DNA from: Leeia oryzae DSM 17879
GTDB lineage: Bacteria > Pseudomonadota > Gammaproteobacteria > Burkholderiales > Leeiaceae
Assembly: GCF_000376945.1 (NCBI RefSeq)
Contig: NZ_AQXU01000025.1
Coordinates: 873,982-937,981, forward strand
DNA: 64,000 nt
Direction: 5' to 3'
Of the stretch, positions 1 through 64,000 are shown piece after piece. A program made the position numbers and the translations under genes. Numbering within the stretch: the stretch's first letter is position 1; the number at the start of each line of letters is the position of its first letter. The notes under the pieces are model-generated. The model worked only from the letters and a program-made list of their open reading frames with translations, did no database searches and was not told the origin of the DNA.

Positions 1-620
1 TGGAAATCGGCGCCGGCGACAAACCGATGCAGTTTGGCCCCGGTACCGATCTGGTCGGCGGGCTGGAACGCCTGATCCATGTGGAAGAACTGCTGCCGGA
101 AATCTGCACGCTGGACTGCGGCACGCTCAACTTTGGCGACGGCGACTTTATCTATGTCTCCACCCCGGCCCAGCTGCGGGCGGGTGCCAAGCGTATCCAG
201 GAGCTGGGCGTCAAGCCGGAGCTGGAAGTATTTGATACCGGCCACCTGTGGTTTGCCAAGCAGTTGCTGAAAGAAGGCCTGCTGGACGACGCGCCGCTGT
301 TTCAGCTGTGTCTGGGTATTCCGTGGGGCGCACCGGCCGACACCACCACCATGAAAGCCATGGTCGACAACCTGCCGGAGGGTGCGATGTGGGCCGGGTT
401 TGGCATTGGCCGCATGCAGATGCCGATGGTGGCGCAGGCCATCCTGCTGGGCGGCAACGTGCGCGTCGGGCTGGAAGACAACCTGTATCTGGACAAGGGC
501 GTGTTTGCCAGCAATGGTGCGCTGGTCGAGCGTGCCAACAACCTGATCCAGAACCTGGGTGCCCGTACCCTGACGCCGGAAGAAGGGCGCAAGAAACTGG
601 GCCTGAAAAAACGCGGCTGA
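1..620 (+). CDS. Beta-keto acid cleavage enzyme (BKACE/DUF849 family), C-terminal part
   Basis: The reading frame is open from the left edge, so the start lies outside the window and only about 205 C-terminal residues are seen. The visible part has the BKACE pattern: an [14 protein letters not shown] stretch, then [16 protein letters not shown] and a glycine-rich [12 protein letters not shown] segment near the cofactor end of the TIM barrel. BKACE enzymes transfer an acyl group from a beta-keto acid to acetyl-CoA, releasing acetoacetate and a new CoA ester. The next genes are carnitine dehydrogenase and a thioesterase, so the likely substrate is 3-dehydrocarnitine, giving betainyl-CoA plus acetoacetate. 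The family is clear; the substrate is inferred from context. Confidence 0.88.
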
Positions 621-648
621 TCCACCCTTTACGTCACAGGAATACATC

Positions 649-1611
649 ATGGCTTTGATCAAAGAAGTAAAAACATTTGCCGCCCTCGGGGTCGGCGTGA
701 TCGGGGCGGGCTGGATTGCCCGCGCACTGGCACACGGGCTGGATGTCAACGCCTGGGACCCGGCCCCCGGGGCCGAAGCGCAGCTGCGCGCCAGTGTGGC
801 CAACGCCTGGCCAGCACTGGAACGGGTCGGATTGGCACCGGGTGCTTCGCAAGACCGGCTGCGCTTCATGGACACCATCGAGGCCTGCGTGGCAGATGCC
901 GATTTTATCCAGGAAAGCGCACCGGAACGGCTGGAGCTGAAACTGGCCCTGCACGCCAGCATCAGTGCGGCGGCCAAACCGGAGGCCATCATTGCCTCGT
1001 CCACCTCCGGCCTGCTGCCGTCCGAGTTCTACGCCTCGGCCACCCATCCGCAGCGCTGCGTGGTGGGCCACCCATTCAACCCGGTATACCTGCTGCCGCT
1101 GGTAGAAGTTTTGGGCGGTCAAGAGACCAGCCCGGAGGCCATCGAGACGGCGATGCACATTTACACGCAGTTGGGCATGAAGCCGCTGCGGGTGCGCAAG
1201 GAAGTCCCCGGCTTTATTGCCGACCGGCTGCTGGAAGCCCTGTGGCGCGAGGCACTGCATCTGGTCAACGATGGTGTCGCCACCACCGGCGAGATCGATG
1301 ACGCCATCCGTTATGGCGCCGGTATCCGCTGGGCCTTCATGGGCACGTTCCAGATCTATACCCTGGCGGGTGGAGACGCTGGCATGCGCCACTTCATGCA
1401 CCAGTTCGGCCCGGCCCTGAAGTTGCCGTGGACCAAGCTGGAAGCGCCGGAACTGACCGACGAGCTGATCGAAAAAGTGGTTGCCGGTACCAGCGAACAA
1501 ATGAACGGCCACAGTATCAAGGCCATGGAGCGCTACCGCAACGATTGCATCATCAACGTGCTGGATGCCATCGAAAAAACCAAGCAGCAGCACGGACTGG
1601 CAGGAGCCTGA
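649..1611 (+). CDS. lcdH: L-carnitine 3-dehydrogenase
   Basis: A 320-residue NAD-dependent 3-hydroxyacyl-CoA-dehydrogenase-fold protein that should oxidise L-carnitine to 3-dehydrocarnitine in the cytoplasm. An N-terminal Rossmann motif ([15 protein letters not shown], about residues 13-27) is followed by the family's [14 protein letters not shown] segment and a C-terminal helical domain starting near [10 protein letters not shown]. Length fits carnitine dehydrogenases, which lack the longer fatty-acid-oxidation fusion. It sits 28 bases after the BKACE gene and 4 bases before the thioesterase, the order known for carnitine catabolism (cdhA-type genes in Pseudomonas). A plain 3-hydroxybutyryl-CoA dehydrogenase is the alternative, made unlikely by the neighbours. 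Confidence 0.88.
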
Positions 1612-1615
1612 CGCC

Positions 1616-2089
1616 ATGACCACCCCCGTTTGCGTGTTCCAGTGCACCGTCCCAGTGGAGTGGACCGACTATAACGGCCACATGCGCGATGCCTACTATG
1701 GCCTGGCCTGCAGCTTGGCAACCGACGCCCTGATGGACCAGACCGGACTGGACGCCGCCAGCCGCGAGGCGCATCACGTGTCGCTGTACACGCTGGAATC
1801 GCACCTGTTGTTCTTGCAGGAGGTCAAGGTGAATAGCCAGCTGACCGTGCAGGTACACGTGCTGGACCTGGACCACAAGCGGGTGCACCTGTGCATGGAG
1901 CTCTACCGGGACGACCAGACGCTGGTCGCGGTCTCGGAACAGATGCTGGCTCATATCGACACCGCCGCCGGCAAAACCGCGCCGTTCCTGCCGGACACCC
2001 ACGCGCAACTGGCGCGGGCGCTGGCCAACCGGGATGCGCTTAACAGTGCCGACTGGCTTGGCCACCAGATTCGCATTCCCAGAAAATAA
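1616..2089 (+). CDS. Hotdog thioesterase, probable betainyl-CoA thioesterase
   Basis: A 157-residue single hotdog-domain protein of the 4-hydroxybenzoyl-CoA thioesterase type. The N-terminal WTDYNGHM motif (about residues 16-23) holds the expected catalytic aspartate. The ATG at 1616 is preferred because AGGAG lies shortly upstream and the gap to the dehydrogenase stop is only 4 bases; a longer in-frame start at 1565 would overlap that gene. Within this operon it would hydrolyse betainyl-CoA to glycine betaine and CoA after the BKACE step. Thioesterases of this kind accompany carnitine dehydrogenase in Pseudomonas and rhizobia and are sometimes fused to it; here they are separate. Substrate is inferred from gene order. 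Confidence 0.82.
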   Translation: MTTPVCVFQCTVPVEWTDYNGHMRDAYYGLACSLATDALMDQTGLDAASREAHHVSLYTLESHLLFLQEVKVNSQLTVQVHVLDLDHKRVHLCMELYRDDQTLVAVSEQMLAHIDTAAGKTAPFLPDTHAQLARALANRDALNSADWLGHQIRIPRK

Positions 2090-2103
2090 GACCGGATACG
2101 TTC

Positions 2104-4080
<1,977 letters not shown>

Positions 4081-4083
4081 TCG

Positions 4084-5055
4084 GTGGATCATCCCTACAC
4101 GGCTGTGAGTGCCATGGCGCAACAGGCGATCCATTTCTTGCTGCTACCCGAGTTTTCGATGATGGGCCTGTTGTCCGCCATCGAACCGCTACGGGTGGCC
4201 AACCGTTTCCGGCCGGAGAGTTATCACTGGCACCTGCTGAGCCAGAACGGCGACTCCGTCACTGCCAGCAACGGCATGTCGATTGCCGTCGATGGCGACT
4301 TGCAGCAGGCAGCCAACGCCGACATGTTGTTTGTGGTGGCCGGGTTTAATCCGCTCGCAACCAGCAGCGACCCCCTGAAACATGCGCTAAAGACCCTGCA
4401 CAAGCAGCAGGCGTTGCTGGGCGGCATTGATACCGGCTGTTTTCTCCTTGCCGACGCCGGCCTGCTGGACGGACACCGCTTTACCCTGCACTGGGAAGCC
4501 ATCTCCGCCTTCGAAGAACGCTACCCGGCGCTAACCCCGACACAAGAATTGTATGAGATTGACGAATGCCGCATGAGTTCGGCAGGCGGCACCGCCTCGA
4601 TCGACATGATGCTGGAGCTGATCCGCCGCCAGCACGGCGATGCGCTGGCGATGCAGGTATCAGAACAGTTTGTATTGGGACGGATACGCGACAAGAGCGA
4701 CCACCAGCGCATGCAGGTGGCGGCCCGTTATGAGATTCACAACAAGAAACTGATTCAGGTGATCAGCGCCATGGAGCGCAACCTGGAGGCACCGCTCACG
4801 GTAGACGAACTGGCTGACCTGGCCTGTGTGACCCGGCGGCAGCTGGAACGGCTGTTCAAGTCACTGCTAAAGACCACGCCCAGCCTGTTTTACCTCAACC
4901 TGCGACTGGAACGCGCCCGTCAGTTGCTGCGGCAAACCGGGCTCGGGGTGATGGAAGTTTGCGTCGCCTGCGGGTTTGAATCGGCCACCTATTTTGCCCG
5001 GGCCTACCGTCACCGCTTTGGCACCAGCCCCAGCAGCGACCGCACCAACACCTGA
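4084..5055 (+). CDS. GATase1-like AraC-family regulator (CdhR-like)
   Basis: A 323-residue transcription factor with an N-terminal DJ-1/PfpI-like glutamine-amidotransferase fold (about residues 12-190; HFLLLPEFSMMG start and an IDTGCFLLADAGLL nucleophile-elbow-like segment) and a C-terminal AraC DNA-binding domain (about 215-315; TRRQLERLFKSLLKTTPS and ACGFESATYFARAYRHRFG). Regulators of this architecture (CdhR, GbdR, SouR) sense carnitine, glycine betaine and sarcosine in Pseudomonas. Being last in the carnitine operon, it is most simply the carnitine-responsive activator. GTG at 4084 gives this length; ATG at 4114 is an equally possible start because the related regulator at 24.6 kb begins at about that point. 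No strong ribosome site decides between them. Confidence 0.82.
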   Translation: MDHPYTAVSAMAQQAIHFLLLPEFSMMGLLSAIEPLRVANRFRPESYHWHLLSQNGDSVTASNGMSIAVDGDLQQAANADMLFVVAGFNPLATSSDPLKHALKTLHKQQALLGGIDTGCFLLADAGLLDGHRFTLHWEAISAFEERYPALTPTQELYEIDECRMSSAGGTASIDMMLELIRRQHGDALAMQVSEQFVLGRIRDKSDHQRMQVAARYEIHNKKLIQVISAMERNLEAPLTVDELADLACVTRRQLERLFKSLLKTTPSLFYLNLRLERARQLLRQTGLGVMEVCVACGFESATYFARAYRHRFGTSPSSDRTNT

Positions 5056-5089
5056 TGCCATCGCTCGCTGGCTTGCACGTTGACCGGCC

Positions 5090-7294
5090 TCAGGCGGCGC
5101 TGTACATGGCCTCGCTAAAGGTAAACAGGCTGGAGAACTCGCTGAGGAAGGTTTCCAGCTTGTCCGCCGTTAGCGGCCGGCTGAAATAGAAGCCCTGCAT
5201 TTCGTCACACCCGAGCTTGATCAGGGTTTCCAGCTGTTCGGCGTTCTCGATACCTTCTACCAGCACCCGCAAGTCAAAGCTGCGGGCAATGCCCATGATC
5301 GCCAGAATGATGGCGGTGGAATCCTGGCTGCCCCCGGTCAGGTCACGCACAAACGACTGGTCGATCTTGATGCTGCTGATCGAGAAGCGGCGCAGGTAGT
5401 TCAGCGACGAATAGCGGGTACCAAAATCATCAATGGAAATCTGGATGCCGGCGCGGCGCAGCTGGCGAACCTTGGTGATGATGCTTTCCGCATCCTTCAT
5501 CAGCAGGTTTTCGGTAATCTCGATCTCGACCGCATCCTTGGGAATGTCAAACTGCGCCAGCGGGTTCATTACCCGGTCAAACAGGTCGCTGCGCTCGAAT
5601 TCGCGTGGCGACAGGTTGATGCCCAGCTTCAGGCTGGTAAAGCCCTTGCGGCGCAAGCGCTGCAACTGGCCGAGGCCTTCCTGCATCACCCAGTCGCTGA
5701 TGCCGACAATCAGGCCGCTTTCTTCGGCCATCGGAATAAACGCATCCGGGCTGATCATGCCGTGCTTGGGATGACGCCAGCGAATCAGCGCCTCGATGCC
5801 AATCACACGCCGCTGCGACAGGCTGACCTGCGGCTGGTAGTGCAGCTCGAACTGGTTGCCTTCCTGGATGGCCTGGTGCAGGTCGTTCTCCAGTGAAATC
5901 CGCTCGGCGTGCGCTGTATTCATGGACGGCAGGTATTGCACATAGCCGTTTTTGCCCTGCGACTTGGTCTGGTACATGGCAATGTCGGCGCTACGGATCA
6001 GCGCTTCCGGCGTATCGCCGTCTTCCGGGAACATCGCAATGCCGATACTGGCCGTGGCCAGAAAATCGCAGCCGGCTACCTTGAACGGGCGTCGCAGTTC
6101 CGCCAGCACCTTCTGGGCAATCACCGCCACGTCGCCCTGGCAGGACACGTCCGGCAGCAGAATGGTAAATTCGTCGCCGCCCTGGCGCGCCAGCGTATCG
6201 CCAGAGCGCAGGCAACCCAGTACCCGCTCGGCAAACTCTTTCAGGAACCGGTCGCCTTCCTGATGGCCATAGCTGTCGTTGATCAGCTTGAAGCGATCAA
6301 TGTCCAGGAACATCACCCCCAGCTGCTCGTCCCGCCGCTTGGCCTGGGTAATCGCCAGCCCGAGCCGGTCCATGAACAGCGTGCGGTTGGGCAGCGAGGT
6401 CAGCAGGTCATGAAACGCCTGGAAGATGATCATTTCTTCGGCGCGCTTGCGTTCGGTAATGTCGCGCGCCACGCCGGAGGTACCGACATAGTGGGGCGCG
6501 TGATGGTCCTGTTCCGAGTACACGCCTTGTGAACTCAGGATGGTCACGATCATGCGGTTGTCAAAGTGCCGCACGTCCTGCTGCTTGCCTTTGAGCCGCA
6601 CTTCAAAATTGCTGGTGGCCCGCTCGCCGACACGCCGCTCGTTAAAGGCGTATTGCACCCGTTCGCGATCTTCGTCGTACAGCACTGTCGAGTAATGCAG
6701 CCCGATCAGTTCATTCGGGTCATACCCCAGCAGCGTTTCAAAGCGCCGGTTCACAAAAATGAAGTTGCCTTCTTTGTCGAGCGTGTAGATCAGGTCGGGC
6801 GACTGGTCCACCAGAAAGCGGTGCAGCCGCTCGGACTGCTCCAGCCGGGCGGTCATCAGTGCGTGTTCTTTTTCCAGCCGGCGGTGCCGCAAGGCCTTGT
6901 CGACGGTGCGGATCATCTGGTCCGGATCGCCGTGCTTGCGAATAAATTCGAAGGCCCCCTGGCGCAGTGCATGAATGGCCGAGTCGATCGACTCGTCGGC
7001 ACTGAAGACGATCACAGAGGTGGAAATATGGTTGGCCACCAGCCAGTCCATGACCTCCATACCGGTAATGTCCGGCAGCTTCAGGTCCAGCACCACCACG
7101 TCGATTTCACGCGTACCGAGGAATTGCAGCGCCTCCTGGCCAGTGGCCGCTTCATCAATCTGCCGCCCCTCGCCGGCCAGCAGCTCGCGGTAGGCACTGC
7201 GAAAGCGCGGTTCGTCATCCACCAGCAAAATGCGCTGGACGTCCGGGTAATCTACAATCGTCGCTAATGTATGAAAGCTCGGGATGGCATTCAT
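5090..7294 (-). CDS. Response regulator with PAS, GGDEF and EAL domains
   Basis: A 734-residue cyclic-di-GMP signalling protein. Order: REC domain (about 20-140; VDDEPR acidic pocket, phosphoacceptor D70 in VVVLDLKLP), a PAS domain with PAC motif (about 155-285), GGDEF (about 300-460) and EAL (about 470-720). The diguanylate cyclase signature RQGGDEF is intact, and an RSGD inhibitory-site motif lies five residues before it. The phosphodiesterase part keeps EALIRWRHP, EITENLL, DDFGTRYSSL and IKIDQSF, so both activities look possible. Its ATG follows directly on the TAA of the upstream kinase gene (TAAATG) with GGAGG six bases before it, so the two are translationally coupled and probably partners. 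Confidence 0.9.
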   Translation of the reverse strand: MNAIPSFHTLATIVDYPDVQRILLVDDEPRFRSAYRELLAGEGRQIDEAATGQEALQFLGTREIDVVVLDLKLPDITGMEVMDWLVANHISTSVIVFSADESIDSAIHALRQGAFEFIRKHGDPDQMIRTVDKALRHRRLEKEHALMTARLEQSERLHRFLVDQSPDLIYTLDKEGNFIFVNRRFETLLGYDPNELIGLHYSTVLYDEDRERVQYAFNERRVGERATSNFEVRLKGKQQDVRHFDNRMIVTILSSQGVYSEQDHHAPHYVGTSGVARDITERKRAEEMIIFQAFHDLLTSLPNRTLFMDRLGLAITQAKRRDEQLGVMFLDIDRFKLINDSYGHQEGDRFLKEFAERVLGCLRSGDTLARQGGDEFTILLPDVSCQGDVAVIAQKVLAELRRPFKVAGCDFLATASIGIAMFPEDGDTPEALIRSADIAMYQTKSQGKNGYVQYLPSMNTAHAERISLENDLHQAIQEGNQFELHYQPQVSLSQRRVIGIEALIRWRHPKHGMISPDAFIPMAEESGLIVGISDWVMQEGLGQLQRLRRKGFTSLKLGINLSPREFERSDLFDRVMNPLAQFDIPKDAVEIEITENLLMKDAESIITKVRQLRRAGIQISIDDFGTRYSSLNYLRRFSISSIKIDQSFVRDLTGGSQDSTAIILAIMGIARSFDLRVLVEGIENAEQLETLIKLGCDEMQGFYFSRPLTADKLETFLSEFSSLFTFSEAMYSAA

Positions 7295-9511
7295 TTATTC
7301 CTCCGACCCTGATTTCGTGACCGGCAACGGGGCAAGATCGCCTCGCGGGCTGGCTGTAGTGGCTAATGCGGGAATGAATCTCGGAATCAACAACTGGATG
7401 GTCGTACCTTTGCCAGCCTGGCTATGGCAACTGATCTGGATACCCTGGCGGCGTGACAGTTCGCCGACAATCGACAACCCCATGCCGCGCGCGCCAGCCC
7501 CGGCGGCTTCCAGCGGCCGGTGAATCGAGCGGATGGCGGCTTCCGGCATGCCCGGCCCGGTATCTTCCATGCTGATCTGGGCATAGTCCTGCCCGTTATA
7601 GTTGACCTGATCAATCAGGGTAATCTTGATTTTCTGCCCGGCGCTGAGTGCCTCGGAGGTGTTTTTCCACAGGTTCACCAGAATCTGCTTCAGGCTGTTG
7701 CGCTCGCACTTCACTGGTAGCGGCGTGGCCGGCAAGACCGTGTCGATCTGGATCGATTTTTCCTTGAACAGCGCCTCGCTGTAGAGCGCCAGCAGCTCGC
7801 GCACCAGCCCGGTCATGTCCACGCCGCCGGTAGGGGCCTCGCCCGCCGGGATTTCGCTCATACGGCTGACAATGCTGGATACCCGGCTGATTTCTTCATT
7901 CAGGATGCCCAGCTCGTTGCGGACTTCGCTCTCTTCCGGCAACTTGCGGTCGAGGATTTTCAGGTAACTCTTGATGATGCCCAGCGGGTTGCCCGCTTCA
8001 TGCACAATGCGTCTGGCCTGACGGCTAAAGCGCCCGGTGACTTCTTCATCCACCTCATGGCGGAAATCCTGCACCTGCTGGAACGCCGCCAGACTGGCCC
8101 CGGCAATCTTGCCGAAATTGCTCAACCAGCCTTGCTGTCGCTGCAGGCGCTGATAATGCGCCTGGTTAAGGCCGCACACCATCACCCCTTGCACCTGGTC
8201 ACGCGCCAGCATCGGGATCACCAGCAGCCCCTCGCTGCCCAGCGCACGTGCAAACTGCACGTCCAGCAGCGATTTGCCGGATTCCGGCGCATCAAACGAG
8301 CTATAGATCTGCCGCGAGACCGCCGCGGCGGCCATCAGGGAGCGCCGGGCTTCCTGCGGAATCTCGATCTGCTGGAATACTGCGGGTTGTCCTTCCACAC
8401 CTTGGCCGGACAATGGACCGCCAGGTGTTTTGCAGCGCAAGAACGCCAGCTTGCCGATATCAAACAGGATGCGGGCCGATTCGCGAATGGCCAGCATCAC
8501 TTCCGTATCCGAATGCAGTTCCAGCATGTCTTGCTGCAGCGGCTGCATGACCGCTTTGCCAGCCACCATGGCCGAGAGAGCTTCCTGTGCCGTTTCGGCC
8601 GACGGCGTATGGTCCGGAAAGGCCGCCACGTCCAGTTTGGCCCAGGCGCGTAATTTGTACAGTACGTCCGGCAGCGGCAGGCCCAGCGCTTCACCGAGCT
8701 TGTGGGTTCTGGCCACCGCTTGCTCGCGCAGATGGGTCAGCGCCTCTGCGCTGGTCTCGCCAAACAGTTGCTGGTACTGTGCCAGCAATTGCGGCGAGGT
8801 TTCATCATCAAAACTCAGGGCATGGGCAAACCACACCAGCCGCGGCAGCATGCCGGCGGTCTCGATGTCTTCCGGCAAGGCATGATGGAACAGGATGGCG
8901 TCGGCCATGCCGGCATCCAGCTGCCATTTGTCGACCATCCAGGCACCGGCCTCGCCGTGATGCACGCCAAACCCGGCCGTCTCTTCGGCGGTCAGCAGGC
9001 TTTCATACGGGCAGGTCGACACCAGCTGGGCGTATGGTGCTCCCAGGGCAGACAACAGGATCAGTTCGCCCACATCGTGCATCAATCCGGCCAGATAGGC
9101 CTCGTCCGGACGACGATAACCCACCACTTCCGCCAGCTGGCGCGATAGTTCAGCCACCAGCAGCGAATGCGCCCAGAAAAGCACCAGGTCTTTGGACTGC
9201 ACCCCGTCCTGACGCTCAAACAGGCTTTGTACCGACAGGCAGGTCGCGATCGAGCGGATCATCCGCGTACCGAGGCTGGTCAGGCAGCTCTCCAGGCTTT
9301 GCAGCTCTGTGCCGCGCCGCAGCGCAGGGGAGTTGGCCGCCGTCAGGACCCGTGTGACCAGACCGGCGTCCTGTCCGACCAGTGCCGCCAGCTCATCCAT
9401 GGTGATCTGTTCGTTATCGACCATCTGCATCAGCTTGATCAGCACCTGCGGCGGCGACGGTACCTTGCCGGCCTCGATGATATGCTCGATGGCTTCGGGC
9501 AATTTATACAT
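7295..9511 (-). CDS. HDOD-domain sensor histidine kinase
   Basis: A 738-residue hybrid of an N-terminal HDOD domain (about 1-210; VPSPPQVLIKLMQMVDNEQ and LAGLMHDVGELILL) with a C-terminal histidine kinase. A central region of about 340-490 looks GAF-like. The kinase has an H-box HEAGNPLGIIKSYL, an N-box region LVNLWKNTSEAL and G-boxes EDTGPGMPEAA and GLSIVGELSRRQG. There are no obvious membrane segments, so it should be cytoplasmic. The ATG at 9511 is chosen because GGAG lies seven bases upstream; an upstream in-frame start has no such site. It is transcribed just ahead of the REC-GGDEF-EAL gene, which it probably phosphorylates. Confidence 0.86.
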   Translation of the reverse strand: MYKLPEAIEHIIEAGKVPSPPQVLIKLMQMVDNEQITMDELAALVGQDAGLVTRVLTAANSPALRRGTELQSLESCLTSLGTRMIRSIATCLSVQSLFERQDGVQSKDLVLFWAHSLLVAELSRQLAEVVGYRRPDEAYLAGLMHDVGELILLSALGAPYAQLVSTCPYESLLTAEETAGFGVHHGEAGAWMVDKWQLDAGMADAILFHHALPEDIETAGMLPRLVWFAHALSFDDETSPQLLAQYQQLFGETSAEALTHLREQAVARTHKLGEALGLPLPDVLYKLRAWAKLDVAAFPDHTPSAETAQEALSAMVAGKAVMQPLQQDMLELHSDTEVMLAIRESARILFDIGKLAFLRCKTPGGPLSGQGVEGQPAVFQQIEIPQEARRSLMAAAAVSRQIYSSFDAPESGKSLLDVQFARALGSEGLLVIPMLARDQVQGVMVCGLNQAHYQRLQRQQGWLSNFGKIAGASLAAFQQVQDFRHEVDEEVTGRFSRQARRIVHEAGNPLGIIKSYLKILDRKLPEESEVRNELGILNEEISRVSSIVSRMSEIPAGEAPTGGVDMTGLVRELLALYSEALFKEKSIQIDTVLPATPLPVKCERNSLKQILVNLWKNTSEALSAGQKIKITLIDQVNYNGQDYAQISMEDTGPGMPEAAIRSIHRPLEAAGAGARGMGLSIVGELSRRQGIQISCHSQAGKGTTIQLLIPRFIPALATTASPRGDLAPLPVTKSGSEE

Positions 9512-10185
9512 GGCCGTTCTCCGGCAGGCGGCACACCACGTCATGGCAGGCCGTCTGTGGCGCCCATGGCCAATGCACGCCGCCAGGCTTTGCCCGGCTA
9601 ACGCATCCGCTCATGTATCCTGACGTCCTGTCCAACATCGCCTGTCACCTCTTGCCTGTAAGCACTGCCTGCCAGCCGGCTCATTCGTCCGCGGCCCGGC
9701 AGCGCACTGCATACTACTATGCGGCCATATGTGCTTCAATATTGCGCATGAGTATCTGCCGCAATTCAGCATTGCACCAGTACCGCTTGTCCGGCAAATG
9801 GCGCTCCGCCAATTCCGGAAATGGTTTATTTACCTGGCCAATGCATCTACCGCCAATACAATAATCCTGTAAGCAGCTGTTTATTCAGCCATTTATTTAT
9901 GGCGTATATTGGCTTCATTATAGACAGCATAAACATACGTGTTGCACATTTCTTATACATTACATTCAAAGTATCTGGCAACCGGATGAATTTTATTGGT
10001 TTTTTAACAACACTATCACATGCTTCAATTACCAATATATGCCTTTGTTATATTGATATGTACTATAAATATGATGTACATATCCACTGACCATTAAGAG
10101 TAATTCCCCGCTTTTACGCAGCACGTAATACGCCTATTCCTGCATTTATCGACATCTTTTCAGTATTCTTTAACCCAATAAGAAA
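9512..10185. other. Long AT-rich non-coding gap
   Basis: Nearly 700 bases without a convincing gene. The left 150 bases are GC-rich and should hold the promoter of the HDOD kinase operon. From about 9840 onward the composition turns markedly AT-rich compared with the flanks. An 89-codon open frame on the plus strand (9821-10090) has no ribosome site, poor codon choice for this genome and no recognisable motif, so it is not called. The shift in composition suggests an old insertion or a decayed gene, but nothing identifiable remains. Confidence 0.6.
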
Positions 10186-10220
10186 AGCCGGCTTTATCAG
10201 TGATAAAACCGGCTAAAAAA
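10186..10220. terminator. Bidirectional rho-independent terminator
   Basis: AGCCGG (10186-10191) pairs with CCGGCT (10209-10214), and the stem continues inward as TTTATCA/TGATAAA with one mismatch. It is flanked by AAAA on the left and AAAAAA on the right, so on the minus strand the hairpin is followed by TTTTCTT. It lies about 70 bases downstream of the binding-protein gene that ends at 10284. Confidence 0.75.
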
Positions 10221-10221
10221 T

Positions 10222-10247
10222 CCTTCATTTATTCAGCTGAATGAAGG
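10222..10247. other. Second hairpin downstream of the binding-protein gene
   Basis: CCTTCATT (10222-10229) and AATGAAGG (10240-10247) form a perfect 8-bp stem around a loop that itself contains the palindrome TTCAGCTGAA. On the minus strand it precedes the stronger terminator by a few bases, so it may be the first arm of a tandem terminator or an mRNA 3'-end stabiliser. Confidence 0.5.
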
Positions 10248-10283
10248 GCCCCATCCTGTTACATCAAAATGATCGCTGCATCC

Positions 10284-11432
10284 CTACTTGCCCTCTGGCA
10301 AGGCCACAATCTGGCCGTTTTTGAACGTATACACCGTAATCGGTGAGTTCTTTAAATCCCGTTTGTTATCAAACTGATAATCACCGGCCACCCCCTGATG
10401 AGACAGGAACGCCAAGGCATCACGATAATGTTCCGGCTCGACCGAATTGGCTTTCTGCATGGCTTTGGCAATCAGGTTCAGGCCATCAAACATTGAGGCA
10501 CTGTAGGTGAGCGGTTCAATGCCGAATTTCTTCTTGAAATCGGCCTGAAATGCCCGGCCCGCTTTGCTCTGCTCCAGCACCGGCCCGCCTTGCGGACAAT
10601 ACACGTGACCATCGACAGAGGCACCGCCCAGCTTCGCCAGCTCTTCATTGCAAATGGCATCGCCGCCCAGCAAATAGGCATCCATGCCCAGTTGTTTCAT
10701 TTGCGCCCGCATGGGTCCCGCCTGGGTGTAGTACCCGCCGTAGAAAATCCCGTCCGGCTTCGAGGCCTTGATCCGGCTCAGAATGGCACTGAAATCGGTC
10801 GCTTTGTCCGTGGTAAACTCGCGGGCAATAATCTTGATTCCGTTGGCTTTGGCGGCTTTCTCAAACTCGTCGGCCACCCCTTGGCCATAGGCCGTGCGGT
10901 CATCAATGACGGCAAACTGCTTGAGCTTCAGGCTCCTGGCAGCAAAGGTGCCCATTTTTGTACCCAGCTGGGTGTCGCTGGCAGAAATGCGGAAAATGTA
11001 CGGGAACCCCTGCTGGGTAATCTTCGGATTGGAGGCCACGGTCGCCATCACGATCCCGGCCTCGTTAAACAGTCGGGATATCGGCAGCGCCACCCCCGAG
11101 TTGTAAGGCCCCAGTACGGCTTTGACTTTGCTGTCAATCAGACGCTGGGCCACCGTCATGCCGGTTCGGGCATCGGCCGCATCGTCTTCGGACACCAGTT
11201 CAAAACGGATGCGTTTGCCAGCCACCATCACCCCCGAGGCATTCAAACGCTCCAGCGCCAGTTTGAAGCCGTATTCATCATCCTTGCCCAGTGCCGCCTG
11301 CTGCCCGGACAACGGGCCGGTCAGACCAATCTTGACGACTTGTTCGTCAGTTGCCCGCGCCAGCATTGGCAACATGGCCAGTATCAGGCCCGCAGGCAGC
11401 AAATGACGTACGGTATTGTTTTTCCACATCAT
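10284..11432 (-). CDS. LivJ-type ABC transporter substrate-binding protein
   Basis: A periplasmic binding protein of the branched-chain amino-acid (type I) family, about 382 residues. After a signal peptide (HLLPAGLILAMLPMLARA) the mature part starts VKIGLTGPLSGQQAALGKDDEYG, typical of LivJ/LivK. Further signatures are VLGPYNSGVALPISRLFNEAGI and DGLNLIAKAM near the end. Two adjacent ATGs (11432 and 11429) follow GAGGAG; the second has the better spacing. No permease or ATPase gene is next to it, so it is an orphan that must borrow a Liv-type transporter elsewhere. It follows the ureohydrolase gene on the same strand after a 127-base gap; LivJ-type proteins can bind urea, amides or amino acids, so the ligand is open. 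Confidence 0.86.
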   Translation of the reverse strand: MMWKNNTVRHLLPAGLILAMLPMLARATDEQVVKIGLTGPLSGQQAALGKDDEYGFKLALERLNASGVMVAGKRIRFELVSEDDAADARTGMTVAQRLIDSKVKAVLGPYNSGVALPISRLFNEAGIVMATVASNPKITQQGFPYIFRISASDTQLGTKMGTFAARSLKLKQFAVIDDRTAYGQGVADEFEKAAKANGIKIIAREFTTDKATDFSAILSRIKASKPDGIFYGGYYTQAGPMRAQMKQLGMDAYLLGGDAICNEELAKLGGASVDGHVYCPQGGPVLEQSKAGRAFQADFKKKFGIEPLTYSASMFDGLNLIAKAMQKANSVEPEHYRDALAFLSHQGVAGDYQFDNKRDLKNSPITVYTFKNGQIVALPEGK

Positions 11433-11588
11433 GACTCTCCTCAAAGAATAATGCTTGGGCAATGCCCAATGGCAAGACGGTTAAATCGGTGAATGCCTCG
11501 CAACCAGATGATGATGCGGGAGCCAGATTTGCCACACCTGCCGATTCACGGGCTCCCGCATGAACCGACAGTCAATGCCAATCCGGCC

Positions 11589-12560
11589 TCAGCGTGTCTG
11601 TTTGAGCTTGCGCTGGTGCATGACGCGTCCGATGGTGTTGAGTAACAGCTGGGCGGCCAGAATGGAGGTCGACCCTGAGTGATCGTAGTCGGGTGCAACT
11701 TCTACCAGGTCAATGCCCACGATATCCCCTTGTGCCGCCAGTCCCGCAAACAGCTCCAGGCCTTCGTAATAGGTCAGCCCGCCGTGACTGGGGGTACCGG
11801 TGCCCGGCGCAATCGACGGGTCAAAACCATCGATATCAATGGTCAGGTAATAGCGGACGTTTTTGGGAATGCGGCTCAGCACGCCTTCGATACCCAGCTT
11901 GCGGAGCTGCCGCACAGAAATGATGTCAGACCCCATTTCGCGGGCCTGGGCATAGCCTTCACGTGCTGTCGACGACACATTGCGAATGCCGATCTGCGTC
12001 ATGCCGGTCACTACCTCCTTCTCGGCCGCACGCCGCAACGGGTTGCCGTGCCCGTGCCGGACCCCATGCCGCTCATCCACAAAGTCCAGATGCGCATCGA
12101 TATGCACCACGTGAAAGGGAGCCTGGTCGCTAAAGGCATTGATACAGGGAATATTGATGGAATGATCGCCGCCCAGGACCACCGGCAGCGCCCCGGCAGC
12201 CAGGATCTTGCGCACGCCATACTCGATGTTGGCATGGCTTTTTTCGGTATTGGTATGCACGATATCGGCATCCCCGATATCCACCATGCGCACCTCGTTG
12301 GCCGGCAGATAAATTTCGTCGTCCTCAAAATCGTAGGCGCCGCCATGACCAAAAGAAAACAGGGTAGACGCTTCGCGTATGCCGCGTGGACCGAACCTGG
12401 CCCCTGCACGCCACTGGGTACCACAGTCAAATGGCGCCCCCATGATGGCCACATCGGCCTGGATGTTGTCCCAGTCCAGACAGACAGGGGATTTCCCGAA
12501 TGTACAGATACCGACAAATGGCAAATTCAAGCGGCCGGTTTCATAGCTGTTAGCAGACAT
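11589..12560 (-). CDS. Agmatinase-family ureohydrolase
   Basis: A 323-residue arginase/agmatinase-fold enzyme that should release urea from a guanidino compound. All binuclear manganese ligands are visible: H133 in GGDHS, D155/H157/D159 in DAHLD, and D242/D244 in DIDGFDP. The ATG at 12560 has AAGGAAA seven bases upstream; a longer in-frame start at 12659 would add an unrelated basic leader. The family includes agmatinase, guanidinobutyrase, guanidinopropionase and guanidine hydrolase, and sequence alone does not separate them here. A divergent LysR gene recalls the gbuA-gbuR pair of Pseudomonas aeruginosa, and an AruH/AruI-type pathway at 30-33 kb would generate 4-guanidinobutyrate, so guanidinobutyrase is a reasonable guess. 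Confidence 0.85.
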   Translation of the reverse strand: MSANSYETGRLNLPFVGICTFGKSPVCLDWDNIQADVAIMGAPFDCGTQWRAGARFGPRGIREASTLFSFGHGGAYDFEDDEIYLPANEVRMVDIGDADIVHTNTEKSHANIEYGVRKILAAGALPVVLGGDHSINIPCINAFSDQAPFHVVHIDAHLDFVDERHGVRHGHGNPLRRAAEKEVVTGMTQIGIRNVSSTAREGYAQAREMGSDIISVRQLRKLGIEGVLSRIPKNVRYYLTIDIDGFDPSIAPGTGTPSHGGLTYYEGLELFAGLAAQGDIVGIDLVEVAPDYDHSGSTSILAAQLLLNTIGRVMHQRKLKQTR

Positions 12561-12684
12561 GATGATTTCCTTTTCATGATGACCAGGCGGACAATGCCTC
12601 CCGCGAATCGCCTGTCTGCGGGTAACACACTGTCTTGGCAGTGAACCCATTTTCAGCAATAATTAACTTCAATAAAACAGGAAT

Positions 12685-12701
12685 GAAATGAAGTTCATTT
12701 C
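12685..12701. promoter_or_regulatory. Perfect palindrome between ureohydrolase and LysR genes (operator candidate)
   Basis: GAAATGAA and TTCATTTC are perfect inverted 8-bp arms around a single G. A second palindrome, CGGAATTTTCCG (12701-12712), begins at its right end. Both lie in the 172-base divergent region, 32 bases before the LysR start, where an autoregulating LysR protein normally binds. Confidence 0.6.
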
Positions 12702-12732
12702 GGAATTTTCCGAATAAACCGGAGGCTTCAGC

Positions 12733-13626
12733 ATGCAGGTTCAAGATGCCGATTTGAAGTTGCTACGGATTTTTGACACCATCGTCAAAAGCGGCGGATT
12801 TGCGGCAGCCCAGTCCGCCTTGAATCTGGGCGCTTCCAGCATTAGCGAATATGTATCGCAGCTGGAATCGCGACTGGGTGTCCGGTTGTGCGAGCGGGGC
12901 CGGTCAGGCTTTCGGCTGACGGACGAAGGGGCCAAGCTGCATGCGGCATCCCAACGCCTGCTCGGGGCGGTGGACAGTTTTCACATGGAAGCGATGGATC
13001 TCAGGCAACAGCTGCAAGGGCAGCTGCGGTTTGGCATGGTGGAGGCCACCCTGTTTGATGAACATGCGCCCTTGTTACCCGCAGTGCGGGCATTCGGCCG
13101 CATGGCACCAAACGTAGATCTGGAAGTCGAAATTGACACGCCCTCTGGTCTGGAACAAAAAGTCCTGGACGGGCGCCTGCATCTGGCCGTTGGCCCCTTT
13201 CCCGGCAAAGTACCCGGGCTGGTTTACGAGCCCCTGTATACCGAAGAGCAAGGGCTGTACTGTGCATCCACACACGCGCTGTTCGACATCCCCGACCCCA
13301 TGCTTCAGGTAGACGATATTCGCCATGCCCGGTTTGTGGCACGCGCCTATCTGGGGCACCTGGAACATACCTTGCTGGGCATTTCCCGCCCGGCGGCATC
13401 TGTAGATACGGTAGAAGGCCGCGCCTTGCTGATCCTCTCCGGCAATTACATCGGCTTTTTACCCCCGCCGTATGCACAGAAATGGCAAGACCTGGGGTTG
13501 CTGCGGCGGCTGGATGCCAGCCGGTTTTATACCCGGCTGGTATTTCATGTGATACAGCGGCAAGGGGCTTCTCCGTCACGCGCGGTGCTGGGCTTTATCG
13601 ACATTCTGAAGCAAATGGCGACCTAG
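12733..13626 (+). CDS. LysR-family regulator, divergent from the ureohydrolase
   Basis: A 297-residue LysR-type regulator: winged helix-turn-helix at residues 5-65 (AAAQSALNLGASSISEYVSQLESRLGVRLCER-type recognition region) and a periplasmic-binding-like effector domain from about 90. GGAGG precedes the ATG by 9 bases. LysR genes that point away from a metabolic gene usually control it, so it probably regulates the ureohydrolase and perhaps the binding protein behind it. GbuR of Pseudomonas, which controls guanidinobutyrase, is the closest functional parallel known to me; whether this is an orthologue cannot be told without a search. Confidence 0.87.
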   Translation: MQVQDADLKLLRIFDTIVKSGGFAAAQSALNLGASSISEYVSQLESRLGVRLCERGRSGFRLTDEGAKLHAASQRLLGAVDSFHMEAMDLRQQLQGQLRFGMVEATLFDEHAPLLPAVRAFGRMAPNVDLEVEIDTPSGLEQKVLDGRLHLAVGPFPGKVPGLVYEPLYTEEQGLYCASTHALFDIPDPMLQVDDIRHARFVARAYLGHLEHTLLGISRPAASVDTVEGRALLILSGNYIGFLPPPYAQKWQDLGLLRRLDASRFYTRLVFHVIQRQGASPSRAVLGFIDILKQMAT

Positions 13627-13650
13627 CCACTCACCGCAGCCCGGCAGTCC

Positions 13651-14493
13651 TTACATCTTCACGCCCAGCTCGCGCAGGCGTTCTTCCAGGTACGCCAGGG
13701 CGGTATAGCGGTCTGATAACACCACTTCGTCGCGCGGATGCAGGAACAGCGGCAGCGAGATGCGGGATTTGAAGCGGCCTTCACCGGTCGGGTTAATCAC
13801 CCGGTGGGTGGTGGACGGGTAGTAGCCGCCGGAGGCTTCCTGCAGCATGTCGCCAATGTTGATGACCAGCGTGCCGAAATCGCAGGGCACGTCGTACCAC
13901 TGGCCATCGGTGCCTTTCACCTGCAGGCCGGGTTCGTTGGCGGCCGGCAGCACGGTGAGCAGGTTGATGTCTTCATGGGCGGCGGCGCGGATGGCGCCGG
14001 GGTCTTCCTGCCCGGTCAGCGGCGGGTAGCGCAAAACGCGCAGCAGGGTCTTGCGGCTGTCCTGGATCATCTGTGGCAGCGGCATGGAGAAACGCGCCTT
14101 GACGTCAGCGGGCGTGTTTTGTTCTACCCAGCCCAGCAGCTCCTGGGCCAGCTGGTTGGCGATGCCGTAGTAACGGCTGGCGGTGTCGGGTACCTCCGTC
14201 GGATAACGGCCCCAAGGGTAGTAGTGGTAATACTCCTTGATGTCTTTCTTGCTATGGCCTTTGGCGGTTTCGGAAATCTCGGTCGAGAAAAAACCGTCCT
14301 GCTTGTCCCGGTCAAAAGCGTAGGCGTGCTTGGCCTCGCCGTCAAAAAAGGCCAGCCATTCGCGGTAGATGGATTCCACCATGCCCTGGGGAATGGGGTG
14401 GTTCTTGAGCACACCAAAGCCGGTGGTCCGCAGGGATTCGGTAAATTGCGCTGGCGCATCCGGGTCTTGATAATCGACGACCAGAACTTTCAT
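13651..14493 (-). CDS. Isopenicillin-N-synthase-like 2-oxoglutarate/Fe(II) oxygenase
   Basis: A 280-residue non-haem iron dioxygenase. Iron ligands H173 and D175 (AAHEDINLLT) and H230 (STTHRV) are present, as is the RxS 2-oxoglutarate motif (R244, S246). The N-terminal DIOX_N-like region contains the RTTGFGVLKNHPIP pattern. Length is a little short of plant and fungal relatives (about 310-340) but typical of bacterial ones. It is convergent with the LysR gene (25 bases apart) and stands alone. The substrate cannot be inferred. Confidence 0.85.
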   Translation of the reverse strand: MKVLVVDYQDPDAPAQFTESLRTTGFGVLKNHPIPQGMVESIYREWLAFFDGEAKHAYAFDRDKQDGFFSTEISETAKGHSKKDIKEYYHYYPWGRYPTEVPDTASRYYGIANQLAQELLGWVEQNTPADVKARFSMPLPQMIQDSRKTLLRVLRYPPLTGQEDPGAIRAAAHEDINLLTVLPAANEPGLQVKGTDGQWYDVPCDFGTLVINIGDMLQEASGGYYPSTTHRVINPTGEGRFKSRISLPLFLHPRDEVVLSDRYTALAYLEERLRELGVKM

Positions 14494-14592
14494 GGTGACA
14501 CCTCATGCGTGGACGTGGGTACCCGCGGGTAGCGGGAGGATACGCTGATTTTATGCCGACACCGCGCGTTCGTCGACTGGGAACGCAGCGGC

Positions 14593-15795
14593 TCAGTTGG
14601 CTTTCAGCAGCACGTCGTAACGTGGATTGAATTCATCAAAGATGGGCAGGGCAGCGGCGCCCAGTGCAGCGGTATCGGTGCCGGTCACGCCGACCCGCAG
14701 CCGGTTGCTGGCGGCGTAGTCGGAGCGGATCGAGACCGGTAACGGGTCCAGCGCGGCAATCAGGCGTTCCAGCAGCGGGGCCGGCAAAAAACCGCCCAGC
14801 ACGATTGATTCGATATCCAGCATGGATTCGATGATGTTGATGCCCTGGCGCAGGGCAGGTACGGCTATCTTCAGCCATTCGTCGAAAGCTTGCGGGTTTT
14901 GCAGCAGAATGTCGGGCGAATGCTGCTCGGATTCCGGTATCTGCAGGATTTCATAGGCGGCATCCAGCGACACATAACGCTCCAGACAGCCCTTGTTGCC
15001 ACAGTAGCAGGCGCGCCCCTCCGGCATCACCACCATGTGGCCGATTTCGCCAGCGTTTTTGGCCTGGCCGCGGTAAAGGCTGCCGTTCAGAAACAGGCCG
15101 GCGCCCAGACCGGTGCCGATGAAGACATAGGCAAAATTGTTGAGCGACTTGGCCACGCCGTACAGCCGCTCGCCAATCGCAGCGGCGTTGGCGTCGTTTT
15201 CCAGTAGCACGGGCAAGCTGGTGAGCTGTTGCAGTTCGGTTTCCACATCAAAGTTGTCCCAGCCCGGCAGCGTGGTCGGCCCTTTGGACGACATGTTTTC
15301 CACGCCAAACGGCCCCGGCATCACCAGACCGATGCCCAGCATGCGTTCCCAGTCGATATCGACCTGCTGCCGCAGTTGCTGCACCACCTCCACAATCATC
15401 GGCATGGCCACCGCAGGGGTAGGGCGGCTGACCGGCATGGCAATGCGGCCGCGCAACTTGCCGGCCAGATCGACCAGCACGCCGATCAGCGACTGGTGGT
15501 CCAGCTCGATACCGATGGAGTAGGCGCCATCCGGGTTGATGGTGAGCGGGGTGGCCGGCTGGCCGCGACCGACCTTGACCGGGCCGTGCGCCGTGATCAT
15601 GCCGCTGGCTTGCAGCTCGCTAACGATGTTGGAAACGGTTTGCGCCGTCAGCGCGGTAAGGCGGGCAATCTCGGCCCGGGTCAGGGTGCCGTGCAGGCGG
15701 ACCGTCTCGATGACCACCCGCCGGTTGTGGTATTTGGCGTGTTCCAGGTTGGTGCCGGCAGGCGTGGGCTGATCATGTAGGCTCGGTTTTTTCAT
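14593..15795 (-). CDS. ROK-family transcriptional repressor
   Basis: A 400-residue NagC/Mlc-type regulator. A winged helix-turn-helix (about residues 25-75; LTRAEIARLTALTAQTVSNIVSEL) precedes the ROK sugar-binding domain with ENDANAAAIGE (199-209), GTGLGAG (227-233), H253 and the zinc motif CYCGNKGCLE (C263, C265, C270). The ATG at 15795 is chosen over a TTG at 15831 because the latter lies inside the operator palindrome. It is divergent from an amino-sugar transport and phosphorylation operon and almost certainly represses it until the phosphorylated sugar or free amino sugar accumulates. Confidence 0.88.
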   Translation of the reverse strand: MKKPSLHDQPTPAGTNLEHAKYHNRRVVIETVRLHGTLTRAEIARLTALTAQTVSNIVSELQASGMITAHGPVKVGRGQPATPLTINPDGAYSIGIELDHQSLIGVLVDLAGKLRGRIAMPVSRPTPAVAMPMIVEVVQQLRQQVDIDWERMLGIGLVMPGPFGVENMSSKGPTTLPGWDNFDVETELQQLTSLPVLLENDANAAAIGERLYGVAKSLNNFAYVFIGTGLGAGLFLNGSLYRGQAKNAGEIGHMVVMPEGRACYCGNKGCLERYVSLDAAYEILQIPESEQHSPDILLQNPQAFDEWLKIAVPALRQGINIIESMLDIESIVLGGFLPAPLLERLIAALDPLPVSIRSDYAASNRLRVGVTGTDTAALGAAALPIFDEFNPRYDVLLKAN

Positions 15796-15817
15796 GGCAT
15801 AAGTATCCCGTTTCCCT

Positions 15818-15842
15818 ATTAAATCAATCAAGTTGATTTAAT
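15818..15842. promoter_or_regulatory. ROK repressor operator (perfect inverted repeat)
   Basis: ATTAAATCAA (15818-15827) and TTGATTTAAT (15833-15842) are perfect 10-bp inverted arms with a 5-base centre. The site is in the divergent region, 23 bases upstream of the repressor ATG and about 140 bases before the transporter ATPase gene. AT-rich dyads of this kind are typical of NagC/Mlc-type binding. Assignment to this repressor is by position. Confidence 0.72.
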
Positions 15843-15979
15843 AATTTTCTTGTGGTTTAATCTGCTTACCGAACAAATTGCCGGATACCCTTTTTCATCG
15901 CATGCCGGTGCCTGCCCCTCCCGACTGACCACGATGGTAGCCCGGGCGACGGCAGACACCCGATCAGACCGGAAGACAC

Positions 15980-17065
15980 ATGGCGAATCTGAAATTACGC
16001 AACATCCAGAAAACCTACGGTAACAATGTCCCGACCATCAAGGGCATTGATCTGGATATTCATGACGGCGAGTTTGTGGTGTTTGTCGGGCCTAGCGGCT
16101 GCGGCAAATCCACCCTGCTGCGCATGATTGCCGGGCTGGAAGACATCAGCAGCGGTGATCTGCTGATTGGCGACAAGCGCGCCAACGACATTGCCCCAGC
16201 CAAGCGAGGCACCGCCATGGTGTTCCAGAGCTATGCGCTTTACCCGCACAAATCCGTGTACGACAACATGGCCTTCGGCCTGAAAATGGCCGGCACGCCC
16301 AAGACCGAGATTCACCAGACCGTCACCAAAGCCGCCGAGATTTTGCAGATCACCCATTTGCTGGACCGCAAACCCAAGGAACTGAGCGGCGGCCAGCGTC
16401 AGCGTGTGGCCATTGGCCGTGCCATTGTGCGCAAGCCCGGCGTGTTCCTGTTTGACGAGCCGCTGTCTAACCTGGACGCCTCGCTGCGGGTACAGATGCG
16501 TATCGAGCTGTCCCGGCTGCATCAGGAACTGGGCATTACCATGATTTACGTGACCCATGACCAGGTCGAAGCCATGACCCTGGGCGACCGGATCGTGGTC
16601 TTCAATGGCGGGCATATCGAGCAGGTCGGCACCCCATTAGAGCTTTACCATGCCCCGGCCAACCGCTTTGTGGCCGGCTTCCTTGGCTCACCCTCGATGA
16701 ATTTCATCCCGTGTACCGTCAGCCGCACGGCGGACGGTGTCACCCTGTTTGCCGGGGAACAATGCCAGACCCGCCTGCCAGTGACCGCTGCCTTGCCGGA
16801 TTCGCTCACGCTGGGCATCCGTCCGGAGCACCTGCGCATCAGCCAGGCGCCATCCGGCATCCAGGGGCATATCGACCTGGTGGAACATCTGGGCGATTCG
16901 GTGGTGATGTATGTCTCCGTACCCGGGCTGAAAGAGGTGCTGTCGGTCAAGCTGGATGGCTCGCACGCCGAGCTAAAAGCCGGTGACCCGGTGCATCTCG
17001 ACATCGATACCCGGCATTGCCATCTGTTTGATGCAGACAATGCCAGCATTCAATGGAAATCATGA
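15980..17065 (+). CDS. MalK/UgpC-type sugar ABC transporter ATPase
   Basis: A 361-residue ATPase of the carbohydrate-uptake (CUT1) type. Walker [10 protein letters not shown] (about 38-46), signature [14 protein letters not shown], Walker [13 protein letters not shown] and the switch histidine in [10 protein letters not shown] are all present. The extra C-terminal region (from about 235) holds the regulatory/TOBE domain found in MalK and UgpC. It opens an operon that continues with binding protein, two permeases, SIS protein and ROK kinase. The likely substrate is an amino sugar or its oligomer, judged from the two enzymes at the end. Confidence 0.9.
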
Positions 17066-17143
17066 GCCGGTAACGGCTTGTGCGCATGTTGTGCAGTTTT
17101 TCGGGTTGTCGCCAGACATCCTTAACCGAAGGAGAGAGTGTTC

Positions 17144-18382
17144 ATGAAACGTTTGAATCAAGTTGCCGTGGCAGTGATGATGACCGGCTGTGCCATTGGC
17201 GCATCGGCAGAAACCACCCTTAACGCCCTGTTCATGTCTCAGGCCGCTTACAGCGAAGCCGACATCAAAGCCATGAGTGCCGATTTCACCAAGGCCAACC
17301 CAGGCATCAAGGTGAAACTGGAGTTTGTCCCTTACGAAGCCCTGCACGACAAGATCGTGGCGGCCAACGGTGCCGGTGGTTCCGGTTACGACGTGGTACT
17401 GTTCGACGTGATCTGGCCCGCCGAATTTGCCAAGAACAAGATGCTGGTCGACGTGACCAAGCGCATTCCGGCCGATCAGGTCGGCAAGGTATTCGACGGT
17501 GCATGGACTACGGTCAACAACAACGGCCACAAGCTGGGCATGCCGTGGATTCTGGACACCAAATACCTGTACTACAACAAGGACATGCTGAAAAAAGCCG
17601 GCATCGCCAATCCGCCAAAAACCTGGGCTGAAGTGCTGCAACAGGCCAAGATCATCAAGGACAAGGGGCTGGTGAAATATCCACTGGTGTGGAGCTGGTC
17701 TCAGTCCGAAGCCATGATCTGTGACTTCACCACCCTGGCGCTGGCCCACAAAGGCCAGTTCTTCGACAAGGGCAAACCGGCCTTTGACAAGGGTGGCGTG
17801 CTGGATGCCGCCAAGCTGATGCAAGCCTCTCTGGCCTCCGGCCTGACCAACCCGAACTCGCGCGAATACCTGGAAGAAGACGTTCGCAAGGTGTTCTCTA
17901 ACGGCGAAGCAGCCTTTGCACTGAACTGGACCTACATGTACAACATGGCCAATGATCCGAAACAGAGCAAGGTGGCCGGTAAGGTCGGCATCCTGCCGGC
18001 ACCGGGCGTGGCGGGTAAATCCGTCGCCTCTGCCGTTAACGGTTCGATGGGCCTGGGCATTCCGTCCGGCAGCAAGCACGCAGACGATGCCTGGAAATAC
18101 ATCAGCTACATGACCTCGGCCCCGGTACAGAACAAGTACGCCAAGCTGAGCCTGCCGATCTGGAAAGCGTCTTATGACGATGCGGCTGTGACCAAAGGCC
18201 AGGAAGAGCTGATTGCCGCTGCCAAGCAGTCCATGGCCGTGATGGCGGGCCGTCCGGAAACCCCGGCGTACACCCAGTTGTCGACCATTCTGCAAAAGCA
18301 CCTGCAAAAGGCATTGCTGGGCCAGACGCCAGTGGCTGACGCCATGAAGGCCGCGTCTACCGAGATTGCCGGGATCCGCTAA
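17144..18382 (+). CDS. Sugar-binding protein of a CUT1 ABC transporter
   Basis: A 412-residue extracellular solute-binding protein family 1 member. A signal peptide with an ASA|E cleavage site (about residue 24) precedes the mature domain. DVVLFDVIWPAEFA and GMPWILDTKYLYYNKDML are typical of this family. AAGGAG lies upstream of the ATG at 17144, which is preferred to an ATG-like start two codons earlier. It sits 78 bases after the ATPase gene; a small AGCCG/CGGCT hairpin at 17065-17078 in that gap may tune expression of binding protein versus ATPase. It feeds the two following permeases. Confidence 0.9.
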   Translation: MKRLNQVAVAVMMTGCAIGASAETTLNALFMSQAAYSEADIKAMSADFTKANPGIKVKLEFVPYEALHDKIVAANGAGGSGYDVVLFDVIWPAEFAKNKMLVDVTKRIPADQVGKVFDGAWTTVNNNGHKLGMPWILDTKYLYYNKDMLKKAGIANPPKTWAEVLQQAKIIKDKGLVKYPLVWSWSQSEAMICDFTTLALAHKGQFFDKGKPAFDKGGVLDAAKLMQASLASGLTNPNSREYLEEDVRKVFSNGEAAFALNWTYMYNMANDPKQSKVAGKVGILPAPGVAGKSVASAVNGSMGLGIPSGSKHADDAWKYISYMTSAPVQNKYAKLSLPIWKASYDDAAVTKGQEELIAAAKQSMAVMAGRPETPAYTQLSTILQKHLQKALLGQTPVADAMKAASTEIAGIR

Positions 18383-18384
18383 TC

Positions 18385-19278
18385 ATGTCGAGCGCCCTAC
18401 AACAACGCCGGACAGCCTGGGTACTGCTGGTACCCATGCTGGGCATCATGGCGGCGGTCACGGCGTGGCCGCTGCTCAGAACGGTCTGGTTAAGTTTTAC
18501 TGACACCGGCATGGGCATTGGCGACAGCGGTGGCCAGTGGGTCGGGCTGGAAAACTTTGCCCGCGCCCTCTCTGATGCAGATTTCCGTACCGGGTTTGGC
18601 CGGACACTGTACTTCACGCTGGTGTCCGTCGGTCTGGAACTGCTGATCGGCATTCTGGTGGCCCTGCTGCTCAACCAGAAATTCCGCGGCCGTTTCCTGA
18701 TGCGGGCCCTGCTGGTGTTGCCCTGGGCGCTCCCTACCATTGTCAACGCCATGATGTGGCGGCTGATTTACAACCCGGAGTACGGCAGCCTGAACGCGCT
18801 GCTGACCCAGCTGGGCATTCTGTCCGAATACCGCAGCTGGCTGGGCGACCCGGAAACCGCCATGAACATGGTGATTCTGGCCGACGTCTGGAAAAACTAC
18901 CCGATCATTGCCCTGATTGCGCTGGCGGCGCTACAGACCGTCCCTACGGAACTGTATGAAGCCGCGCGCCTGGATGGTGCCAACGCCTGGCACCGTTTCT
19001 GGCACATCACCCTGCCATCCATTGCCGGCCCGCTGATCGTGGCGCTGGTGTTGCGGACCATCGAAGCCTTCCGCGTGTTCGACATCATTTACGTGATGAC
19101 CCGCGGCGGCCCGGCCGACAGTACCCGCACGGTGAGCTTCTACGTGTACCAGGAATCGTTCAGCTATCTGCATGCCGGTACCGGCGCGGCGTACGCCATT
19201 GCCGTGGTTGGTTTTAGCAGCCTGTTGATCGGTGCCTATATCTTCCTGCTGCGCCGACAGAACGGAGCCTCGCGATGA
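18385..19278 (+). CDS. MalF-type sugar ABC transporter permease
   Basis: A 297-residue inner-membrane permease with six predicted membrane segments, beginning with a hydrophobic stretch at about residues 12-32. The EAA loop that contacts the ATPase is visible as EAARLDGANAWHRFWHITLP (about 192-211). It begins 2 bases after the binding-protein stop, and its own stop overlaps the next permease start by 4 bases, so the genes are translated together. Confidence 0.9.
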   Translation: MSSALQQRRTAWVLLVPMLGIMAAVTAWPLLRTVWLSFTDTGMGIGDSGGQWVGLENFARALSDADFRTGFGRTLYFTLVSVGLELLIGILVALLLNQKFRGRFLMRALLVLPWALPTIVNAMMWRLIYNPEYGSLNALLTQLGILSEYRSWLGDPETAMNMVILADVWKNYPIIALIALAALQTVPTELYEAARLDGANAWHRFWHITLPSIAGPLIVALVLRTIEAFRVFDIIYVMTRGGPADSTRTVSFYVYQESFSYLHAGTGAAYAIAVVGFSSLLIGAYIFLLRRQNGASR

Positions 19279-20117
19279 AAAGACATCCGCTGTTGACCTT
19301 TTTGCTCTACGCCGCGGTGGTGTTGCTGGCGCTGAGCATTGTGTTGCCGATTGCCTGGCTGTTCATCATGAGCATCAGCCAGCCGACCGACCTCACCACC
19401 CTGCCGCTGAAGTGGTTTCCGGAGACCATCAACCTCGACCAGTACAAGCGCTTGCTGACGCTGGAAGAAGGCTCGACCGGTGAAACCTTCCTGTACGCCC
19501 TGCGCAACAGTACCGTGGTGGCCGTGTCCGCCACCCTGATTTCGGTGCTGGCTGCCATTCCGGCCGCGTACAGTTTCTCGCGCTTTCCCGGTCGCCAGGG
19601 CCTGCTGTACGGCACGCTGGCGGTGTACATGATGCCGCCGGTTGCCTTTGTGCTGCCGCTGTACCTGACCTTCAGCCACCTGGGCCTGCTCAACAGCAGC
19701 TGGGCGCTGATCATCGTCTACTGCACCATGCTGCTGCCGTTTGCCACCTGGCTGCTGAAAAACAACTTCGACCTGCTGCCGTACGAGATCGAACAGGCGG
19801 CCATCATCGACGGCGCCAGCCAGCTGCAGGTGATCTGGCATATTGCCCTGCCGCTGATCAAGCCGGCACTGGGGGCGGCGCTCCTGTTTGCGCTGCTGAT
19901 GGCGTGGGACGAGTTCTTCTACGCCCTGATTTACACCAATGACCTGCGGGCCAAGACCCTGCCGGTGGCCATTGGCGACTTTGCTGCCGGCCGCGCCACC
20001 GACTACGGGCTGATCTCCGCCGTCGGCATGCTGGCCGCGCTGCCGCCGCTGGTCGCCGCCCTCTTTTTACAGCGTTCTCTGGTTTCCGGCCTGGCGGCTG
20101 GTGGCACCAAAGGTTAA
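19275..20117 (+). CDS. MalG-type sugar ABC transporter permease
   Basis: A 280-residue second permease of the CUT1 transporter, with six predicted membrane segments. Its EAA loop is EQAAIIDGASQLQVIWHIAL (about 175-194). The first ATG lies within the stop of the previous permease (ATGA). The two permeases would form the heterodimeric channel served by the ATPase encoded at 15980. Confidence 0.9.
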   Translation: MKRHPLLTFLLYAAVVLLALSIVLPIAWLFIMSISQPTDLTTLPLKWFPETINLDQYKRLLTLEEGSTGETFLYALRNSTVVAVSATLISVLAAIPAAYSFSRFPGRQGLLYGTLAVYMMPPVAFVLPLYLTFSHLGLLNSSWALIIVYCTMLLPFATWLLKNNFDLLPYEIEQAAIIDGASQLQVIWHIALPLIKPALGAALLFALLMAWDEFFYALIYTNDLRAKTLPVAIGDFAAGRATDYGLISAVGMLAALPPLVAALFLQRSLVSGLAAGGTKG

Positions 20118-20150
20118 ACCGCACCGAATACTGATACAAAGGAATCCGAC

Positions 20151-21176
20151 ATGACCATTTCATTCATGCAGCGCGAGGCTCTCGCCGCCGCAGAGGCGGT
20201 TGCACGCCAGCAAACCGCTACCCGTGACCAGTTTGCCGGTCTGGCCGCCCGCCTGCAGGCACAACCGCCGGCCGCCATAGCGACCGTCGCCCGCGGCAGT
20301 TCCGACCACGCCGCCAACTATCTGGCCTACCTGATCATGTCTCGCACCGGCAAGCTGGTGACGTCGGTACCGATGTCGCTGGTGACGCTGCAGCATGCGC
20401 CGCTGGAAGCCAAAAACACGCTGTCGATTGCCATTTCCCAATCCGGTCAGGGGCCGGACGTGATTGCCACCATGCAGCATTTTCAAAACAACGGCGCCAA
20501 TACGGTAGCGTTCGTGAATACCATCGGCTCGCCACTGGCCAAGCTGGTCGGCACCGCCATTGACCTGAGCGCCGGCCCGGAACAAAGCGTGGCCGCCACC
20601 AAGAGTTTCATCACCAGCCTGACCGCCTCTGCCAGCCTGGTCGCCCACTGGCAGAACGATACCCGTCTGCTGGACGGTCTGGCCGCCCTGCCAGACGCCA
20701 TGACCGCCGCAGGCGGCGATGACTGGTCTGCCGCCGTCGAGCAGCTGGCCCCTGCCGGCCGTGCCATGATCGTCGGCCGCGGACTGGGGTTCTCGATTGC
20801 GCTGGAAGCCGCCCTCAAATGCAAGGAAACCTCCGCACTGCAGGCCGAAGCCTTTACCGGTGCCGAGATCGTGCACGGCCCGATGGCGCTGATCGAATCC
20901 GGCTACCCGTTACTGATCATTGCTACCCGCGGCCCGGAAATGGCCGGGCTGGTGCAGCTGGCCGACGACATGCGCCAGAAAGGCGCCAACGTGATCCTGG
21001 CCGCCCCTGCCGACGTGCCGTCCCGTACCCTGACCATCCCGGCCGCGCCAGTGCCCGAGCTGGACCCGGTCATGGCGGTACAGGCGTTCTACGTCATGGC
21101 CGCAGGGTTGGCCGCTGCCCGCGGCCTGAACCCGGATCAGCCCAGCCACCTGATCAAAGTGACCAAAACCCATTGA
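20151..21176 (+). CDS. SIS-domain sugar isomerase (NagB-II-like glucosamine-6-phosphate deaminase)
   Basis: A 341-residue protein with two SIS domains (about 40-170 and 200-330) and no N-terminal glutaminase, so it resembles the isomerase half of GlmS. ARGSSDHAANYLAYL, SISQSGQGPDV and the LKCKETSALQAEAFTGAEIVHGP region (in two parts) are the sugar-phosphate-binding signatures. Stand-alone proteins of this type serve as type II glucosamine-6-phosphate deaminases in Shewanella and others, or as AgaS. Together with the kinase downstream it would turn imported amino sugar into fructose 6-phosphate and ammonia. AAAGGA precedes the start. Confidence 0.85.
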   Translation: MTISFMQREALAAAEAVARQQTATRDQFAGLAARLQAQPPAAIATVARGSSDHAANYLAYLIMSRTGKLVTSVPMSLVTLQHAPLEAKNTLSIAISQSGQGPDVIATMQHFQNNGANTVAFVNTIGSPLAKLVGTAIDLSAGPEQSVAATKSFITSLTASASLVAHWQNDTRLLDGLAALPDAMTAAGGDDWSAAVEQLAPAGRAMIVGRGLGFSIALEAALKCKETSALQAEAFTGAEIVHGPMALIESGYPLLIIATRGPEMAGLVQLADDMRQKGANVILAAPADVPSRTLTIPAAPVPELDPVMAVQAFYVMAAGLAAARGLNPDQPSHLIKVTKTH

Positions 21177-21233
21177 GCCCGACATCATGCGCGCAATCCT
21201 GACTGCCATCTGTTTTTCACAAGGACCCCGGCC

Positions 21234-22151
21234 ATGAGCGCTGTAGATCCCACCCGTTTCAAGGCACGCCCCGATGAACTGGTGATCGCCATTGACGTGG
21301 GCGGCACCCGGGTCAAGTACGGACTGGTGGCGCTGGACGGCAGCGTCAAGGAAACCGGCGCCATCGACACCCTCGGCCCGCAGGGCGCGGGCCAGATGAT
21401 GCAGCGCCTGCACGACGCCATCCGTCCGTTACTGGCACAGCAGCCGGTCGGCATCGCCATTTCCACGCTTGGCATCATCGACCCCGACAATGGCGAAATC
21501 CACGGCGCGGCCGAGGCCATCCGCGACTATCAGGGCCAGATCATCAAGTTGTGTTTCGAGCCGTTCGGACTGCCGGTCACGGTAGAGAACGACGTCAATT
21601 GCGTGGCACTGGCCGAAGGCTGGCTGGGGGCAGGCAAAGACATGAACAGTTTTATTGCGCTGACACTGGGCACCGGCATCGGCGGCGGCATTGTCATCGA
21701 CAAGCACCTGTACCGCGGCTACCGGCAAGCGGCGGGTGAATGGGGTTATATGATCATCGAAGGGCAGATCTGGGAAGACGTGGCGTCGCTACGCGGTCTG
21801 GCCACGCTGGCCAGCCAGCAGATGCCCGGCGAAACCTGGACCGCCCGGCGCGTGTTTGAAGCCAGTGACAACGGCAACGCCACCGCCGCACAGGTCATTC
21901 ACCGCTGGTACCAGTATCTGGCCACCGGGCTTGGCAACCTGATCTACGCCTTCAACCCGGAAGGCGTGATTCTGGGAGGCGGCATCAGCGGCCGCGGTGA
22001 ACGCTTCGAAACCGAACTGCGGTCTTACCTGCAAACCATCCTGCGGCCGGATTTCTTCCGCATGACGCCCTGCGTGCTGGCGTCTGCCGGCAACCATGCC
22101 GGCCTGCTCGGCGCCACTTACAACTGGGCGCAGGTTCACCGGCCGGCGTAA
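21234..22151 (+). CDS. ROK-family sugar kinase
   Basis: A 305-residue ROK kinase. The phosphate loop DVGGTRVKYG (21-30), the ENDVNCVALAEGWLG region with the catalytic aspartate, and LGTGIGGGI (nucleotide site) are all present. It lacks the CxCGxxGCxE zinc motif found in most ROK members, including the repressor of this same locus. No helix-turn-helix is present. It presumably phosphorylates the sugar brought in by the transporter, most simply glucosamine or N-acetylglucosamine; no nagA deacetylase is encoded in the window, which favours an unacetylated sugar. AAGGA lies upstream of the ATG. Confidence 0.84.
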   Translation: MSAVDPTRFKARPDELVIAIDVGGTRVKYGLVALDGSVKETGAIDTLGPQGAGQMMQRLHDAIRPLLAQQPVGIAISTLGIIDPDNGEIHGAAEAIRDYQGQIIKLCFEPFGLPVTVENDVNCVALAEGWLGAGKDMNSFIALTLGTGIGGGIVIDKHLYRGYRQAAGEWGYMIIEGQIWEDVASLRGLATLASQQMPGETWTARRVFEASDNGNATAAQVIHRWYQYLATGLGNLIYAFNPEGVILGGGISGRGERFETELRSYLQTILRPDFFRMTPCVLASAGNHAGLLGATYNWAQVHRPA

Positions 22152-22191
22152 TCCCGGCCAGCCGGCCCGTCAGTCCAGTAGCGAGTGACGG

Positions 22192-23151
22192 TTACAGGTC
22201 CAGCACCAGCGGCCCTTGATGGGCGCGCGAGACGCAAATCATGATCTTGTTTTGCGCCGCTTTCTCGGTATCGTCCAGATACTGGTCCAGATGCAGCGCC
22301 TGCCCGCCCAGCAGCACGGTCTCGCAAGTGCCGCAGTAGCCTTCGCGGCACAGGCATTCCACTTTCACCTTGGCCTTGCGCTCGATGGCGTGCAGGATCG
22401 ATTCGTCTGGACCAACCTCCACTTCCTTGCCGCTACGCGCCAGCGTAACCGTAAACGTGTGCGCGTCCTTGACGGCCTGCTTGCCGAACTGTTCCAGATG
22501 CACATGCTCCGCCGGCAGCACCTTGCCGGCTTCCGCCACCACTGCGTCCATCAGCACCTGCGGGCCGCAGGCATACACGTGGCTGTGCGCATCCAGCCGC
22601 CCCATCAGCGCGGGCAAATCCAGTTTCTGACCCTGGCTGTTATCGTACAGCACCACCCGGCCGCTGCCCTGGTACTGCCGCAGCACGTCCACATAGGCCG
22701 CCACGCTGGCGTCGCGATAACTGTAGTGCAGTTCAAACGCCGCACCGGCCTGATCCAGCGCCGCGATATGCGACATGAACGGCGTGATGCCGATGCCGCC
22801 GGCAATCAGGATATGCGGCCCGTCGCATGTGGCCAATGCAAACAGGTTGGCCGGCGGACTGACCGCCAAGGTACTGCCCACCTGCACCTGTTCATGCATG
22901 TAACGTGATCCGCCGCGGGACTGCGGCTCGCGTTTCACCGCAATGCAAAAGATGTTCTGCCCCGGCAGGTTGACCAGCGAATAGGCGTTGGCATGGGTGG
23001 TCTCGCCGTCCGGCATCTGCACGATCACATGACTGCCCGAGGTAAACCCCGGCAGCTCGCCGTCCACCGGCGCCAGCGTAAACGCCTTGATCTCGTCGCT
23101 TAAGGTGTCGACCGCCGTCACGGTGGTCAGGATAGTCTGTGGGGCTGCCAT
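22192..23151 (-). CDS. PDR/VanB-type flavin reductase of the Rieske oxygenase
   Basis: A 319-residue electron-transfer protein with an N-terminal FMN domain (about 8-105), an NAD-binding domain (about 105-225; LIAGGIGITPFMSHI) and a C-terminal plant-type [2Fe-2S] ferredoxin domain (CLCREGYCGTC, last cysteine in MICVSR). That order is the phthalate-dioxygenase-reductase layout used by CntB/YeaX and differs from the larger GbcB of Pseudomonas. The ATG at 23151 has AAGGT upstream and is preferred to a TTG 15 bases earlier. It lies 79 bases after the oxygenase gene and would pass NADH electrons to it. Confidence 0.86.
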   Translation of the reverse strand: MAAPQTILTTVTAVDTLSDEIKAFTLAPVDGELPGFTSGSHVIVQMPDGETTHANAYSLVNLPGQNIFCIAVKREPQSRGGSRYMHEQVQVGSTLAVSPPANLFALATCDGPHILIAGGIGITPFMSHIAALDQAGAAFELHYSYRDASVAAYVDVLRQYQGSGRVVLYDNSQGQKLDLPALMGRLDAHSHVYACGPQVLMDAVVAEAGKVLPAEHVHLEQFGKQAVKDAHTFTVTLARSGKEVEVGPDESILHAIERKAKVKVECLCREGYCGTCETVLLGGQALHLDQYLDDTEKAAQNKIMICVSRAHQGPLVLDL

Positions 23152-23230
23152 GGCATTACCTTGCAAAACGGATACAACGGGTCTTCAATGACCGGCTGGC
23201 GCACAGGTCGCCCGCCGGTACGGCGGTGGA

Positions 23231-24355
23231 TCAGGCCTTGTAGGTCTGCGCCACCATGCGGTGGAAATAGGCAATGCCGTGCTCGCTGATGCCGCTGCGG
23301 GCCTGGTCTGCCATGATGCGTCCCTGCTTGCGGTACCCGCGGGACTGCAAGCCGCGCTGTACGCTTTCTACCAGCCCCAGGTCTTCCGGGCGGAACTCCT
23401 TGGTGGCCCAGTCGACAAACTTCTGCTGGTCTTCCGACAGATCGGTATTGCGGAACATCACCTCGTAATACTGCACGGTGACCCCGGCAGACACCGGAAA
23501 TTCGTAAATCACCGTCATGGCGCCGTCGCCCGGCACCACGTTGAACATCACGCACGGCCAGATCCAGTAGCCGTTGAAATGGCGGTTATTGGCCGCGTCG
23601 TCAAACGCATAGCTGTCGTCCGACGAGCTGGCCTCGCCGCGCTGCAGGGTCCAGTTACCGTGGAAAGTATGGGTGTAGTTGGCGGTGCCAACCGACTGGG
23701 AGAAGCTAGGGTGTGCCGGTGCGCAGTGGTAGCACTCCATGTAGTTATCCACAATCACCTTCCAGTTAGCCGGGGTTTCGGTCACCACCCGCTTGGCCAC
23801 TTTCAGGTCGGCAATGTCCGGGCACACCTGCATGAAGTGTTCCTGCAGGCCGGCCAGCTCGGTTTCGATCGGCTTGGCATCCGGGTCCATGTTCACAAAC
23901 ACAAAGCCGCAGTATTCGGCCACTTTCAGCGGGGTCAGGCCGTTGGCCGACTTGTCGAAGTTGGCCACGTTCTCGCAGTTGCGCGCTACCGCCAGCTCGC
24001 CATCGAGCTTGAAGGTCCAGGCATGGTACGGACAGGTAATCATGTTGCGCGCCTTGCCGCTGTCTTTCAGCAGCTCGTGGCCGCGGTGCGGGCACACGTT
24101 GTAAAAGGCGCGCAACACACCGTCCTTGCCACGGACCACGGCAATGTTCTCGCCGATCACCTTGCGAGTGAAATAATCGTTCGGCTGGGCCACTTCGCTG
24201 CCGTGCCCCAGGCACAACCAAGACCGGGCAAAGATGTGCTCTTTTTCATGCGCAAACACCTCTTCCGCGGTGTAATAGCGGGCTGGCAGGGTGTGAGCAT
24301 TGTCGATGTCGGCACAAAAGTTGTCGTCCAGATCAGCGGTAAAAGCCTTGTACAT
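23231..24355 (-). CDS. Rieske oxygenase for a quaternary ammonium compound (CntA/YeaW-like)
   Basis: A 374-residue terminal oxygenase. The Rieske cluster ligands are C88, H90, C108 and H111 (CPHRGH, CPYH). The mononuclear iron site is H210, H215 and D325, and the residue linking the two centres is glutamate E207 where most Rieske oxygenases have aspartate. These positions match CntA of Acinetobacter (E205, H208, H213, D323) with a constant offset of two. The C-terminal SGISEHGIAYFHRM is also YeaW-like. CntA splits carnitine into trimethylamine and malic semialdehyde; relatives demethylate glycine betaine or other betaines. With glycine betaine as the product of the carnitine operon at 0-4 kb, either role is possible. 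Confidence 0.84.
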   Translation of the reverse strand: MYKAFTADLDDNFCADIDNAHTLPARYYTAEEVFAHEKEHIFARSWLCLGHGSEVAQPNDYFTRKVIGENIAVVRGKDGVLRAFYNVCPHRGHELLKDSGKARNMITCPYHAWTFKLDGELAVARNCENVANFDKSANGLTPLKVAEYCGFVFVNMDPDAKPIETELAGLQEHFMQVCPDIADLKVAKRVVTETPANWKVIVDNYMECYHCAPAHPSFSQSVGTANYTHTFHGNWTLQRGEASSSDDSYAFDDAANNRHFNGYWIWPCVMFNVVPGDGAMTVIYEFPVSAGVTVQYYEVMFRNTDLSEDQQKFVDWATKEFRPEDLGLVESVQRGLQSRGYRKQGRIMADQARSGISEHGIAYFHRMVAQTYKA

Positions 24356-24607
24356 GGTTGTGTCTCCTGGCGGGTTGGCAAGCGCGTTACGGGGCGGTTT
24401 TCCGGGGTAATCACCCCATCCCTGCCGCCGGATGCGGGCGGGTCAGGGAGCAAACCGTAACGGGAATGATTGGCATTAAACGCGCCCACCGGCACCACAG
24501 AGAGGACTTTTGCGACAGTTAATTTTCATTCTGCGACGATATTTCTTGACGACGGGCAACATCCGGGTGGTAATCTGCCCCACCATGACCGCGTCAGAGG
24601 GGGAAAC

Positions 24608-25570
24608 ATGGACCCGCATCCGTCGTACGATTACCACTTTCTGCTGCTGCCGGAGTTCTCGTTCATCGGCTTTGCCGCGCTGATGGAGCCGCTCCGCATT
24701 GCCAACCGCTTCCGTCCGGGAGCCAGCCGCTGGCGCATCCTGTCGGAAGACGGCGGGCCGGTCACCGCCAGTAACGGCATCGCCATCATGACTGACGGCG
24801 CCATCACCGATGTCGACCACTGCGACTGCCTGTTCGTGATCACCAGCTTCAACCCGCTCGACCATTACACCCCGGCGCTGGGCGCCTGGCTGCGCAAGCT
24901 GGACCGCCAGGGCACGGTACTGGGCGCCATCGATACCGGCTGTTACATCCTGGCCGAAGCCGGTCTGCTGAACGGTGCTACCGTCACCCTGCACTGGGAA
25001 GCCATCCCGGCGTTCATGGAGCGCTACCCGCAGGTAAAGGTCAGCCAGGAACTGTTCAAGCTCACCCCCAAACGCCTGACCTCGGCGGGCGCGGTTGCCT
25101 GCGTAGACATGGTGCTGGAGCTGATCGCCCAGCGGCACGGGCACGATCTGGCGCTGACGGTCTCCGACCAGCTGGTGCAGGGGCGCATCCGCGAACCCGC
25201 CGAACACCAGCGCATGCAGATCACGCGCCGCTACAACGTGCATCACAAGAAACTGGTGTCGGCGATCAAGGTCATGGAGTCTCATCTGGAAACGCCGCTG
25301 ACCACCGAAGCCCTGGCGGCCGATGTCGGGCTGACCCGGCGCCAGCTGGAGCGGCTGTTCAGCAGCTACCTGCAGCGTTCGCCGGCCAGCTTTTACCTGC
25401 GGCTAAGGCTGGAACGCAGCCGGCACCTGCTGCAGCAAACCGACCTCAGCATCGTCGAGATCAGCATTGCCTGCGGCTTCGAATCCCCGTCTTACTTCTC
25501 GCGCGCCTACCGCAAGCACTTTGCCTGCAGCCCGCGCGAAGATCGTCAGGGGCCGAAATACGCCGACTAG
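24608..25570 (+). CDS. GATase1-like AraC-family regulator (GbdR-like)
   Basis: A 320-residue paralogue of the regulator at 4084. N-terminal DJ-1/PfpI-like domain (YHFLLLPEFSFIGFAALMEP, then IDTGCYILAEAGLL) and C-terminal AraC domain (TRRQLERLFSSYLQRSPASF; ACGFESPSYFSRAYRKHF). The ATG at 24608 follows AGAGGGGG at good spacing and starts level with its paralogue; an upstream in-frame start at 24470 has no support. It is divergent from the Rieske oxygenase gene across 252 bases and probably activates it in response to a betaine, as GbdR does in Pseudomonas. Confidence 0.85.
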   Translation: MDPHPSYDYHFLLLPEFSFIGFAALMEPLRIANRFRPGASRWRILSEDGGPVTASNGIAIMTDGAITDVDHCDCLFVITSFNPLDHYTPALGAWLRKLDRQGTVLGAIDTGCYILAEAGLLNGATVTLHWEAIPAFMERYPQVKVSQELFKLTPKRLTSAGAVACVDMVLELIAQRHGHDLALTVSDQLVQGRIREPAEHQRMQITRRYNVHHKKLVSAIKVMESHLETPLTTEALAADVGLTRRQLERLFSSYLQRSPASFYLRLRLERSRHLLQQTDLSIVEISIACGFESPSYFSRAYRKHFACSPREDRQGPKYAD

Positions 25571-25616
25571 CCGGGTGAGGGCCTGTGCACACCATTTTCT
25601 GGAGTGCGAACCGGCC

Positions 25617-27071
25617 CTAGTTGGCGACCACAGTTTTGGAGAGCTGGATGCCGTGCTTTTTGAGTTTGTATTGCAGGGTGGCGCGGGGAATGCCGCAACG
25701 GCGGGCCACTTCAGAGAGGTTGGGATAACGGTTCAGGTATTGCAGCAGGCGCTGGCGTTCGAACGCCGCCACCTGCTCGTCCAGTGATACGCCGTCATCG
25801 GACGGCAGGCTGGCCATGTCGTCCATGGACGCCATCGCAGGCTCGTGGCCTGCTGGCTGACTGGCCACGGCAGCCAAGGCCCCCCGCGGGCGTTCGTCGT
25901 CTTCCAGCAGGATAAAATCGAGCTCGTCGCCGGTTTCGCACAAAATCAGGCTGCGCAGCAGAATGTTCTCCAGCATGCGCACGTTGCCCGGCCAGTGATG
26001 CTTGAGCATGCGCTCCATCACCGCATCGCTGACGCGGGTCACCCGGTTGCCGGTGATTTTACCGTGCTTTTTCAGGAACGCCTGCGCCAGCAGCGGAATG
26101 TCGTTGAGGCGGTCACGCAAGGGCGGAATCGGCAAGTAGCCCACGTACAGGCGGTAGAGCAGGTCAGAACGGATTTTCTTCTGGTCCAGCATGTCCTGGG
26201 GTGATTCGTTGGTCGCGGCAATGATGCGCACGTCCACCTGCACCTCGCGGTTGGAGCCCACCCGCGAAAAGGTCTTTTCCTGCAAGGCCCGCAGCAGCTT
26301 GCCCTGGATCGACAGCGGCATGGAGTTCAGCTCGTCCAGAAACAGCGTGCCGCCATTGGCAGACTCCAGCACCCCCTGGCGGTCTTCTGCGCCGGTAAAT
26401 GCTCCTTTCACGGTGCCGAACAGGGCGCTCTCGAACAGTGGCTCCGGCAAGGCGGCACAGTTAAGCACCATGAACGGCTTGTCGCTGCGCGGGCTTTCCT
26501 TGTGCAGCAGGCGGGCAAACAGCTCCTTGCCGGTGCCAGTCTCGCCGTAAATCAGCACCTGCACATCGGTTTGCGCAATACGGTGGGCACGGTGAATCAG
26601 CCGCTGCATCTCGGCGTCGTTGGTAATGATGCCGATCTCGTGCGGGTCGGCCTCGCTGCCGACGCGCTGCTGCAAATCGACAAACTGCTCGTGCAGCTTG
26701 CCGATCATGGTCAGGTTGCGTGATACCTCGATGGCGCCCAGAATCTTGCCGTTCGGGTCCGTCAGCGGCAACGTGGTATGCACCTGATGCACCGGCTTGC
26801 CGCGCGGGTTGAAGTACAGCTGGTATTTGTTGTGGTAGCGCTTGCCCTTCTGCAGCGCCTCGTGCATGGTACTGTCGGCCAGGTTCAGGTCCGGATACAG
26901 CGCCAGCATGTACTGGCCCAGCGCCTGCTCGGACGTGTACTCGTCCATTTCCGAGCATTCCTTGTTGTAGTACACGTAGCGCCCTTCGCCATCCACAATG
27001 GCAATCGGCTGGCCGATGGCGTCCAGAAACTCAGAGAAAATGCCCAGTGCTGCCGCAAGTTGTGTGTCCAT
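25617..27071 (-). CDS. PAS-type sigma-54 activator (DdaR/RocR-like)
   Basis: A 484-residue enhancer-binding protein. N-terminal PAS sensor (about 10-130), AAA+ ATPase (about 150-385) with Walker A GETGTGKE, the sigma-54-contacting loop GAFTGA, Walker B GGTLFLDELNSMP, and a C-terminal Fis-type helix-turn-helix (LSEVARRCGIPRATLQYKLKKHG). The ATG at 27071 has AGGGA upstream; an ATG 15 bases earlier does not. It is divergent from an amino-acid transport/arginine-degradation operon that has a perfect sigma-54 promoter, so it is almost surely that operon's activator. DdaR, which controls dimethylarginine degradation in Pseudomonas aeruginosa, has the same type of layout. Confidence 0.88.
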   Translation of the reverse strand: MDTQLAAALGIFSEFLDAIGQPIAIVDGEGRYVYYNKECSEMDEYTSEQALGQYMLALYPDLNLADSTMHEALQKGKRYHNKYQLYFNPRGKPVHQVHTTLPLTDPNGKILGAIEVSRNLTMIGKLHEQFVDLQQRVGSEADPHEIGIITNDAEMQRLIHRAHRIAQTDVQVLIYGETGTGKELFARLLHKESPRSDKPFMVLNCAALPEPLFESALFGTVKGAFTGAEDRQGVLESANGGTLFLDELNSMPLSIQGKLLRALQEKTFSRVGSNREVQVDVRIIAATNESPQDMLDQKKIRSDLLYRLYVGYLPIPPLRDRLNDIPLLAQAFLKKHGKITGNRVTRVSDAVMERMLKHHWPGNVRMLENILLRSLILCETGDELDFILLEDDERPRGALAAVASQPAGHEPAMASMDDMASLPSDDGVSLDEQVAAFERQRLLQYLNRYPNLSEVARRCGIPRATLQYKLKKHGIQLSKTVVAN

Positions 27072-27147
27072 GCTGATCCCTGCCATACCGGTGCAACACC
27101 GGGGTTGAGATGCCGAAAAACTGGCACTATCACGAATTTTCGTAGTA

Positions 27148-27173
27148 TTGCTTGATTTTGATCAATAAAGCAA
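27148..27173. promoter_or_regulatory. Candidate upstream activator site
   Basis: TTGCTTGATT (27148-27157) and AATAAAGCAA (27164-27173) are inverted repeats matching at 9 of 10 positions with a 6-base spacer. The dyad is about 50 bases upstream of the sigma-54 promoter and inside the divergent region, a sensible place for the Fis-type domain of the adjacent activator. A second short palindrome, ACGAATTTTCGT, lies just to the left (27132-27143). Confidence 0.5.
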
Positions 27174-27220
27174 ATCTCTCATTTCCTTTCCAATCAACCA
27201 CTTACGATTTTTCCTTGCCA

Positions 27221-27236
27221 TGGCACGATAGTTGCT
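27221..27236 (+). promoter_or_regulatory. Sigma-54 (-24/-12) promoter
   Basis: TGGCACGATAGTTGCT matches the sigma-54 consensus TGGCACN5TTGCW at every defined base. It is on the plus strand, 80 bases before the GTG of the ABC transporter ATPase gene, and next to a gene for a sigma-54 activator on the other strand. It should drive the operon from 27317 to about 34150. Confidence 0.88.
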
Positions 27237-27316
27237 CCCTGTTTGTCCGTAGTTTTACGTAAGGGCCAGACCCGACGTCGGCCAATCCGCTTTTCCGAAC
27301 ATGACAGGGGACAACA

Positions 27317-28123
27317 GTGTCAGCCGTTAAAGAGAATGGGAATTTACAGCAAGGTCCGATCATCGAAGTCACGGACCTGCACAAGCAGTTTGGGCCGCAC
27401 ACCGTATTGGATGGTGTCTCGCTGACCGCCCACACCGGCGATGTCGTGTCACTGATCGGCGCCAGCGGCTCCGGCAAAAGCACCCTGCTGCGCTGCCTGA
27501 ACATGCTGGAGATTCCGCACCGGGGCAAGGTGTGCATTTCTGGCGAAGAAATCCTGCTCAAAACCAACCGCCACGGCCAGACCGTGCCCGCCAACCCCCG
27601 GCAAGTGGACAAAATCCGCACCCGGCTGGGGATGGTGTTCCAGAACTTCAACCTCTGGCCGCACATGACCGTGCTGGAGAACATCATCGAAGTGCCCGTC
27701 CGGATATTGAAGCAACCCAAGGCCGAGGCCATCGCCTACGCCGAAGCATTGCTGGAAAAAGTCGGTATGTCGGCCAAACGCGATGCCTACCCCGGCTTTT
27801 TGTCCGGCGGGCAGCAACAGCGCGTCGCCATTGCCCGCGCACTGGCCACCCGCCCGGCGGTGATGCTGTTTGACGAACCCACCTCGGCGCTGGACCCGGA
27901 GCTGGTGGGCGAAGTCCTGAAAGTAATTCGTGATCTGGCCAAAGAAGGCTGCACCATGCTTCTGGTCACCCACGAAATGTCGTTTGCGCGGGAGGTCTCC
28001 AGCAAGGTGCTGTTCCTGCACAAAGGCAGAATCGAAGAATCCGGTACACCGGAAGCCGTGTTTACGGCACCGGTCAGCGAACGGTGCCGGCAGTTTGTGA
28101 ATGCTCAGCAGTGGAAGTCGTAA
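27317..28123 (+). CDS. Polar amino-acid ABC transporter ATPase
   Basis: A 268-residue ATPase of the HisP/GlnQ/ArtP type. Walker A GASGSGKST (about 49-57), FLSGGQQQRVAIARAL signature, Walker B AVMLFDEPTSALDPE and HEMSFAREV switch region are present. The GTG start follows AGGGG. The polar amino-acid family uses this ATPase with a periplasmic binding protein and paired small permeases, which are the next three genes. Arginine or methylated arginine is the likely cargo given the enzymes downstream. Confidence 0.9.
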   Translation: MSAVKENGNLQQGPIIEVTDLHKQFGPHTVLDGVSLTAHTGDVVSLIGASGSGKSTLLRCLNMLEIPHRGKVCISGEEILLKTNRHGQTVPANPRQVDKIRTRLGMVFQNFNLWPHMTVLENIIEVPVRILKQPKAEAIAYAEALLEKVGMSAKRDAYPGFLSGGQQQRVAIARALATRPAVMLFDEPTSALDPELVGEVLKVIRDLAKEGCTMLLVTHEMSFAREVSSKVLFLHKGRIEESGTPEAVFTAPVSERCRQFVNAQQWKS

Positions 28124-28176
28124 CACCTCCTTTTGATTTTATTTTCATTTTCATTACCACTCACACGAGGTAAACC

Positions 28177-28953
28177 ATGAATAAAACCCTGAAAGCGACC
28201 CTGATCAGCTGTCTGGTCTCCACCACCCTGCTGGCAGCGCCGGCCATGGCCAGCAAGCTGAAGATCGGCATTGCGGCAGAACCGTACCCGCCGTTTTCCG
28301 TCAAGCAAAGCTCCGGCCAGTGGAGCGGTTTCGAGATCGACCTGGTGAACTACATCTGCAAAGAAATCAAGGCCCAGTGCGAGATCAACGAAGTGGCCTG
28401 GGACGGCATCATCCCGGCACTCACCAGCAACAAGATCGACGTGATTTTCAACTCCATGTCCATCACTGCCGAGCGTGAAAAAACCATCGCTTTCAGCGCA
28501 CCCTACTATTACACCCCGTCCATGTACGTTGGCCCCAAAGGCAGCAAGCTGACCACCACCCCGGCCGGCCTGAAAGGCAAGATCATCGGTGTGCAGGGTT
28601 CTACCTCTAACGCCGACTTCCTGAAAAAGAATTACAGCAGCACCGCCACGATCAAGTACTACAACACCCAGGATGAACTGAACGCCGACATGGCCGCCGG
28701 CCGGGTAGACGTGATGCTGATGGACGCCGTACCGGCCGTGGACTTCTTGCAGAGCAAAGATGGCGCCGCCCTGGAAGCCAAGGGCATGGCCCCGAAAGAC
28801 CCGTTGCTGGGTGAAGGCATTGGCGCCGGCCTGCGCAAGTCCGACGTGGCGCTGAAAAAGCAGTTTGATGCCGCCATCAAGAAGATGCAGGTGTCCGGCG
28901 ACTTCAAAAAGATCCAGAAGAAATACTTCTCCATTGACCTGACACCTAAATAA
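28177..28953 (+). CDS. Amino-acid ABC transporter substrate-binding protein
   Basis: A 258-residue family 3 (polar amino acid) binding protein with a signal peptide ending near AMA|SK (about residue 25). LKIGIAAEPYPPFSVKQSSG, GFEIDLVNYICKEI and WDGIIPALTSNKIDVI are the characteristic segments of ArtJ/HisJ-like proteins, in which acidic and aromatic residues hold a cationic amino acid. It lies 53 bases after the ATPase gene. The ligand should be a basic amino acid, perhaps a methylarginine. Confidence 0.9.
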   Translation: MNKTLKATLISCLVSTTLLAAPAMASKLKIGIAAEPYPPFSVKQSSGQWSGFEIDLVNYICKEIKAQCEINEVAWDGIIPALTSNKIDVIFNSMSITAEREKTIAFSAPYYYTPSMYVGPKGSKLTTTPAGLKGKIIGVQGSTSNADFLKKNYSSTATIKYYNTQDELNADMAAGRVDVMLMDAVPAVDFLQSKDGAALEAKGMAPKDPLLGEGIGAGLRKSDVALKKQFDAAIKKMQVSGDFKKIQKKYFSIDLTPK

Positions 28954-29045
28954 GTCACTGGTCGGCAACGCCATGGGGGCCACGCCCTCATGGCCGCAAG
29001 ACACGTAAAGACAGTCCGCAGGACAACAGAGAGACGGAAATCCCT

Positions 29046-29759
29046 ATGTTAGCTTGGATTCAACATGCATTCGAAATGGTGGTCAACGAGTGGGGCTGGG
29101 CCTTGCTGCGCGGCGCGCTGGTCACCATCCAGATTTCGTTCGGCGCCTTTGTGGTCGGCCTGCTGATCGGGTTGGTGGTGGCAATGGCCAAACTGAGCGG
29201 CAATGCCCCGGTGAAGAAACTGGCCAATGCCTATACCACCGTCTGCCGCGCCGTGCCGGAGCTGCTGCTGATCCTGCTGCTGTATTACGCCGGCAGCGAT
29301 GCCATCAATGCCGTGCTGCGCCTGTTCGACATGGCCCCGGTAGACCTGAACGGCTTTGTCGCCGCCGTGACCGTGCTGGGCGTGGTACAGGGTGCCTACG
29401 CCGCCGAGATCATCCGCGGCGCGGTGCAGGCCATTCCCTATGGCCATATCGAAGCCTCCAAAGCCTTTGGCTGCGGCCGCTGGCTGACGCTGCGGCGGGT
29501 GATCCTGCCGGAAATGATGCCCTATGCCCTGGCCGGTCTGGCCAACCTGTGGATGGTGCTGATCAAGGACAGCGCGCTGATCAGCGTGGTGGGCTACAAC
29601 GAACTGCTGTTTACCACCAAGCAGGCCGCCGGCTCTACCCGCCAGTACCTGCTGTTCTACATGGCGGTCGCCGCCATTTACCTGCTGGTGACCCTGCTGT
29701 CGAACGCGGTATTTGTCCGCTTCGAACGCAGCTTCCGTCGCTGGATGCCGGCCCACTGA
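29046..29759 (+). CDS. Amino-acid ABC transporter permease (HisQ/ArtQ-like)
   Basis: A 237-residue inner-membrane permease of the polar amino-acid type with about five membrane segments. The EAA loop is EASKAFGCGRWLTLRRVILP (about 138-157). It is the first of two paralogous permeases separated by 16 bases, and together they should form the heterodimeric channel. A 92-base spacer with no clear promoter separates it from the binding-protein gene. Confidence 0.9.
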   Translation: MLAWIQHAFEMVVNEWGWALLRGALVTIQISFGAFVVGLLIGLVVAMAKLSGNAPVKKLANAYTTVCRAVPELLLILLLYYAGSDAINAVLRLFDMAPVDLNGFVAAVTVLGVVQGAYAAEIIRGAVQAIPYGHIEASKAFGCGRWLTLRRVILPEMMPYALAGLANLWMVLIKDSALISVVGYNELLFTTKQAAGSTRQYLLFYMAVAAIYLLVTLLSNAVFVRFERSFRRWMPAH

Positions 29760-29775
29760 CCGAGGAGAGACAAAA

Positions 29776-30471
29776 ATGCGTTTTGAATGGATGAGCTCCT
29801 ACGGCCAGTTTTTTATCGACGGCCTGACCATCACCCTGGAACTATTGCTGTGTTCCGGCGTGCTGGGCTTCCTGCTGGCCCTGGCGGTCGGTTTCGGCCG
29901 CCTGTCCCGCCAGCCCTTCATTGCCTGGCTGAGCCTGTCGTTTACCAACCTGATCCGCGGCACGCCGCTGCTGGTACAGATTTACGTGCTGTATTACGGC
30001 GTCGGCAGCCTGTTTGTCAGCTTCCCGGCGGTGCGGGACAGTTTTCTGTGGCCCTACCTGCGTGACGGCTTCTGGTACGTGGTGGTGGCGCTGGCGCTCA
30101 GCGTCGGCGGCTACGTGGGCGAAGTCATCAAGGGCGGGCTGCGTGCCGTCCCCAAAGGCGAGCTGGAAGCCGCACGTGCCCTGGGCATGCCGCCCTTCAT
30201 GACCGTACGCCGCATCTGGCTGCCGCGCGCCATCCAGATTCTGCTGCCGTCGTTGGCCGGTGAATCGGTGCTGCTGCTGAAATCCACCGCGCTGGCATCC
30301 ACCGTGGCCGTCATGGACGTACTGGGTGCTGCCAATCTGGTGCGGGCGCAAACCCTGCGCACCTACGAACCCTTGTTGTCGGTCGCCCTGATCTATCTGG
30401 TACTGGCCTGGTTGATCGAACGCGTGTTCCGCAAGCTGGAACGTCGCATCCCTGTCCGAAGTGCCATTTGA
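29776..30471 (+). CDS. Amino-acid ABC transporter permease (HisM/ArtM-like)
   Basis: A 231-residue permease, paralogous to the preceding one. Its EAA loop is EAARALGMPPFMTVRRIWLP. The ATG at 29776 follows GAGGAGAGA; an upstream in-frame start would overlap the previous gene by about 45 bases. The stop is 17 bases before the aminotransferase start, so transport and catabolism are in one operon. Confidence 0.9.
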   Translation: MRFEWMSSYGQFFIDGLTITLELLLCSGVLGFLLALAVGFGRLSRQPFIAWLSLSFTNLIRGTPLLVQIYVLYYGVGSLFVSFPAVRDSFLWPYLRDGFWYVVVALALSVGGYVGEVIKGGLRAVPKGELEAARALGMPPFMTVRRIWLPRAIQILLPSLAGESVLLLKSTALASTVAVMDVLGAANLVRAQTLRTYEPLLSVALIYLVLAWLIERVFRKLERRIPVRSAI

Positions 30472-30488
30472 CCCTCTGGAGAATTAGC

Positions 30489-31700
30489 ATGCAGTTTTCA
30501 AATCTGGTTGATCGCATTGCCGGTGAGCGGGTCGATGCCTGGAAAATCCATTCTGCCGCGCTGGAAGCCGCAGACCGGGGTGAAGATGTCATTATCCTGA
30601 GCGTGGGCGATCCGGATTTTGCCACCCCCGCCGAGATTACCGAGGCCGCCGTACAAGCCTTGCAAGATGGCGACACCCATTACAGCGCCGTCATCGGCCG
30701 CAAGGACCTGCGGCAGGAAATCGCCGCCCTGCACACCGCCCAGAGCGGGCAAGCCGTCACCGGCGATAACGTGGTGATCGTGGCCGGCGCACAAAACGGC
30801 CTGTTCTCGGTCGCCATGTGCCTGTGCCAGCCGGGGGATGAAGTGCTGGTGCCAGAGCCGATGTACCTGACCTATGAAGCCAGTATCCGTGCCAGCGGCG
30901 CTACGCTGGTGCCGGTACCGGTCGACGTGGACAACGGCTTCCATCTGGATCTGGGCCGCCTCAGCGCCGCCATCACCCCGCGCACCAAGGCCATCTTTCT
31001 GGCTACACCCTGCAACCCGACCGGCACGGTCATGACCCGTGACGAGCTGGACAGCATCGCCCGGCTGGCACGCCAGCACGACCTGTGGGTGGTGTCGGAC
31101 GAAGTCTATAGCGGCATTACCTTTGAATCTGCCCACGTCAGCATTGGCGCCTTGCCCGGCATGGCAGAACGCACCGTGACGATTAACAGCCTGTCCAAAT
31201 CCCACGCCATGGCCGGCTGGCGGCTGGGCTGGGTGGTAGGCCCGGCGGCCCTGATGACCCACATGGGCAACCTGGCCCTGTGCACGCTGTACGGCCTGCC
31301 CGGTTTCATCCAGCAAGCCGCCCGGGTGGCCGTGGCCCGCTATGCCGAGTTTGCCGGGCAAATGAAGGACACCTACCGCCGCCGCCGCGATATCACCCAC
31401 AGTTTGCTCAAAGATATCCCCGGGCTGCGCTGCAGCCTACCGGAAGCCGGCATGTTCATGATGATCGACATCCGCCAGACCGGGCTGACCGCCGACGAAT
31501 TTGCCTGGGGCCTGTTCCGCCAGACCGGCGTCTCGGTGCTGGATGCACAAGCCTTCGGCCCGTCGGCCGCCGGCTTCCTGCGCCTTGGCTTTGTGGTCAG
31601 CGAAGCGCGACTGGCGGATGCCTGCCGCCGGATTGCCCGCTACGTTGATAGCCTGGGCCTGCACGTCAGCCAACGCACACCAGAGGAAGCCCCTGTATGA
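30489..31700 (+). CDS. aruH: AruH-like arginine:pyruvate aminotransferase
   Basis: A 403-residue class I/II PLP aminotransferase. The PLP lysine is in SLSKSHAMAGWRLGW, and ATPCNPTGTVMTRDEL and SDEVYSGITFE carry the cofactor-binding asparagine and aspartate/tyrosine. Length agrees with AruH of Pseudomonas aeruginosa (393). GGAG precedes the ATG at 30489. The downstream thiamine-diphosphate decarboxylase overlaps by 4 bases, the same pairing as aruH-aruI, in which arginine is transaminated to 2-ketoarginine and then decarboxylated. Because the cluster also makes citrulline, a preference for citrulline or another basic amino acid cannot be excluded. Confidence 0.8.
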   Translation: MQFSNLVDRIAGERVDAWKIHSAALEAADRGEDVIILSVGDPDFATPAEITEAAVQALQDGDTHYSAVIGRKDLRQEIAALHTAQSGQAVTGDNVVIVAGAQNGLFSVAMCLCQPGDEVLVPEPMYLTYEASIRASGATLVPVPVDVDNGFHLDLGRLSAAITPRTKAIFLATPCNPTGTVMTRDELDSIARLARQHDLWVVSDEVYSGITFESAHVSIGALPGMAERTVTINSLSKSHAMAGWRLGWVVGPAALMTHMGNLALCTLYGLPGFIQQAARVAVARYAEFAGQMKDTYRRRRDITHSLLKDIPGLRCSLPEAGMFMMIDIRQTGLTADEFAWGLFRQTGVSVLDAQAFGPSAAGFLRLGFVVSEARLADACRRIARYVDSLGLHVSQRTPEEAPV

Positions 31701-33298
31701 AAACCCTGGGCATGTACCTGACCGAATACCTGGCCGCTTATGACGTCGATACCGTGTTCGGCATCCCCGGGGTGCACACCATCGAACTGTACCGCAGCCT
31801 GGCCGACAGCAAGATCCGCCATGTCACGGCGCGCCACGAACAAAGCCTTGGCTTCATGGCCGACGGTTACGCCCGCGTCAGCGGCAAGCCCGGGGTGTGT
31901 TTTGTGATTACCGGCCCGGGTCTCACCAATATCGCCACCGCCATGGGGCAGGCGTATGCAGACTCCATCCCGATGTTGGTCATCTCGGGCGTCAACGCCC
32001 GCGGCAAACTGGGCTCCGGCAACGGTTGCCTGCACGAGCTGCCAGACCAGCATGCGCTGGCCAAAGAAGTCTCTGCCTTCAGCCATAGCATTACCCACCC
32101 GGCCGAGCTGCCGCAAGTACTGGCCCGTGCTTTTGCCATCTTTGACGGCGCACGGCCAAGACCGGTACATATCGAAATCCCCATGGACCTGATGTCGGCC
32201 CCGGCTGATAGCCTGCCGGCGATTCCGACGCAGCCGGTCCGGATCCGGAAAGGCGCCGCCAACCAGTCGCTGATCGAGCACGCCGCCAGCCTGCTGGTGC
32301 AGGCCAAAAAACCGCTGATCCTGGCGGGCGGGGGAGCCATTCCGGCCGCCCAGCACATCGAGCAGCTGGCCGAAACCCTGGACGCCCCTACGGTGATGAC
32401 CATCAACGCCCGCGGCATGCTGCCGGACCATCACCCGCTGGGCGTCTCCTACAGTGCCTCCTTGCCGGCCATCCGCCAGCTGGTGGCAGACAGCGACGTG
32501 GTACTGGCCATCGGCACCGAAATCGGCCCTACCGATTACGACATGTACGTGGACGGCCAGTTTAACCTGCCAGGGACGCTGATCCGCATCGACATCGATC
32601 CGGAACAGCTGTTCCGCAACCGGGCAGCCGATGTACCGCTGTTGGGCGACGCGGTAGAAACCGTGCAGCAGCTGCAGCGGCAACTTGGCCAACAACGCGG
32701 TGAACACCCCCAGCCAGGCCAGGGGGCAGAACGCGCGGCAGCCGCCAGCGAAATCTGCCGAGGCGAGCTGGACGCGCAAACCCGGACCGACCTCGCCTTT
32801 CTCAACCAGGTACGCGACTGCATTCCCAACGCCGTGTGGGTGGGGGATTCCACCCGCATGGTGTACGCCGGCAACCTCGGTTTTTCTGCCTTTGCCCCGG
32901 CCAGCTGGTTTAACGCCTCTGTCGGCTTTGGTGCGCTGGGCTACGGCTTGCCGGCCGCCATCGGTGCCGGCATTGCGCTGGCAGAACGGCCGGTTATCTG
33001 CCTGGCCGGCGATGGCGGCTTCCAGTTCACGCTGGCCGAACTCGGCACGGCGGTCGAAACCGGTGCCCGGCTGGTGGTACTGCTGCTGAACAACCACGGC
33101 TACGGCGAGATCAAGTCGGCCATGCAGGCGGCAGACGTCCCGCCCGTCGGGGTCGACCTGCACACGCCAGACTTTGTCGGCATCGCCCGCGCCTACGGCT
33201 GGACGGCCGACAAGCGCGACCCGACGGTGCCACTACAGCACCAGCTGGACACCCTGATGGCCAGCGGCCACCCGGTGCTGCTGGAAATCATCGACTAA
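31697..33298 (+). CDS. aruI: AruI-like 2-ketoarginine decarboxylase
   Basis: A 533-residue thiamine-diphosphate enzyme of the acetolactate-synthase family. The N-terminal part has the catalytic glutamate region (HEQSLGFMADGYARVSGKPG) and the C-terminal part the diphosphate/magnesium motif GDGGFQFTLAEL ... LNNHGYGE. The ATGA overlap with the aminotransferase gene points to coupled translation. AruI converts 5-guanidino-2-oxopentanoate to 4-guanidinobutyraldehyde. A true acetolactate synthase is unlikely because no small subunit gene follows and the context is catabolic. The aldehyde dehydrogenase needed next is not in the window; the ureohydrolase at 11.6 kb could act after it. Confidence 0.8.
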   Translation: MKTLGMYLTEYLAAYDVDTVFGIPGVHTIELYRSLADSKIRHVTARHEQSLGFMADGYARVSGKPGVCFVITGPGLTNIATAMGQAYADSIPMLVISGVNARGKLGSGNGCLHELPDQHALAKEVSAFSHSITHPAELPQVLARAFAIFDGARPRPVHIEIPMDLMSAPADSLPAIPTQPVRIRKGAANQSLIEHAASLLVQAKKPLILAGGGAIPAAQHIEQLAETLDAPTVMTINARGMLPDHHPLGVSYSASLPAIRQLVADSDVVLAIGTEIGPTDYDMYVDGQFNLPGTLIRIDIDPEQLFRNRAADVPLLGDAVETVQQLQRQLGQQRGEHPQPGQGAERAAAASEICRGELDAQTRTDLAFLNQVRDCIPNAVWVGDSTRMVYAGNLGFSAFAPASWFNASVGFGALGYGLPAAIGAGIALAERPVICLAGDGGFQFTLAELGTAVETGARLVVLLLNNHGYGEIKSAMQAADVPPVGVDLHTPDFVGIARAYGWTADKRDPTVPLQHQLDTLMASGHPVLLEIID

Positions 33299-33388
33299 CC
33301 CGCAACCGGACGCGGCCACCCGCAGCACCCGCCGCGTCCCGACCATCGCAGCACGATTGTTGTTTTCACCCAGACGAGGCTACGCATC

Positions 33389-34150
33389 ATGCATTTTACC
33401 CATGCCATTACCCGCATTCCGGCCGACACGGTGGCCAGCGGCCTGACCACCGCCAACATCGGCCAGCCAGACCCGCAAAAAACCCGCGCGCAATTCCGCG
33501 ACTATGTCGACATCCTGCACCGCCTGGGTCTGACCGTTACCACCCTGCCACCGGCACCGGCCTACCCGGATGCCCACTTTGTCGAAGATACCGCGGTGAT
33601 GATGCCGGAACTGGCCGTCATCACCCATCCGGGCGCCCCGTCCCGCCAGGGCGAGGTCGATACCATCGCCCCGCTGGTGTCACGCTTCCGCCCCATTGTC
33701 ACCATGTCGGCCAGCGCCAACATGGACGGTGGCGACGTACTGATGATCGACAAGCACTTCTTTGTCGGCCTCACCAGCCGTACCAATCAGGCCGGCGTCG
33801 ATGAATTTGCTGCGGCCATCCGCCCTCACGGCTACAAGCTGACCGTGGTCGAGGTTACCGATGGCCTGCACCTGAAATCCATCGTCAACTATGTCGGCAA
33901 AAACACCCTGATCCTGTCGCAAGACTACGCCGGTCACCCGGCTTTTGATGGCTATAACCAGCTGATTCTGGCCAAGGAAGAAGAATACGCCGGCAATACC
34001 CTGTGGATTAACGATACCCTGATCACCCCGAGTGGCTATCCGGACACGCTGGCTAAACTGAAAACCCTCGGCCTGCCCATCATCGAAACCGATACCAGCG
34101 AAATCCGCAAGATGGACGGCGGTCTGACCTGCATGTCCCTGCGCTTCTAA
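33389..34150 (+). CDS. ddaH: Dimethylarginine dimethylaminohydrolase
   Basis: A 253-residue amidinotransferase-fold hydrolase, practically the length of the Pseudomonas aeruginosa enzyme (254). The catalytic histidine H161 (DGLHLKSIVNYVG) and cysteine C248 near the C-terminus (GGLTCMSLRF) align with H162 and C249 of that enzyme. FVEDTAV and NMDGGDV hold the conserved acidic residues. It hydrolyses asymmetric dimethylarginine or monomethylarginine to citrulline plus dimethylamine or methylamine. It is the last gene of the transporter operon, before a strong terminator. Confidence 0.88.
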   Translation: MHFTHAITRIPADTVASGLTTANIGQPDPQKTRAQFRDYVDILHRLGLTVTTLPPAPAYPDAHFVEDTAVMMPELAVITHPGAPSRQGEVDTIAPLVSRFRPIVTMSASANMDGGDVLMIDKHFFVGLTSRTNQAGVDEFAAAIRPHGYKLTVVEVTDGLHLKSIVNYVGKNTLILSQDYAGHPAFDGYNQLILAKEEEYAGNTLWINDTLITPSGYPDTLAKLKTLGLPIIETDTSEIRKMDGGLTCMSLRF

Positions 34151-34214
34151 CCCTTTCGTCCGGCTGTCTTGTACAGCCGGGCGACTTTGGTGGCTCTCTC
34201 CCTCAAGGAGATTC

Positions 34215-34247
34215 AGCCCCGTCCGCAACCCGGGCGGGGCTTTTTTT
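34215..34247 (+). terminator. Rho-independent terminator after ddaH
   Basis: AGCCCCG (34215-34221) pairs with CGGGGCT (34235-34241), followed by a run of seven T (34241-34247). It lies 65 bases past the ddaH stop and closes the operon. Confidence 0.88.
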
Positions 34248-34306
34248 GTCTGCCGTTTACAGGGACTGCGTGTCTGCCATCTGCCCAGTCAGCTAAACAC
34301 GGCCAT

Positions 34307-34318
34307 TTTTGATCAAAA
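34307..34318. promoter_or_regulatory. Palindrome TTTTGATCAAAA upstream of the chemoreceptor
   Basis: A perfect 12-bp dyad in the 300-base region before the Aer-like gene. It resembles compacted FNR/CRP half-sites (TTGAT...ATCAA without the spacer), so it is weaker evidence than the next site. Confidence 0.35.
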
Positions 34319-34349
34319 TCACGTTTTCCATCCCAATGTCTTAAAAAAT

Positions 34350-34363
34350 TTGACCTAGGTCAA
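34350..34363. promoter_or_regulatory. FNR/ANR-like box
   Basis: TTGACCTAGGTCAA is a perfect 14-bp palindrome of the form TTGAC-N4-GTCAA, close to the FNR/ANR consensus TTGAT-N4-ATCAA. It lies about 190 bases before the start of a PAS-type aerotaxis receptor gene, and the 300-base region holds nothing else I can identify. Oxygen-responsive control of the receptor is a plausible reading. Confidence 0.55.
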
Positions 34364-34552
34364 AGAATTGCACAGGTGTTCACCAGAACATGTATTGTGT
34401 CTCATCTGTTGCAATTCGCAACCGGGTGAGCCCTGTTTTCAGTTTCAGATCAGGCTCTTAACGCGATTTATATTTAACGCTGACATGCTTTTACACACCG
34501 TCAGGGGGCATGGCACCTTGCCCCTCAACCCTTACCCGACCATGAAGCGACC

Positions 34553-36193
34553 ATGAAGAAGAATCTGCCCGTTACAGACATCCGCCGGCCCGTGCCGGAA
34601 GGTAAATACCTGGTATCCACCACCAACCTCAAAGGCATCATCACCTCGGTGAACGATGAATTCATGCAGGTGTGCGGTTTTACCGAAGCAGAACTGATTG
34701 GCAAAAACCATAACCTCATCCGCCACCCGGACATGCCGCCGGCAGCGTTCCAGGATCTGTGGGACACCCTCAAGCAAGGCAAACCGTGGCACGGCGTGGT
34801 CAAAAACCGCTGCGCCAATGGCGACTACTACTGGGTCGATGCGCTGGTGGTCCCGATTCTGGAAGGCGATCAGGTCACCGGCTACATGTCGGTACGGCAG
34901 CAACCGACGGAAGCGCAAGTAGCAGCGGCCGATGCCCTCTACCGCGCAATCAACGCCAAACAGGCCCGCCTGCCGGGCATCCCGCTGCTGCATCGCGTCC
35001 CGCTCAATACCTGGTTCAACCTGCTGCTGATCACCATCAGCCTCGCGTTGGTCGGTGCTGCGTTTCCGGAACGGTTCCTGCCGGAAATCGCCTGGATCGC
35101 CCGCCACTTCTACCTGATCAACCTGTTCTGCTCCGGTCTGGGTATCTTGTCCGCCGCCGGCCTGATCCTGCTCAAGCGCAGCATCTTCCGCAATACCCGC
35201 TTCATCACCCGGCTGCTGAACAACATCGCCACCGGTAACCTGACCGATACCATCCCGCTCAACCGGCACGACGAACTGGGCCAGCAGCTGGATGCCCTGG
35301 TCACCATGCAGACCCACCTGAAGATCCTGATCTCCAATATCGCCGGCGCCGTGGCCTCGCTCACCCAGAGCAGCGAAGAACTGGTGGCCTGCTCGCACAA
35401 AACCCACCTGTCGTCGTCCGAGCAATCCGCTTCGGTCGCCAAAATCGCGCAGGACATCGACCGCATCAAGTCCACCATTGCCGATGTGGCCGACGGCGCG
35501 CACCTCACCGCCAATACCGTCTCCAATACCCGCGCCCACGTCACGCACGCCAACCGGCAGATGGATCTCAGCCGCGATGCCTCCCGCCAGGTGGTCACCA
35601 CCGTGACCCAGGCCAGCACCAGCATGGCCAGCCTGTTCGAGTCCATCCAGGCCATCGGCACCCTCACCGATTCTATTAAGGGCATGTCGGAGCAAACCAA
35701 CCTGCTGGCGCTGAACGCGGCCATCGAGGCCGCCCGCGCGGGTGAAGCCGGACGCGGCTTTTCCGTGGTGGCAGACGAAGTGCGCAAACTGGCCGAAAAC
35801 TCCGCCACCCAGACCCGTGTCATCACCGACACCATTCAGGAAATCCAGCGCATTACCCAGATTGTCACCCACGAGATGGCGCAGGCCGGCAGCCACGTCA
35901 CCAGTACCGATCAGGCCATGGCCCAGGGGCAAAGTACCCTTACCACGGTGTCCGAGCACGTCAACGAGGTCACCCGGCTGTCAAACGACATCGCGCTGGC
36001 CACCAAAGACCAGCACGACGCCACCACCGACGTCATGCAGCATATCGGCAGCATCCTGTCGGGCATCGACGACAACATGAGTACCATCCGCGAGATGAAA
36101 GGCCGGTCCGAGACCATCCAGTGTGCGTCGTCAGAGTTGTTGAAACAGGTGGGGCACTTCAAGCTGACCCGGCTGGCTGGCAGCAACGCCTGA
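34553..36193 (+). CDS. Aer-like PAS chemoreceptor
   Basis: A 546-residue methyl-accepting chemotaxis protein. An N-terminal PAS domain (about 10-130; [31 protein letters not shown] in two pieces) is typical of Aer, which senses redox state through FAD. Two membrane segments follow (about 155-175 and 185-210), with a short cytoplasmic HAMP-like stretch and a long coiled-coil signalling domain with the hairpin tip [34 protein letters not shown] (in segments). No periplasmic sensor domain is present. It is monocistronic as far as can be seen. It would steer swimming toward favourable oxygen or redox conditions. Confidence 0.9.
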
Positions 36194-36250
36194 GATCAGG
36201 CGGTACCACAGCACGGGCAGATTTGGGGTTACAACAGAAAGGGGATCAGT

Positions 36251-36484
36251 TCAGCTGCGGTTGGCAAACTTGGGCGGGGCAGGCGGCGTCTCGCCCTCGG
36301 GTGTTGCCTCCGGGGTCTGGGCTTCCAGCCCCCATTCATACCAGTCGTCCCCGAAAATCTCCATCGGGTGCTGGGTCCGGGTAGAACCGTTGCCGCAGGC
36401 TAACGCATCCACCGGGCAATACTTGTCGCACCCCCAGCAGATACGCTCCGGGTGCGCAGGGTGAATCGGGAATTTTTTGGCCAT
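36251..36484 (-). CDS. DUF3079-family small cysteine-rich protein
   Basis: A 77-residue protein beginning MAKKFPIHPAHPERICWGC. The central CWGCDKYCPVDALACGNG has four cysteines in ferredoxin-like spacing (CxxCxxxCP...C), as in the DUF3079 family of uncharacterised proteobacterial proteins, and so may bind metal. The ATG at 36484 is used; the frame is open to 36535 but that leader looks random. It is convergent with the chemoreceptor gene. Function unknown. Confidence 0.72.
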   Translation of the reverse strand: MAKKFPIHPAHPERICWGCDKYCPVDALACGNGSTRTQHPMEIFGDDWYEWGLEAQTPEATPEGETPPAPPKFANRS

Positions 36485-36684
36485 GATCGTCGTTCCGCCA
36501 TCATCAACAGACAGGGAAGCTGGGCAGACAGGCAAAGGTGCCTGCGGTCTGCCAGCCGGTAACGTAATGCTACCACCCCGTGCGCGGGGTTTCTTTGATC
36601 CAGATTAGGCCGGCGACACACCAGCTGTCTACCGGCCAACCCATATTACCCGCCCGCGCAGCACGCACGGGCGGAGCGCACCGC

Positions 36685-37482
36685 TTACCCCTCCCGCACC
36701 ACCGGAAACCAGTCCTCGCGCAAGACATCCCCCGGTTGCATATTGTGCCCCGGGTATGGCGGCGAGGTTCTGCCCGGGCGCTCCACATAACGCACGTCAT
36801 CCCCCACCCAGCGTAAAGACAGCGCCCGGCGTCTGGCTGCGGTCGGGTTGCCGCGCGCACCGTGCACAGTCGCAAAATTAAACAGCACCGCGTCGCCCGG
36901 TTCCATCGCCCACTCCAGCACCTGCATGCTCGGGTCGTTGTCCGGGTCCGGCACCGGCAGATACTGGTCTGCGGTGGCAAAAAAGTCCGAGTTATCCTTC
37001 CAGCGTACCGGCAGCACCATTTTCTCCCAGCGGTGGGAGCCGGCAATCATCCGCAGCGTCGCTTCCTTCACCGGGTCTACCGGTATCCAGAAACTCACCG
37101 TCTGCTGGCCCTCGGTAAAGTAATACGGAATATCCTGATGCCACGGCGTGGGCCGCTGTGTGCCAGGCTCTTTCACCAGCACATGGTCGTGGAAGAACTG
37201 CGCCTTTTGCGACTGCATCGCCGTTGCCGCAATCTCCGCCGCGGGCGATTCAAAAATCACCTTGCGGAACTCGGGGATGCGCTCCCAGTTGCAGTAATCA
37301 TCAAAAAACCGCCCCGGCTCGTCAGACAACAAGTTATCCGCCGCATACGGCCCGCGTTCGCGCAAGTTCCGCTCAATGCCCGCCGTCATGGTCTCTACCC
37401 AGTCCTTGAACACCCCGCGCAAGCACACGGCACCATCACGCTGAAAAGCCGCTATCTCTTCTTCCGTCATCCACGCTGCCAT
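36685..37482 (-). CDS. PhyH-family 2-oxoglutarate/Fe(II) oxygenase
   Basis: A 265-residue phytanoyl-CoA-dioxygenase-family protein. The iron ligands are H115 and D117 (TPWHQDIPYY) and H207 (ATVHGARGN), with downstream arginines (RRRALSLRW) for 2-oxoglutarate. Bacterial PhyH proteins hydroxylate small molecules such as ectoine, phosphonates or antibiotic intermediates, and this one cannot be assigned. A divergent LysR gene starts 127 bases away and probably controls it. Confidence 0.85.
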   Translation of the reverse strand: MAAWMTEEEIAAFQRDGAVCLRGVFKDWVETMTAGIERNLRERGPYAADNLLSDEPGRFFDDYCNWERIPEFRKVIFESPAAEIAATAMQSQKAQFFHDHVLVKEPGTQRPTPWHQDIPYYFTEGQQTVSFWIPVDPVKEATLRMIAGSHRWEKMVLPVRWKDNSDFFATADQYLPVPDPDNDPSMQVLEWAMEPGDAVLFNFATVHGARGNPTAARRRALSLRWVGDDVRYVERPGRTSPPYPGHNMQPGDVLREDWFPVVREG

Positions 37483-37609
37483 ACATCCCCCACTGGTTCA
37501 GTGCTTGATTAGACCGGCACCCGTCAACGGGCCGGTGACAAATCAATTATTGCATCGGCACTTCAAAAGATTAAATAATAAGAACCGATATGGCTCACCG
37601 GATTTTCTG

Positions 37610-38533
37610 ATGAAGATACACCTGCGACAACTCCGCTACGCACTGGCCACCGCCCGGCTCGGCAACATGACCCAGGCCGCAGACAGCCTGTTTGTCTCGC
37701 AACCGGCCATCTCCACCGCCATCAACGAGCTAGAAGCCCTGTACGGCCAGGCGCTGTTCATCCGCCAGCGCGGTACCGGCATGACGCTCACCCCGTTTGG
37801 CAAGCGCGTCATGCAAAAGGCCAGCCAGATACTGCGAGACGCCAACGAGCTGGAAAACCTCGGCAACGATGTCACCCACCTGCAAGGCGAACTGGTACTC
37901 GGCTGCTTTGTAGACCTGGCCCCCTACTGCCTGCCGCAGCTGCTCAAGCGTCTGCACGTCAGCCACCCGCATATCCGCGTCATCATCCAGGAAGCCGGCT
38001 TTGACGATATCGCCCGCCAGCTGGCCAACGGCGGCATGGACCTGGCCCTCAGTTACGACCTGGGCCTGCCACCCGGCATGCACAACACCATCTGCTGCGA
38101 GCTGCCCGCCTACGCCATGCTGCCGCCAGACCACCCGCTGACCCATCAGCCCGCCGTATCGCTGGCAGAGCTCGCCGCCCACCCGCTCATCCTCACCAAC
38201 CAGAGCTACAGCTGGCAACACGTGCTGGACCTGTTCCGCTTCTACCAGCTGCAACCGCAGCAGCTCTACCGCACCCACTCCTTCGAGCTGCAACGCGGCA
38301 TGGTCGCCAACGGCCTTGGCGTGGCCATTGCCTACACCCGCCCGGTGGGCGACCACTGCTACGACGGCAGCCGCGTCGCAATCCGCCCCATTGCCGACCC
38401 CATCCCCATGCAGCGCATCTTGCTCTCGCGCGATGGCACCCGGCCCGAAACCGCCATCACCACCGCCTTTAGCAACATCGCCTTGGCGTGGTTTGCCGGC
38501 AGAACCGTCTTTGGCACCAACGATAACGCTTAG
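37610..38533 (+). CDS. LysR-family regulator, divergent from the PhyH gene
   Basis: A 307-residue LysR protein starting MKIHLRQLRYALATARLGNMTQAA, with helix-turn-helix at about 18-40 and an effector domain from about 92. The ATG at 37610 is the usual LysR N-terminus; the frame is open 105 bases upstream but that part is not LysR-like. It probably regulates the PhyH oxygenase gene transcribed away from it. Confidence 0.86.
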   Translation: MKIHLRQLRYALATARLGNMTQAADSLFVSQPAISTAINELEALYGQALFIRQRGTGMTLTPFGKRVMQKASQILRDANELENLGNDVTHLQGELVLGCFVDLAPYCLPQLLKRLHVSHPHIRVIIQEAGFDDIARQLANGGMDLALSYDLGLPPGMHNTICCELPAYAMLPPDHPLTHQPAVSLAELAAHPLILTNQSYSWQHVLDLFRFYQLQPQQLYRTHSFELQRGMVANGLGVAIAYTRPVGDHCYDGSRVAIRPIADPIPMQRILLSRDGTRPETAITTAFSNIALAWFAGRTVFGTNDNA

Positions 38534-38843
38534 CCATTTCAGCTCAGAGCAGGCTCAAAGCAGGCTCACGGCCGGTACCCGCCGGCCCACCCCGCCATAA
38601 CCGACAAATGGATATGGTAATCATTCACTATCAGGCGCATCATTAAAAATGCTCGGCAAGCGGCAGCACCTGCCATTGCCGGATCACCCGCCATCCGCGA
38701 CCGTCCCCCACCAGCCCGGCCACCGCATGACCACATCCGGCGTTGCACCGTGTCTGCCCGCTGTTTCACCACAGACGCCTGACTCACCACGTGCATGACC
38801 ACCTCATGGCGTCACCCCAAACGACAGACAAGGAGGATCACAA
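38534..38843. other. Intergenic region upstream of the DUF4242 gene
   Basis: About 310 bases without a gene. An 11-base sequence (AGCAGGCTCA plus flank) occurs twice in tandem at about 38545-38570. The right end holds a strong AAGGAGG ribosome site for the next gene. No clear promoter or terminator is visible. Confidence 0.45.
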
Positions 38844-39116
38844 ATGCCCAAATACGTTATCGAACGCGACATCCCCGGGGCCGGCAAACTCTCCGCCGCA
38901 GACCTCAAAGGCATCTCGCAAAAATCCTGCGGCGTCCTCAGCAGCATGGGCCCGCAAATCCAGTGGCAGCACAGCTACGTGACTGATGACAAAGTCTACT
39001 GCGTCTACATTGCGCCAGATGAAGAAGCCGTGAGGAAGCACGCCGAAATGGGCGGCTTCCCCGTCAACAAGATCTCAAAAGTCACCACCATTATTGACCC
39101 GATCACCGCAGAATAA
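38844..39116 (+). CDS. DUF4242-family protein
   Basis: A 90-residue protein (MPKYVIERDIPGAGKLSAADL start) with the ferredoxin-like-fold pattern of DUF4242. A member from Streptomyces has been described as a nickel-binding protein. SYVTDDKVYCVYIAPDEEAVRKHAEMGGFP (in segments) is the family core with a conserved histidine and cysteine. AAGGAGG lies 7 bases upstream, so it is probably well expressed. A terminator follows. Role unknown. Confidence 0.8.
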   Translation: MPKYVIERDIPGAGKLSAADLKGISQKSCGVLSSMGPQIQWQHSYVTDDKVYCVYIAPDEEAVRKHAEMGGFPVNKISKVTTIIDPITAE

Positions 39117-39164
39117 GCATGCCCGGCCGGCTGTTTAATCCCGGCGAGTCTGCACCATTATCCG

Positions 39165-39198
39165 CTGCCAGTTGCTTTAACCCGACTGGCAGTTTTTT
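39165..39198 (+). terminator. Rho-independent terminator after the DUF4242 gene
   Basis: CTGCCAGT (39165-39172) pairs with ACTGGCAG (39185-39192) and is followed by six T. It lies about 50 bases past the stop of the DUF4242 gene. Confidence 0.85.
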
Positions 39199-39239
39199 GG
39201 TTTTACACAAGGATCGTGGTCAAGATACGGTGATGCCAC

Positions 39240-40163
39240 CTAAGGCAGCTTCCTGATTCTTTCCTGCCATTCAGTTTGACGGAGTGCCTCCGTGAGAAAA
39301 TCGACAAACGCACGCACTTTGGGCGGGGTCAGTCTTGTGTGTGCATAGTAAACATGAATGGCGCCTACCGGGCTAGGCAAGTCGGGTAGCACCTGCACCA
39401 ACCGGCCCGCATCCAGATGCGGCAGGACATGATGCGCGCCTAGCCTGGCCAGCCCCATGCCAGCAAGTGCTGCATCCAGAACGGCATCGAGGTCAGACAA
39501 TATCAAGCGGCCATCGACTGGCGCCGTCACGGTTTCCCCGCCTACACGAAAATCCCAGCTTCTTAAGCGTCCTGTAGTGGCTGATCGCAAGCGAATGCAA
39601 TCATGCCGTGCCAAATCTTCTATCGTCTCTGGCTGGCCATGTCGCGCCAAATACGACGGCGCCGCGACGGTCAGCAGTTTGAGGGGCACCAATTGCCGCG
39701 CGACCACATTGGCGTCCTCCGTGACACCAGCCCCAATCGCGGCATCATAATTTTCCCGCACTAGGTCTACGTAGCGGTTCTCAAAGCTCCAGTCCAGCCG
39801 GATACTTGGATAGCGCGCTAAAAACGCCGGTAGTAACGGCAAGATATACTGGCGTGCAAAACCTGGCGCAACACTCACTCGCAACGTGCCGGCGGGCTGA
39901 GCATCCCGTTCTGTGAGCGACACCAGCGCCTGTGCCAACTGACGGGCCGGGGCAGAGGTTTCCATATACAAACGCTCGCCAGCCTCCGTCAGCGTCAGAT
40001 GGCGCGTACTGCGCTGAAACAGCCTCGTCCCCAGATCTCGCTCGAGCTTGGCCACATGCTTGCTGACAGCAGCAGGCGTTAGTCCCAGCAAATTCGCCGC
40101 AGACGAGAAACTCCCCATTTCCACTGTCTTGAGAAAACTTTCCAGGCTGCGCAGATCGTTCAT
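39240..40163 (-). CDS. LysR-family regulator of the quinone reductase pair
   Basis: A 307-residue LysR protein of the CrgA/DmlR-like subgroup: MNDLRSLESFLKTVEMGSFSSAANLLGLTPAAVSKHV (in parts) is the helix-turn-helix region and the effector domain starts near 90. The ATG at 40163 is preceded by GGAA and matches the usual subgroup start; a GTG at 40196 and an ATG at 40172 are also in frame. It is divergent from a flavodoxin-fold reductase gene and an NmrA-like gene, and regulators of this type typically control such oxidoreductases in response to quinones or aldehydes. Confidence 0.84.
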   Translation of the reverse strand: MNDLRSLESFLKTVEMGSFSSAANLLGLTPAAVSKHVAKLERDLGTRLFQRSTRHLTLTEAGERLYMETSAPARQLAQALVSLTERDAQPAGTLRVSVAPGFARQYILPLLPAFLARYPSIRLDWSFENRYVDLVRENYDAAIGAGVTEDANVVARQLVPLKLLTVAAPSYLARHGQPETIEDLARHDCIRLRSATTGRLRSWDFRVGGETVTAPVDGRLILSDLDAVLDAALAGMGLARLGAHHVLPHLDAGRLVQVLPDLPSPVGAIHVYYAHTRLTPPKVRAFVDFLTEALRQTEWQERIRKLP

Positions 40164-40270
40164 GAAATTCATTCCAATTCGTTGAAATATATTCACCAGA
40201 TTACAGACTAATCAGATCGAATAAAAGTACCTAGAATGGTAGCCATATCAACACTTTTCTGGAAACTGTC

Positions 40271-40801
40271 GTGAACCCAAATCGAATTCTGCTCGTGTAT
40301 GCACACCGCCATCCAGCATCCTCGGTCATCAACAAAGCGCTGCTTGGGGTGGCCAATCAACTGAGTAACGTAACCGTGCATGATCTGATGTCGCGTTACC
40401 CGGACTATCAAATCGACGTAGCCCAAGAACAGCAGTTACTGCTGAACCACGATGTCATCGTGCTGCAGTTTCCATTTTATTGGTACAGCACACCGGCCAT
40501 TCTCAAAGAATGGCTGGATGCCGTATTGAGCTACGGCTTTGCCTATGGCTCAGGCGGGGACAAACTGCGTGGCAAGCGCCTGATGATCGCCACGACAACC
40601 GGTGGACCCGCCGATGCCTATCAGGCAGGCGGTTACAACCAATTTACCTTAAGCGAACTGTTAAGACCGCTGCAGGCAACCGCCAATCTCGCCGGCATGA
40701 ACTATCTACCCATTTTTTCCGCAAGTGGCGTAAGACAGCTTGACCCGGCAGGAATCGATCACGTGTTAACGGCTTACCATGCCCGGCTAAGCTCACTGTA
40801 A
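40271..40801 (+). CDS. Flavodoxin-fold NAD(P)H quinone oxidoreductase (KefF/MdaB-like)
   Basis: A 176-residue flavodoxin-like-fold protein. RILLVYAHRHPASSVINKAL is the FMN phosphate-binding start and LQFPFYWYSTPAILKEWLDAVL the diagnostic quinone-reductase segment. TTTGGPADAYQAGGYNQFTL completes the family pattern. It begins with GTG after a GGAA. It should reduce quinones by two electrons, either for detoxification or as an ancillary subunit. It shares an operon with the NmrA-like gene 26 bases on. Confidence 0.83.
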   Translation: MNPNRILLVYAHRHPASSVINKALLGVANQLSNVTVHDLMSRYPDYQIDVAQEQQLLLNHDVIVLQFPFYWYSTPAILKEWLDAVLSYGFAYGSGGDKLRGKRLMIATTTGGPADAYQAGGYNQFTLSELLRPLQATANLAGMNYLPIFSASGVRQLDPAGIDHVLTAYHARLSSL

Positions 40802-40827
40802 TCAGCATCTACCCTTAGGAGAACAAC

Positions 40828-41679
40828 ATGTCCAATACCATTCTCATTACCGGTGCCAGCGGTACCATTGGCCGCGAACTGACAACCGTCCTCAAAGCCA
40901 GACATGTCCAACTGGTGATCGGCTCATCATCAGGAAAAACCGTCGCGGGGCTCGAGACTCGCCGGACCGATTTCAGCGATCCAGACGGTTTGATACAAGC
41001 CTTCCAGGGCATTGATACCCTGTTTTTACTCTTGCCGTTGCAGTCCAACATGCTGGAACTCGCGCGGAACGCGGTGACTGCCGCCAAGGCTGCAGGTGTG
41101 CGGCATATCGTCCGCTCGTCTGGCGCAGGGGCCGACCCATCCAGCCCATTTGCTATTGCAAAGGTGCAAGGCGAGATCGACCAATTGGTCATCAACTCAG
41201 GCATCGCATACACGCTGACGCGCCCCAACAATTTTATGCAAAACTATGTGAATTTTTACGGTGGCATGTTACGCAGTGGCGCGCTGTATCTTGCTCAGGG
41301 TGATGGCGCCATCTCACTGATTGACGCCCGGGACATCGCCGCCGCAAACGCAGCAATCTTGCTCGATCCCGCCAGTCATGCTGGTAAGCACTACACGCTC
41401 ACCGGCGCACAAGCGCTCACGAACACAGAAGTTGCAGCGCAAGTGGGTGCCGCAACCGGTAAGTCCATCCAGTATGTGGCCGTCTCGGACAATGCAGCCG
41501 AAAGCGCGATGCGCGACATAGGCATGGATACATGGAGCATCGAGATCATGACCAGCCTGAACCAGATTATCACCGCAGGCTACGCCGCCGCCGTGAGTGA
41601 CGATCTATCCCGGCTGATTCAGCAGCCAGCCCGCAGCTTCCAGGCCTTTGTTTCGGAGCACACAGCCGTATGGCAATAG
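40828..41679 (+). CDS. NmrA-like NAD(P)-binding protein (QorB-type)
   Basis: A 283-residue atypical short-chain-dehydrogenase-fold protein. ILITGASGTIGRELTTVL is the dinucleotide-binding motif, followed by HIVRSSGAGAD and LTRPNNFMQNYVNFYG, as in NmrA/QorB/YtfG proteins that bind NAD(P)H. AGGAG precedes the ATG. With the flavodoxin-fold reductase it forms a small redox-stress operon, probably under the divergent LysR regulator. Whether it is a catalytic quinone reductase or a redox sensor cannot be decided. Confidence 0.83.
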   Translation: MSNTILITGASGTIGRELTTVLKARHVQLVIGSSSGKTVAGLETRRTDFSDPDGLIQAFQGIDTLFLLLPLQSNMLELARNAVTAAKAAGVRHIVRSSGAGADPSSPFAIAKVQGEIDQLVINSGIAYTLTRPNNFMQNYVNFYGGMLRSGALYLAQGDGAISLIDARDIAAANAAILLDPASHAGKHYTLTGAQALTNTEVAAQVGAATGKSIQYVAVSDNAAESAMRDIGMDTWSIEIMTSLNQIITAGYAAAVSDDLSRLIQQPARSFQAFVSEHTAVWQ

Positions 41680-41925
41680 CCTAACCACCGCCGCGTCTGT
41701 ATGTCCAAACAGATATGTGCACCGGTGTGTTCATCCATCCAACCACAGCCTGCCGGTTTAGCATGGCTGGCCGTGGCTTGGTGATTCACGCGTTGGTTCG
41801 CCTACCAAAGCACCAGCAAAGCGGCAAAGTTCAAACTGAATGTCATTCATGTTTAATGCATTTATTTGTCATTCGCCAGCAGGACGCTTAAAGTAAGCAC
41901 ATCTCAATGTACGCTAAGATCATGT

Positions 41926-42705
41926 ATGGCCAACAAACCATGGACCAGAGCAGAAGTTCTCATCGCCATTAACCTGTACTGCCAACTCCCCTTTGGGCAA
42001 TTCACCCAAGGCAACAGCACCATCAAGAAAATCGCACCGCTACTGGGCAGAACCCCGTCTTCATTGGCCATGAAACTCTGTAACCTCGCCAGCCTAGACC
42101 CCGTCATCACCAGCACTGGCCGCAAAGGGCTAGAAGGTGCCTCCAAACTCGACAAAACCACTTGGGAAGAATTCATAGCAAACCCAGACGCCATCGGCTA
42201 TGAAAGTCAACTACTGGTAGATCAACTCACAGGGCAGAGCAGCGACATCACCGAAGTAGCAACAGAAGACGAACACACCACCGACTACAGCGCAGACACC
42301 ATCAGCACCACCGTGCAAGTTCGGGTGCGGCAATCCTTTTTCCGCAAAAGTATTCTCAGCAGCTACAACAACCAATGCTGCATGACCGGTATTTCCGAAC
42401 CCCGCTTACTCATCGCCAGCCACATCGTCCCATGGAAAGACAACCCTAAACAGCGCCTCAACCCCGCCAATGGCCTCTGCCTATCCGCCCTGCACGACAA
42501 AGCCTTTGATATCGGCTTAATCACCGTCACCCCAGACTATCTCATCCAAGTATCACCAGCCTTACGCAGCCAAGCCCAAAACGGTATCGCCAAAGATTAC
42601 CTACTGGGTTTGCATGGTCAAAAAATCACCATGCCGAGCAAGTTCGCACCCCATCGGGATTTCTTGGCCTATCACCAAGAACATGTGTTTCGGCAAAGTG
42701 AATAA
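41926..42705 (+). CDS. HNH endonuclease
   Basis: A 259-residue protein with a C-terminal HNH nuclease domain: CCMTGISEPRLLIASHIVPW (about 152-171), then NPANGLCLSALHDKAFD (about 179-195), supplying the histidine, asparagine and histidine of the motif. The N-terminal part (WTRAEVLIAINLYCQLPFG ... IKKIAPLLGRTPSSLAMKLCNLASLD) looks like a small helical DNA-binding module seen in restriction-type HNH proteins. The ATG at 41926 is used. It is the first gene of a more AT-rich accessory patch. Defence by DNA cleavage is a plausible role, without a visible methylase partner. Confidence 0.82.
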   Translation: MANKPWTRAEVLIAINLYCQLPFGQFTQGNSTIKKIAPLLGRTPSSLAMKLCNLASLDPVITSTGRKGLEGASKLDKTTWEEFIANPDAIGYESQLLVDQLTGQSSDITEVATEDEHTTDYSADTISTTVQVRVRQSFFRKSILSSYNNQCCMTGISEPRLLIASHIVPWKDNPKQRLNPANGLCLSALHDKAFDIGLITVTPDYLIQVSPALRSQAQNGIAKDYLLGLHGQKITMPSKFAPHRDFLAYHQEHVFRQSE

Positions 42706-42742
42706 TCACCTTGACGCTATCTTAATCACCTTGACGCTATCT
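42703..42742. repeat. Perfect 20-bp tandem duplication at the end of the HNH gene
   Basis: TAATCACCTTGACGCTATCT occurs twice head to tail (42703-42722 and 42723-42742). The first copy contains the HNH stop codon, so the duplication changes only the untranslated tail. Confidence 0.95.
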
Positions 42743-42793
42743 GCTTAATGAACCAGGCTAAACTCATCGTTTACGATATGTGAAAGCCAAGTC

Positions 42794-43045
42794 ATGCAAG
42801 CGCAACAATTCCAGCTGTTGGCCGCATACCTGCTCAAAACCCACTATGGATTGATGCTGACAGATACCACCCTATGTGAGGACTATCCACAGGGAATTGA
42901 TGATGGGGATCACGTGTTTGCCATTATCAACCGACTGGCAGAGAAATTTGATTTAGTGCGTGTGGACAACATCACCAACCAGTGTCTCACTGCAATGGAT
43001 GAAACAGAAGCACTTGAAAATCTTTGCATTGCTATTACCCGCTAA
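42794..43045 (+). CDS. CbtA/YeeV-family toxin homologue
   Basis: An 83-residue protein that matches the core of the type IV toxin CbtA (YeeV/YkfI/YpjF family): LLKTHYGLMLTDTTL resembles LLDQHYGLTLNDTPF of CbtA, and INRLAEKFDLVRVD resembles VNFLVEKYALVRTD, with the same spacing. CbtA binds FtsZ and MreB and blocks cell shape and division. This copy is shorter than CbtA (about 124) at both ends. No CbeA-type antitoxin gene lies upstream, where it is normally found. Identification rests on my recall of the CbtA sequence, not a search. Confidence 0.65.
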   Translation: MQAQQFQLLAAYLLKTHYGLMLTDTTLCEDYPQGIDDGDHVFAIINRLAEKFDLVRVDNITNQCLTAMDETEALENLCIAITR

Positions 43046-43144
43046 GCTGTAAAAGTCGTGCAAAGACAAACGAAAAAACTTCAGACTCGAACGCAAAGTG
43101 TCACTCATAAATGGGGGTCATCATGTGCGTCACTCGATGTTTAT

Positions 43145-44173
43145 TCAGACTAAAGCTTTCCCTCTTTGCAAGATTCGATCAAAGCTATATACATGCTCTG
43201 ACGGACTTTCTTCGCAACGACCCACCAAGCGATTTGGAAACTGTTTCCCTCCATCACGGAGTAGAATTTTACCAGTACACTTGGGGCATTGTGCGCTATA
43301 ACGGACAAGACGAATTTCTTTTTTTGCAGAACTGTGATGATCTGACGCTGTAGCGAGTTCTAACTGGGCGTTATCTTCTTTAAGCGCAAAAAAGGTACTT
43401 GGTGCCATGATGATTCGCCAATCAGCCAACTGAATGATCGGTTTGATCGTCCACCACCCAAAAAATGCAATGACAGAGGTGGGAAGTAGCCATTTGATAA
43501 TTTCAAGCGCGTTATGGCTCAGATACATTGAACTGAAATAAGCAGATGCCAAGGTAAGTGCAATGATGATCAAATTTAAGAAGTAATACCCTAGGAACAG
43601 CCACTTCCGCCAGCCGGCAAGTTTGTAACTGGTCTTGAATAATTTTCTGGCCCACCAAGCCGGGATCACCTGAGTATCTAGGATATAGACGATCTCATCT
43701 TTCGTTCGCTGATGGCTTGCCGTATCCTCAGCACCCTGTTGATTCACCTCGAAACATTCAAAGTAATACTTTGACGTATGCCCTTGGCCGCCTGGACTGG
43801 TTTGCTTTCTTGGAAGGCAGTACCACTTCCGTCCTTGACCCCGTGCCCTTTTCTGCATGCCTTCTGCATGCTGATTTTCAAAGTCTTTTAACTTATCCCA
43901 GATCGGACTCATCCAGCGAGAAGGTTCTTTCCCCGACACTTTTCCATCTGCATACAACTGTAATTGTTCGGCTTCATATCTGGATTGTGCTTTCCCGTCC
44001 TTAATCCGCTGGATTTCCACCCGTAACCACTGTTGAAGTACCTGATAAGGTTTAGTTGGAAGTCCTAGATAGTCTACAAATTCCAGCAAGGTTTCGAGAC
44101 CTTCAAGATATCCGTTGCCCATGCTGTTTTCCTGGTTTTTATCATTTTCCATAATAAGATCAATATCTTGCAT
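43145..44173 (-). CDS. Membrane protein with C-terminal zinc ribbon, unknown function
   Basis: A 342-residue protein I do not recognise. The N-terminal half is soluble and charged. Two membrane segments lie at about 200-225 and 232-255 (LFLGYYFLNLIIIALTLASA; LLPTSVIAFFGWWTIKPII). A C-terminal CPKC ... GRCEESPSEH region looks like a zinc ribbon (CxxC...C...H). In-frame ATGs at 44173, 44152 and 44122 are possible; the last has AGGA at good spacing. It is alone on the minus strand within the accessory patch. Defence systems often contain membrane effectors with small zinc domains, but nothing shows this directly. Confidence 0.7.
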   Translation of the reverse strand: MQDIDLIMENDKNQENSMGNGYLEGLETLLEFVDYLGLPTKPYQVLQQWLRVEIQRIKDGKAQSRYEAEQLQLYADGKVSGKEPSRWMSPIWDKLKDFENQHAEGMQKRARGQGRKWYCLPRKQTSPGGQGHTSKYYFECFEVNQQGAEDTASHQRTKDEIVYILDTQVIPAWWARKLFKTSYKLAGWRKWLFLGYYFLNLIIIALTLASAYFSSMYLSHNALEIIKWLLPTSVIAFFGWWTIKPIIQLADWRIIMAPSTFFALKEDNAQLELATASDHHSSAKKEIRLVRYSAQCPKCTGKILLRDGGKQFPNRLVGRCEESPSEHVYSFDRILQRGKALV

Positions 44174-44268
44174 ATCAGTCTCGAACAGTTGTATGAGGGT
44201 TTCGGACTATTCTAATCGCATATTCATGCATACGCTAACTCCTAAGTTAACCCAAGAGGAGTTGTGAC

Positions 44269-45111
44269 ATGGACATCAGTAACCCAATGATTACTTTTGC
44301 ATTAGCCGAAGATGGAAGAATGGTGCACGTGGAAGATGTGCCAACGGGTATTGATTGCAGGTGTGTTTGCCCTGGCTGTAAACACAGATTGATCGCAAAG
44401 AATGCCGGGCGAGAAAAAGCCCATCATTTTGCGCATGAAACGGGATCACACGCTGAAAAGTGTGCAGAAACAGCACTGCATCAGGCTGCAAAACAAGTCG
44501 TGCAAGATTACAAGTGGTTAGCTGCTCCTGAAGATAGTACACATCAGCAGCCAACCGGCAACATGCACTTCTCAAAGGTAATACTGGAACATCGGATGAC
44601 CTCTGTCCTCGGGGAAGTAATCGTTGACTGCTTTGCCATCGCAGAGGGTGAGCCTATTGCCATAGAAATTGCTGTTCATCACAAGGTTGATGAAATCAAA
44701 ACAGACAAACTAAAGCATTTAAGTATCCGAACTCTCGAAATTGATCTGAAAGATATGGTGAGCCTTCCCTGGACTTGGTCAGATCTCGAAGAGGCCGTTT
44801 TAATGGACGTGAATCGCCGATATTGGGTTGAACAGGAAGCGGAGCCATCAGTACCCACGCCCCAAATCACAGCACCCGCTTGGCAGCCTTTGACTTTTAC
44901 GATTTGCGGCGCAAGCGTTTGGGTCGATAAACTCCCTTATAACTACAAAGTGAAACATCGCTTTAATGAAGATGTGAGAAAAGTTGTCGAACCGATTTGC
45001 CGGGGCAGGGGACACTGGGAGGGTAGATATCGCAACTGGATTATTTTCGAACAGTTTATACAGCAAGTGGTGAGTGAACTGCAAGCCTGTCAGCAGCAGT
45101 CTTCAAAATAA
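44269..45111 (+). CDS. CoiA-like nuclease with N-terminal zinc finger
   Basis: A 280-residue protein resembling the competence protein CoiA. The N-terminal zinc-binding region has C30, C32, C34, C37 (CRCVCPGC) and H53/H56 (AHHFAH), the typical CoiA opening that ends in HFAH. The central domain looks like a PD-(D/E)xK nuclease core: D120 in GEVIVDCFAI, E133 in IAIEIAVHHK and lysines at 144-149. AGAGGAG precedes the ATG. No competence genes are nearby; the neighbours suggest a mobile or defensive setting. The assignment to the CoiA superfamily is from motifs only. Confidence 0.72.
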   Translation: MDISNPMITFALAEDGRMVHVEDVPTGIDCRCVCPGCKHRLIAKNAGREKAHHFAHETGSHAEKCAETALHQAAKQVVQDYKWLAAPEDSTHQQPTGNMHFSKVILEHRMTSVLGEVIVDCFAIAEGEPIAIEIAVHHKVDEIKTDKLKHLSIRTLEIDLKDMVSLPWTWSDLEEAVLMDVNRRYWVEQEAEPSVPTPQITAPAWQPLTFTICGASVWVDKLPYNYKVKHRFNEDVRKVVEPICRGRGHWEGRYRNWIIFEQFIQQVVSELQACQQQSSK

Positions 45112-45406
45112 CTTGGTCAGCGGGCACCGGTGATTCAGGAGGTAGGGTGGAGCAATATCAAATAACCTTGGTCGGGCAAGATTCATTGCACTCCAAGGTG
45201 TAGGGCTGGCGAGTATTGAAGTCGTATCAAGATTAATAACCAGGATTGGCTGTTTTCAAAGCGTATTGGCGGGGTGGTACAAGCCTTTGTGATAAGTCTT
45301 CATTTATGTCGCGGCTTCCTTCCGTGGTTGCACTCTACAGATTACAGGATTGTAGTATGCTGGGTAGATATTTAATATTTCGTAGCACTTGGTGGAAGAT
45401 GACTAG
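45112..45406. other. Intergenic region in the accessory patch
   Basis: About 295 bases between the CoiA-like and HEPN-like genes. No open frame, strong hairpin or repeat stands out. The sequence is AT-rich near 45340-45400, where the promoter of the next gene should be. Confidence 0.4.
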
Positions 45407-46123
45407 ATGAGCGAGTCTTTTGATGATTCTGAGATCGATGCGTGTGATGCGCTGCGGAGTGCAGATTCCGTCTGGGAGCCCGATGAGAGAAATGCATTTT
45501 TTGCTTCAAGTAGACCGAAGCATAAGTATGTTTCATTGGCTGTTCGTCAACAGACCGTTGCTGGTTTCAAACTTGATAATGCCGTTCCTCTCGATATTCG
45601 TGTGCATTTCGAAACCGCGAAAAACCTGTATCTATATGCCTGGTTTGTGTATCGCTTTCATCCCATTGCTGAACATCATGCCTTAGTGTCACTGGAGTTT
45701 GCCTTAAAAGAACGTCTAATGCTTCTCCATGTCGAGAATGGCAAAAAAGCCACAAGAGGACTTTCTGATTTGTTGAAAGAAGCTGCCTCCCGTCAGTTGA
45801 TCCGTAATGAAAGCTTCACCCACCGGCGACAATGGGCGCTGACGCGAGCCAAAGGACGTATAACACATCAGAAAATCGATCAAATGATTAGTTCAGGTCT
45901 GGATTTCATTTCTTATCCGGAGGAAGAGGTAATCTTGACTCCCGAGGAACTCGAATTTGATTGGCTGAATCATCTTATAGCGTTGATCCCAAAAATTCGT
46001 AACGGCTATGCACATGGCTCAAGCACACTGGATCCGACTGTATTGTTCACCTTTGAAATTGTATGCGACATGATTAATCAGTTATTTACTGAGGTACAAA
46101 CATATACCAAGCAGGATGAATAA
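45407..46123 (+). CDS. Protein with a HEPN-type RxxxxH motif, unknown function
   Basis: A 238-residue, probably all-helical protein not assignable to a named family. Near the C-terminus KIRNGYAHGSS carries R198-x4-H203, the catalytic motif of HEPN ribonucleases (toxins, abortive-infection proteins). An upstream helix, SLEFALKERLMLLH, also fits the HEPN layout. No membrane segment or signal peptide. A HEPN toxin would usually be paired with a nucleotidyltransferase antitoxin, and none is encoded next to it. GGAAG precedes the ATG. It is the last gene of the accessory patch before gyrB. Confidence 0.62.
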   Translation: MSESFDDSEIDACDALRSADSVWEPDERNAFFASSRPKHKYVSLAVRQQTVAGFKLDNAVPLDIRVHFETAKNLYLYAWFVYRFHPIAEHHALVSLEFALKERLMLLHVENGKKATRGLSDLLKEAASRQLIRNESFTHRRQWALTRAKGRITHQKIDQMISSGLDFISYPEEEVILTPEELEFDWLNHLIALIPKIRNGYAHGSSTLDPTVLFTFEIVCDMINQLFTEVQTYTKQDE

Positions 46124-46307
46124 TCGTCGATATTTTCTAAAGATATGATCATGTTAAAACATCTTGGTCTGTTGGGCGCCTAGATCAGGCTTTACATCTC
46201 ATCACTAACCAATTTTTAGAATATCTAAAGGGTAAAAGATCAGACTTAGACACTTTCCAGCGCCTATCCGCTCTGGCTAAAAAGAAGGTTTTTTTATCTC
46301 GCAAATA

Positions 46308-46335
46308 AAATAGCCTCCAATTATGGAGGCTATTT
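46308..46335. terminator. Terminator between the accessory patch and gyrB
   Basis: AAATAGCCTCCA (46308-46319) and TGGAGGCTATTT (46324-46335) form a perfect 12-bp stem with an ATTA loop. On the minus strand it is followed by TTTTATTT, so it mainly terminates gyrB, which ends at 46415. Confidence 0.85.
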
Positions 46336-46414
46336 GCTACTCGAACTACTGACGGTAGAATCTCAAAAATCTAGAAAGTGAGAAAAATCTAGAGTTAGAC
46401 GAGATCCTACATCA

Positions 46415-48922
<2,508 letters not shown>

Positions 48923-49023
48923 TTAATCGTTTTCAGCCTGTTTTTAAAACAAAAGCTTTAAAATACAAATACTTAGCGTAGTTTTGAAGTGAGTAATTCC
49001 AACAAACCCACTTCAAGACCTCA

Positions 49024-50130
49024 CTAGATGCGCATTGGCATTACCACATAACGGAAGTTCTGGTTTTCCGGTTCGGTCACCAGTGCACTGCCGTTGCTGT
49101 CCGCCAGCGCCAGTTGCATCACGTCACTGCTGCTGTGGTTTAGTGCATCCAGCAGGTAGTTGATGTTAAAACCAATATCCAGAGCGTCATAACCGTATTC
49201 GATGTCCAGTTCTTCCTGGGCTTCTTCCTGCTCGTTGTTGGCAGACTGGATGCGCAGGGTGTTGTCAGACAGCATCACCCGTACGCCACGGAACTTCTCG
49301 TTAGACAGAATCGCTACCCGCTGCAGCGCTTGCAGCAAGACCAGCCGTTCAATACGGAAGATCTTGTTGTTGTGTAGCGGAATCACGCGGTTGTAATCCG
49401 GGAACTTGCCTTCAATCACTTTCGACAGCAGTTCGATCTTGCCAAAGCTGAAACGGATCTGGTTAGAACAAATTTCAATCTTGACCGGGTCATCCACGTC
49501 GTTCAGCTGTTTCACCAGTTCCAGTACGGTTTTACGTGGAATGATGGCTTCAGAGCGTGGGCTCTGGTTACCGGTTTCAGCTTCTACAAACGCCAGACGG
49601 TGTCCGTCTGTGGCTACCAGTTTGATCATGCCGCTTTCGCTGACCAGATACAAACCATTCAGGTAGTAACGGATATCCTGGTTGGCCATGGCGTATTGCA
49701 CTTTTTGCAGCAGGCTTTTCAGCGTGCTTTGGGCAATTTCCAGTGTCGTCAGCACGTCGCTGTTCATCTGCACTTGTGGCAAATCTTCTGCCGGCAAGGT
49801 GTGCAGGTTAAAACGGCTTTTGCCACTGCGAATGGTCAGCTTGTTGTTGTCGGTTTCCAGTTTTACCGGTTGGCTATCAGGCAATGCACGCAAGATGTCC
49901 AGTAGCTTTTTGGCGCTGGTGGTAAAGCGTACATCGTCACTCTGGTTGTCCAGGGTGTCGGTGGTCTGAATCTGGATTTCCAGATCCGTTCCCAGCATGC
50001 GTAAATTGCTACCTTGCTTCTCGATCAAGACGTTAGAAAGAATCGGCATGGTATGCCGTTTTTCTACAATACCGGTAACGGTTGCTAACGGTTTGATCAG
50101 TGCGTCTTTGCTTGCCTCGATAATTGCCAT
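49024..50130 (-). CDS. dnaN: DNA polymerase III sliding clamp (beta subunit)
   Basis: A 368-residue clamp with the three repeated domains of DnaN. Typical segments are RHTMPILSNVLIE near the N-terminus, LVATDGHRLAFVE in the middle and YVVMPMRI at the C-terminus. It encircles DNA and tethers polymerase III. It lies between dnaA and gyrB, with a 441-base gap on the dnaA side and 149 bases on the gyrB side. Confidence 0.97.
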   Translation of the reverse strand: MAIIEASKDALIKPLATVTGIVEKRHTMPILSNVLIEKQGSNLRMLGTDLEIQIQTTDTLDNQSDDVRFTTSAKKLLDILRALPDSQPVKLETDNNKLTIRSGKSRFNLHTLPAEDLPQVQMNSDVLTTLEIAQSTLKSLLQKVQYAMANQDIRYYLNGLYLVSESGMIKLVATDGHRLAFVEAETGNQSPRSEAIIPRKTVLELVKQLNDVDDPVKIEICSNQIRFSFGKIELLSKVIEGKFPDYNRVIPLHNNKIFRIERLVLLQALQRVAILSNEKFRGVRVMLSDNTLRIQSANNEQEEAQEELDIEYGYDALDIGFNINYLLDALNHSSSDVMQLALADSNGSALVTEPENQNFRYVVMPMRI

Positions 50131-50571
50131 ATCAAATAACCTTCTTTAAAAGATTTGATAATGATTAATAAGGGTAGAGCCTGTCTGTGGATAACCCATT
50201 TTAAACTTTATATTTCAAACACTTATCAGTACTTCAAACTTTGCCTGGGCTATGTTTCCAACCTGTGGATAATTTGTGACCGTTTTTTCACTTCCCGTTT
50301 ATCCTCGGGTTATGCACAAACTGTGCCGCAATTTATACACGCTCGCCAATCGTTGTTTGCGCCTGTTTTTACACCTGATAATCGCTATCTGGCGCCTTGG
50401 TTTTCTGCTTTCCGGCAAGTTCATCTGCTTGTCGGCAGTCAATCACCCAAGGTTTACAGTCACTGTGTACAACGACTCACCCTCTGGTTTCCTGCGGCGG
50501 GGTGCTTCCGCAAAGTCTGGTCATGCAATTGCTGCCGGTAGCCGGTGCCAGACCAGCTGCCAGCCTTACCT
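50131..50571. other. dnaA-dnaN intergenic region, candidate oriC
   Basis: A 441-base gene-free region with two exact DnaA boxes TGTGGATAA (50186-50194 and 50264-50272) and near-matches TTATGCACA (50310-50318) and TTATACACG (50333-50341). The part at 50195-50240 is AT-rich and could be the unwinding element. It also carries the dnaN promoter region. The dnaA-rpmH gap at 51970-52156 has a further near-box, TTATCCACC (52059-52067), so the origin could be on either side of dnaA. Confidence 0.65.
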
Positions 50572-51969
50572 TCAATTCTTCAGTATCTGCAGCAGCACGT
50601 TAAACTCGTGCGCAATATCCGCTTCGCTGCCACGCAGCTCGGTAATCTTGCGGCATGCATGCAATACCGTGGTATGGTCCCTGCCGCCAAACGCTTCGCC
50701 AATATCCGGCAAAGACAGCTGCGTCAGTTCCTTGGCCAGTGCCATGGCAATCTGCCGCGGACGCGCGACGTTACGCGTGCGCCGGCTGGAATGCATGTCC
50801 GCCACTTTAATTTTGTAGAAGTCGGCCACCGTCTTCTGGATGTTGTCGATGCTGATCTGGCGGTTCTGTACCGCCAGCAGGTCTTTCAACGCTTCCTTGG
50901 CCAGTTCCAGCGACACTTTCTGCCCGGTAAAGCGTGAATACGCCAGTACCCGCTTCAAGGCGCCTTCCAGCTCGCGGACGTTAGAGCGGATATGCTTGGC
51001 AATGAAGAACGCGGTGTTCTCGTCCAGCAGTACCCGCTCGCTCTCTGCCTTTTTCAGCAGAATCGCCACGCGCATTTCCAGCTCTGGCGGTTCGATCGCC
51101 ACCGTCAGACCCCAGCCAAAGCGGGAGATCAGCCGGTCTTCCATGTTTTCGATTTCACGCGGGAAGGTATCGCAGGTAATGATCACCTGCTTGTGCGCTT
51201 CGATCAGCGCGTTAAACGCGTAAAAGAATTCTTCCTGGGTGCGGTTCTTGCCAGAGAAAAACTGGATATCGTCAATCAGCAGCACGTCCAGCGAATGGTA
51301 ATAGCGCTTGAATTCGTCAAACGCCTTGTGCTGATAAGCTTTTACTACGTCACCCACGTACTTTTCGGCGTGGATGTAGCGAATCTTGGCCTGTTTGTTG
51401 TGCTGGTGCACATGGTTGCCAATGGCTTGCACCAGGTGAGTCTTACCCAGACCCACGCCACCGTACACAAACAGCGGGTTGTATGCCACCCCCGGGTTCT
51501 CGGCCACCTGCATCGCGGCAGCGCGTGCCAGCTGGTTGGCCTTACCGTTCACAAAGGTGTCAAAGGTAAAATTGGGGTTCAGCCGTGAATATTCATCCAC
51601 CATCGACCGGCCCTTGCCAGGGCTGCTTGGTGCCACGGCCGGCTCCAGTACCGGCGCATCTGCGGGCGCCTTGGCGCCGGTTTTTTCAGGTTTGGGTTCC
51701 GCTGTTTTAGCCGCGGTTTTTTTGGCCGCTGCGACGACCAGCTGGATTTCACGCACTTCTTCGAAGTATTCTTCGGCCAGCAGGTGAATCCGGCTCAGGA
51801 ACTTGTCCTTTACCCATTGCATCACAAACTTGTTAGGCACCAGCAGGCGCAGGCCATCCTCCGCTTCTTCAATCGAGAGCGGCTTGATCCATGTATTAAA
51901 TTGTTGGGCTGTCAGCTCTGACTCGAAAACAGCCAGACAAGAAGACCAGAAAACAGCGGCATCAGACAT
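50572..51969 (-). CDS. dnaA: Chromosomal replication initiator DnaA
   Basis: A 465-residue initiator. Domain I at the N-terminus (W...[13 protein letters not shown]), a variable linker rich in alanine and lysine (about 85-125), the AAA+ domain with Walker [11 protein letters not shown] and Walker [11 protein letters not shown], and the C-terminal DNA-binding domain with [14 protein letters not shown] and [15 protein letters not shown]. It binds DnaA boxes and opens oriC. The rpmH operon runs in the opposite direction. Confidence 0.98.
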
Positions 51970-52156
51970 GTATGATCAGCAGACGGTTCTACACAAGGTT
52001 ATGAAACAGGTTATGGATAGGGTAGTGCAACACGGCATTGTAGCCCGTTTGGGTATCCTTATCCACCGTTTGTTCTAAAAATAGACCTTGACAAAACAGG
52101 TGCTTAGGGTGCAGTATTGAATATTTGCTTAGTTTAGAAATATAAGGAATACCGTA

Positions 52157-52291
52157 ATGAAACGTACCTACCAACCGTCGGTTATTCGTCGCAAGCGTAC
52201 GCACGGTTTCTTGGTTCGCATGCGTACCAAGGGTGGTCGTGCCGTGATTGCTGCACGTCGCTCTAAAGGTCGCAGCCGCCTAGGTGTATAA
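52157..52291 (+). CDS. rpmH: 50S ribosomal protein L34
   Basis: A 44-residue, very basic protein: [20 protein letters not shown] at the start and SKGRSRLGV at the end, the full L34 pattern. Its ATG follows AAGGAA. It is the first gene of the operon rpmH-rnpA-yidD-yidC, divergent from dnaA as in most bacteria. Confidence 0.98.
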
Positions 52292-52646
52292 GCCTGACGG
52301 CTTGCACAACCGCTTTCCGCGGTGCTACCGACTAACCAAAACGGATGAATTTTCATCCGTTTTTGGTTTGCGGCGTTCACACCACGGTCATTATTTTCAG
52401 CTACTCTATAAACAGTCGACGCTTGCAGAGCCAAGACTGGGTGTGGTGGTCAGCAAGAAAATTTCCAAAGCGGCGAACAAAAGAAATTATGCCAAGCGGG
52501 TGTGCCGGGAGTTCTTCAGACTGCACCGGTCACATTTCGCAGGTTTTGATGTGATCATACGTGTCAAACGGCAGCTTGAACGTGCCGATGGTACGAAAGC
52601 CAGACAAGAACTTATGAACTTGTCGCGAAGGTTAAACCCAGTATGA
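52284..52646 (+). CDS. rnpA: Ribonuclease P protein component
   Basis: A 120-residue basic protein. [12 protein letters not shown] is the N-terminal signature and [16 protein letters not shown] the RNR-type RNA-binding motif. It assists the RNase P RNA in trimming tRNA 5' ends. The GTG at 52284 overlaps the end of rpmH by 8 bases; a TTG at 52302 would remove the overlap and leave the conserved part intact, so the exact start is uncertain. Confidence 0.95.
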
Positions 52647-52852
52647 CGCGTTTGCTGTTGCTTTTGATTCGTGCATATCAGTTGCTGGTCAGCTCATGGC
52701 GGCCGGCAACTTGTCGTTTCTACCCCAGTTGTTCATCATACGCACAACAGGCGTTGCGCCGGTATGGTGCGTTCAAAGGCAGCTGGCTAGCCATCAAACG
52801 TATCCTTCGTTGCCACCCATTTTCTGCCGGGGGGCACGACCCTGTCCCTTGA
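52643..52852 (+). CDS. yidD: Membrane protein insertion efficiency factor YidD
   Basis: A 69-residue protein with the YidD pattern: [27 protein letters not shown], then [20 protein letters not shown] (in segments), and C-terminal GGHDPVP. It carries the conserved cysteines and an amphipathic N-terminal helix and helps YidC-dependent insertion. It overlaps rnpA by 4 bases (ATGA) and precedes yidC by 27. Confidence 0.95.
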
Positions 52853-52879
52853 TCTGTCAGCCCACTTATAGGTTCGACC

Positions 52880-54529
52880 ATGGAATTTCGCCGTCTAATC
52901 ATTTTTATCGCCATTTCGTTTGCTACGCTGTTCCTTTGGCAGCAGTGGCAGGTATCCCGTCATCCGGAACTGCTGACCGAGAAAACCGCGTCTGCGGCTT
53001 CTGCAACAGTCGCAGACAAAGCAGCTGCACCGGCCACTACCGCTTCAGCCAGTGTCAATGAAGCTGCTGCGCTGGAATCCGGTAACCGCATCAAGGTCAA
53101 GACTGACCTGTTCGCGGCCGAGATTGACACCGTGGGTGGCGATATCCGCCATCTGGAGCTTTTCAAGCATCTGGCAGATGACGGCAGCAAGCGTCCGTTT
53201 GTGCTGTTGCAGTCTGACAAAGACCATACCTATGTGGCGCAAACCGGGTTCACCAACCCAGGCTTGCCAACCCACAAAACCCGTTTCAATGCGCCTGCTG
53301 CAGACCTGAAACTGGCCGATGGCCAAGAGCAACTGGTGGTGAAACTGGATGCGCCAGCTGTAGATGGCGTGGAAATCAGCAAGCTGCTGACCTTCCATCG
53401 CAACAGCTACGTGGTAGACGTGACCTACCAGATCAAGAACGGTTCAGGCAAAGTCTTCACGCCAAATGCCTACTACCGCATTCTGCGCGACGGGTCTGAC
53501 CCGGCTTCGCAAACCAAGTTCTCCTCGACTTTCCACGGTGCTGCTGTTTACACCGAGCAGAAGAAATACCAGAAGGTAACCTTCGCGGACATCGAGAAGA
53601 ACAAAGACAACTATGTCACCCGTTGCAGCAACGGCTGGGTCGGCATGGTGCAGCATTACTTCATCAGCGTGTGGTTGCCGCCTGCTGCCAATGGCGCCAA
53701 TCCGGAAGATTGCGACAAGAATGCCAACCGTACTTTCGAACTGAAGAAGCAGTCTAACGGCCTGTTCTCCATGGGGACGCTGGTCACCTTGCCAGCCGTT
53801 GCGCCAGGCGCTAGCTTGTCTTACACCGTACCGCTGTATAGCGGCCCGGAAGATACCTCGGCCATGGAAAAAGTGGCACCGAGCCTGAGCCTGACCAAAG
53901 ACTATGGTATTTTTACCATCGTCGCTGCGCCACTGTTCTGGCTGCTGGTGAAACTGCATGCGCTGGTCGGTAACTGGGGCTGGGCCATCATCTTGCTGAC
54001 GGTACTGATCAAGTCGGTGTTCTATTACCCGTCTGCGGCCAGCTACCGGTCCATGGCCAAAATGCGTGAAATTGCCCCGCGTCTGCAGAGCATCAAAGAG
54101 AAGTTTGGTGATGACCGTCAGAAGCAGCATCAGGCCATGATGGAACTGTACAAGACCGAGAAGATCAATCCGCTGGGTGGTTGTCTGCCGATGCTGATCC
54201 AGATCCCGGTGTTCATGGGCTTGTACTGGTGTTTGCTGGGCGCAGTAGAACTGCGCCAGGCACCATGGATGTTCTGGATTCATGACTTGTCCCATCCGGA
54301 TCCGTTCTACATTCTGCCGCTGATCATGGCTGTGTCCATGTGGTATCAGACTACCCTGAACCCTGCACCGGCTGACCCGATGCAGGCGAAAATGATGAAG
54401 ATCATGCCGCTGATGTTCAGTGTGTTCTTCTTCTTCTCGCCAAGCGGTTTGGTTGTGTACTGGCTGGTGAACAACATTCTGTCGATCATTCAACAGAAAG
54501 TCATTTACAAGACCATCGGCAAGAAGTAA
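52880..54529 (+). CDS. yidC: Membrane protein insertase YidC
   Basis: A 549-residue inner-membrane protein. An N-terminal signal anchor (LIIFIAISFATLFLWQQW), a large periplasmic beta-rich domain (about 60-340) and a C-terminal insertase core of five membrane segments starting near GIFTIVAAPLFWLLVKLHAL. NPLGGCLPMLIQIPVFMGLYW is the hallmark of the YidC/Oxa1 core. It inserts membrane proteins alone or with SecYEG. Confidence 0.97.
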   Translation: MEFRRLIIFIAISFATLFLWQQWQVSRHPELLTEKTASAASATVADKAAAPATTASASVNEAAALESGNRIKVKTDLFAAEIDTVGGDIRHLELFKHLADDGSKRPFVLLQSDKDHTYVAQTGFTNPGLPTHKTRFNAPAADLKLADGQEQLVVKLDAPAVDGVEISKLLTFHRNSYVVDVTYQIKNGSGKVFTPNAYYRILRDGSDPASQTKFSSTFHGAAVYTEQKKYQKVTFADIEKNKDNYVTRCSNGWVGMVQHYFISVWLPPAANGANPEDCDKNANRTFELKKQSNGLFSMGTLVTLPAVAPGASLSYTVPLYSGPEDTSAMEKVAPSLSLTKDYGIFTIVAAPLFWLLVKLHALVGNWGWAIILLTVLIKSVFYYPSAASYRSMAKMREIAPRLQSIKEKFGDDRQKQHQAMMELYKTEKINPLGGCLPMLIQIPVFMGLYWCLLGAVELRQAPWMFWIHDLSHPDPFYILPLIMAVSMWYQTTLNPAPADPMQAKMMKIMPLMFSVFFFFSPSGLVVYWLVNNILSIIQQKVIYKTIGKK

Positions 54530-54547
54530 GCCCGGTAGGTGTTCCCT

Positions 54548-54578
54548 CAAAACGGCCACGCAAGTGGCCGTTTTGTTA
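54548..54578 (+). terminator. Rho-independent terminator after yidC
   Basis: CAAAACGGCCAC (54548-54559) and GTGGCCGTTTTG (54564-54575) form a perfect 12-bp stem with a GCAA tetraloop, ending in TTTTG. It lies 18 bases after the yidC stop. Confidence 0.85.
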
Positions 54579-54897
54579 TGCATCGTCCGCAGCTTGCCTG
54601 ACCGGGTGGTGACTAGAACATGCTAAGATGCCTGCATGTAAATTGCAGGATGCAGTCTGCCGACTGTGGTGAAGGCATGCCAGTCGCCGTGTACATGATG
54701 GAGTTTGGTAGCAGCCGTTGCCACCTGTCACCGCTGCCATCATGCACTAAAAGCGCATTGTGCACAGCGGGGATGCAGAGCCGGTGATGAGATGAATCCC
54801 CATGCAAATTGGCTGGGCATGGGCGAGCCGGATTGATAATTGATGAACGGCCTGTTGCCGAATGCTACGGGTCATGACGAGTAGAGATGGAGTTTGC
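54579..54897. other. yidC-mnmE intergenic region
   Basis: About 320 bases with no gene. CCTGCA and TGCAGG around 54631-54650 form a small hairpin. The remainder presumably contains the mnmE promoter; I see no clear consensus or repeat. Confidence 0.45.
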
Positions 54898-56232
54898 ATG
54901 GTGCAGACCGATACAATTGCTGCCATTGCGACAGCCCCGGGGCGTGGCGGGGTTGGTGTTATCCGCATTTCCGGGCACGGATTATTGGCGTTTGCCCAGC
55001 ACATTTGCGGCAAACAGCCCGCTCCGCGGCTGGCCACGCTGGCCGGTTTCAAGGATGCACAAGGCGAATTGATCGACAGCGGTCTGGTGCTGTACTTCCC
55101 CGGGCCGCATTCTTTCACTGGCGAAGATGTCATCGAATTGCAAGGCCATGGTGGTCCGGCAGTGCTACAGCGCTTGCTCAAGCGTTGTGTTGAGCTGGGT
55201 GCACGTCTGGCGGAGCCGGGAGAATTTACCAAACGTGCATTCCTGAACGAAAAGCTGGATCTGGCGCAGGCAGAAAGCGTGGCGGACCTGATTGAGGCCA
55301 GCTCGGAAGAAGCGGCACGCAGCGCCATGCGCTCGCTGTCCGGGGCATTCTCCAGTCAGGTGAATGGCCTGGTGGAAGGCCTGATCAATCTGCGCATGCT
55401 GGTTGAAGCGACGCTGGACTTCCCCGAAGAAGACATCGATTTTCTGGAAGCGGCAGATGCGGCCGGCAAATTGCGAACCCTGCAACAGCAACTGCTGCAA
55501 CTGCAGCAGGCGGCAGGCCAGGGTAAACTGCTACGCGATGGCATGAATGTGGTGCTGGTCGGCCAGCCCAACGTGGGCAAATCCAGCCTGATGAACCAGC
55601 TGGCAGGTGATGAAATTGCCATCGTGACCGACGTGGCTGGTACCACCCGCGATACCCTGCGCGAGCTGATCCACCTGGATGGCATTCCGCTGCACCTGAT
55701 TGATACCGCCGGCTTGCGTGATACCGTCGATACGGTGGAGAAAATCGGCATTGAACGTACCTGGGCGGCGGTTAATAAGGCAGATCTGATCCTGCTGCTG
55801 GTCGATGCCAGAACCGGTATGACGGCCGACGACGACGCCATTCTGCACCGTCTGCCTGCAGTCCCCAAGCTGACGGTTCACAACAAGATCGACCTGTGCG
55901 GTGAATCGGCAGGTGAAACCCGGATTGGGGATGACTGGCATGTGAAGCTGTCTGCCAAGCAAGGGGAAGGCATTAACTTGCTGAAGCAGCGCTTGCTGCA
56001 CATGGCTGGCTGGCAGGCAAACGAAGGCGTCTTCATGGCACGGGAGCGGCATCTGCTGGCCATCAAGGAAGCAGCCTTGCATTTGCAGCTGGCTAGCCAG
56101 GCCGGACATCAGATCGAGTTTTTGGCCGAAGAGCTGCGACTGGCACAACAGCATTTATCCAGCATCACCGGCGAGTTCACCGCGGATGATCTGCTGGGTG
56201 AAATCTTCAGCCGTTTCTGTATTGGAAAATAA
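54898..56232 (+). CDS. mnmE: tRNA modification GTPase MnmE
   Basis: A 444-residue GTPase. The N-terminal folate-binding domain begins [22 protein letters not shown]. The G domain has [10 protein letters not shown] (P-loop), [10 protein letters not shown] (switch), DTAGLR and NKIDL. The C-terminal end FSRFCIGK carries the conserved cysteine. With MnmG it modifies U34 of certain tRNAs. The ATG at 54898 has GGAG six bases upstream; an in-frame start at 54862 adds a 12-residue leader not seen in the family. Confidence 0.97.
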
Positions 56233-56849
56233 GCCCTTCTTTGCGCACAGGTGGTGAGCCATTGGTTTCTGCCTGTGCGTCATTGGCGCGATGGGCATGC
56301 ACGCTAACTAAATATCGCCGCCCGCCCACTGGGTGCCGATGAATTTGCTCCACATATTACGGGGGTATTCACTGCTTCTCCACCCTCTCAGGTAGCCACC
56401 CTGCCTGATGATGTTCCCGTTAATGTGACCTCAATCGCCTTTGCGGTCGCCTGAAGTCAATTTTCTTCGGTCATCCCTCTTCTTTACGCAATGAAGTTTT
56501 TCCAGATTTTTAGGTGTTCACACTGTCAGCGTTTGTAACGGCTGCTGGCGGATCATGCTGAATGTTTTCAGAATGACAAATTAAGGGATGTACTGGTTGC
56601 GCCGGTGACGTCATGGCATGCCTAGCAAAGTAAGTGACTGTGCAATGGTTCGTTTGCGCTACCTGCTGTGCATGTGATGGATAGTATTCTTTTGGATGCT
56701 GATTTCACGACATGTCCGTGAATGCACTTAAAAGCGCACACAAGGCATTTTTGACTTTTTTGGTATCTCGGTCTTGGTGTTGCAGAAAAAATGCAATATA
56801 GCGTGTTTTGACGGGTCGATTTTTGGCGGATGGTCAGAAAAATTGGTGA
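56233..56849. other. Gene-free stretch between mnmE and the parS/leuA end
   Basis: About 620 bases with no supported gene. Composition drifts to more AT than the neighbours from about 56480. A 112-codon minus-strand frame (56622-56960) runs across the parS site and the leuA hairpin and is not credible. It may contain decayed sequence, but I could not identify a source. Confidence 0.5.
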
Positions 56850-56865
56850 TGTTTCACGTGAAACG
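56850..56865. promoter_or_regulatory. parS centromere site
   Basis: TGTTTCACGTGAAACG contains the intact 14-bp parS core (56851-56864). It lies in the gene-poor gap between mnmE and leuA, about 8 kb from the gyrB parS on the other side of dnaA. Confidence 0.92.
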
Positions 56866-56923
56866 TATTCGCCGTTGAGGTGAGTATGGAGGACTTGCAG
56901 GGAGAGGAGATCTTGCTTGAAGT

Positions 56924-56951
56924 TGGGCCACCGGGGATAACCGGTGGCCCA
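56924..56951. other. Perfect hairpin downstream of the class I leuA gene
   Basis: TGGGCCACCGG (56924-56934) and CCGGTGGCCCA (56941-56951) form a perfect 11-bp stem with a 6-base loop, 46 bases after the leuA stop. There is no T run on the minus strand, so it is either an imperfect terminator or a 3'-end stabilising hairpin. Confidence 0.6.
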
Positions 56952-56996
56952 GGGCCGCAACTGGCTTATGGCCAGCCGACGGTTCGCGAAAAAGGA

Positions 56997-58796
56997 TTAG
57001 ATCTCTGCCGTTTGTGCATTGATCTTGCTGGACTGGCTCAGGCGGGACAACGCAGCCAAATACGCCTTGGCACTGGCAACCACAATATCGGTATCTGCGC
57101 CCTGCCCGTTGACCACGCGGCCTTCCTTGTTCAGGCGTACGGTCACTTCCCCTTGGCTGTCTGTGCCGCTGGTAATGGCGTTGACCGAGTACAGTTGCAG
57201 TTCACTGCCAGACTGAACGATGGCTTCGATGGCCTTGAAGGAGGCATCGACAGGGCCGGAGCCATGGCTCTCGGAGCGCTGCTCGCCTGCCGGGCTGCTG
57301 ATGACCACGCTGGCATGCGGGATTTCGCCGGTTTCGGAATGCACGCTCAAGGACACCAGTTTGTAGGTGTCGGGTTCCTGATGGTGCGCTTCGTTAGACA
57401 TCAGGGCGTGCAAGTCTTCGTCGAAGATTTCCCGTTTTTTGTCGGCCAGCTCTTTGAAGCGGGCAAAGGCAGTATTCAGGGCTTCTTCACTCTCCAGCAC
57501 AATGCCGAGGTCGTGCAGTTTGGTCTTAAAGGCATTGCGACCGGACAATTTGCCCAGGGTCAAGCGGTTGGCAGACCAGCCGACGGACTCGGCAGACATG
57601 ATTTCATAGGTCTCGCGGTGCTTCAGTACGCCATCCTGGTGGATGCCGGATTCGTGCGCAAAGGCATTGGCACCGACAATGGCTTTGTTCGGCTGTACCG
57701 GGTAACCGGTAATGGTAGACACCAGCTTGGAGGTTGGCACAATCTGGGTAGCATCCACCTGGGTCTCTACCGCAAAAATGTCGTGACGGGTGCGGACGGC
57801 CATGACGATTTCTTCCAGACTGGCGTTACCGGCACGTTCTCCCAGACCGTTGATGGTACATTCCACCTGACGGGCACCACCCAGCACGGCAGACAGGGAG
57901 TTGGCCACGGCCATGCCCAGATCGTTATGGCAGTGGGCAGACCAGATCACCTTGTCGCCGCCTTTGGTTTTGGCGATCAGCTCACGGAAAAACGCCTCGG
58001 TTTTCTGCGGCACGGCGTAGCCGACAGTGTCCGGTACGTTCAGGGTGGTGGCGCCAGCTTCGATCACGGCACCAAACACGTGGGCCAGAAAATCAATGTC
58101 AGAACGCAAGGCATCTTCCGCCGAGAATTCGACATCATCGGTATATTCGCGGGCAATCTTCACGGCCTTGACGGCGGCTTCCACGACCTGTTCCGGCGTC
58201 ATGCGCAGCTTTTTCTCCATATGGATCGGGCTGGTCGCAATGAAGGTATGGATACGGCCTCTGGCGGCTGGCTTGATGGCCTCGCCGGCGGTGCGTACAT
58301 CGCGCTCATTGGCACGGGCCAGCGAGCAGACTGTCGAGTTTTTCACGGTTTCGGCAATCGCCTTGATGGACTCAAAGTCACCCGGGCTGGCTGCGGCAAA
58401 ACCGGCTTCAATAATGTCGACGCCCAGTTTTTCCAGCTGACGCGCAATGCGGATCTTCTCTTCTTTGGTCATGGAAGCGCCTGGGCTTTGTTCGCCGTCA
58501 CGCAAGGTGGTATCGAAGATATACAAACGGTTGCTCATGGTCTGGACTTTCTGTTGGGTGTCGCTGGTCTCTGATGTCGCACTAATGAAATAGTGATGAA
58601 TATTAAAGGCTCTGCCCATGCTGGTCGCCAGCATGCCAAGTTTGTTGACATGCGCCAAAGGTATGCTGCCACGTTCACGCCATTTGTAGATGGCGGAACG
58701 CGTGACGGGATCATCCGGGAAGGCTTTGATAAAGGCTTCCGCGAGGGCACTAGGGCCGCCGAAGTCACGGATTAGACGTTCGATGTCCAATTGCAT
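56997..58796 (-). CDS. leuA: 2-isopropylmalate synthase (class I) with an N-terminal HTH-like domain
   Basis: A 599-residue open frame. Residues 87-599 are a complete Leu[14 protein letters not shown] (active-site arginine and metal aspartate), HCHNDLGMA metal site, and a C-terminal regulatory domain from about 475 for leucine feedback. It condenses acetyl-CoA with 2-ketoisovalerate. Residues 1-70 ([20 protein letters not shown], then [19 protein letters not shown]) look like a Cro/YdaS-type helix-turn-helix, followed by a 16-residue polar linker. The upstream ATG at 58796 has AAGGA at good spacing. The internal ATG at 58538 has only a weak AGAAAG, so the fusion is probably real but a second internal start is possible. 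Confidence 0.88.
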
Positions 58797-58816
58797 GGAG
58801 GTTCCTTGTTGAATCG

Positions 58817-58845
58817 TTAGACAGATAGTAGGGGAAATTAGACAT
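58817..58845. promoter_or_regulatory. Direct repeat of TTAGACAT-type motif upstream of leuA
   Basis: TTAGACAG (58817-58824) and TTAGACAT (58838-58845) are in the same orientation exactly 21 bases apart, two helical turns. They lie 20-50 bases upstream of the leuA start at 58796. An inverted copy, ATGTCTAA, is at 58913-58920 near the end of the upstream gene. The second and third copies share an 11-base extension, AAATTAGACAT. Confidence 0.55.
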
Positions 58846-58921
58846 CACGTCAAATAATTTTAGCGATGAACTCACAAAAACAACCAACGTATGGCGACAT
58901 ACATTCCCCTAAATGTCTAAT

Positions 58922-60592
58922 TTAGATGGTTTCGATCATTTTTGGCAGTACCAGACCGGCAAATGCCTTCAGGACAGCCTGCCATGAGGCGGTTACGATA
59001 TCGCGATGTCGTCCCACGCCAAAGCTGGGTCGCTGGCAATTGCCGCTGACGGTGATATACGCCACGGCTTCTGCATCTTCGCCGGTGGTCAGCGCATGCT
59101 CATGATAATTGCGGATATGTACCTGCGTGCCAAAGTGGCGATTGAGCGCATCCATGAGTGCATGCAACGGACCATCGCCCTGCCCGGTCAGCTGCTGCGG
59201 CTGCCCGGCAATCTGCAGGCAAATGCGTAACTCGCCAGATTCAAACCAGCTTGGCGCCCCTTCAGCCAGCGTCATATCCGGGTGTGCTGACAGATAACTC
59301 GACTCGAACAGTCGGAGGATCTCGTCCGCCGTTTGGGCTTGGCCGGTGTCATCGGTCACGGTTTGTACCTTGCCGGCAAAATCCATTTGTAGATCACGTG
59401 GTAACTGATAGCCGTATTGCTGTTCCAGTACCCAGGCGATGCCCCCTTTGCCGGACTGGCTGTTGACGACAATCACGGCCTCGTAGGAGCGACCCACGTC
59501 TTTTGGATCCAGCGGCAAATAGGGCACCTGCCAGAACGTATCGGCAGTCTGTGCGGCAAAGCCCTTTTTGATGGCGTCCTGATGCGAACCGGAAAACGCG
59601 GTATAGACCAGTTCACCCGCGTAGGGATGGCGGGGATGCACCGGCAGCCGGGTAAAGCGTTCGACCGCATCGCGCACGCGGTCGATGTCTGAAAAATCCA
59701 GTCCCGGTGCAATGCCCTGGGTGTACAGGTTGAGCGCCAGGGTGACCAGATCCACATTGCCGGTACGTTCGCCGTTGCCAAACAGACAGCCTTCGACCCG
59801 CTCAGCCCCGGCCAGCAAGGCGAGTTCAGCTGCGGCGACACCGGTACCACGATCGTTGTGCGGGTGCACAGAGAGGATGATGGACTCGCGCTCTCTCAAG
59901 TGGCGGTGCATCCATTCAATCTGGTCGGCATAGCGGTTGGGCGTGCTGAGCTCAACCGTGGCCGGCAGGTTGAGAATCATCTGCTGGCCGGGTGTCGGTT
60001 GCCAGGCTTCCATCACGGCGTGGCAGATATCCAGCGAGAAATCCAGCTCGGTCGCAGAGAATGTCTCCGGCGAATACTGGAAGACCCATTCGGTTTCGGG
60101 TTGTTGCTGCGCGCAGGCCCGGCACAGACGGGTTGCTTCGACCGCCATGCGGATCATTTCCGCGCGGGATTTCTGATACACCAATGCCCGCCAGACTGGG
60201 GCTGTCGGGTTATACAGATGGATAATCGCCCGCCTGGCACCCTGCAGTGCTTCAAAGGTACGGCGAATCAGGTGCTCGCGCGCCTGGGTGATGACTTCAA
60301 TGGTGACGTCTTCCGGGATGGCCTGGCCGGTGATCAGCTGGCGTACAAAGTCAAAATCGGTTTGTGAGGCGCTGGGGAAGGCGACTTCGATCTGCTTGAA
60401 CCCGGTTTTAACCAATAGCTCGAAAAAGGCCCGTTTGGTGGGGATATCCATCGGGTTGGCCAATGCCTGGTTGCCATCCCGCAGATCGGTGCTGCACCAG
60501 AGGGGTGAGTGGGTGATGGTCCTGCCCGGCCATTGCCGGTCGGACATGGGAATGGGCTGGGCAGGCTGATATTTGAATGCTGGATCGTGCAT
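58922..60592 (-). CDS. 2-isopropylmalate synthase (class II)
   Basis: A 556-residue alpha-isopropylmalate synthase of the other major LeuA type (as in actinobacteria and fungi). WCSTDLRDGNQALANPM is the active-site start, HPHNDRGTG the metal site, and GNGERTGNVDLVTLALNLY the catalytic-domain end. A regulatory domain follows from about 440. It catalyses the same step as the class I gene immediately downstream. An ATG at 60592 follows GGAG with 5 bases spacing, with GTG at 60595 as alternative. It lies between a LysR gene and leuA, all on the minus strand, probably one leucine-control unit. Confidence 0.9.
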   Translation of the reverse strand: MHDPAFKYQPAQPIPMSDRQWPGRTITHSPLWCSTDLRDGNQALANPMDIPTKRAFFELLVKTGFKQIEVAFPSASQTDFDFVRQLITGQAIPEDVTIEVITQAREHLIRRTFEALQGARRAIIHLYNPTAPVWRALVYQKSRAEMIRMAVEATRLCRACAQQQPETEWVFQYSPETFSATELDFSLDICHAVMEAWQPTPGQQMILNLPATVELSTPNRYADQIEWMHRHLRERESIILSVHPHNDRGTGVAAAELALLAGAERVEGCLFGNGERTGNVDLVTLALNLYTQGIAPGLDFSDIDRVRDAVERFTRLPVHPRHPYAGELVYTAFSGSHQDAIKKGFAAQTADTFWQVPYLPLDPKDVGRSYEAVIVVNSQSGKGGIAWVLEQQYGYQLPRDLQMDFAGKVQTVTDDTGQAQTADEILRLFESSYLSAHPDMTLAEGAPSWFESGELRICLQIAGQPQQLTGQGDGPLHALMDALNRHFGTQVHIRNYHEHALTTGEDAEAVAYITVSGNCQRPSFGVGRHRDIVTASWQAVLKAFAGLVLPKMIETI

Positions 60593-60655
60593 CACAACTC
60601 CTTTTTGGACTTTTGGTCCATTGTTTTGGTGGGTGTGTGCAAATCCTAATCAATA

Positions 60656-60746
60656 TTAGACATTAATTCAAATGTAATTTAATAAATTATATGAATAAGT
60701 GTCTATTTTATGTATATATATGCAGTTATTGTCTAATATTGGACAT
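60656..60746. promoter_or_regulatory. Cluster of TTAGACAT-type motifs upstream of the class II gene
   Basis: TTAGACAT at 60656-60663 matches the motif in front of the downstream leuA. A variant GTGTCTAT lies at 60699-60706, and 60729-60746 holds TTGTCTAATATTGGACAT, an inverted pair (TGTCTAATA/TATTGGACA, one mismatch) overlapping the end of the LysR gene. The 140-base gap is also very AT-rich. A shared regulator for both synthase genes is suggested. Confidence 0.5.
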
Positions 60747-61668
60747 CGCAAAGTCCGCTGCAGTCAAAGTCCTTCCAGTTTCTGGCATCGTCAATAAGCA
60801 GTTTGCTCAGCATACGGGCTGCGGGGCCAGTGGCCTGCTTGGCAGAGGCAATCAGGTACAGCGAAATGGTGCGTTCACGACCATGCCGTAGCGGCAGCGG
60901 CTTGAGCCTACCCTGCAAAAAGTCTTCAACGATCAGATGTTTGGGCAGCCAGGCAAACGCCAGCCCAGCCTTTACCATGTCGATGGAGGTTTGCGGGTAA
61001 CTGACCGTCCAGCGCTGCTTGGCTCCCAGCCAGCCAGAGTCGCGGGGATTTTGCGTACCAGAATCCCGCACCACGGACTGGGTATGTTCCAGCAGGTCAT
61101 CGCTGGTGAGGGCTCGTCCCAGATGATGCAAGGGGTGTGCTGGCGCTGCGGAGGCTACCAAAGTGGCATCCAGCAGTTTTTCTCCCAGATAGCCGGTGGG
61201 GATATTGGTAGCAATCACGATATCGGCCTGACCGGTGGTAATGGCTTCATCCGCCCCGGACATCACCACTTCATGCACTTGCAACAAAGTGTTCGGACAT
61301 TCGCGGGCAAAATTGGACAACGCAGAAAACAGAATCGTGCTCGGGAACAACGCCTCCACCGCTATATGCAATTCGGCCTCCCAACCCTGTGCCAGCAAGG
61401 CAGCATGTTGTTCCAGCCTGGCCAGCCCGTCCACCAGCGGCTTGGCATGCCGTAGCAAGGTGGCCCCGGTTTCCGTGAGCATCATCCGCCGCCCTTCCTG
61501 TGCCAGCAAAGGGACACCGATCTGCTCCTGCAGCTTGGCGATGGTGTAACTGATGGCGGACTGACTGCGGTGCAAATGTTCAGCCGCCTGGGCAAAGCCA
61601 CCGGTTTCTACCACGGCTTGCAAGACACGCCATTGCTCTGCACTGGTTTTGGGAAGTCTTAACGGCAT
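60733..61668 (-). CDS. LysR-family regulator upstream of the synthase genes
   Basis: A 311-residue LysR protein. Helix-turn-helix at about 20-45 (TGGFAQAAEHLHRSQSAISYTIAKLQ) and an effector domain from about 95. The ATG at 61668 gives the standard N-terminus. It is co-directional with, and upstream of, two isopropylmalate synthase genes, so it may control leucine synthesis as LeuO or LrhA-like proteins do elsewhere. It is also divergent from the small-peptide genes, 166 bases away, which could be alternative or extra targets. Confidence 0.86.
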   Translation of the reverse strand: MPLRLPKTSAEQWRVLQAVVETGGFAQAAEHLHRSQSAISYTIAKLQEQIGVPLLAQEGRRMMLTETGATLLRHAKPLVDGLARLEQHAALLAQGWEAELHIAVEALFPSTILFSALSNFARECPNTLLQVHEVVMSGADEAITTGQADIVIATNIPTGYLGEKLLDATLVASAAPAHPLHHLGRALTSDDLLEHTQSVVRDSGTQNPRDSGWLGAKQRWTVSYPQTSIDMVKAGLAFAWLPKHLIVEDFLQGRLKPLPLRHGRERTISLYLIASAKQATGPAARMLSKLLIDDARNWKDFDCSGLCDVQY

Positions 61669-61834
61669 GATTGATCAACTTTTTGGATTAAATTGACCAG
61701 TATTTTACGCTTTTTTATCACTTCAATGGATGGAATAATGCATCCATACCGTTAGTGCACTAAATAAAAGTCTGCTAACGATTCACAGCGGTACTAACTG
61801 CTGCGCTATTTCAACTCATACGAAAGACCGAACC

Positions 61835-61957
61835 ATGAAAACTTTGATTGCTTCCCTCGTTGCCCTGATGACGCTGGCTGCTGCCGGTACGGCTTCTGCC
61901 GAAAATCACAACCACGATGATTATGTGCGTGACCACATCCAGGCATTTGGCCGCTAA
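61835..61957 (+). CDS. Small exported peptide, copy 1 (HNHDDYV family)
   Basis: A 40-residue protein, MKTLIASLVALMTLAAAGTA followed by SAENHNHDDYVRDHIQAFGR. A Sec signal peptide with an ASA|E cleavage site should release an 18-residue mature peptide rich in histidine and aspartate. Its neighbour encodes the same protein with one substitution (L8 to F). Of 17 codons that differ between the copies, 16 are synonymous, strong evidence that both are real genes kept under selection. The His/Asp cluster could bind metal. I know no described family that matches. It is divergent from a LysR gene. Confidence 0.8.
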   Translation: MKTLIASLVALMTLAAAGTASAENHNHDDYVRDHIQAFGR

Positions 61958-61998
61958 GACTGCAAACATCATTTAAACGTATTGATAAAGGACTGACC

Positions 61999-62121
61999 AT
62001 GAAAACCCTGATCGCTTCATTTGTTGCCCTGATGACCCTGGCCGCAGCCGGGACGGCTTCTGCAGAAAACCACAACCACGATGACTACGTTCGTGACCAT
62101 ATCCAGGCGTTTGGTCGCTGA
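61999..62121 (+). CDS. Small exported peptide, copy 2 (HNHDDYV family)
   Basis: A 40-residue protein identical to copy 1 except F8 for L8, starting 41 bases after it. The mature part ENHNHDDYVRDHIQAFGR is completely conserved while the DNA has drifted at third positions, so the duplication is not recent. GATAAAGGA precedes the ATG. A strong terminator follows at 62167. The two copies are probably co-transcribed. Confidence 0.8.
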   Translation: MKTLIASFVALMTLAAAGTASAENHNHDDYVRDHIQAFGR

Positions 62122-62166
62122 TCATCGTATTGCCTGATACGTCACCAGACGGATCGGGTTGGACAC

Positions 62167-62222
62167 AAGCCACACCACCATGTTCCCTGCTCTCCTCAGG
62201 GGTCATGGTGGTGTGGCTTTTT
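62167..62222 (+). terminator. Strong terminator after the peptide pair
   Basis: AAGCCACACCACCATG (62167-62182) and CATGGTGGTGTGGCTT (62204-62219) form a perfect 16-bp stem, followed by a T run (62218-62222). It lies 46 bases after the second peptide gene. Confidence 0.92.
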
Positions 62223-62448
62223 GTATGACCCAAGATGGGTAGCTGGGAGGCATGCGTTAGTTGTAGTAAAGCCCTACGTGCTTCTGATGCAGGCGGATAC
62301 TTTCAATCGTTCAAAGAATGCACAGAGGTTTTGGTGCCGGAAACGATAGCCGTGACATGATGAAGAAATGTCAAATGCACTTGCCAAGGTAGTACATTCA
62401 CCCTAGTCTTGAAAGGGCTGGCAAACTGAGCCAGAGAAAGAGAAAATC

Positions 62449-62685
62449 ATGACAACCAAACTTTTTTTAGTACTATCTGTCATTGCTCTCGGGTATTCAT
62501 TTACCTCTGGTGCTGACACATTACCCCTACCGCTTCCAGAAACCATCGCAGGTTGTGCTTGCGCACCAGCTCCGCATCAGCGGGAATCTCATAACCACGA
62601 CGATTACGTGGCAGACCGCAAACTTGCATTTGGTGTTGAACCACCGATTGCTAATACGGACAGTAAGTCCGGTGACGGCAAATAA
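62449..62685 (+). CDS. Longer member of the small exported peptide family
   Basis: A 78-residue protein with a signal peptide (LFLVLSVIALGYSFTSGA) and a central ESHNHDDYVADRKLAFG that matches ENHNHDDYVRDHIQAFG of the two short peptides at 12 of 17 positions. Before the core is a proline-rich segment with CAC cysteines (LPLPLPETIAGCACAPAP), and after it a hydrophilic tail. The shared core with different flanks argues for a functional motif. It has its own leader region after the terminator of the pair. Function unknown. Confidence 0.72.
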   Translation: MTTKLFLVLSVIALGYSFTSGADTLPLPLPETIAGCACAPAPHQRESHNHDDYVADRKLAFGVEPPIANTDSKSGDGK

Positions 62686-62702
62686 TGTAGTGAAATGACT
62701 AA

Positions 62703-62730
62703 GCTGGCTGATGAGGACTTATCAGCCAGC
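62703..62730. terminator. Bidirectional terminator between the peptide gene and parB
   Basis: GCTGGCTGAT (62703-62712) and ATCAGCCAGC (62721-62730) form a perfect 10-bp stem with an 8-base loop in the 50-base gap between convergent genes. The T runs on either side are weak. Confidence 0.65.
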
Positions 62731-62736
62731 CAAACG

Positions 62737-63585
62737 TTATGCTTCAAAAATTCGCAGCAAACCTTCCAGCTGGTCCAGGCTGTCGTAATCGATCACGATC
62801 TTGCCTTTTCCCTTATTGTTTCCCTTGATTTCTACCTTGGCGCCCAGTCGGTCAGACAGGCTCTCTGACAGGCGTGCCACATCCGGATTGACCGGCTTGG
62901 GCGTGGCGAGTGGTTTGGGATTGAGCCAGGCTTTGACCAGTGCCTCGGTTTGCCGGACAGACAGCTGTTTGCTTTGCACGGCTTGCGCTGCGGTTACCTG
63001 CTGTAGCGCCGGTAGCGACAGCAGTGCCCTGGCGTGGCCCATGTCCAGTTCCCGGTTGTTGAGCATCTGCTGAACCGGCTTGGGCAATTGGAGCAAACGC
63101 AGCAAGTTGCTGACGGCACTGCGAGAACGGCCGACGGCCCCTGCGGCCGAGTCATGGGTCATGCCGAATTCGTCGATCAGGCGCTGCAACCCTTGTGCTT
63201 CTTCCAGTGCGTTCAGTTCCTGGCGCTGGATGTTTTCGATCAGGGCAATGGCCAGGGCGGCTTCGTCTGCCACTTCACGGATCAGTACCGGGACTTCGGT
63301 CAGGCCGGCCAGCTGGGCGGCACGCCAGCGACGTTCGCCGGCGATGATTTCGTAACGCTCGCCATTGTCTTCCAGCGGACGCACCAGAATCGGCTGGATC
63401 AGGCCCTGAGCCTTGATCGAATCCGCCAGTTCCGCCAGGGCTTCGCTGTCCATGTGACTGCGAGGCTGGTATTTGCCGGGTTGCAAAAAGCTGACCGGCA
63501 CCATGGATAAGGTGTCTTGAGGGCTGCCCAGGCTATCTGCCAGCAAGGCGTCCAGGCCGCGGCCCAATCCTTTGAGTTTTGCCAT
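62737..63585 (-). CDS. parB: Chromosome partitioning protein ParB
   Basis: A 282-residue ParB. N-terminal GLGRGLDALL, the CTP-binding motif AGERRWRAAQLAG, ENIQRQELNALEEAQ, and the parS-recognising helix-turn-helix (SAAGAVGRSRSAVSNLLRLL, about 135-155), with a C-terminal dimerisation domain. It binds the parS sites found at 48.9 and 56.85 kb. It starts 20 bases after parA on the same strand. Confidence 0.97.
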   Translation of the reverse strand: MAKLKGLGRGLDALLADSLGSPQDTLSMVPVSFLQPGKYQPRSHMDSEALAELADSIKAQGLIQPILVRPLEDNGERYEIIAGERRWRAAQLAGLTEVPVLIREVADEAALAIALIENIQRQELNALEEAQGLQRLIDEFGMTHDSAAGAVGRSRSAVSNLLRLLQLPKPVQQMLNNRELDMGHARALLSLPALQQVTAAQAVQSKQLSVRQTEALVKAWLNPKPLATPKPVNPDVARLSESLSDRLGAKVEIKGNNKGKGKIVIDYDSLDQLEGLLRIFEA

Positions 63586-63605
63586 CGGGATTCCGTAAGA
63601 TAAGG

Positions 63606-64000
63606 TTAAGCGGGTACTGCGCTGTCATCGACCACCGGCAACTTGCAGCGTTCGATCAGTTCATCGGTAAAGGCCGCATAGGCCTGGGCGCCGCGGGAGG
63701 TCTTGTCGTACAGCAAGCCGGGGATGCCATGGCTGGGCGCTTCTGCCAGACGCACATTGCGCGGAATGACCGTATCAAACACTTTGTTGCCAAAGTGCTT
63801 TTGCAGCTGCTCGGCCACTTGCTGGCTAAGCGTGCTGCGGTTATCCACCATGGTGCGCAGCAGGCCCAGGATATCGATGCGGTTATTCAGGTGCTTTTTC
63901 ACCATGCGGATGGTATTGACCAGATCAGACAACCCTTCCAGTGCGTAGTATTCGCACTGCATCGGGATGAGGACCGCGTCGGCAGCCACCAGCCCGTTGA
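63606..64000 (-). CDS. parA: Chromosome partitioning ATPase ParA (C-terminal part)
   Basis: The frame is open to the right edge, so the N-terminal Walker A part lies outside. The visible 130 residues show the ParA/Soj C-terminal half: VLIPMQCEYYALEGLSDLV, LGLLRTMVDNRSTLSQQV, FDTVIPRNVRLAEAPSHG and SRGAQAYAAF. ParA positions the ParB-parS complexes during chromosome segregation. It heads the parAB operon. Confidence 0.96.
   Translation of the reverse strand, partial: NGLVAADAVLIPMQCEYYALEGLSDLVNTIRMVKKHLNNRIDILGLLRTMVDNRSTLSQQVAEQLQKHFGNKVFDTVIPRNVRLAEAPSHGIPGLLYDKTSRGAQAYAAFTDELIERCKLPVVDDSAVPA

Follow-up and report, generated by a model that had tools for sequence, protein, structure and literature searches.

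What can be said of very small exported peptides that resemble no catalogued family, and what would set their expression? Gene callers often overlook exported peptides this small, and a family with no relatives seldom comes with a function that can be tested. The question is raised by positions 61835-62685 of the window (the whole 64-kb stretch of DNA analysed here), where, as the original prediction described, two 40-aa ORFs and one 78-aa ORF share HNHDDYV-x5-AFG and are predicted to be exported by Sec.

Window genes and selection on the peptide

61835..61957, + strand: 40-aa predicted exported peptide, copy 1; signal peptide ends ASA; predicted mature part ENHNHDDYVRDHIQAFGR
61999..62121, + strand: 40-aa predicted exported peptide, copy 2; mature part the same as in copy 1
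62167..62219, + strand: terminator-like hairpin closing array 1; 16-bp outer stem, then a T run; -41 kcal/mol, z=-7.1
62449..62685, + strand: 78-aa predicted exported relative; internal core ESHNHDDYVADRKLAFG; also has CAC and an acidic tail

The preproteins of copies 1 and 2 read MKTLIAS[LF]VALMTLAAAGTASA followed by ENHNHDDYVRDHIQAFGR, giving a predicted mature part of 18 residues which is net acidic and contains three His and no Cys. Ribosome sites are plausible for the window ORFs, with AAAGGA ahead of copy 2. The 78-aa product carries a hydrophobic N terminus of its own and matches 11 of the 15 core positions, a count that none of 200,000 shuffled versions of the mature part reached, and a genome-wide profile search detected it at E=7e-6.

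Eighteen codons distinguish copy 1 from copy 2, namely 16 silent sense codons, the stop (TAA/TGA) and one Leu8/Phe8 change; codon comparison thus showed that the earlier description of a pair one residue apart despite 16 silently changed codons was exact. The Leu8/Phe8 change sits in the signal peptide, and the mature 18 residues are identical. By the Nei-Gojobori method there were 17 synonymous and 1 nonsynonymous differences on 29 and 91 sites, respectively (neutrality P=4.5e-10), and the mature part alone gave 7:0 synonymous:nonsynonymous differences (P=6e-6). Such silent-heavy divergence (17:1) indicates that selection acts on the peptide itself, and it is strong evidence, from the codon differences between the two copies, that both are translated and that the peptide is under purifying selection.

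Copies in the genus and look-alikes elsewhere

The genus sample consisted of three genomes: the own genome (G000), G001 and G002. Besides the 2+1 genes of the window, the own genome has three tandem copies at a second locus (C24, L014; array 2), reading MKKLIASVLA[IL]ATLAIAGTASA-ENHNHDDYV[RQ]DHLTAFGR. Conservation of the core in another genome was found in the congener G002, whose seven copies form arrays of three and four, all in the interval that also houses the window array, between a 2-isopropylmalate-synthase-like (leuA-like) gene and parB. They read MKK[IV]IAIVASVLALGAAMTASA-ADNHNH[DE]DYLAQK[QK]QAFGK, and preproteins are 40-41 aa across the arrays. No peptide gene was found in G001, either at the parB locus or elsewhere in the genome. 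H-N-H-[DE]-D-Y-[VL]-x5-A-F-G is kept in every copy; none has lost His-x-His or the Asp, and the short ones all end in a conserved AFG[RK].

Between the two G002 arrays (L021:7560-7755) there is an open stretch that by eye looks like the end of an AraC-type regulator, with its C-terminal helix-turn-helix (...ERARQLLKQTGLGVMEVCVACGFESSTYFARAYRQRFGQSPR); it may be left over from the rearrangement by which the array was doubled.

Outside the genus, 399 genomes of the order and 369 of the class gave only weak, unrelated or signal-peptide matches, and the 78-aa protein used as a query across the order found no convincing relative. A profile search of ~85,000 species genomes found no relative, and a relaxed core pattern gave two matches in them, both within large unrelated ORFs (transposase-like and heparinase-like by eye), which were dismissed. 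Viral, phage and plasmid sets contained no family member, and a text search of the literature for the motif found no paper. A search of Neisseriales had been proposed, but the family was not found across that group: in the searched genomes all copies come from two species within a single genus. This is a lower bound on its range, because neither of the two collection-wide scans recovered that genus, and close relatives of the window may be missing from the collections.

Searches of Pfam, NCBIfam and PHROGs yielded no match above cut-off (the best reached 12-17 bits and lay mostly in the signal peptide), in agreement with the earlier statement that no known family fits. NCBIfam NF040554 (mini_HHHH, HHHH-motif protein) resembles these peptides in being very small and exported and in having a His motif. 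Membership in it was rejected at 15.2 bits against a cut-off of 40, over residues 1-27 only and mainly signal peptide, and no NF040554 member over cut-off occurred in 250 genomes of the order. Separately, five weak NF040554 matches were seen in one genome (G129:C1; L060, L068, L069), two of them 3.7 kb apart, which suggests another small, dispersed His-motif family. In G083, the exported Cys/His-rich protein L016 starts ADNHKHDAQHEHMHAHHH, is copper-storage-like by eye and resembles the G002 peptides at its start; as an analogue beginning ADNHKHD it was rejected, with no Pfam match and E=0.0025, which is put down to chance.

The conservation within the arrays could reflect secreted signalling, in which an 18-residue pheromone would have a receptor, extra copies would raise the dose and a LysR promoter would couple it to chemical stress. 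The genes are tandem and multicopy, the mature sequence of copies 1 and 2 is invariant while silent sites have strongly diverged, and the conserved AFG[RK] end has no metal-binding reason. However, no receptor, processing or transporter gene accompanies the arrays in the neighbourhoods examined, the range is genus-restricted and the 78-aa relative holds the core within a longer protein, and we consider signalling distinctly unlikely. Antimicrobial or bacteriocin-like peptides directed against competitors would also be small, exported, tandem, genus-restricted and variable in copy number, but this reading is highly improbable, since the mature part is net acidic with three His and no Cys, no immunity or export gene lies near the arrays, and the mature sequence is conserved between copies, not diversified.

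The array promoter and its probable LysR regulon

60733..61668, - strand: LysR-type regulator, 311 aa, divergent to array 1; Pfam HTH_1 5e-19, LysR_substrate 2e-24
61674..61688, + strand: LTTR recognition box ATCAACTTTTTGGAT (ATC-N9-GAT, T-N11-A); same position in 4/4 array promoters
61701..61719, + strand: conserved element TATTTTACGCTTTTTTATC, probably the activation site/-35 region; CGCTTT in fixed register in 13 promoters
61717..61731, + strand: second ATC-N9-GAT box at ~-22.5, possible ABS' site; exact in 3/4 array promoters
61731..61739, + strand: extended -10 promoter TGGAATAAT; TGNAATAAT in 4/4 arrays

Every array begins at one conserved promoter, composed of a T-N11-A box at about -65, TTTTGCGCTTTTTTAT and an extended -10. 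The four array promoters align over ~80 bp as ATC-N9-GAT, a fixed gap and CGCTTTTNNAT-N10-GATGNAATAATNC. Counted from a start site assumed to be 7 nt past the -10 hexamer, the centre of the ATC-N9-GAT box is at -65.5 in 4/4 arrays, the classical LysR recognition position; the second box has one mismatch in C24 (ATT-N9-GAT). With up to three mismatches allowed, the promoter pattern occurs ahead of arrays at two sites in G000 and two in G002, beyond the arrays once in each of these genomes (3 mismatches each), and nowhere in G001. The 78-aa gene has no array promoter ahead of it.

Hairpins lie 3′ of the window array, the two G002 arrays and array 2 (z = -7.1, -4.8, -3.3 and -6.8, respectively), three of the four with a T-rich tail; the array-2 hairpin is without a T run. 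The 5′ leader of array 1 (61750-61780) contains CGTTAG..CTAACG, which folds better than shuffles (z=-3.0). A 5′-UTR hairpin GTTAG..CTAAC as a common feature was rejected because GTTAGC..GCTAAC of G002 is not significant, and only the window leader is.

A 78% homologue of the window LysR is present in G002, not adjoining the arrays there, and the closest LysR of G001, which has no peptides, is only a 33% paralogue; the LysR homologue and the peptides are missing together from G001. With the G002 homologue unlinked to the arrays, adjacency to lysR was set aside as evidence and the promoter was tested instead. Homologues of 52-56% were found in nine genomes of the order (G311, G121, G282, G191, G116, G252, G366, G158 and G194), sitting divergent to pirin genes or a flavodoxin-fold (FMN) azoreductase. 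Pfam confirmed Pirin, Pirin_C and flavodoxin-fold domains in the neighbours, with pirin in L081, L082 and L086 and an azoreductase-type target in L087.

The nine LysR/target intergenes were gathered by LysR similarity alone. CGCTTT in fixed register is common to 13/13 promoters (4 arrays and 9 pirin/azoreductase), T-N11-A is at the same spot in 12/13 (8/9 of the pirin/azoreductase ones, L080 being the exception), and TGNAATAAT is found in 5/9 pirin/azoreductase promoters. With these nine intergenes as its sole training set, a weight matrix placed the array promoter at the top of the 64-kb window with 41.7 bits (next -5.0) and at the top of L014 with 72.5 bits (next -10.9). In L021 the arrays scored 57.0 and 49.6 bits, followed by 13.9 (opposite strand, same array promoter) and -3.8. 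Among dinucleotide shuffles of each array promoter, 0/1000 reached the observed score. In the reverse test, a matrix trained on the arrays recognised 9/9 pirin/azoreductase intergenes (0/300 shuffles each). In addition, a pirin gene (Pirin_C_2 domain) immediately follows array 2 in the same orientation.

Since the promoter is common to the arrays and the LysR-homologue loci, the peptides would fall into the regulon of pirin and azoreductase, and we regard this membership, under LysR control, as well supported by the promoter comparison. The LysR-pirin and LysR-azoreductase pairs of the order encode a LysR homologue (52-56%), and their promoter is essentially that of the arrays, in the same register; the difference is that their target is an enzyme gene and not a peptide array. 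That the same promoter elsewhere drives detoxification-type genes also speaks against signalling. The peptides had been noted beside a LysR gene and parB, and only the first of these neighbours gained in meaning, because the promoter is present at all arrays, even far from lysR. parB is probably a mere neighbour, and a functional link was rejected, as the second array is elsewhere and the parB locus of G001 has no array.

Probable inducer and candidate functions

In E. coli, YhaJ, the best-studied relative, is divergent to the pirin-like yhaK, hydroquinone induction of yhaK, ybiJ, ygiD and the likewise pirin-like yhhW needs YhaJ, and the YhaJ box is TCA-N7-TGA, which in yqjF is TCAAATTTTTTGAAGA (PMC5031710; PMC11739112). 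The array-2 box TCAAATTAACTGA fits TCA-N7-TGA exactly. Judged by its sequence the window LysR is YhaJ-like, being 34% identical to YhaJ (122 bits); its G002 paralogue L053 is 39% identical (198 bits). The window LysR is therefore not supported as a strict YhaJ orthologue, L053 being a better YhaJ match within the genus, and the inducer may differ from that of YhaJ. The YhaJ regulon and the arrays both have a LysR divergent to its target, pirin targets in homologous loci and a T-N11-A box of the TCA-N7-TGA kind, whereas the E. coli yhaJ-yhaK intergene has no TTTTGCGCTTTTTTAT promoter. By analogy, the inducer is likely to be a quinone, a hydroquinone or a related aromatic electrophile.

The YhaJ regulon also includes a small-protein target, YbiJ, which is reported to be hydroquinone-induced (PMC5031710). 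The peptides might likewise protect the envelope through a membrane or envelope partner, as is thought for DUF1471 proteins like YbiJ, with no metal or quinone chemistry, and a single-sequence AlphaFold model, one continuous helix, is consistent with this. That model, however, was made from one sequence, includes the signal peptide and says little about the mature part. The peptides are unrelated to YbiJ in sequence, no DUF1471 (YbiJ/BhsA) domain was matched in them by Pfam, and no partner gene is conserved, so that envelope protection of this kind appears unlikely.

If cut at ASA, the own-genome short peptides would begin E-N-H-N-H, a predicted Xxx-Xxx-His N terminus. An N terminus of this type (ATCUN) can bind Cu(II) or Ni(II). 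In G002 the predicted cleavage is ambiguous (between ASA and ADNH, or between SAA and DNH), and this ambiguity, together with the internal core of the 78-aa protein, indicates that the invariant part is HNH[DE]DY and AFG, not the free N terminus. PcoB, an exported copper protein of ATCUN type with a disordered His-rich N-terminal domain, would share an ATCUN-like Xxx-Xxx-His with the peptides as predicted, although PcoB is a large outer-membrane protein and here a free 18-mer has an N terminus that is only predicted (PMC12509749).

The peptides could belong to a response to metal only, where LysR would sense metal or redox state, the peptide would be a Cu/Ni chelator and pirin, a metal-dependent cupin, would be linked through metal. 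H-x-H-[DE]-D and the predicted N terminus would suit it, and catechols, enterobactin among them, are reported to turn Cu(II) into toxic Cu(I), which could join both stresses (PMC9426971). We consider it quite improbable, since homologous LysR genes have pirin and azoreductase as neighbours instead of genes for metal transport or efflux, and no copper-type regulator or efflux gene adjoins the arrays.

The family is in our view real, uncatalogued and narrowly distributed, with a regulatory context that is strongly supported at the level of DNA and a function that is unproven. Among the roles first listed (metal binding, signalling and protection of an envelope partner), the data favour a stress response and do not fix its chemistry. 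Their copy number, their small size and the regulon suggest that the peptides protect stoichiometrically, as ligands of a metal or a quinone. Counting against the ligand reading, the short peptides as predicted have no Cys for quinone capture, and the AFG end, which neither metal nor quinone binding explains, could serve a partner or receptor.

On balance we tentatively favour inducible cassettes for an exported His-based metal or quinone ligand, under a LysR promoter within the pirin/azoreductase regulon. The genes, the selection on the peptide, the common promoter and the pirin beside array 2 are read from the sequence, and on this footing one LysR-controlled promoter would drive 2-4 tandem preprotein genes (40-41 aa), ending at the terminator-like hairpin. 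We infer that the YhaJ-like LysR would sense a quinone, hydroquinone or related aromatic electrophile. The preproteins would then pass through Sec and be cleaved by signal peptidase, so that a peptide of 18-19 residues rich in His and Asp (ENHNHDDYV...AFGR or (A)DNHNHDDYL...AFGK) reaches the medium or the periplasm; the many copies would give a high dosage. The peptide would work stoichiometrically outside the cytoplasm, as a His-based ligand for a redox-active metal (Cu/Fe/Ni) or by reacting with quinone, and meanwhile pirin (quercetinase-like) and azoreductase would act inside the cell. A stronger version, a new extracytoplasmic defence in which quinone-type electrophiles trigger a short exported His/Asp peptide, mass-made from multi-copy genes, which disarms redox metal or quinone outside the cell and is paired with intracellular pirin and azoreductase under one LysR, is somewhat doubtful.

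Through the common operator, an orphan peptide family is linked to a regulon whose chemistry is partly known (quinone/aromatic stress, pirin), and this leads to direct predictions of inducer, regulator and phenotype. It appears that the operator was reused for a new peptide gene that then multiplied, and the arrays may offer a handle on what the pirin-LysR pairs of the order respond to.
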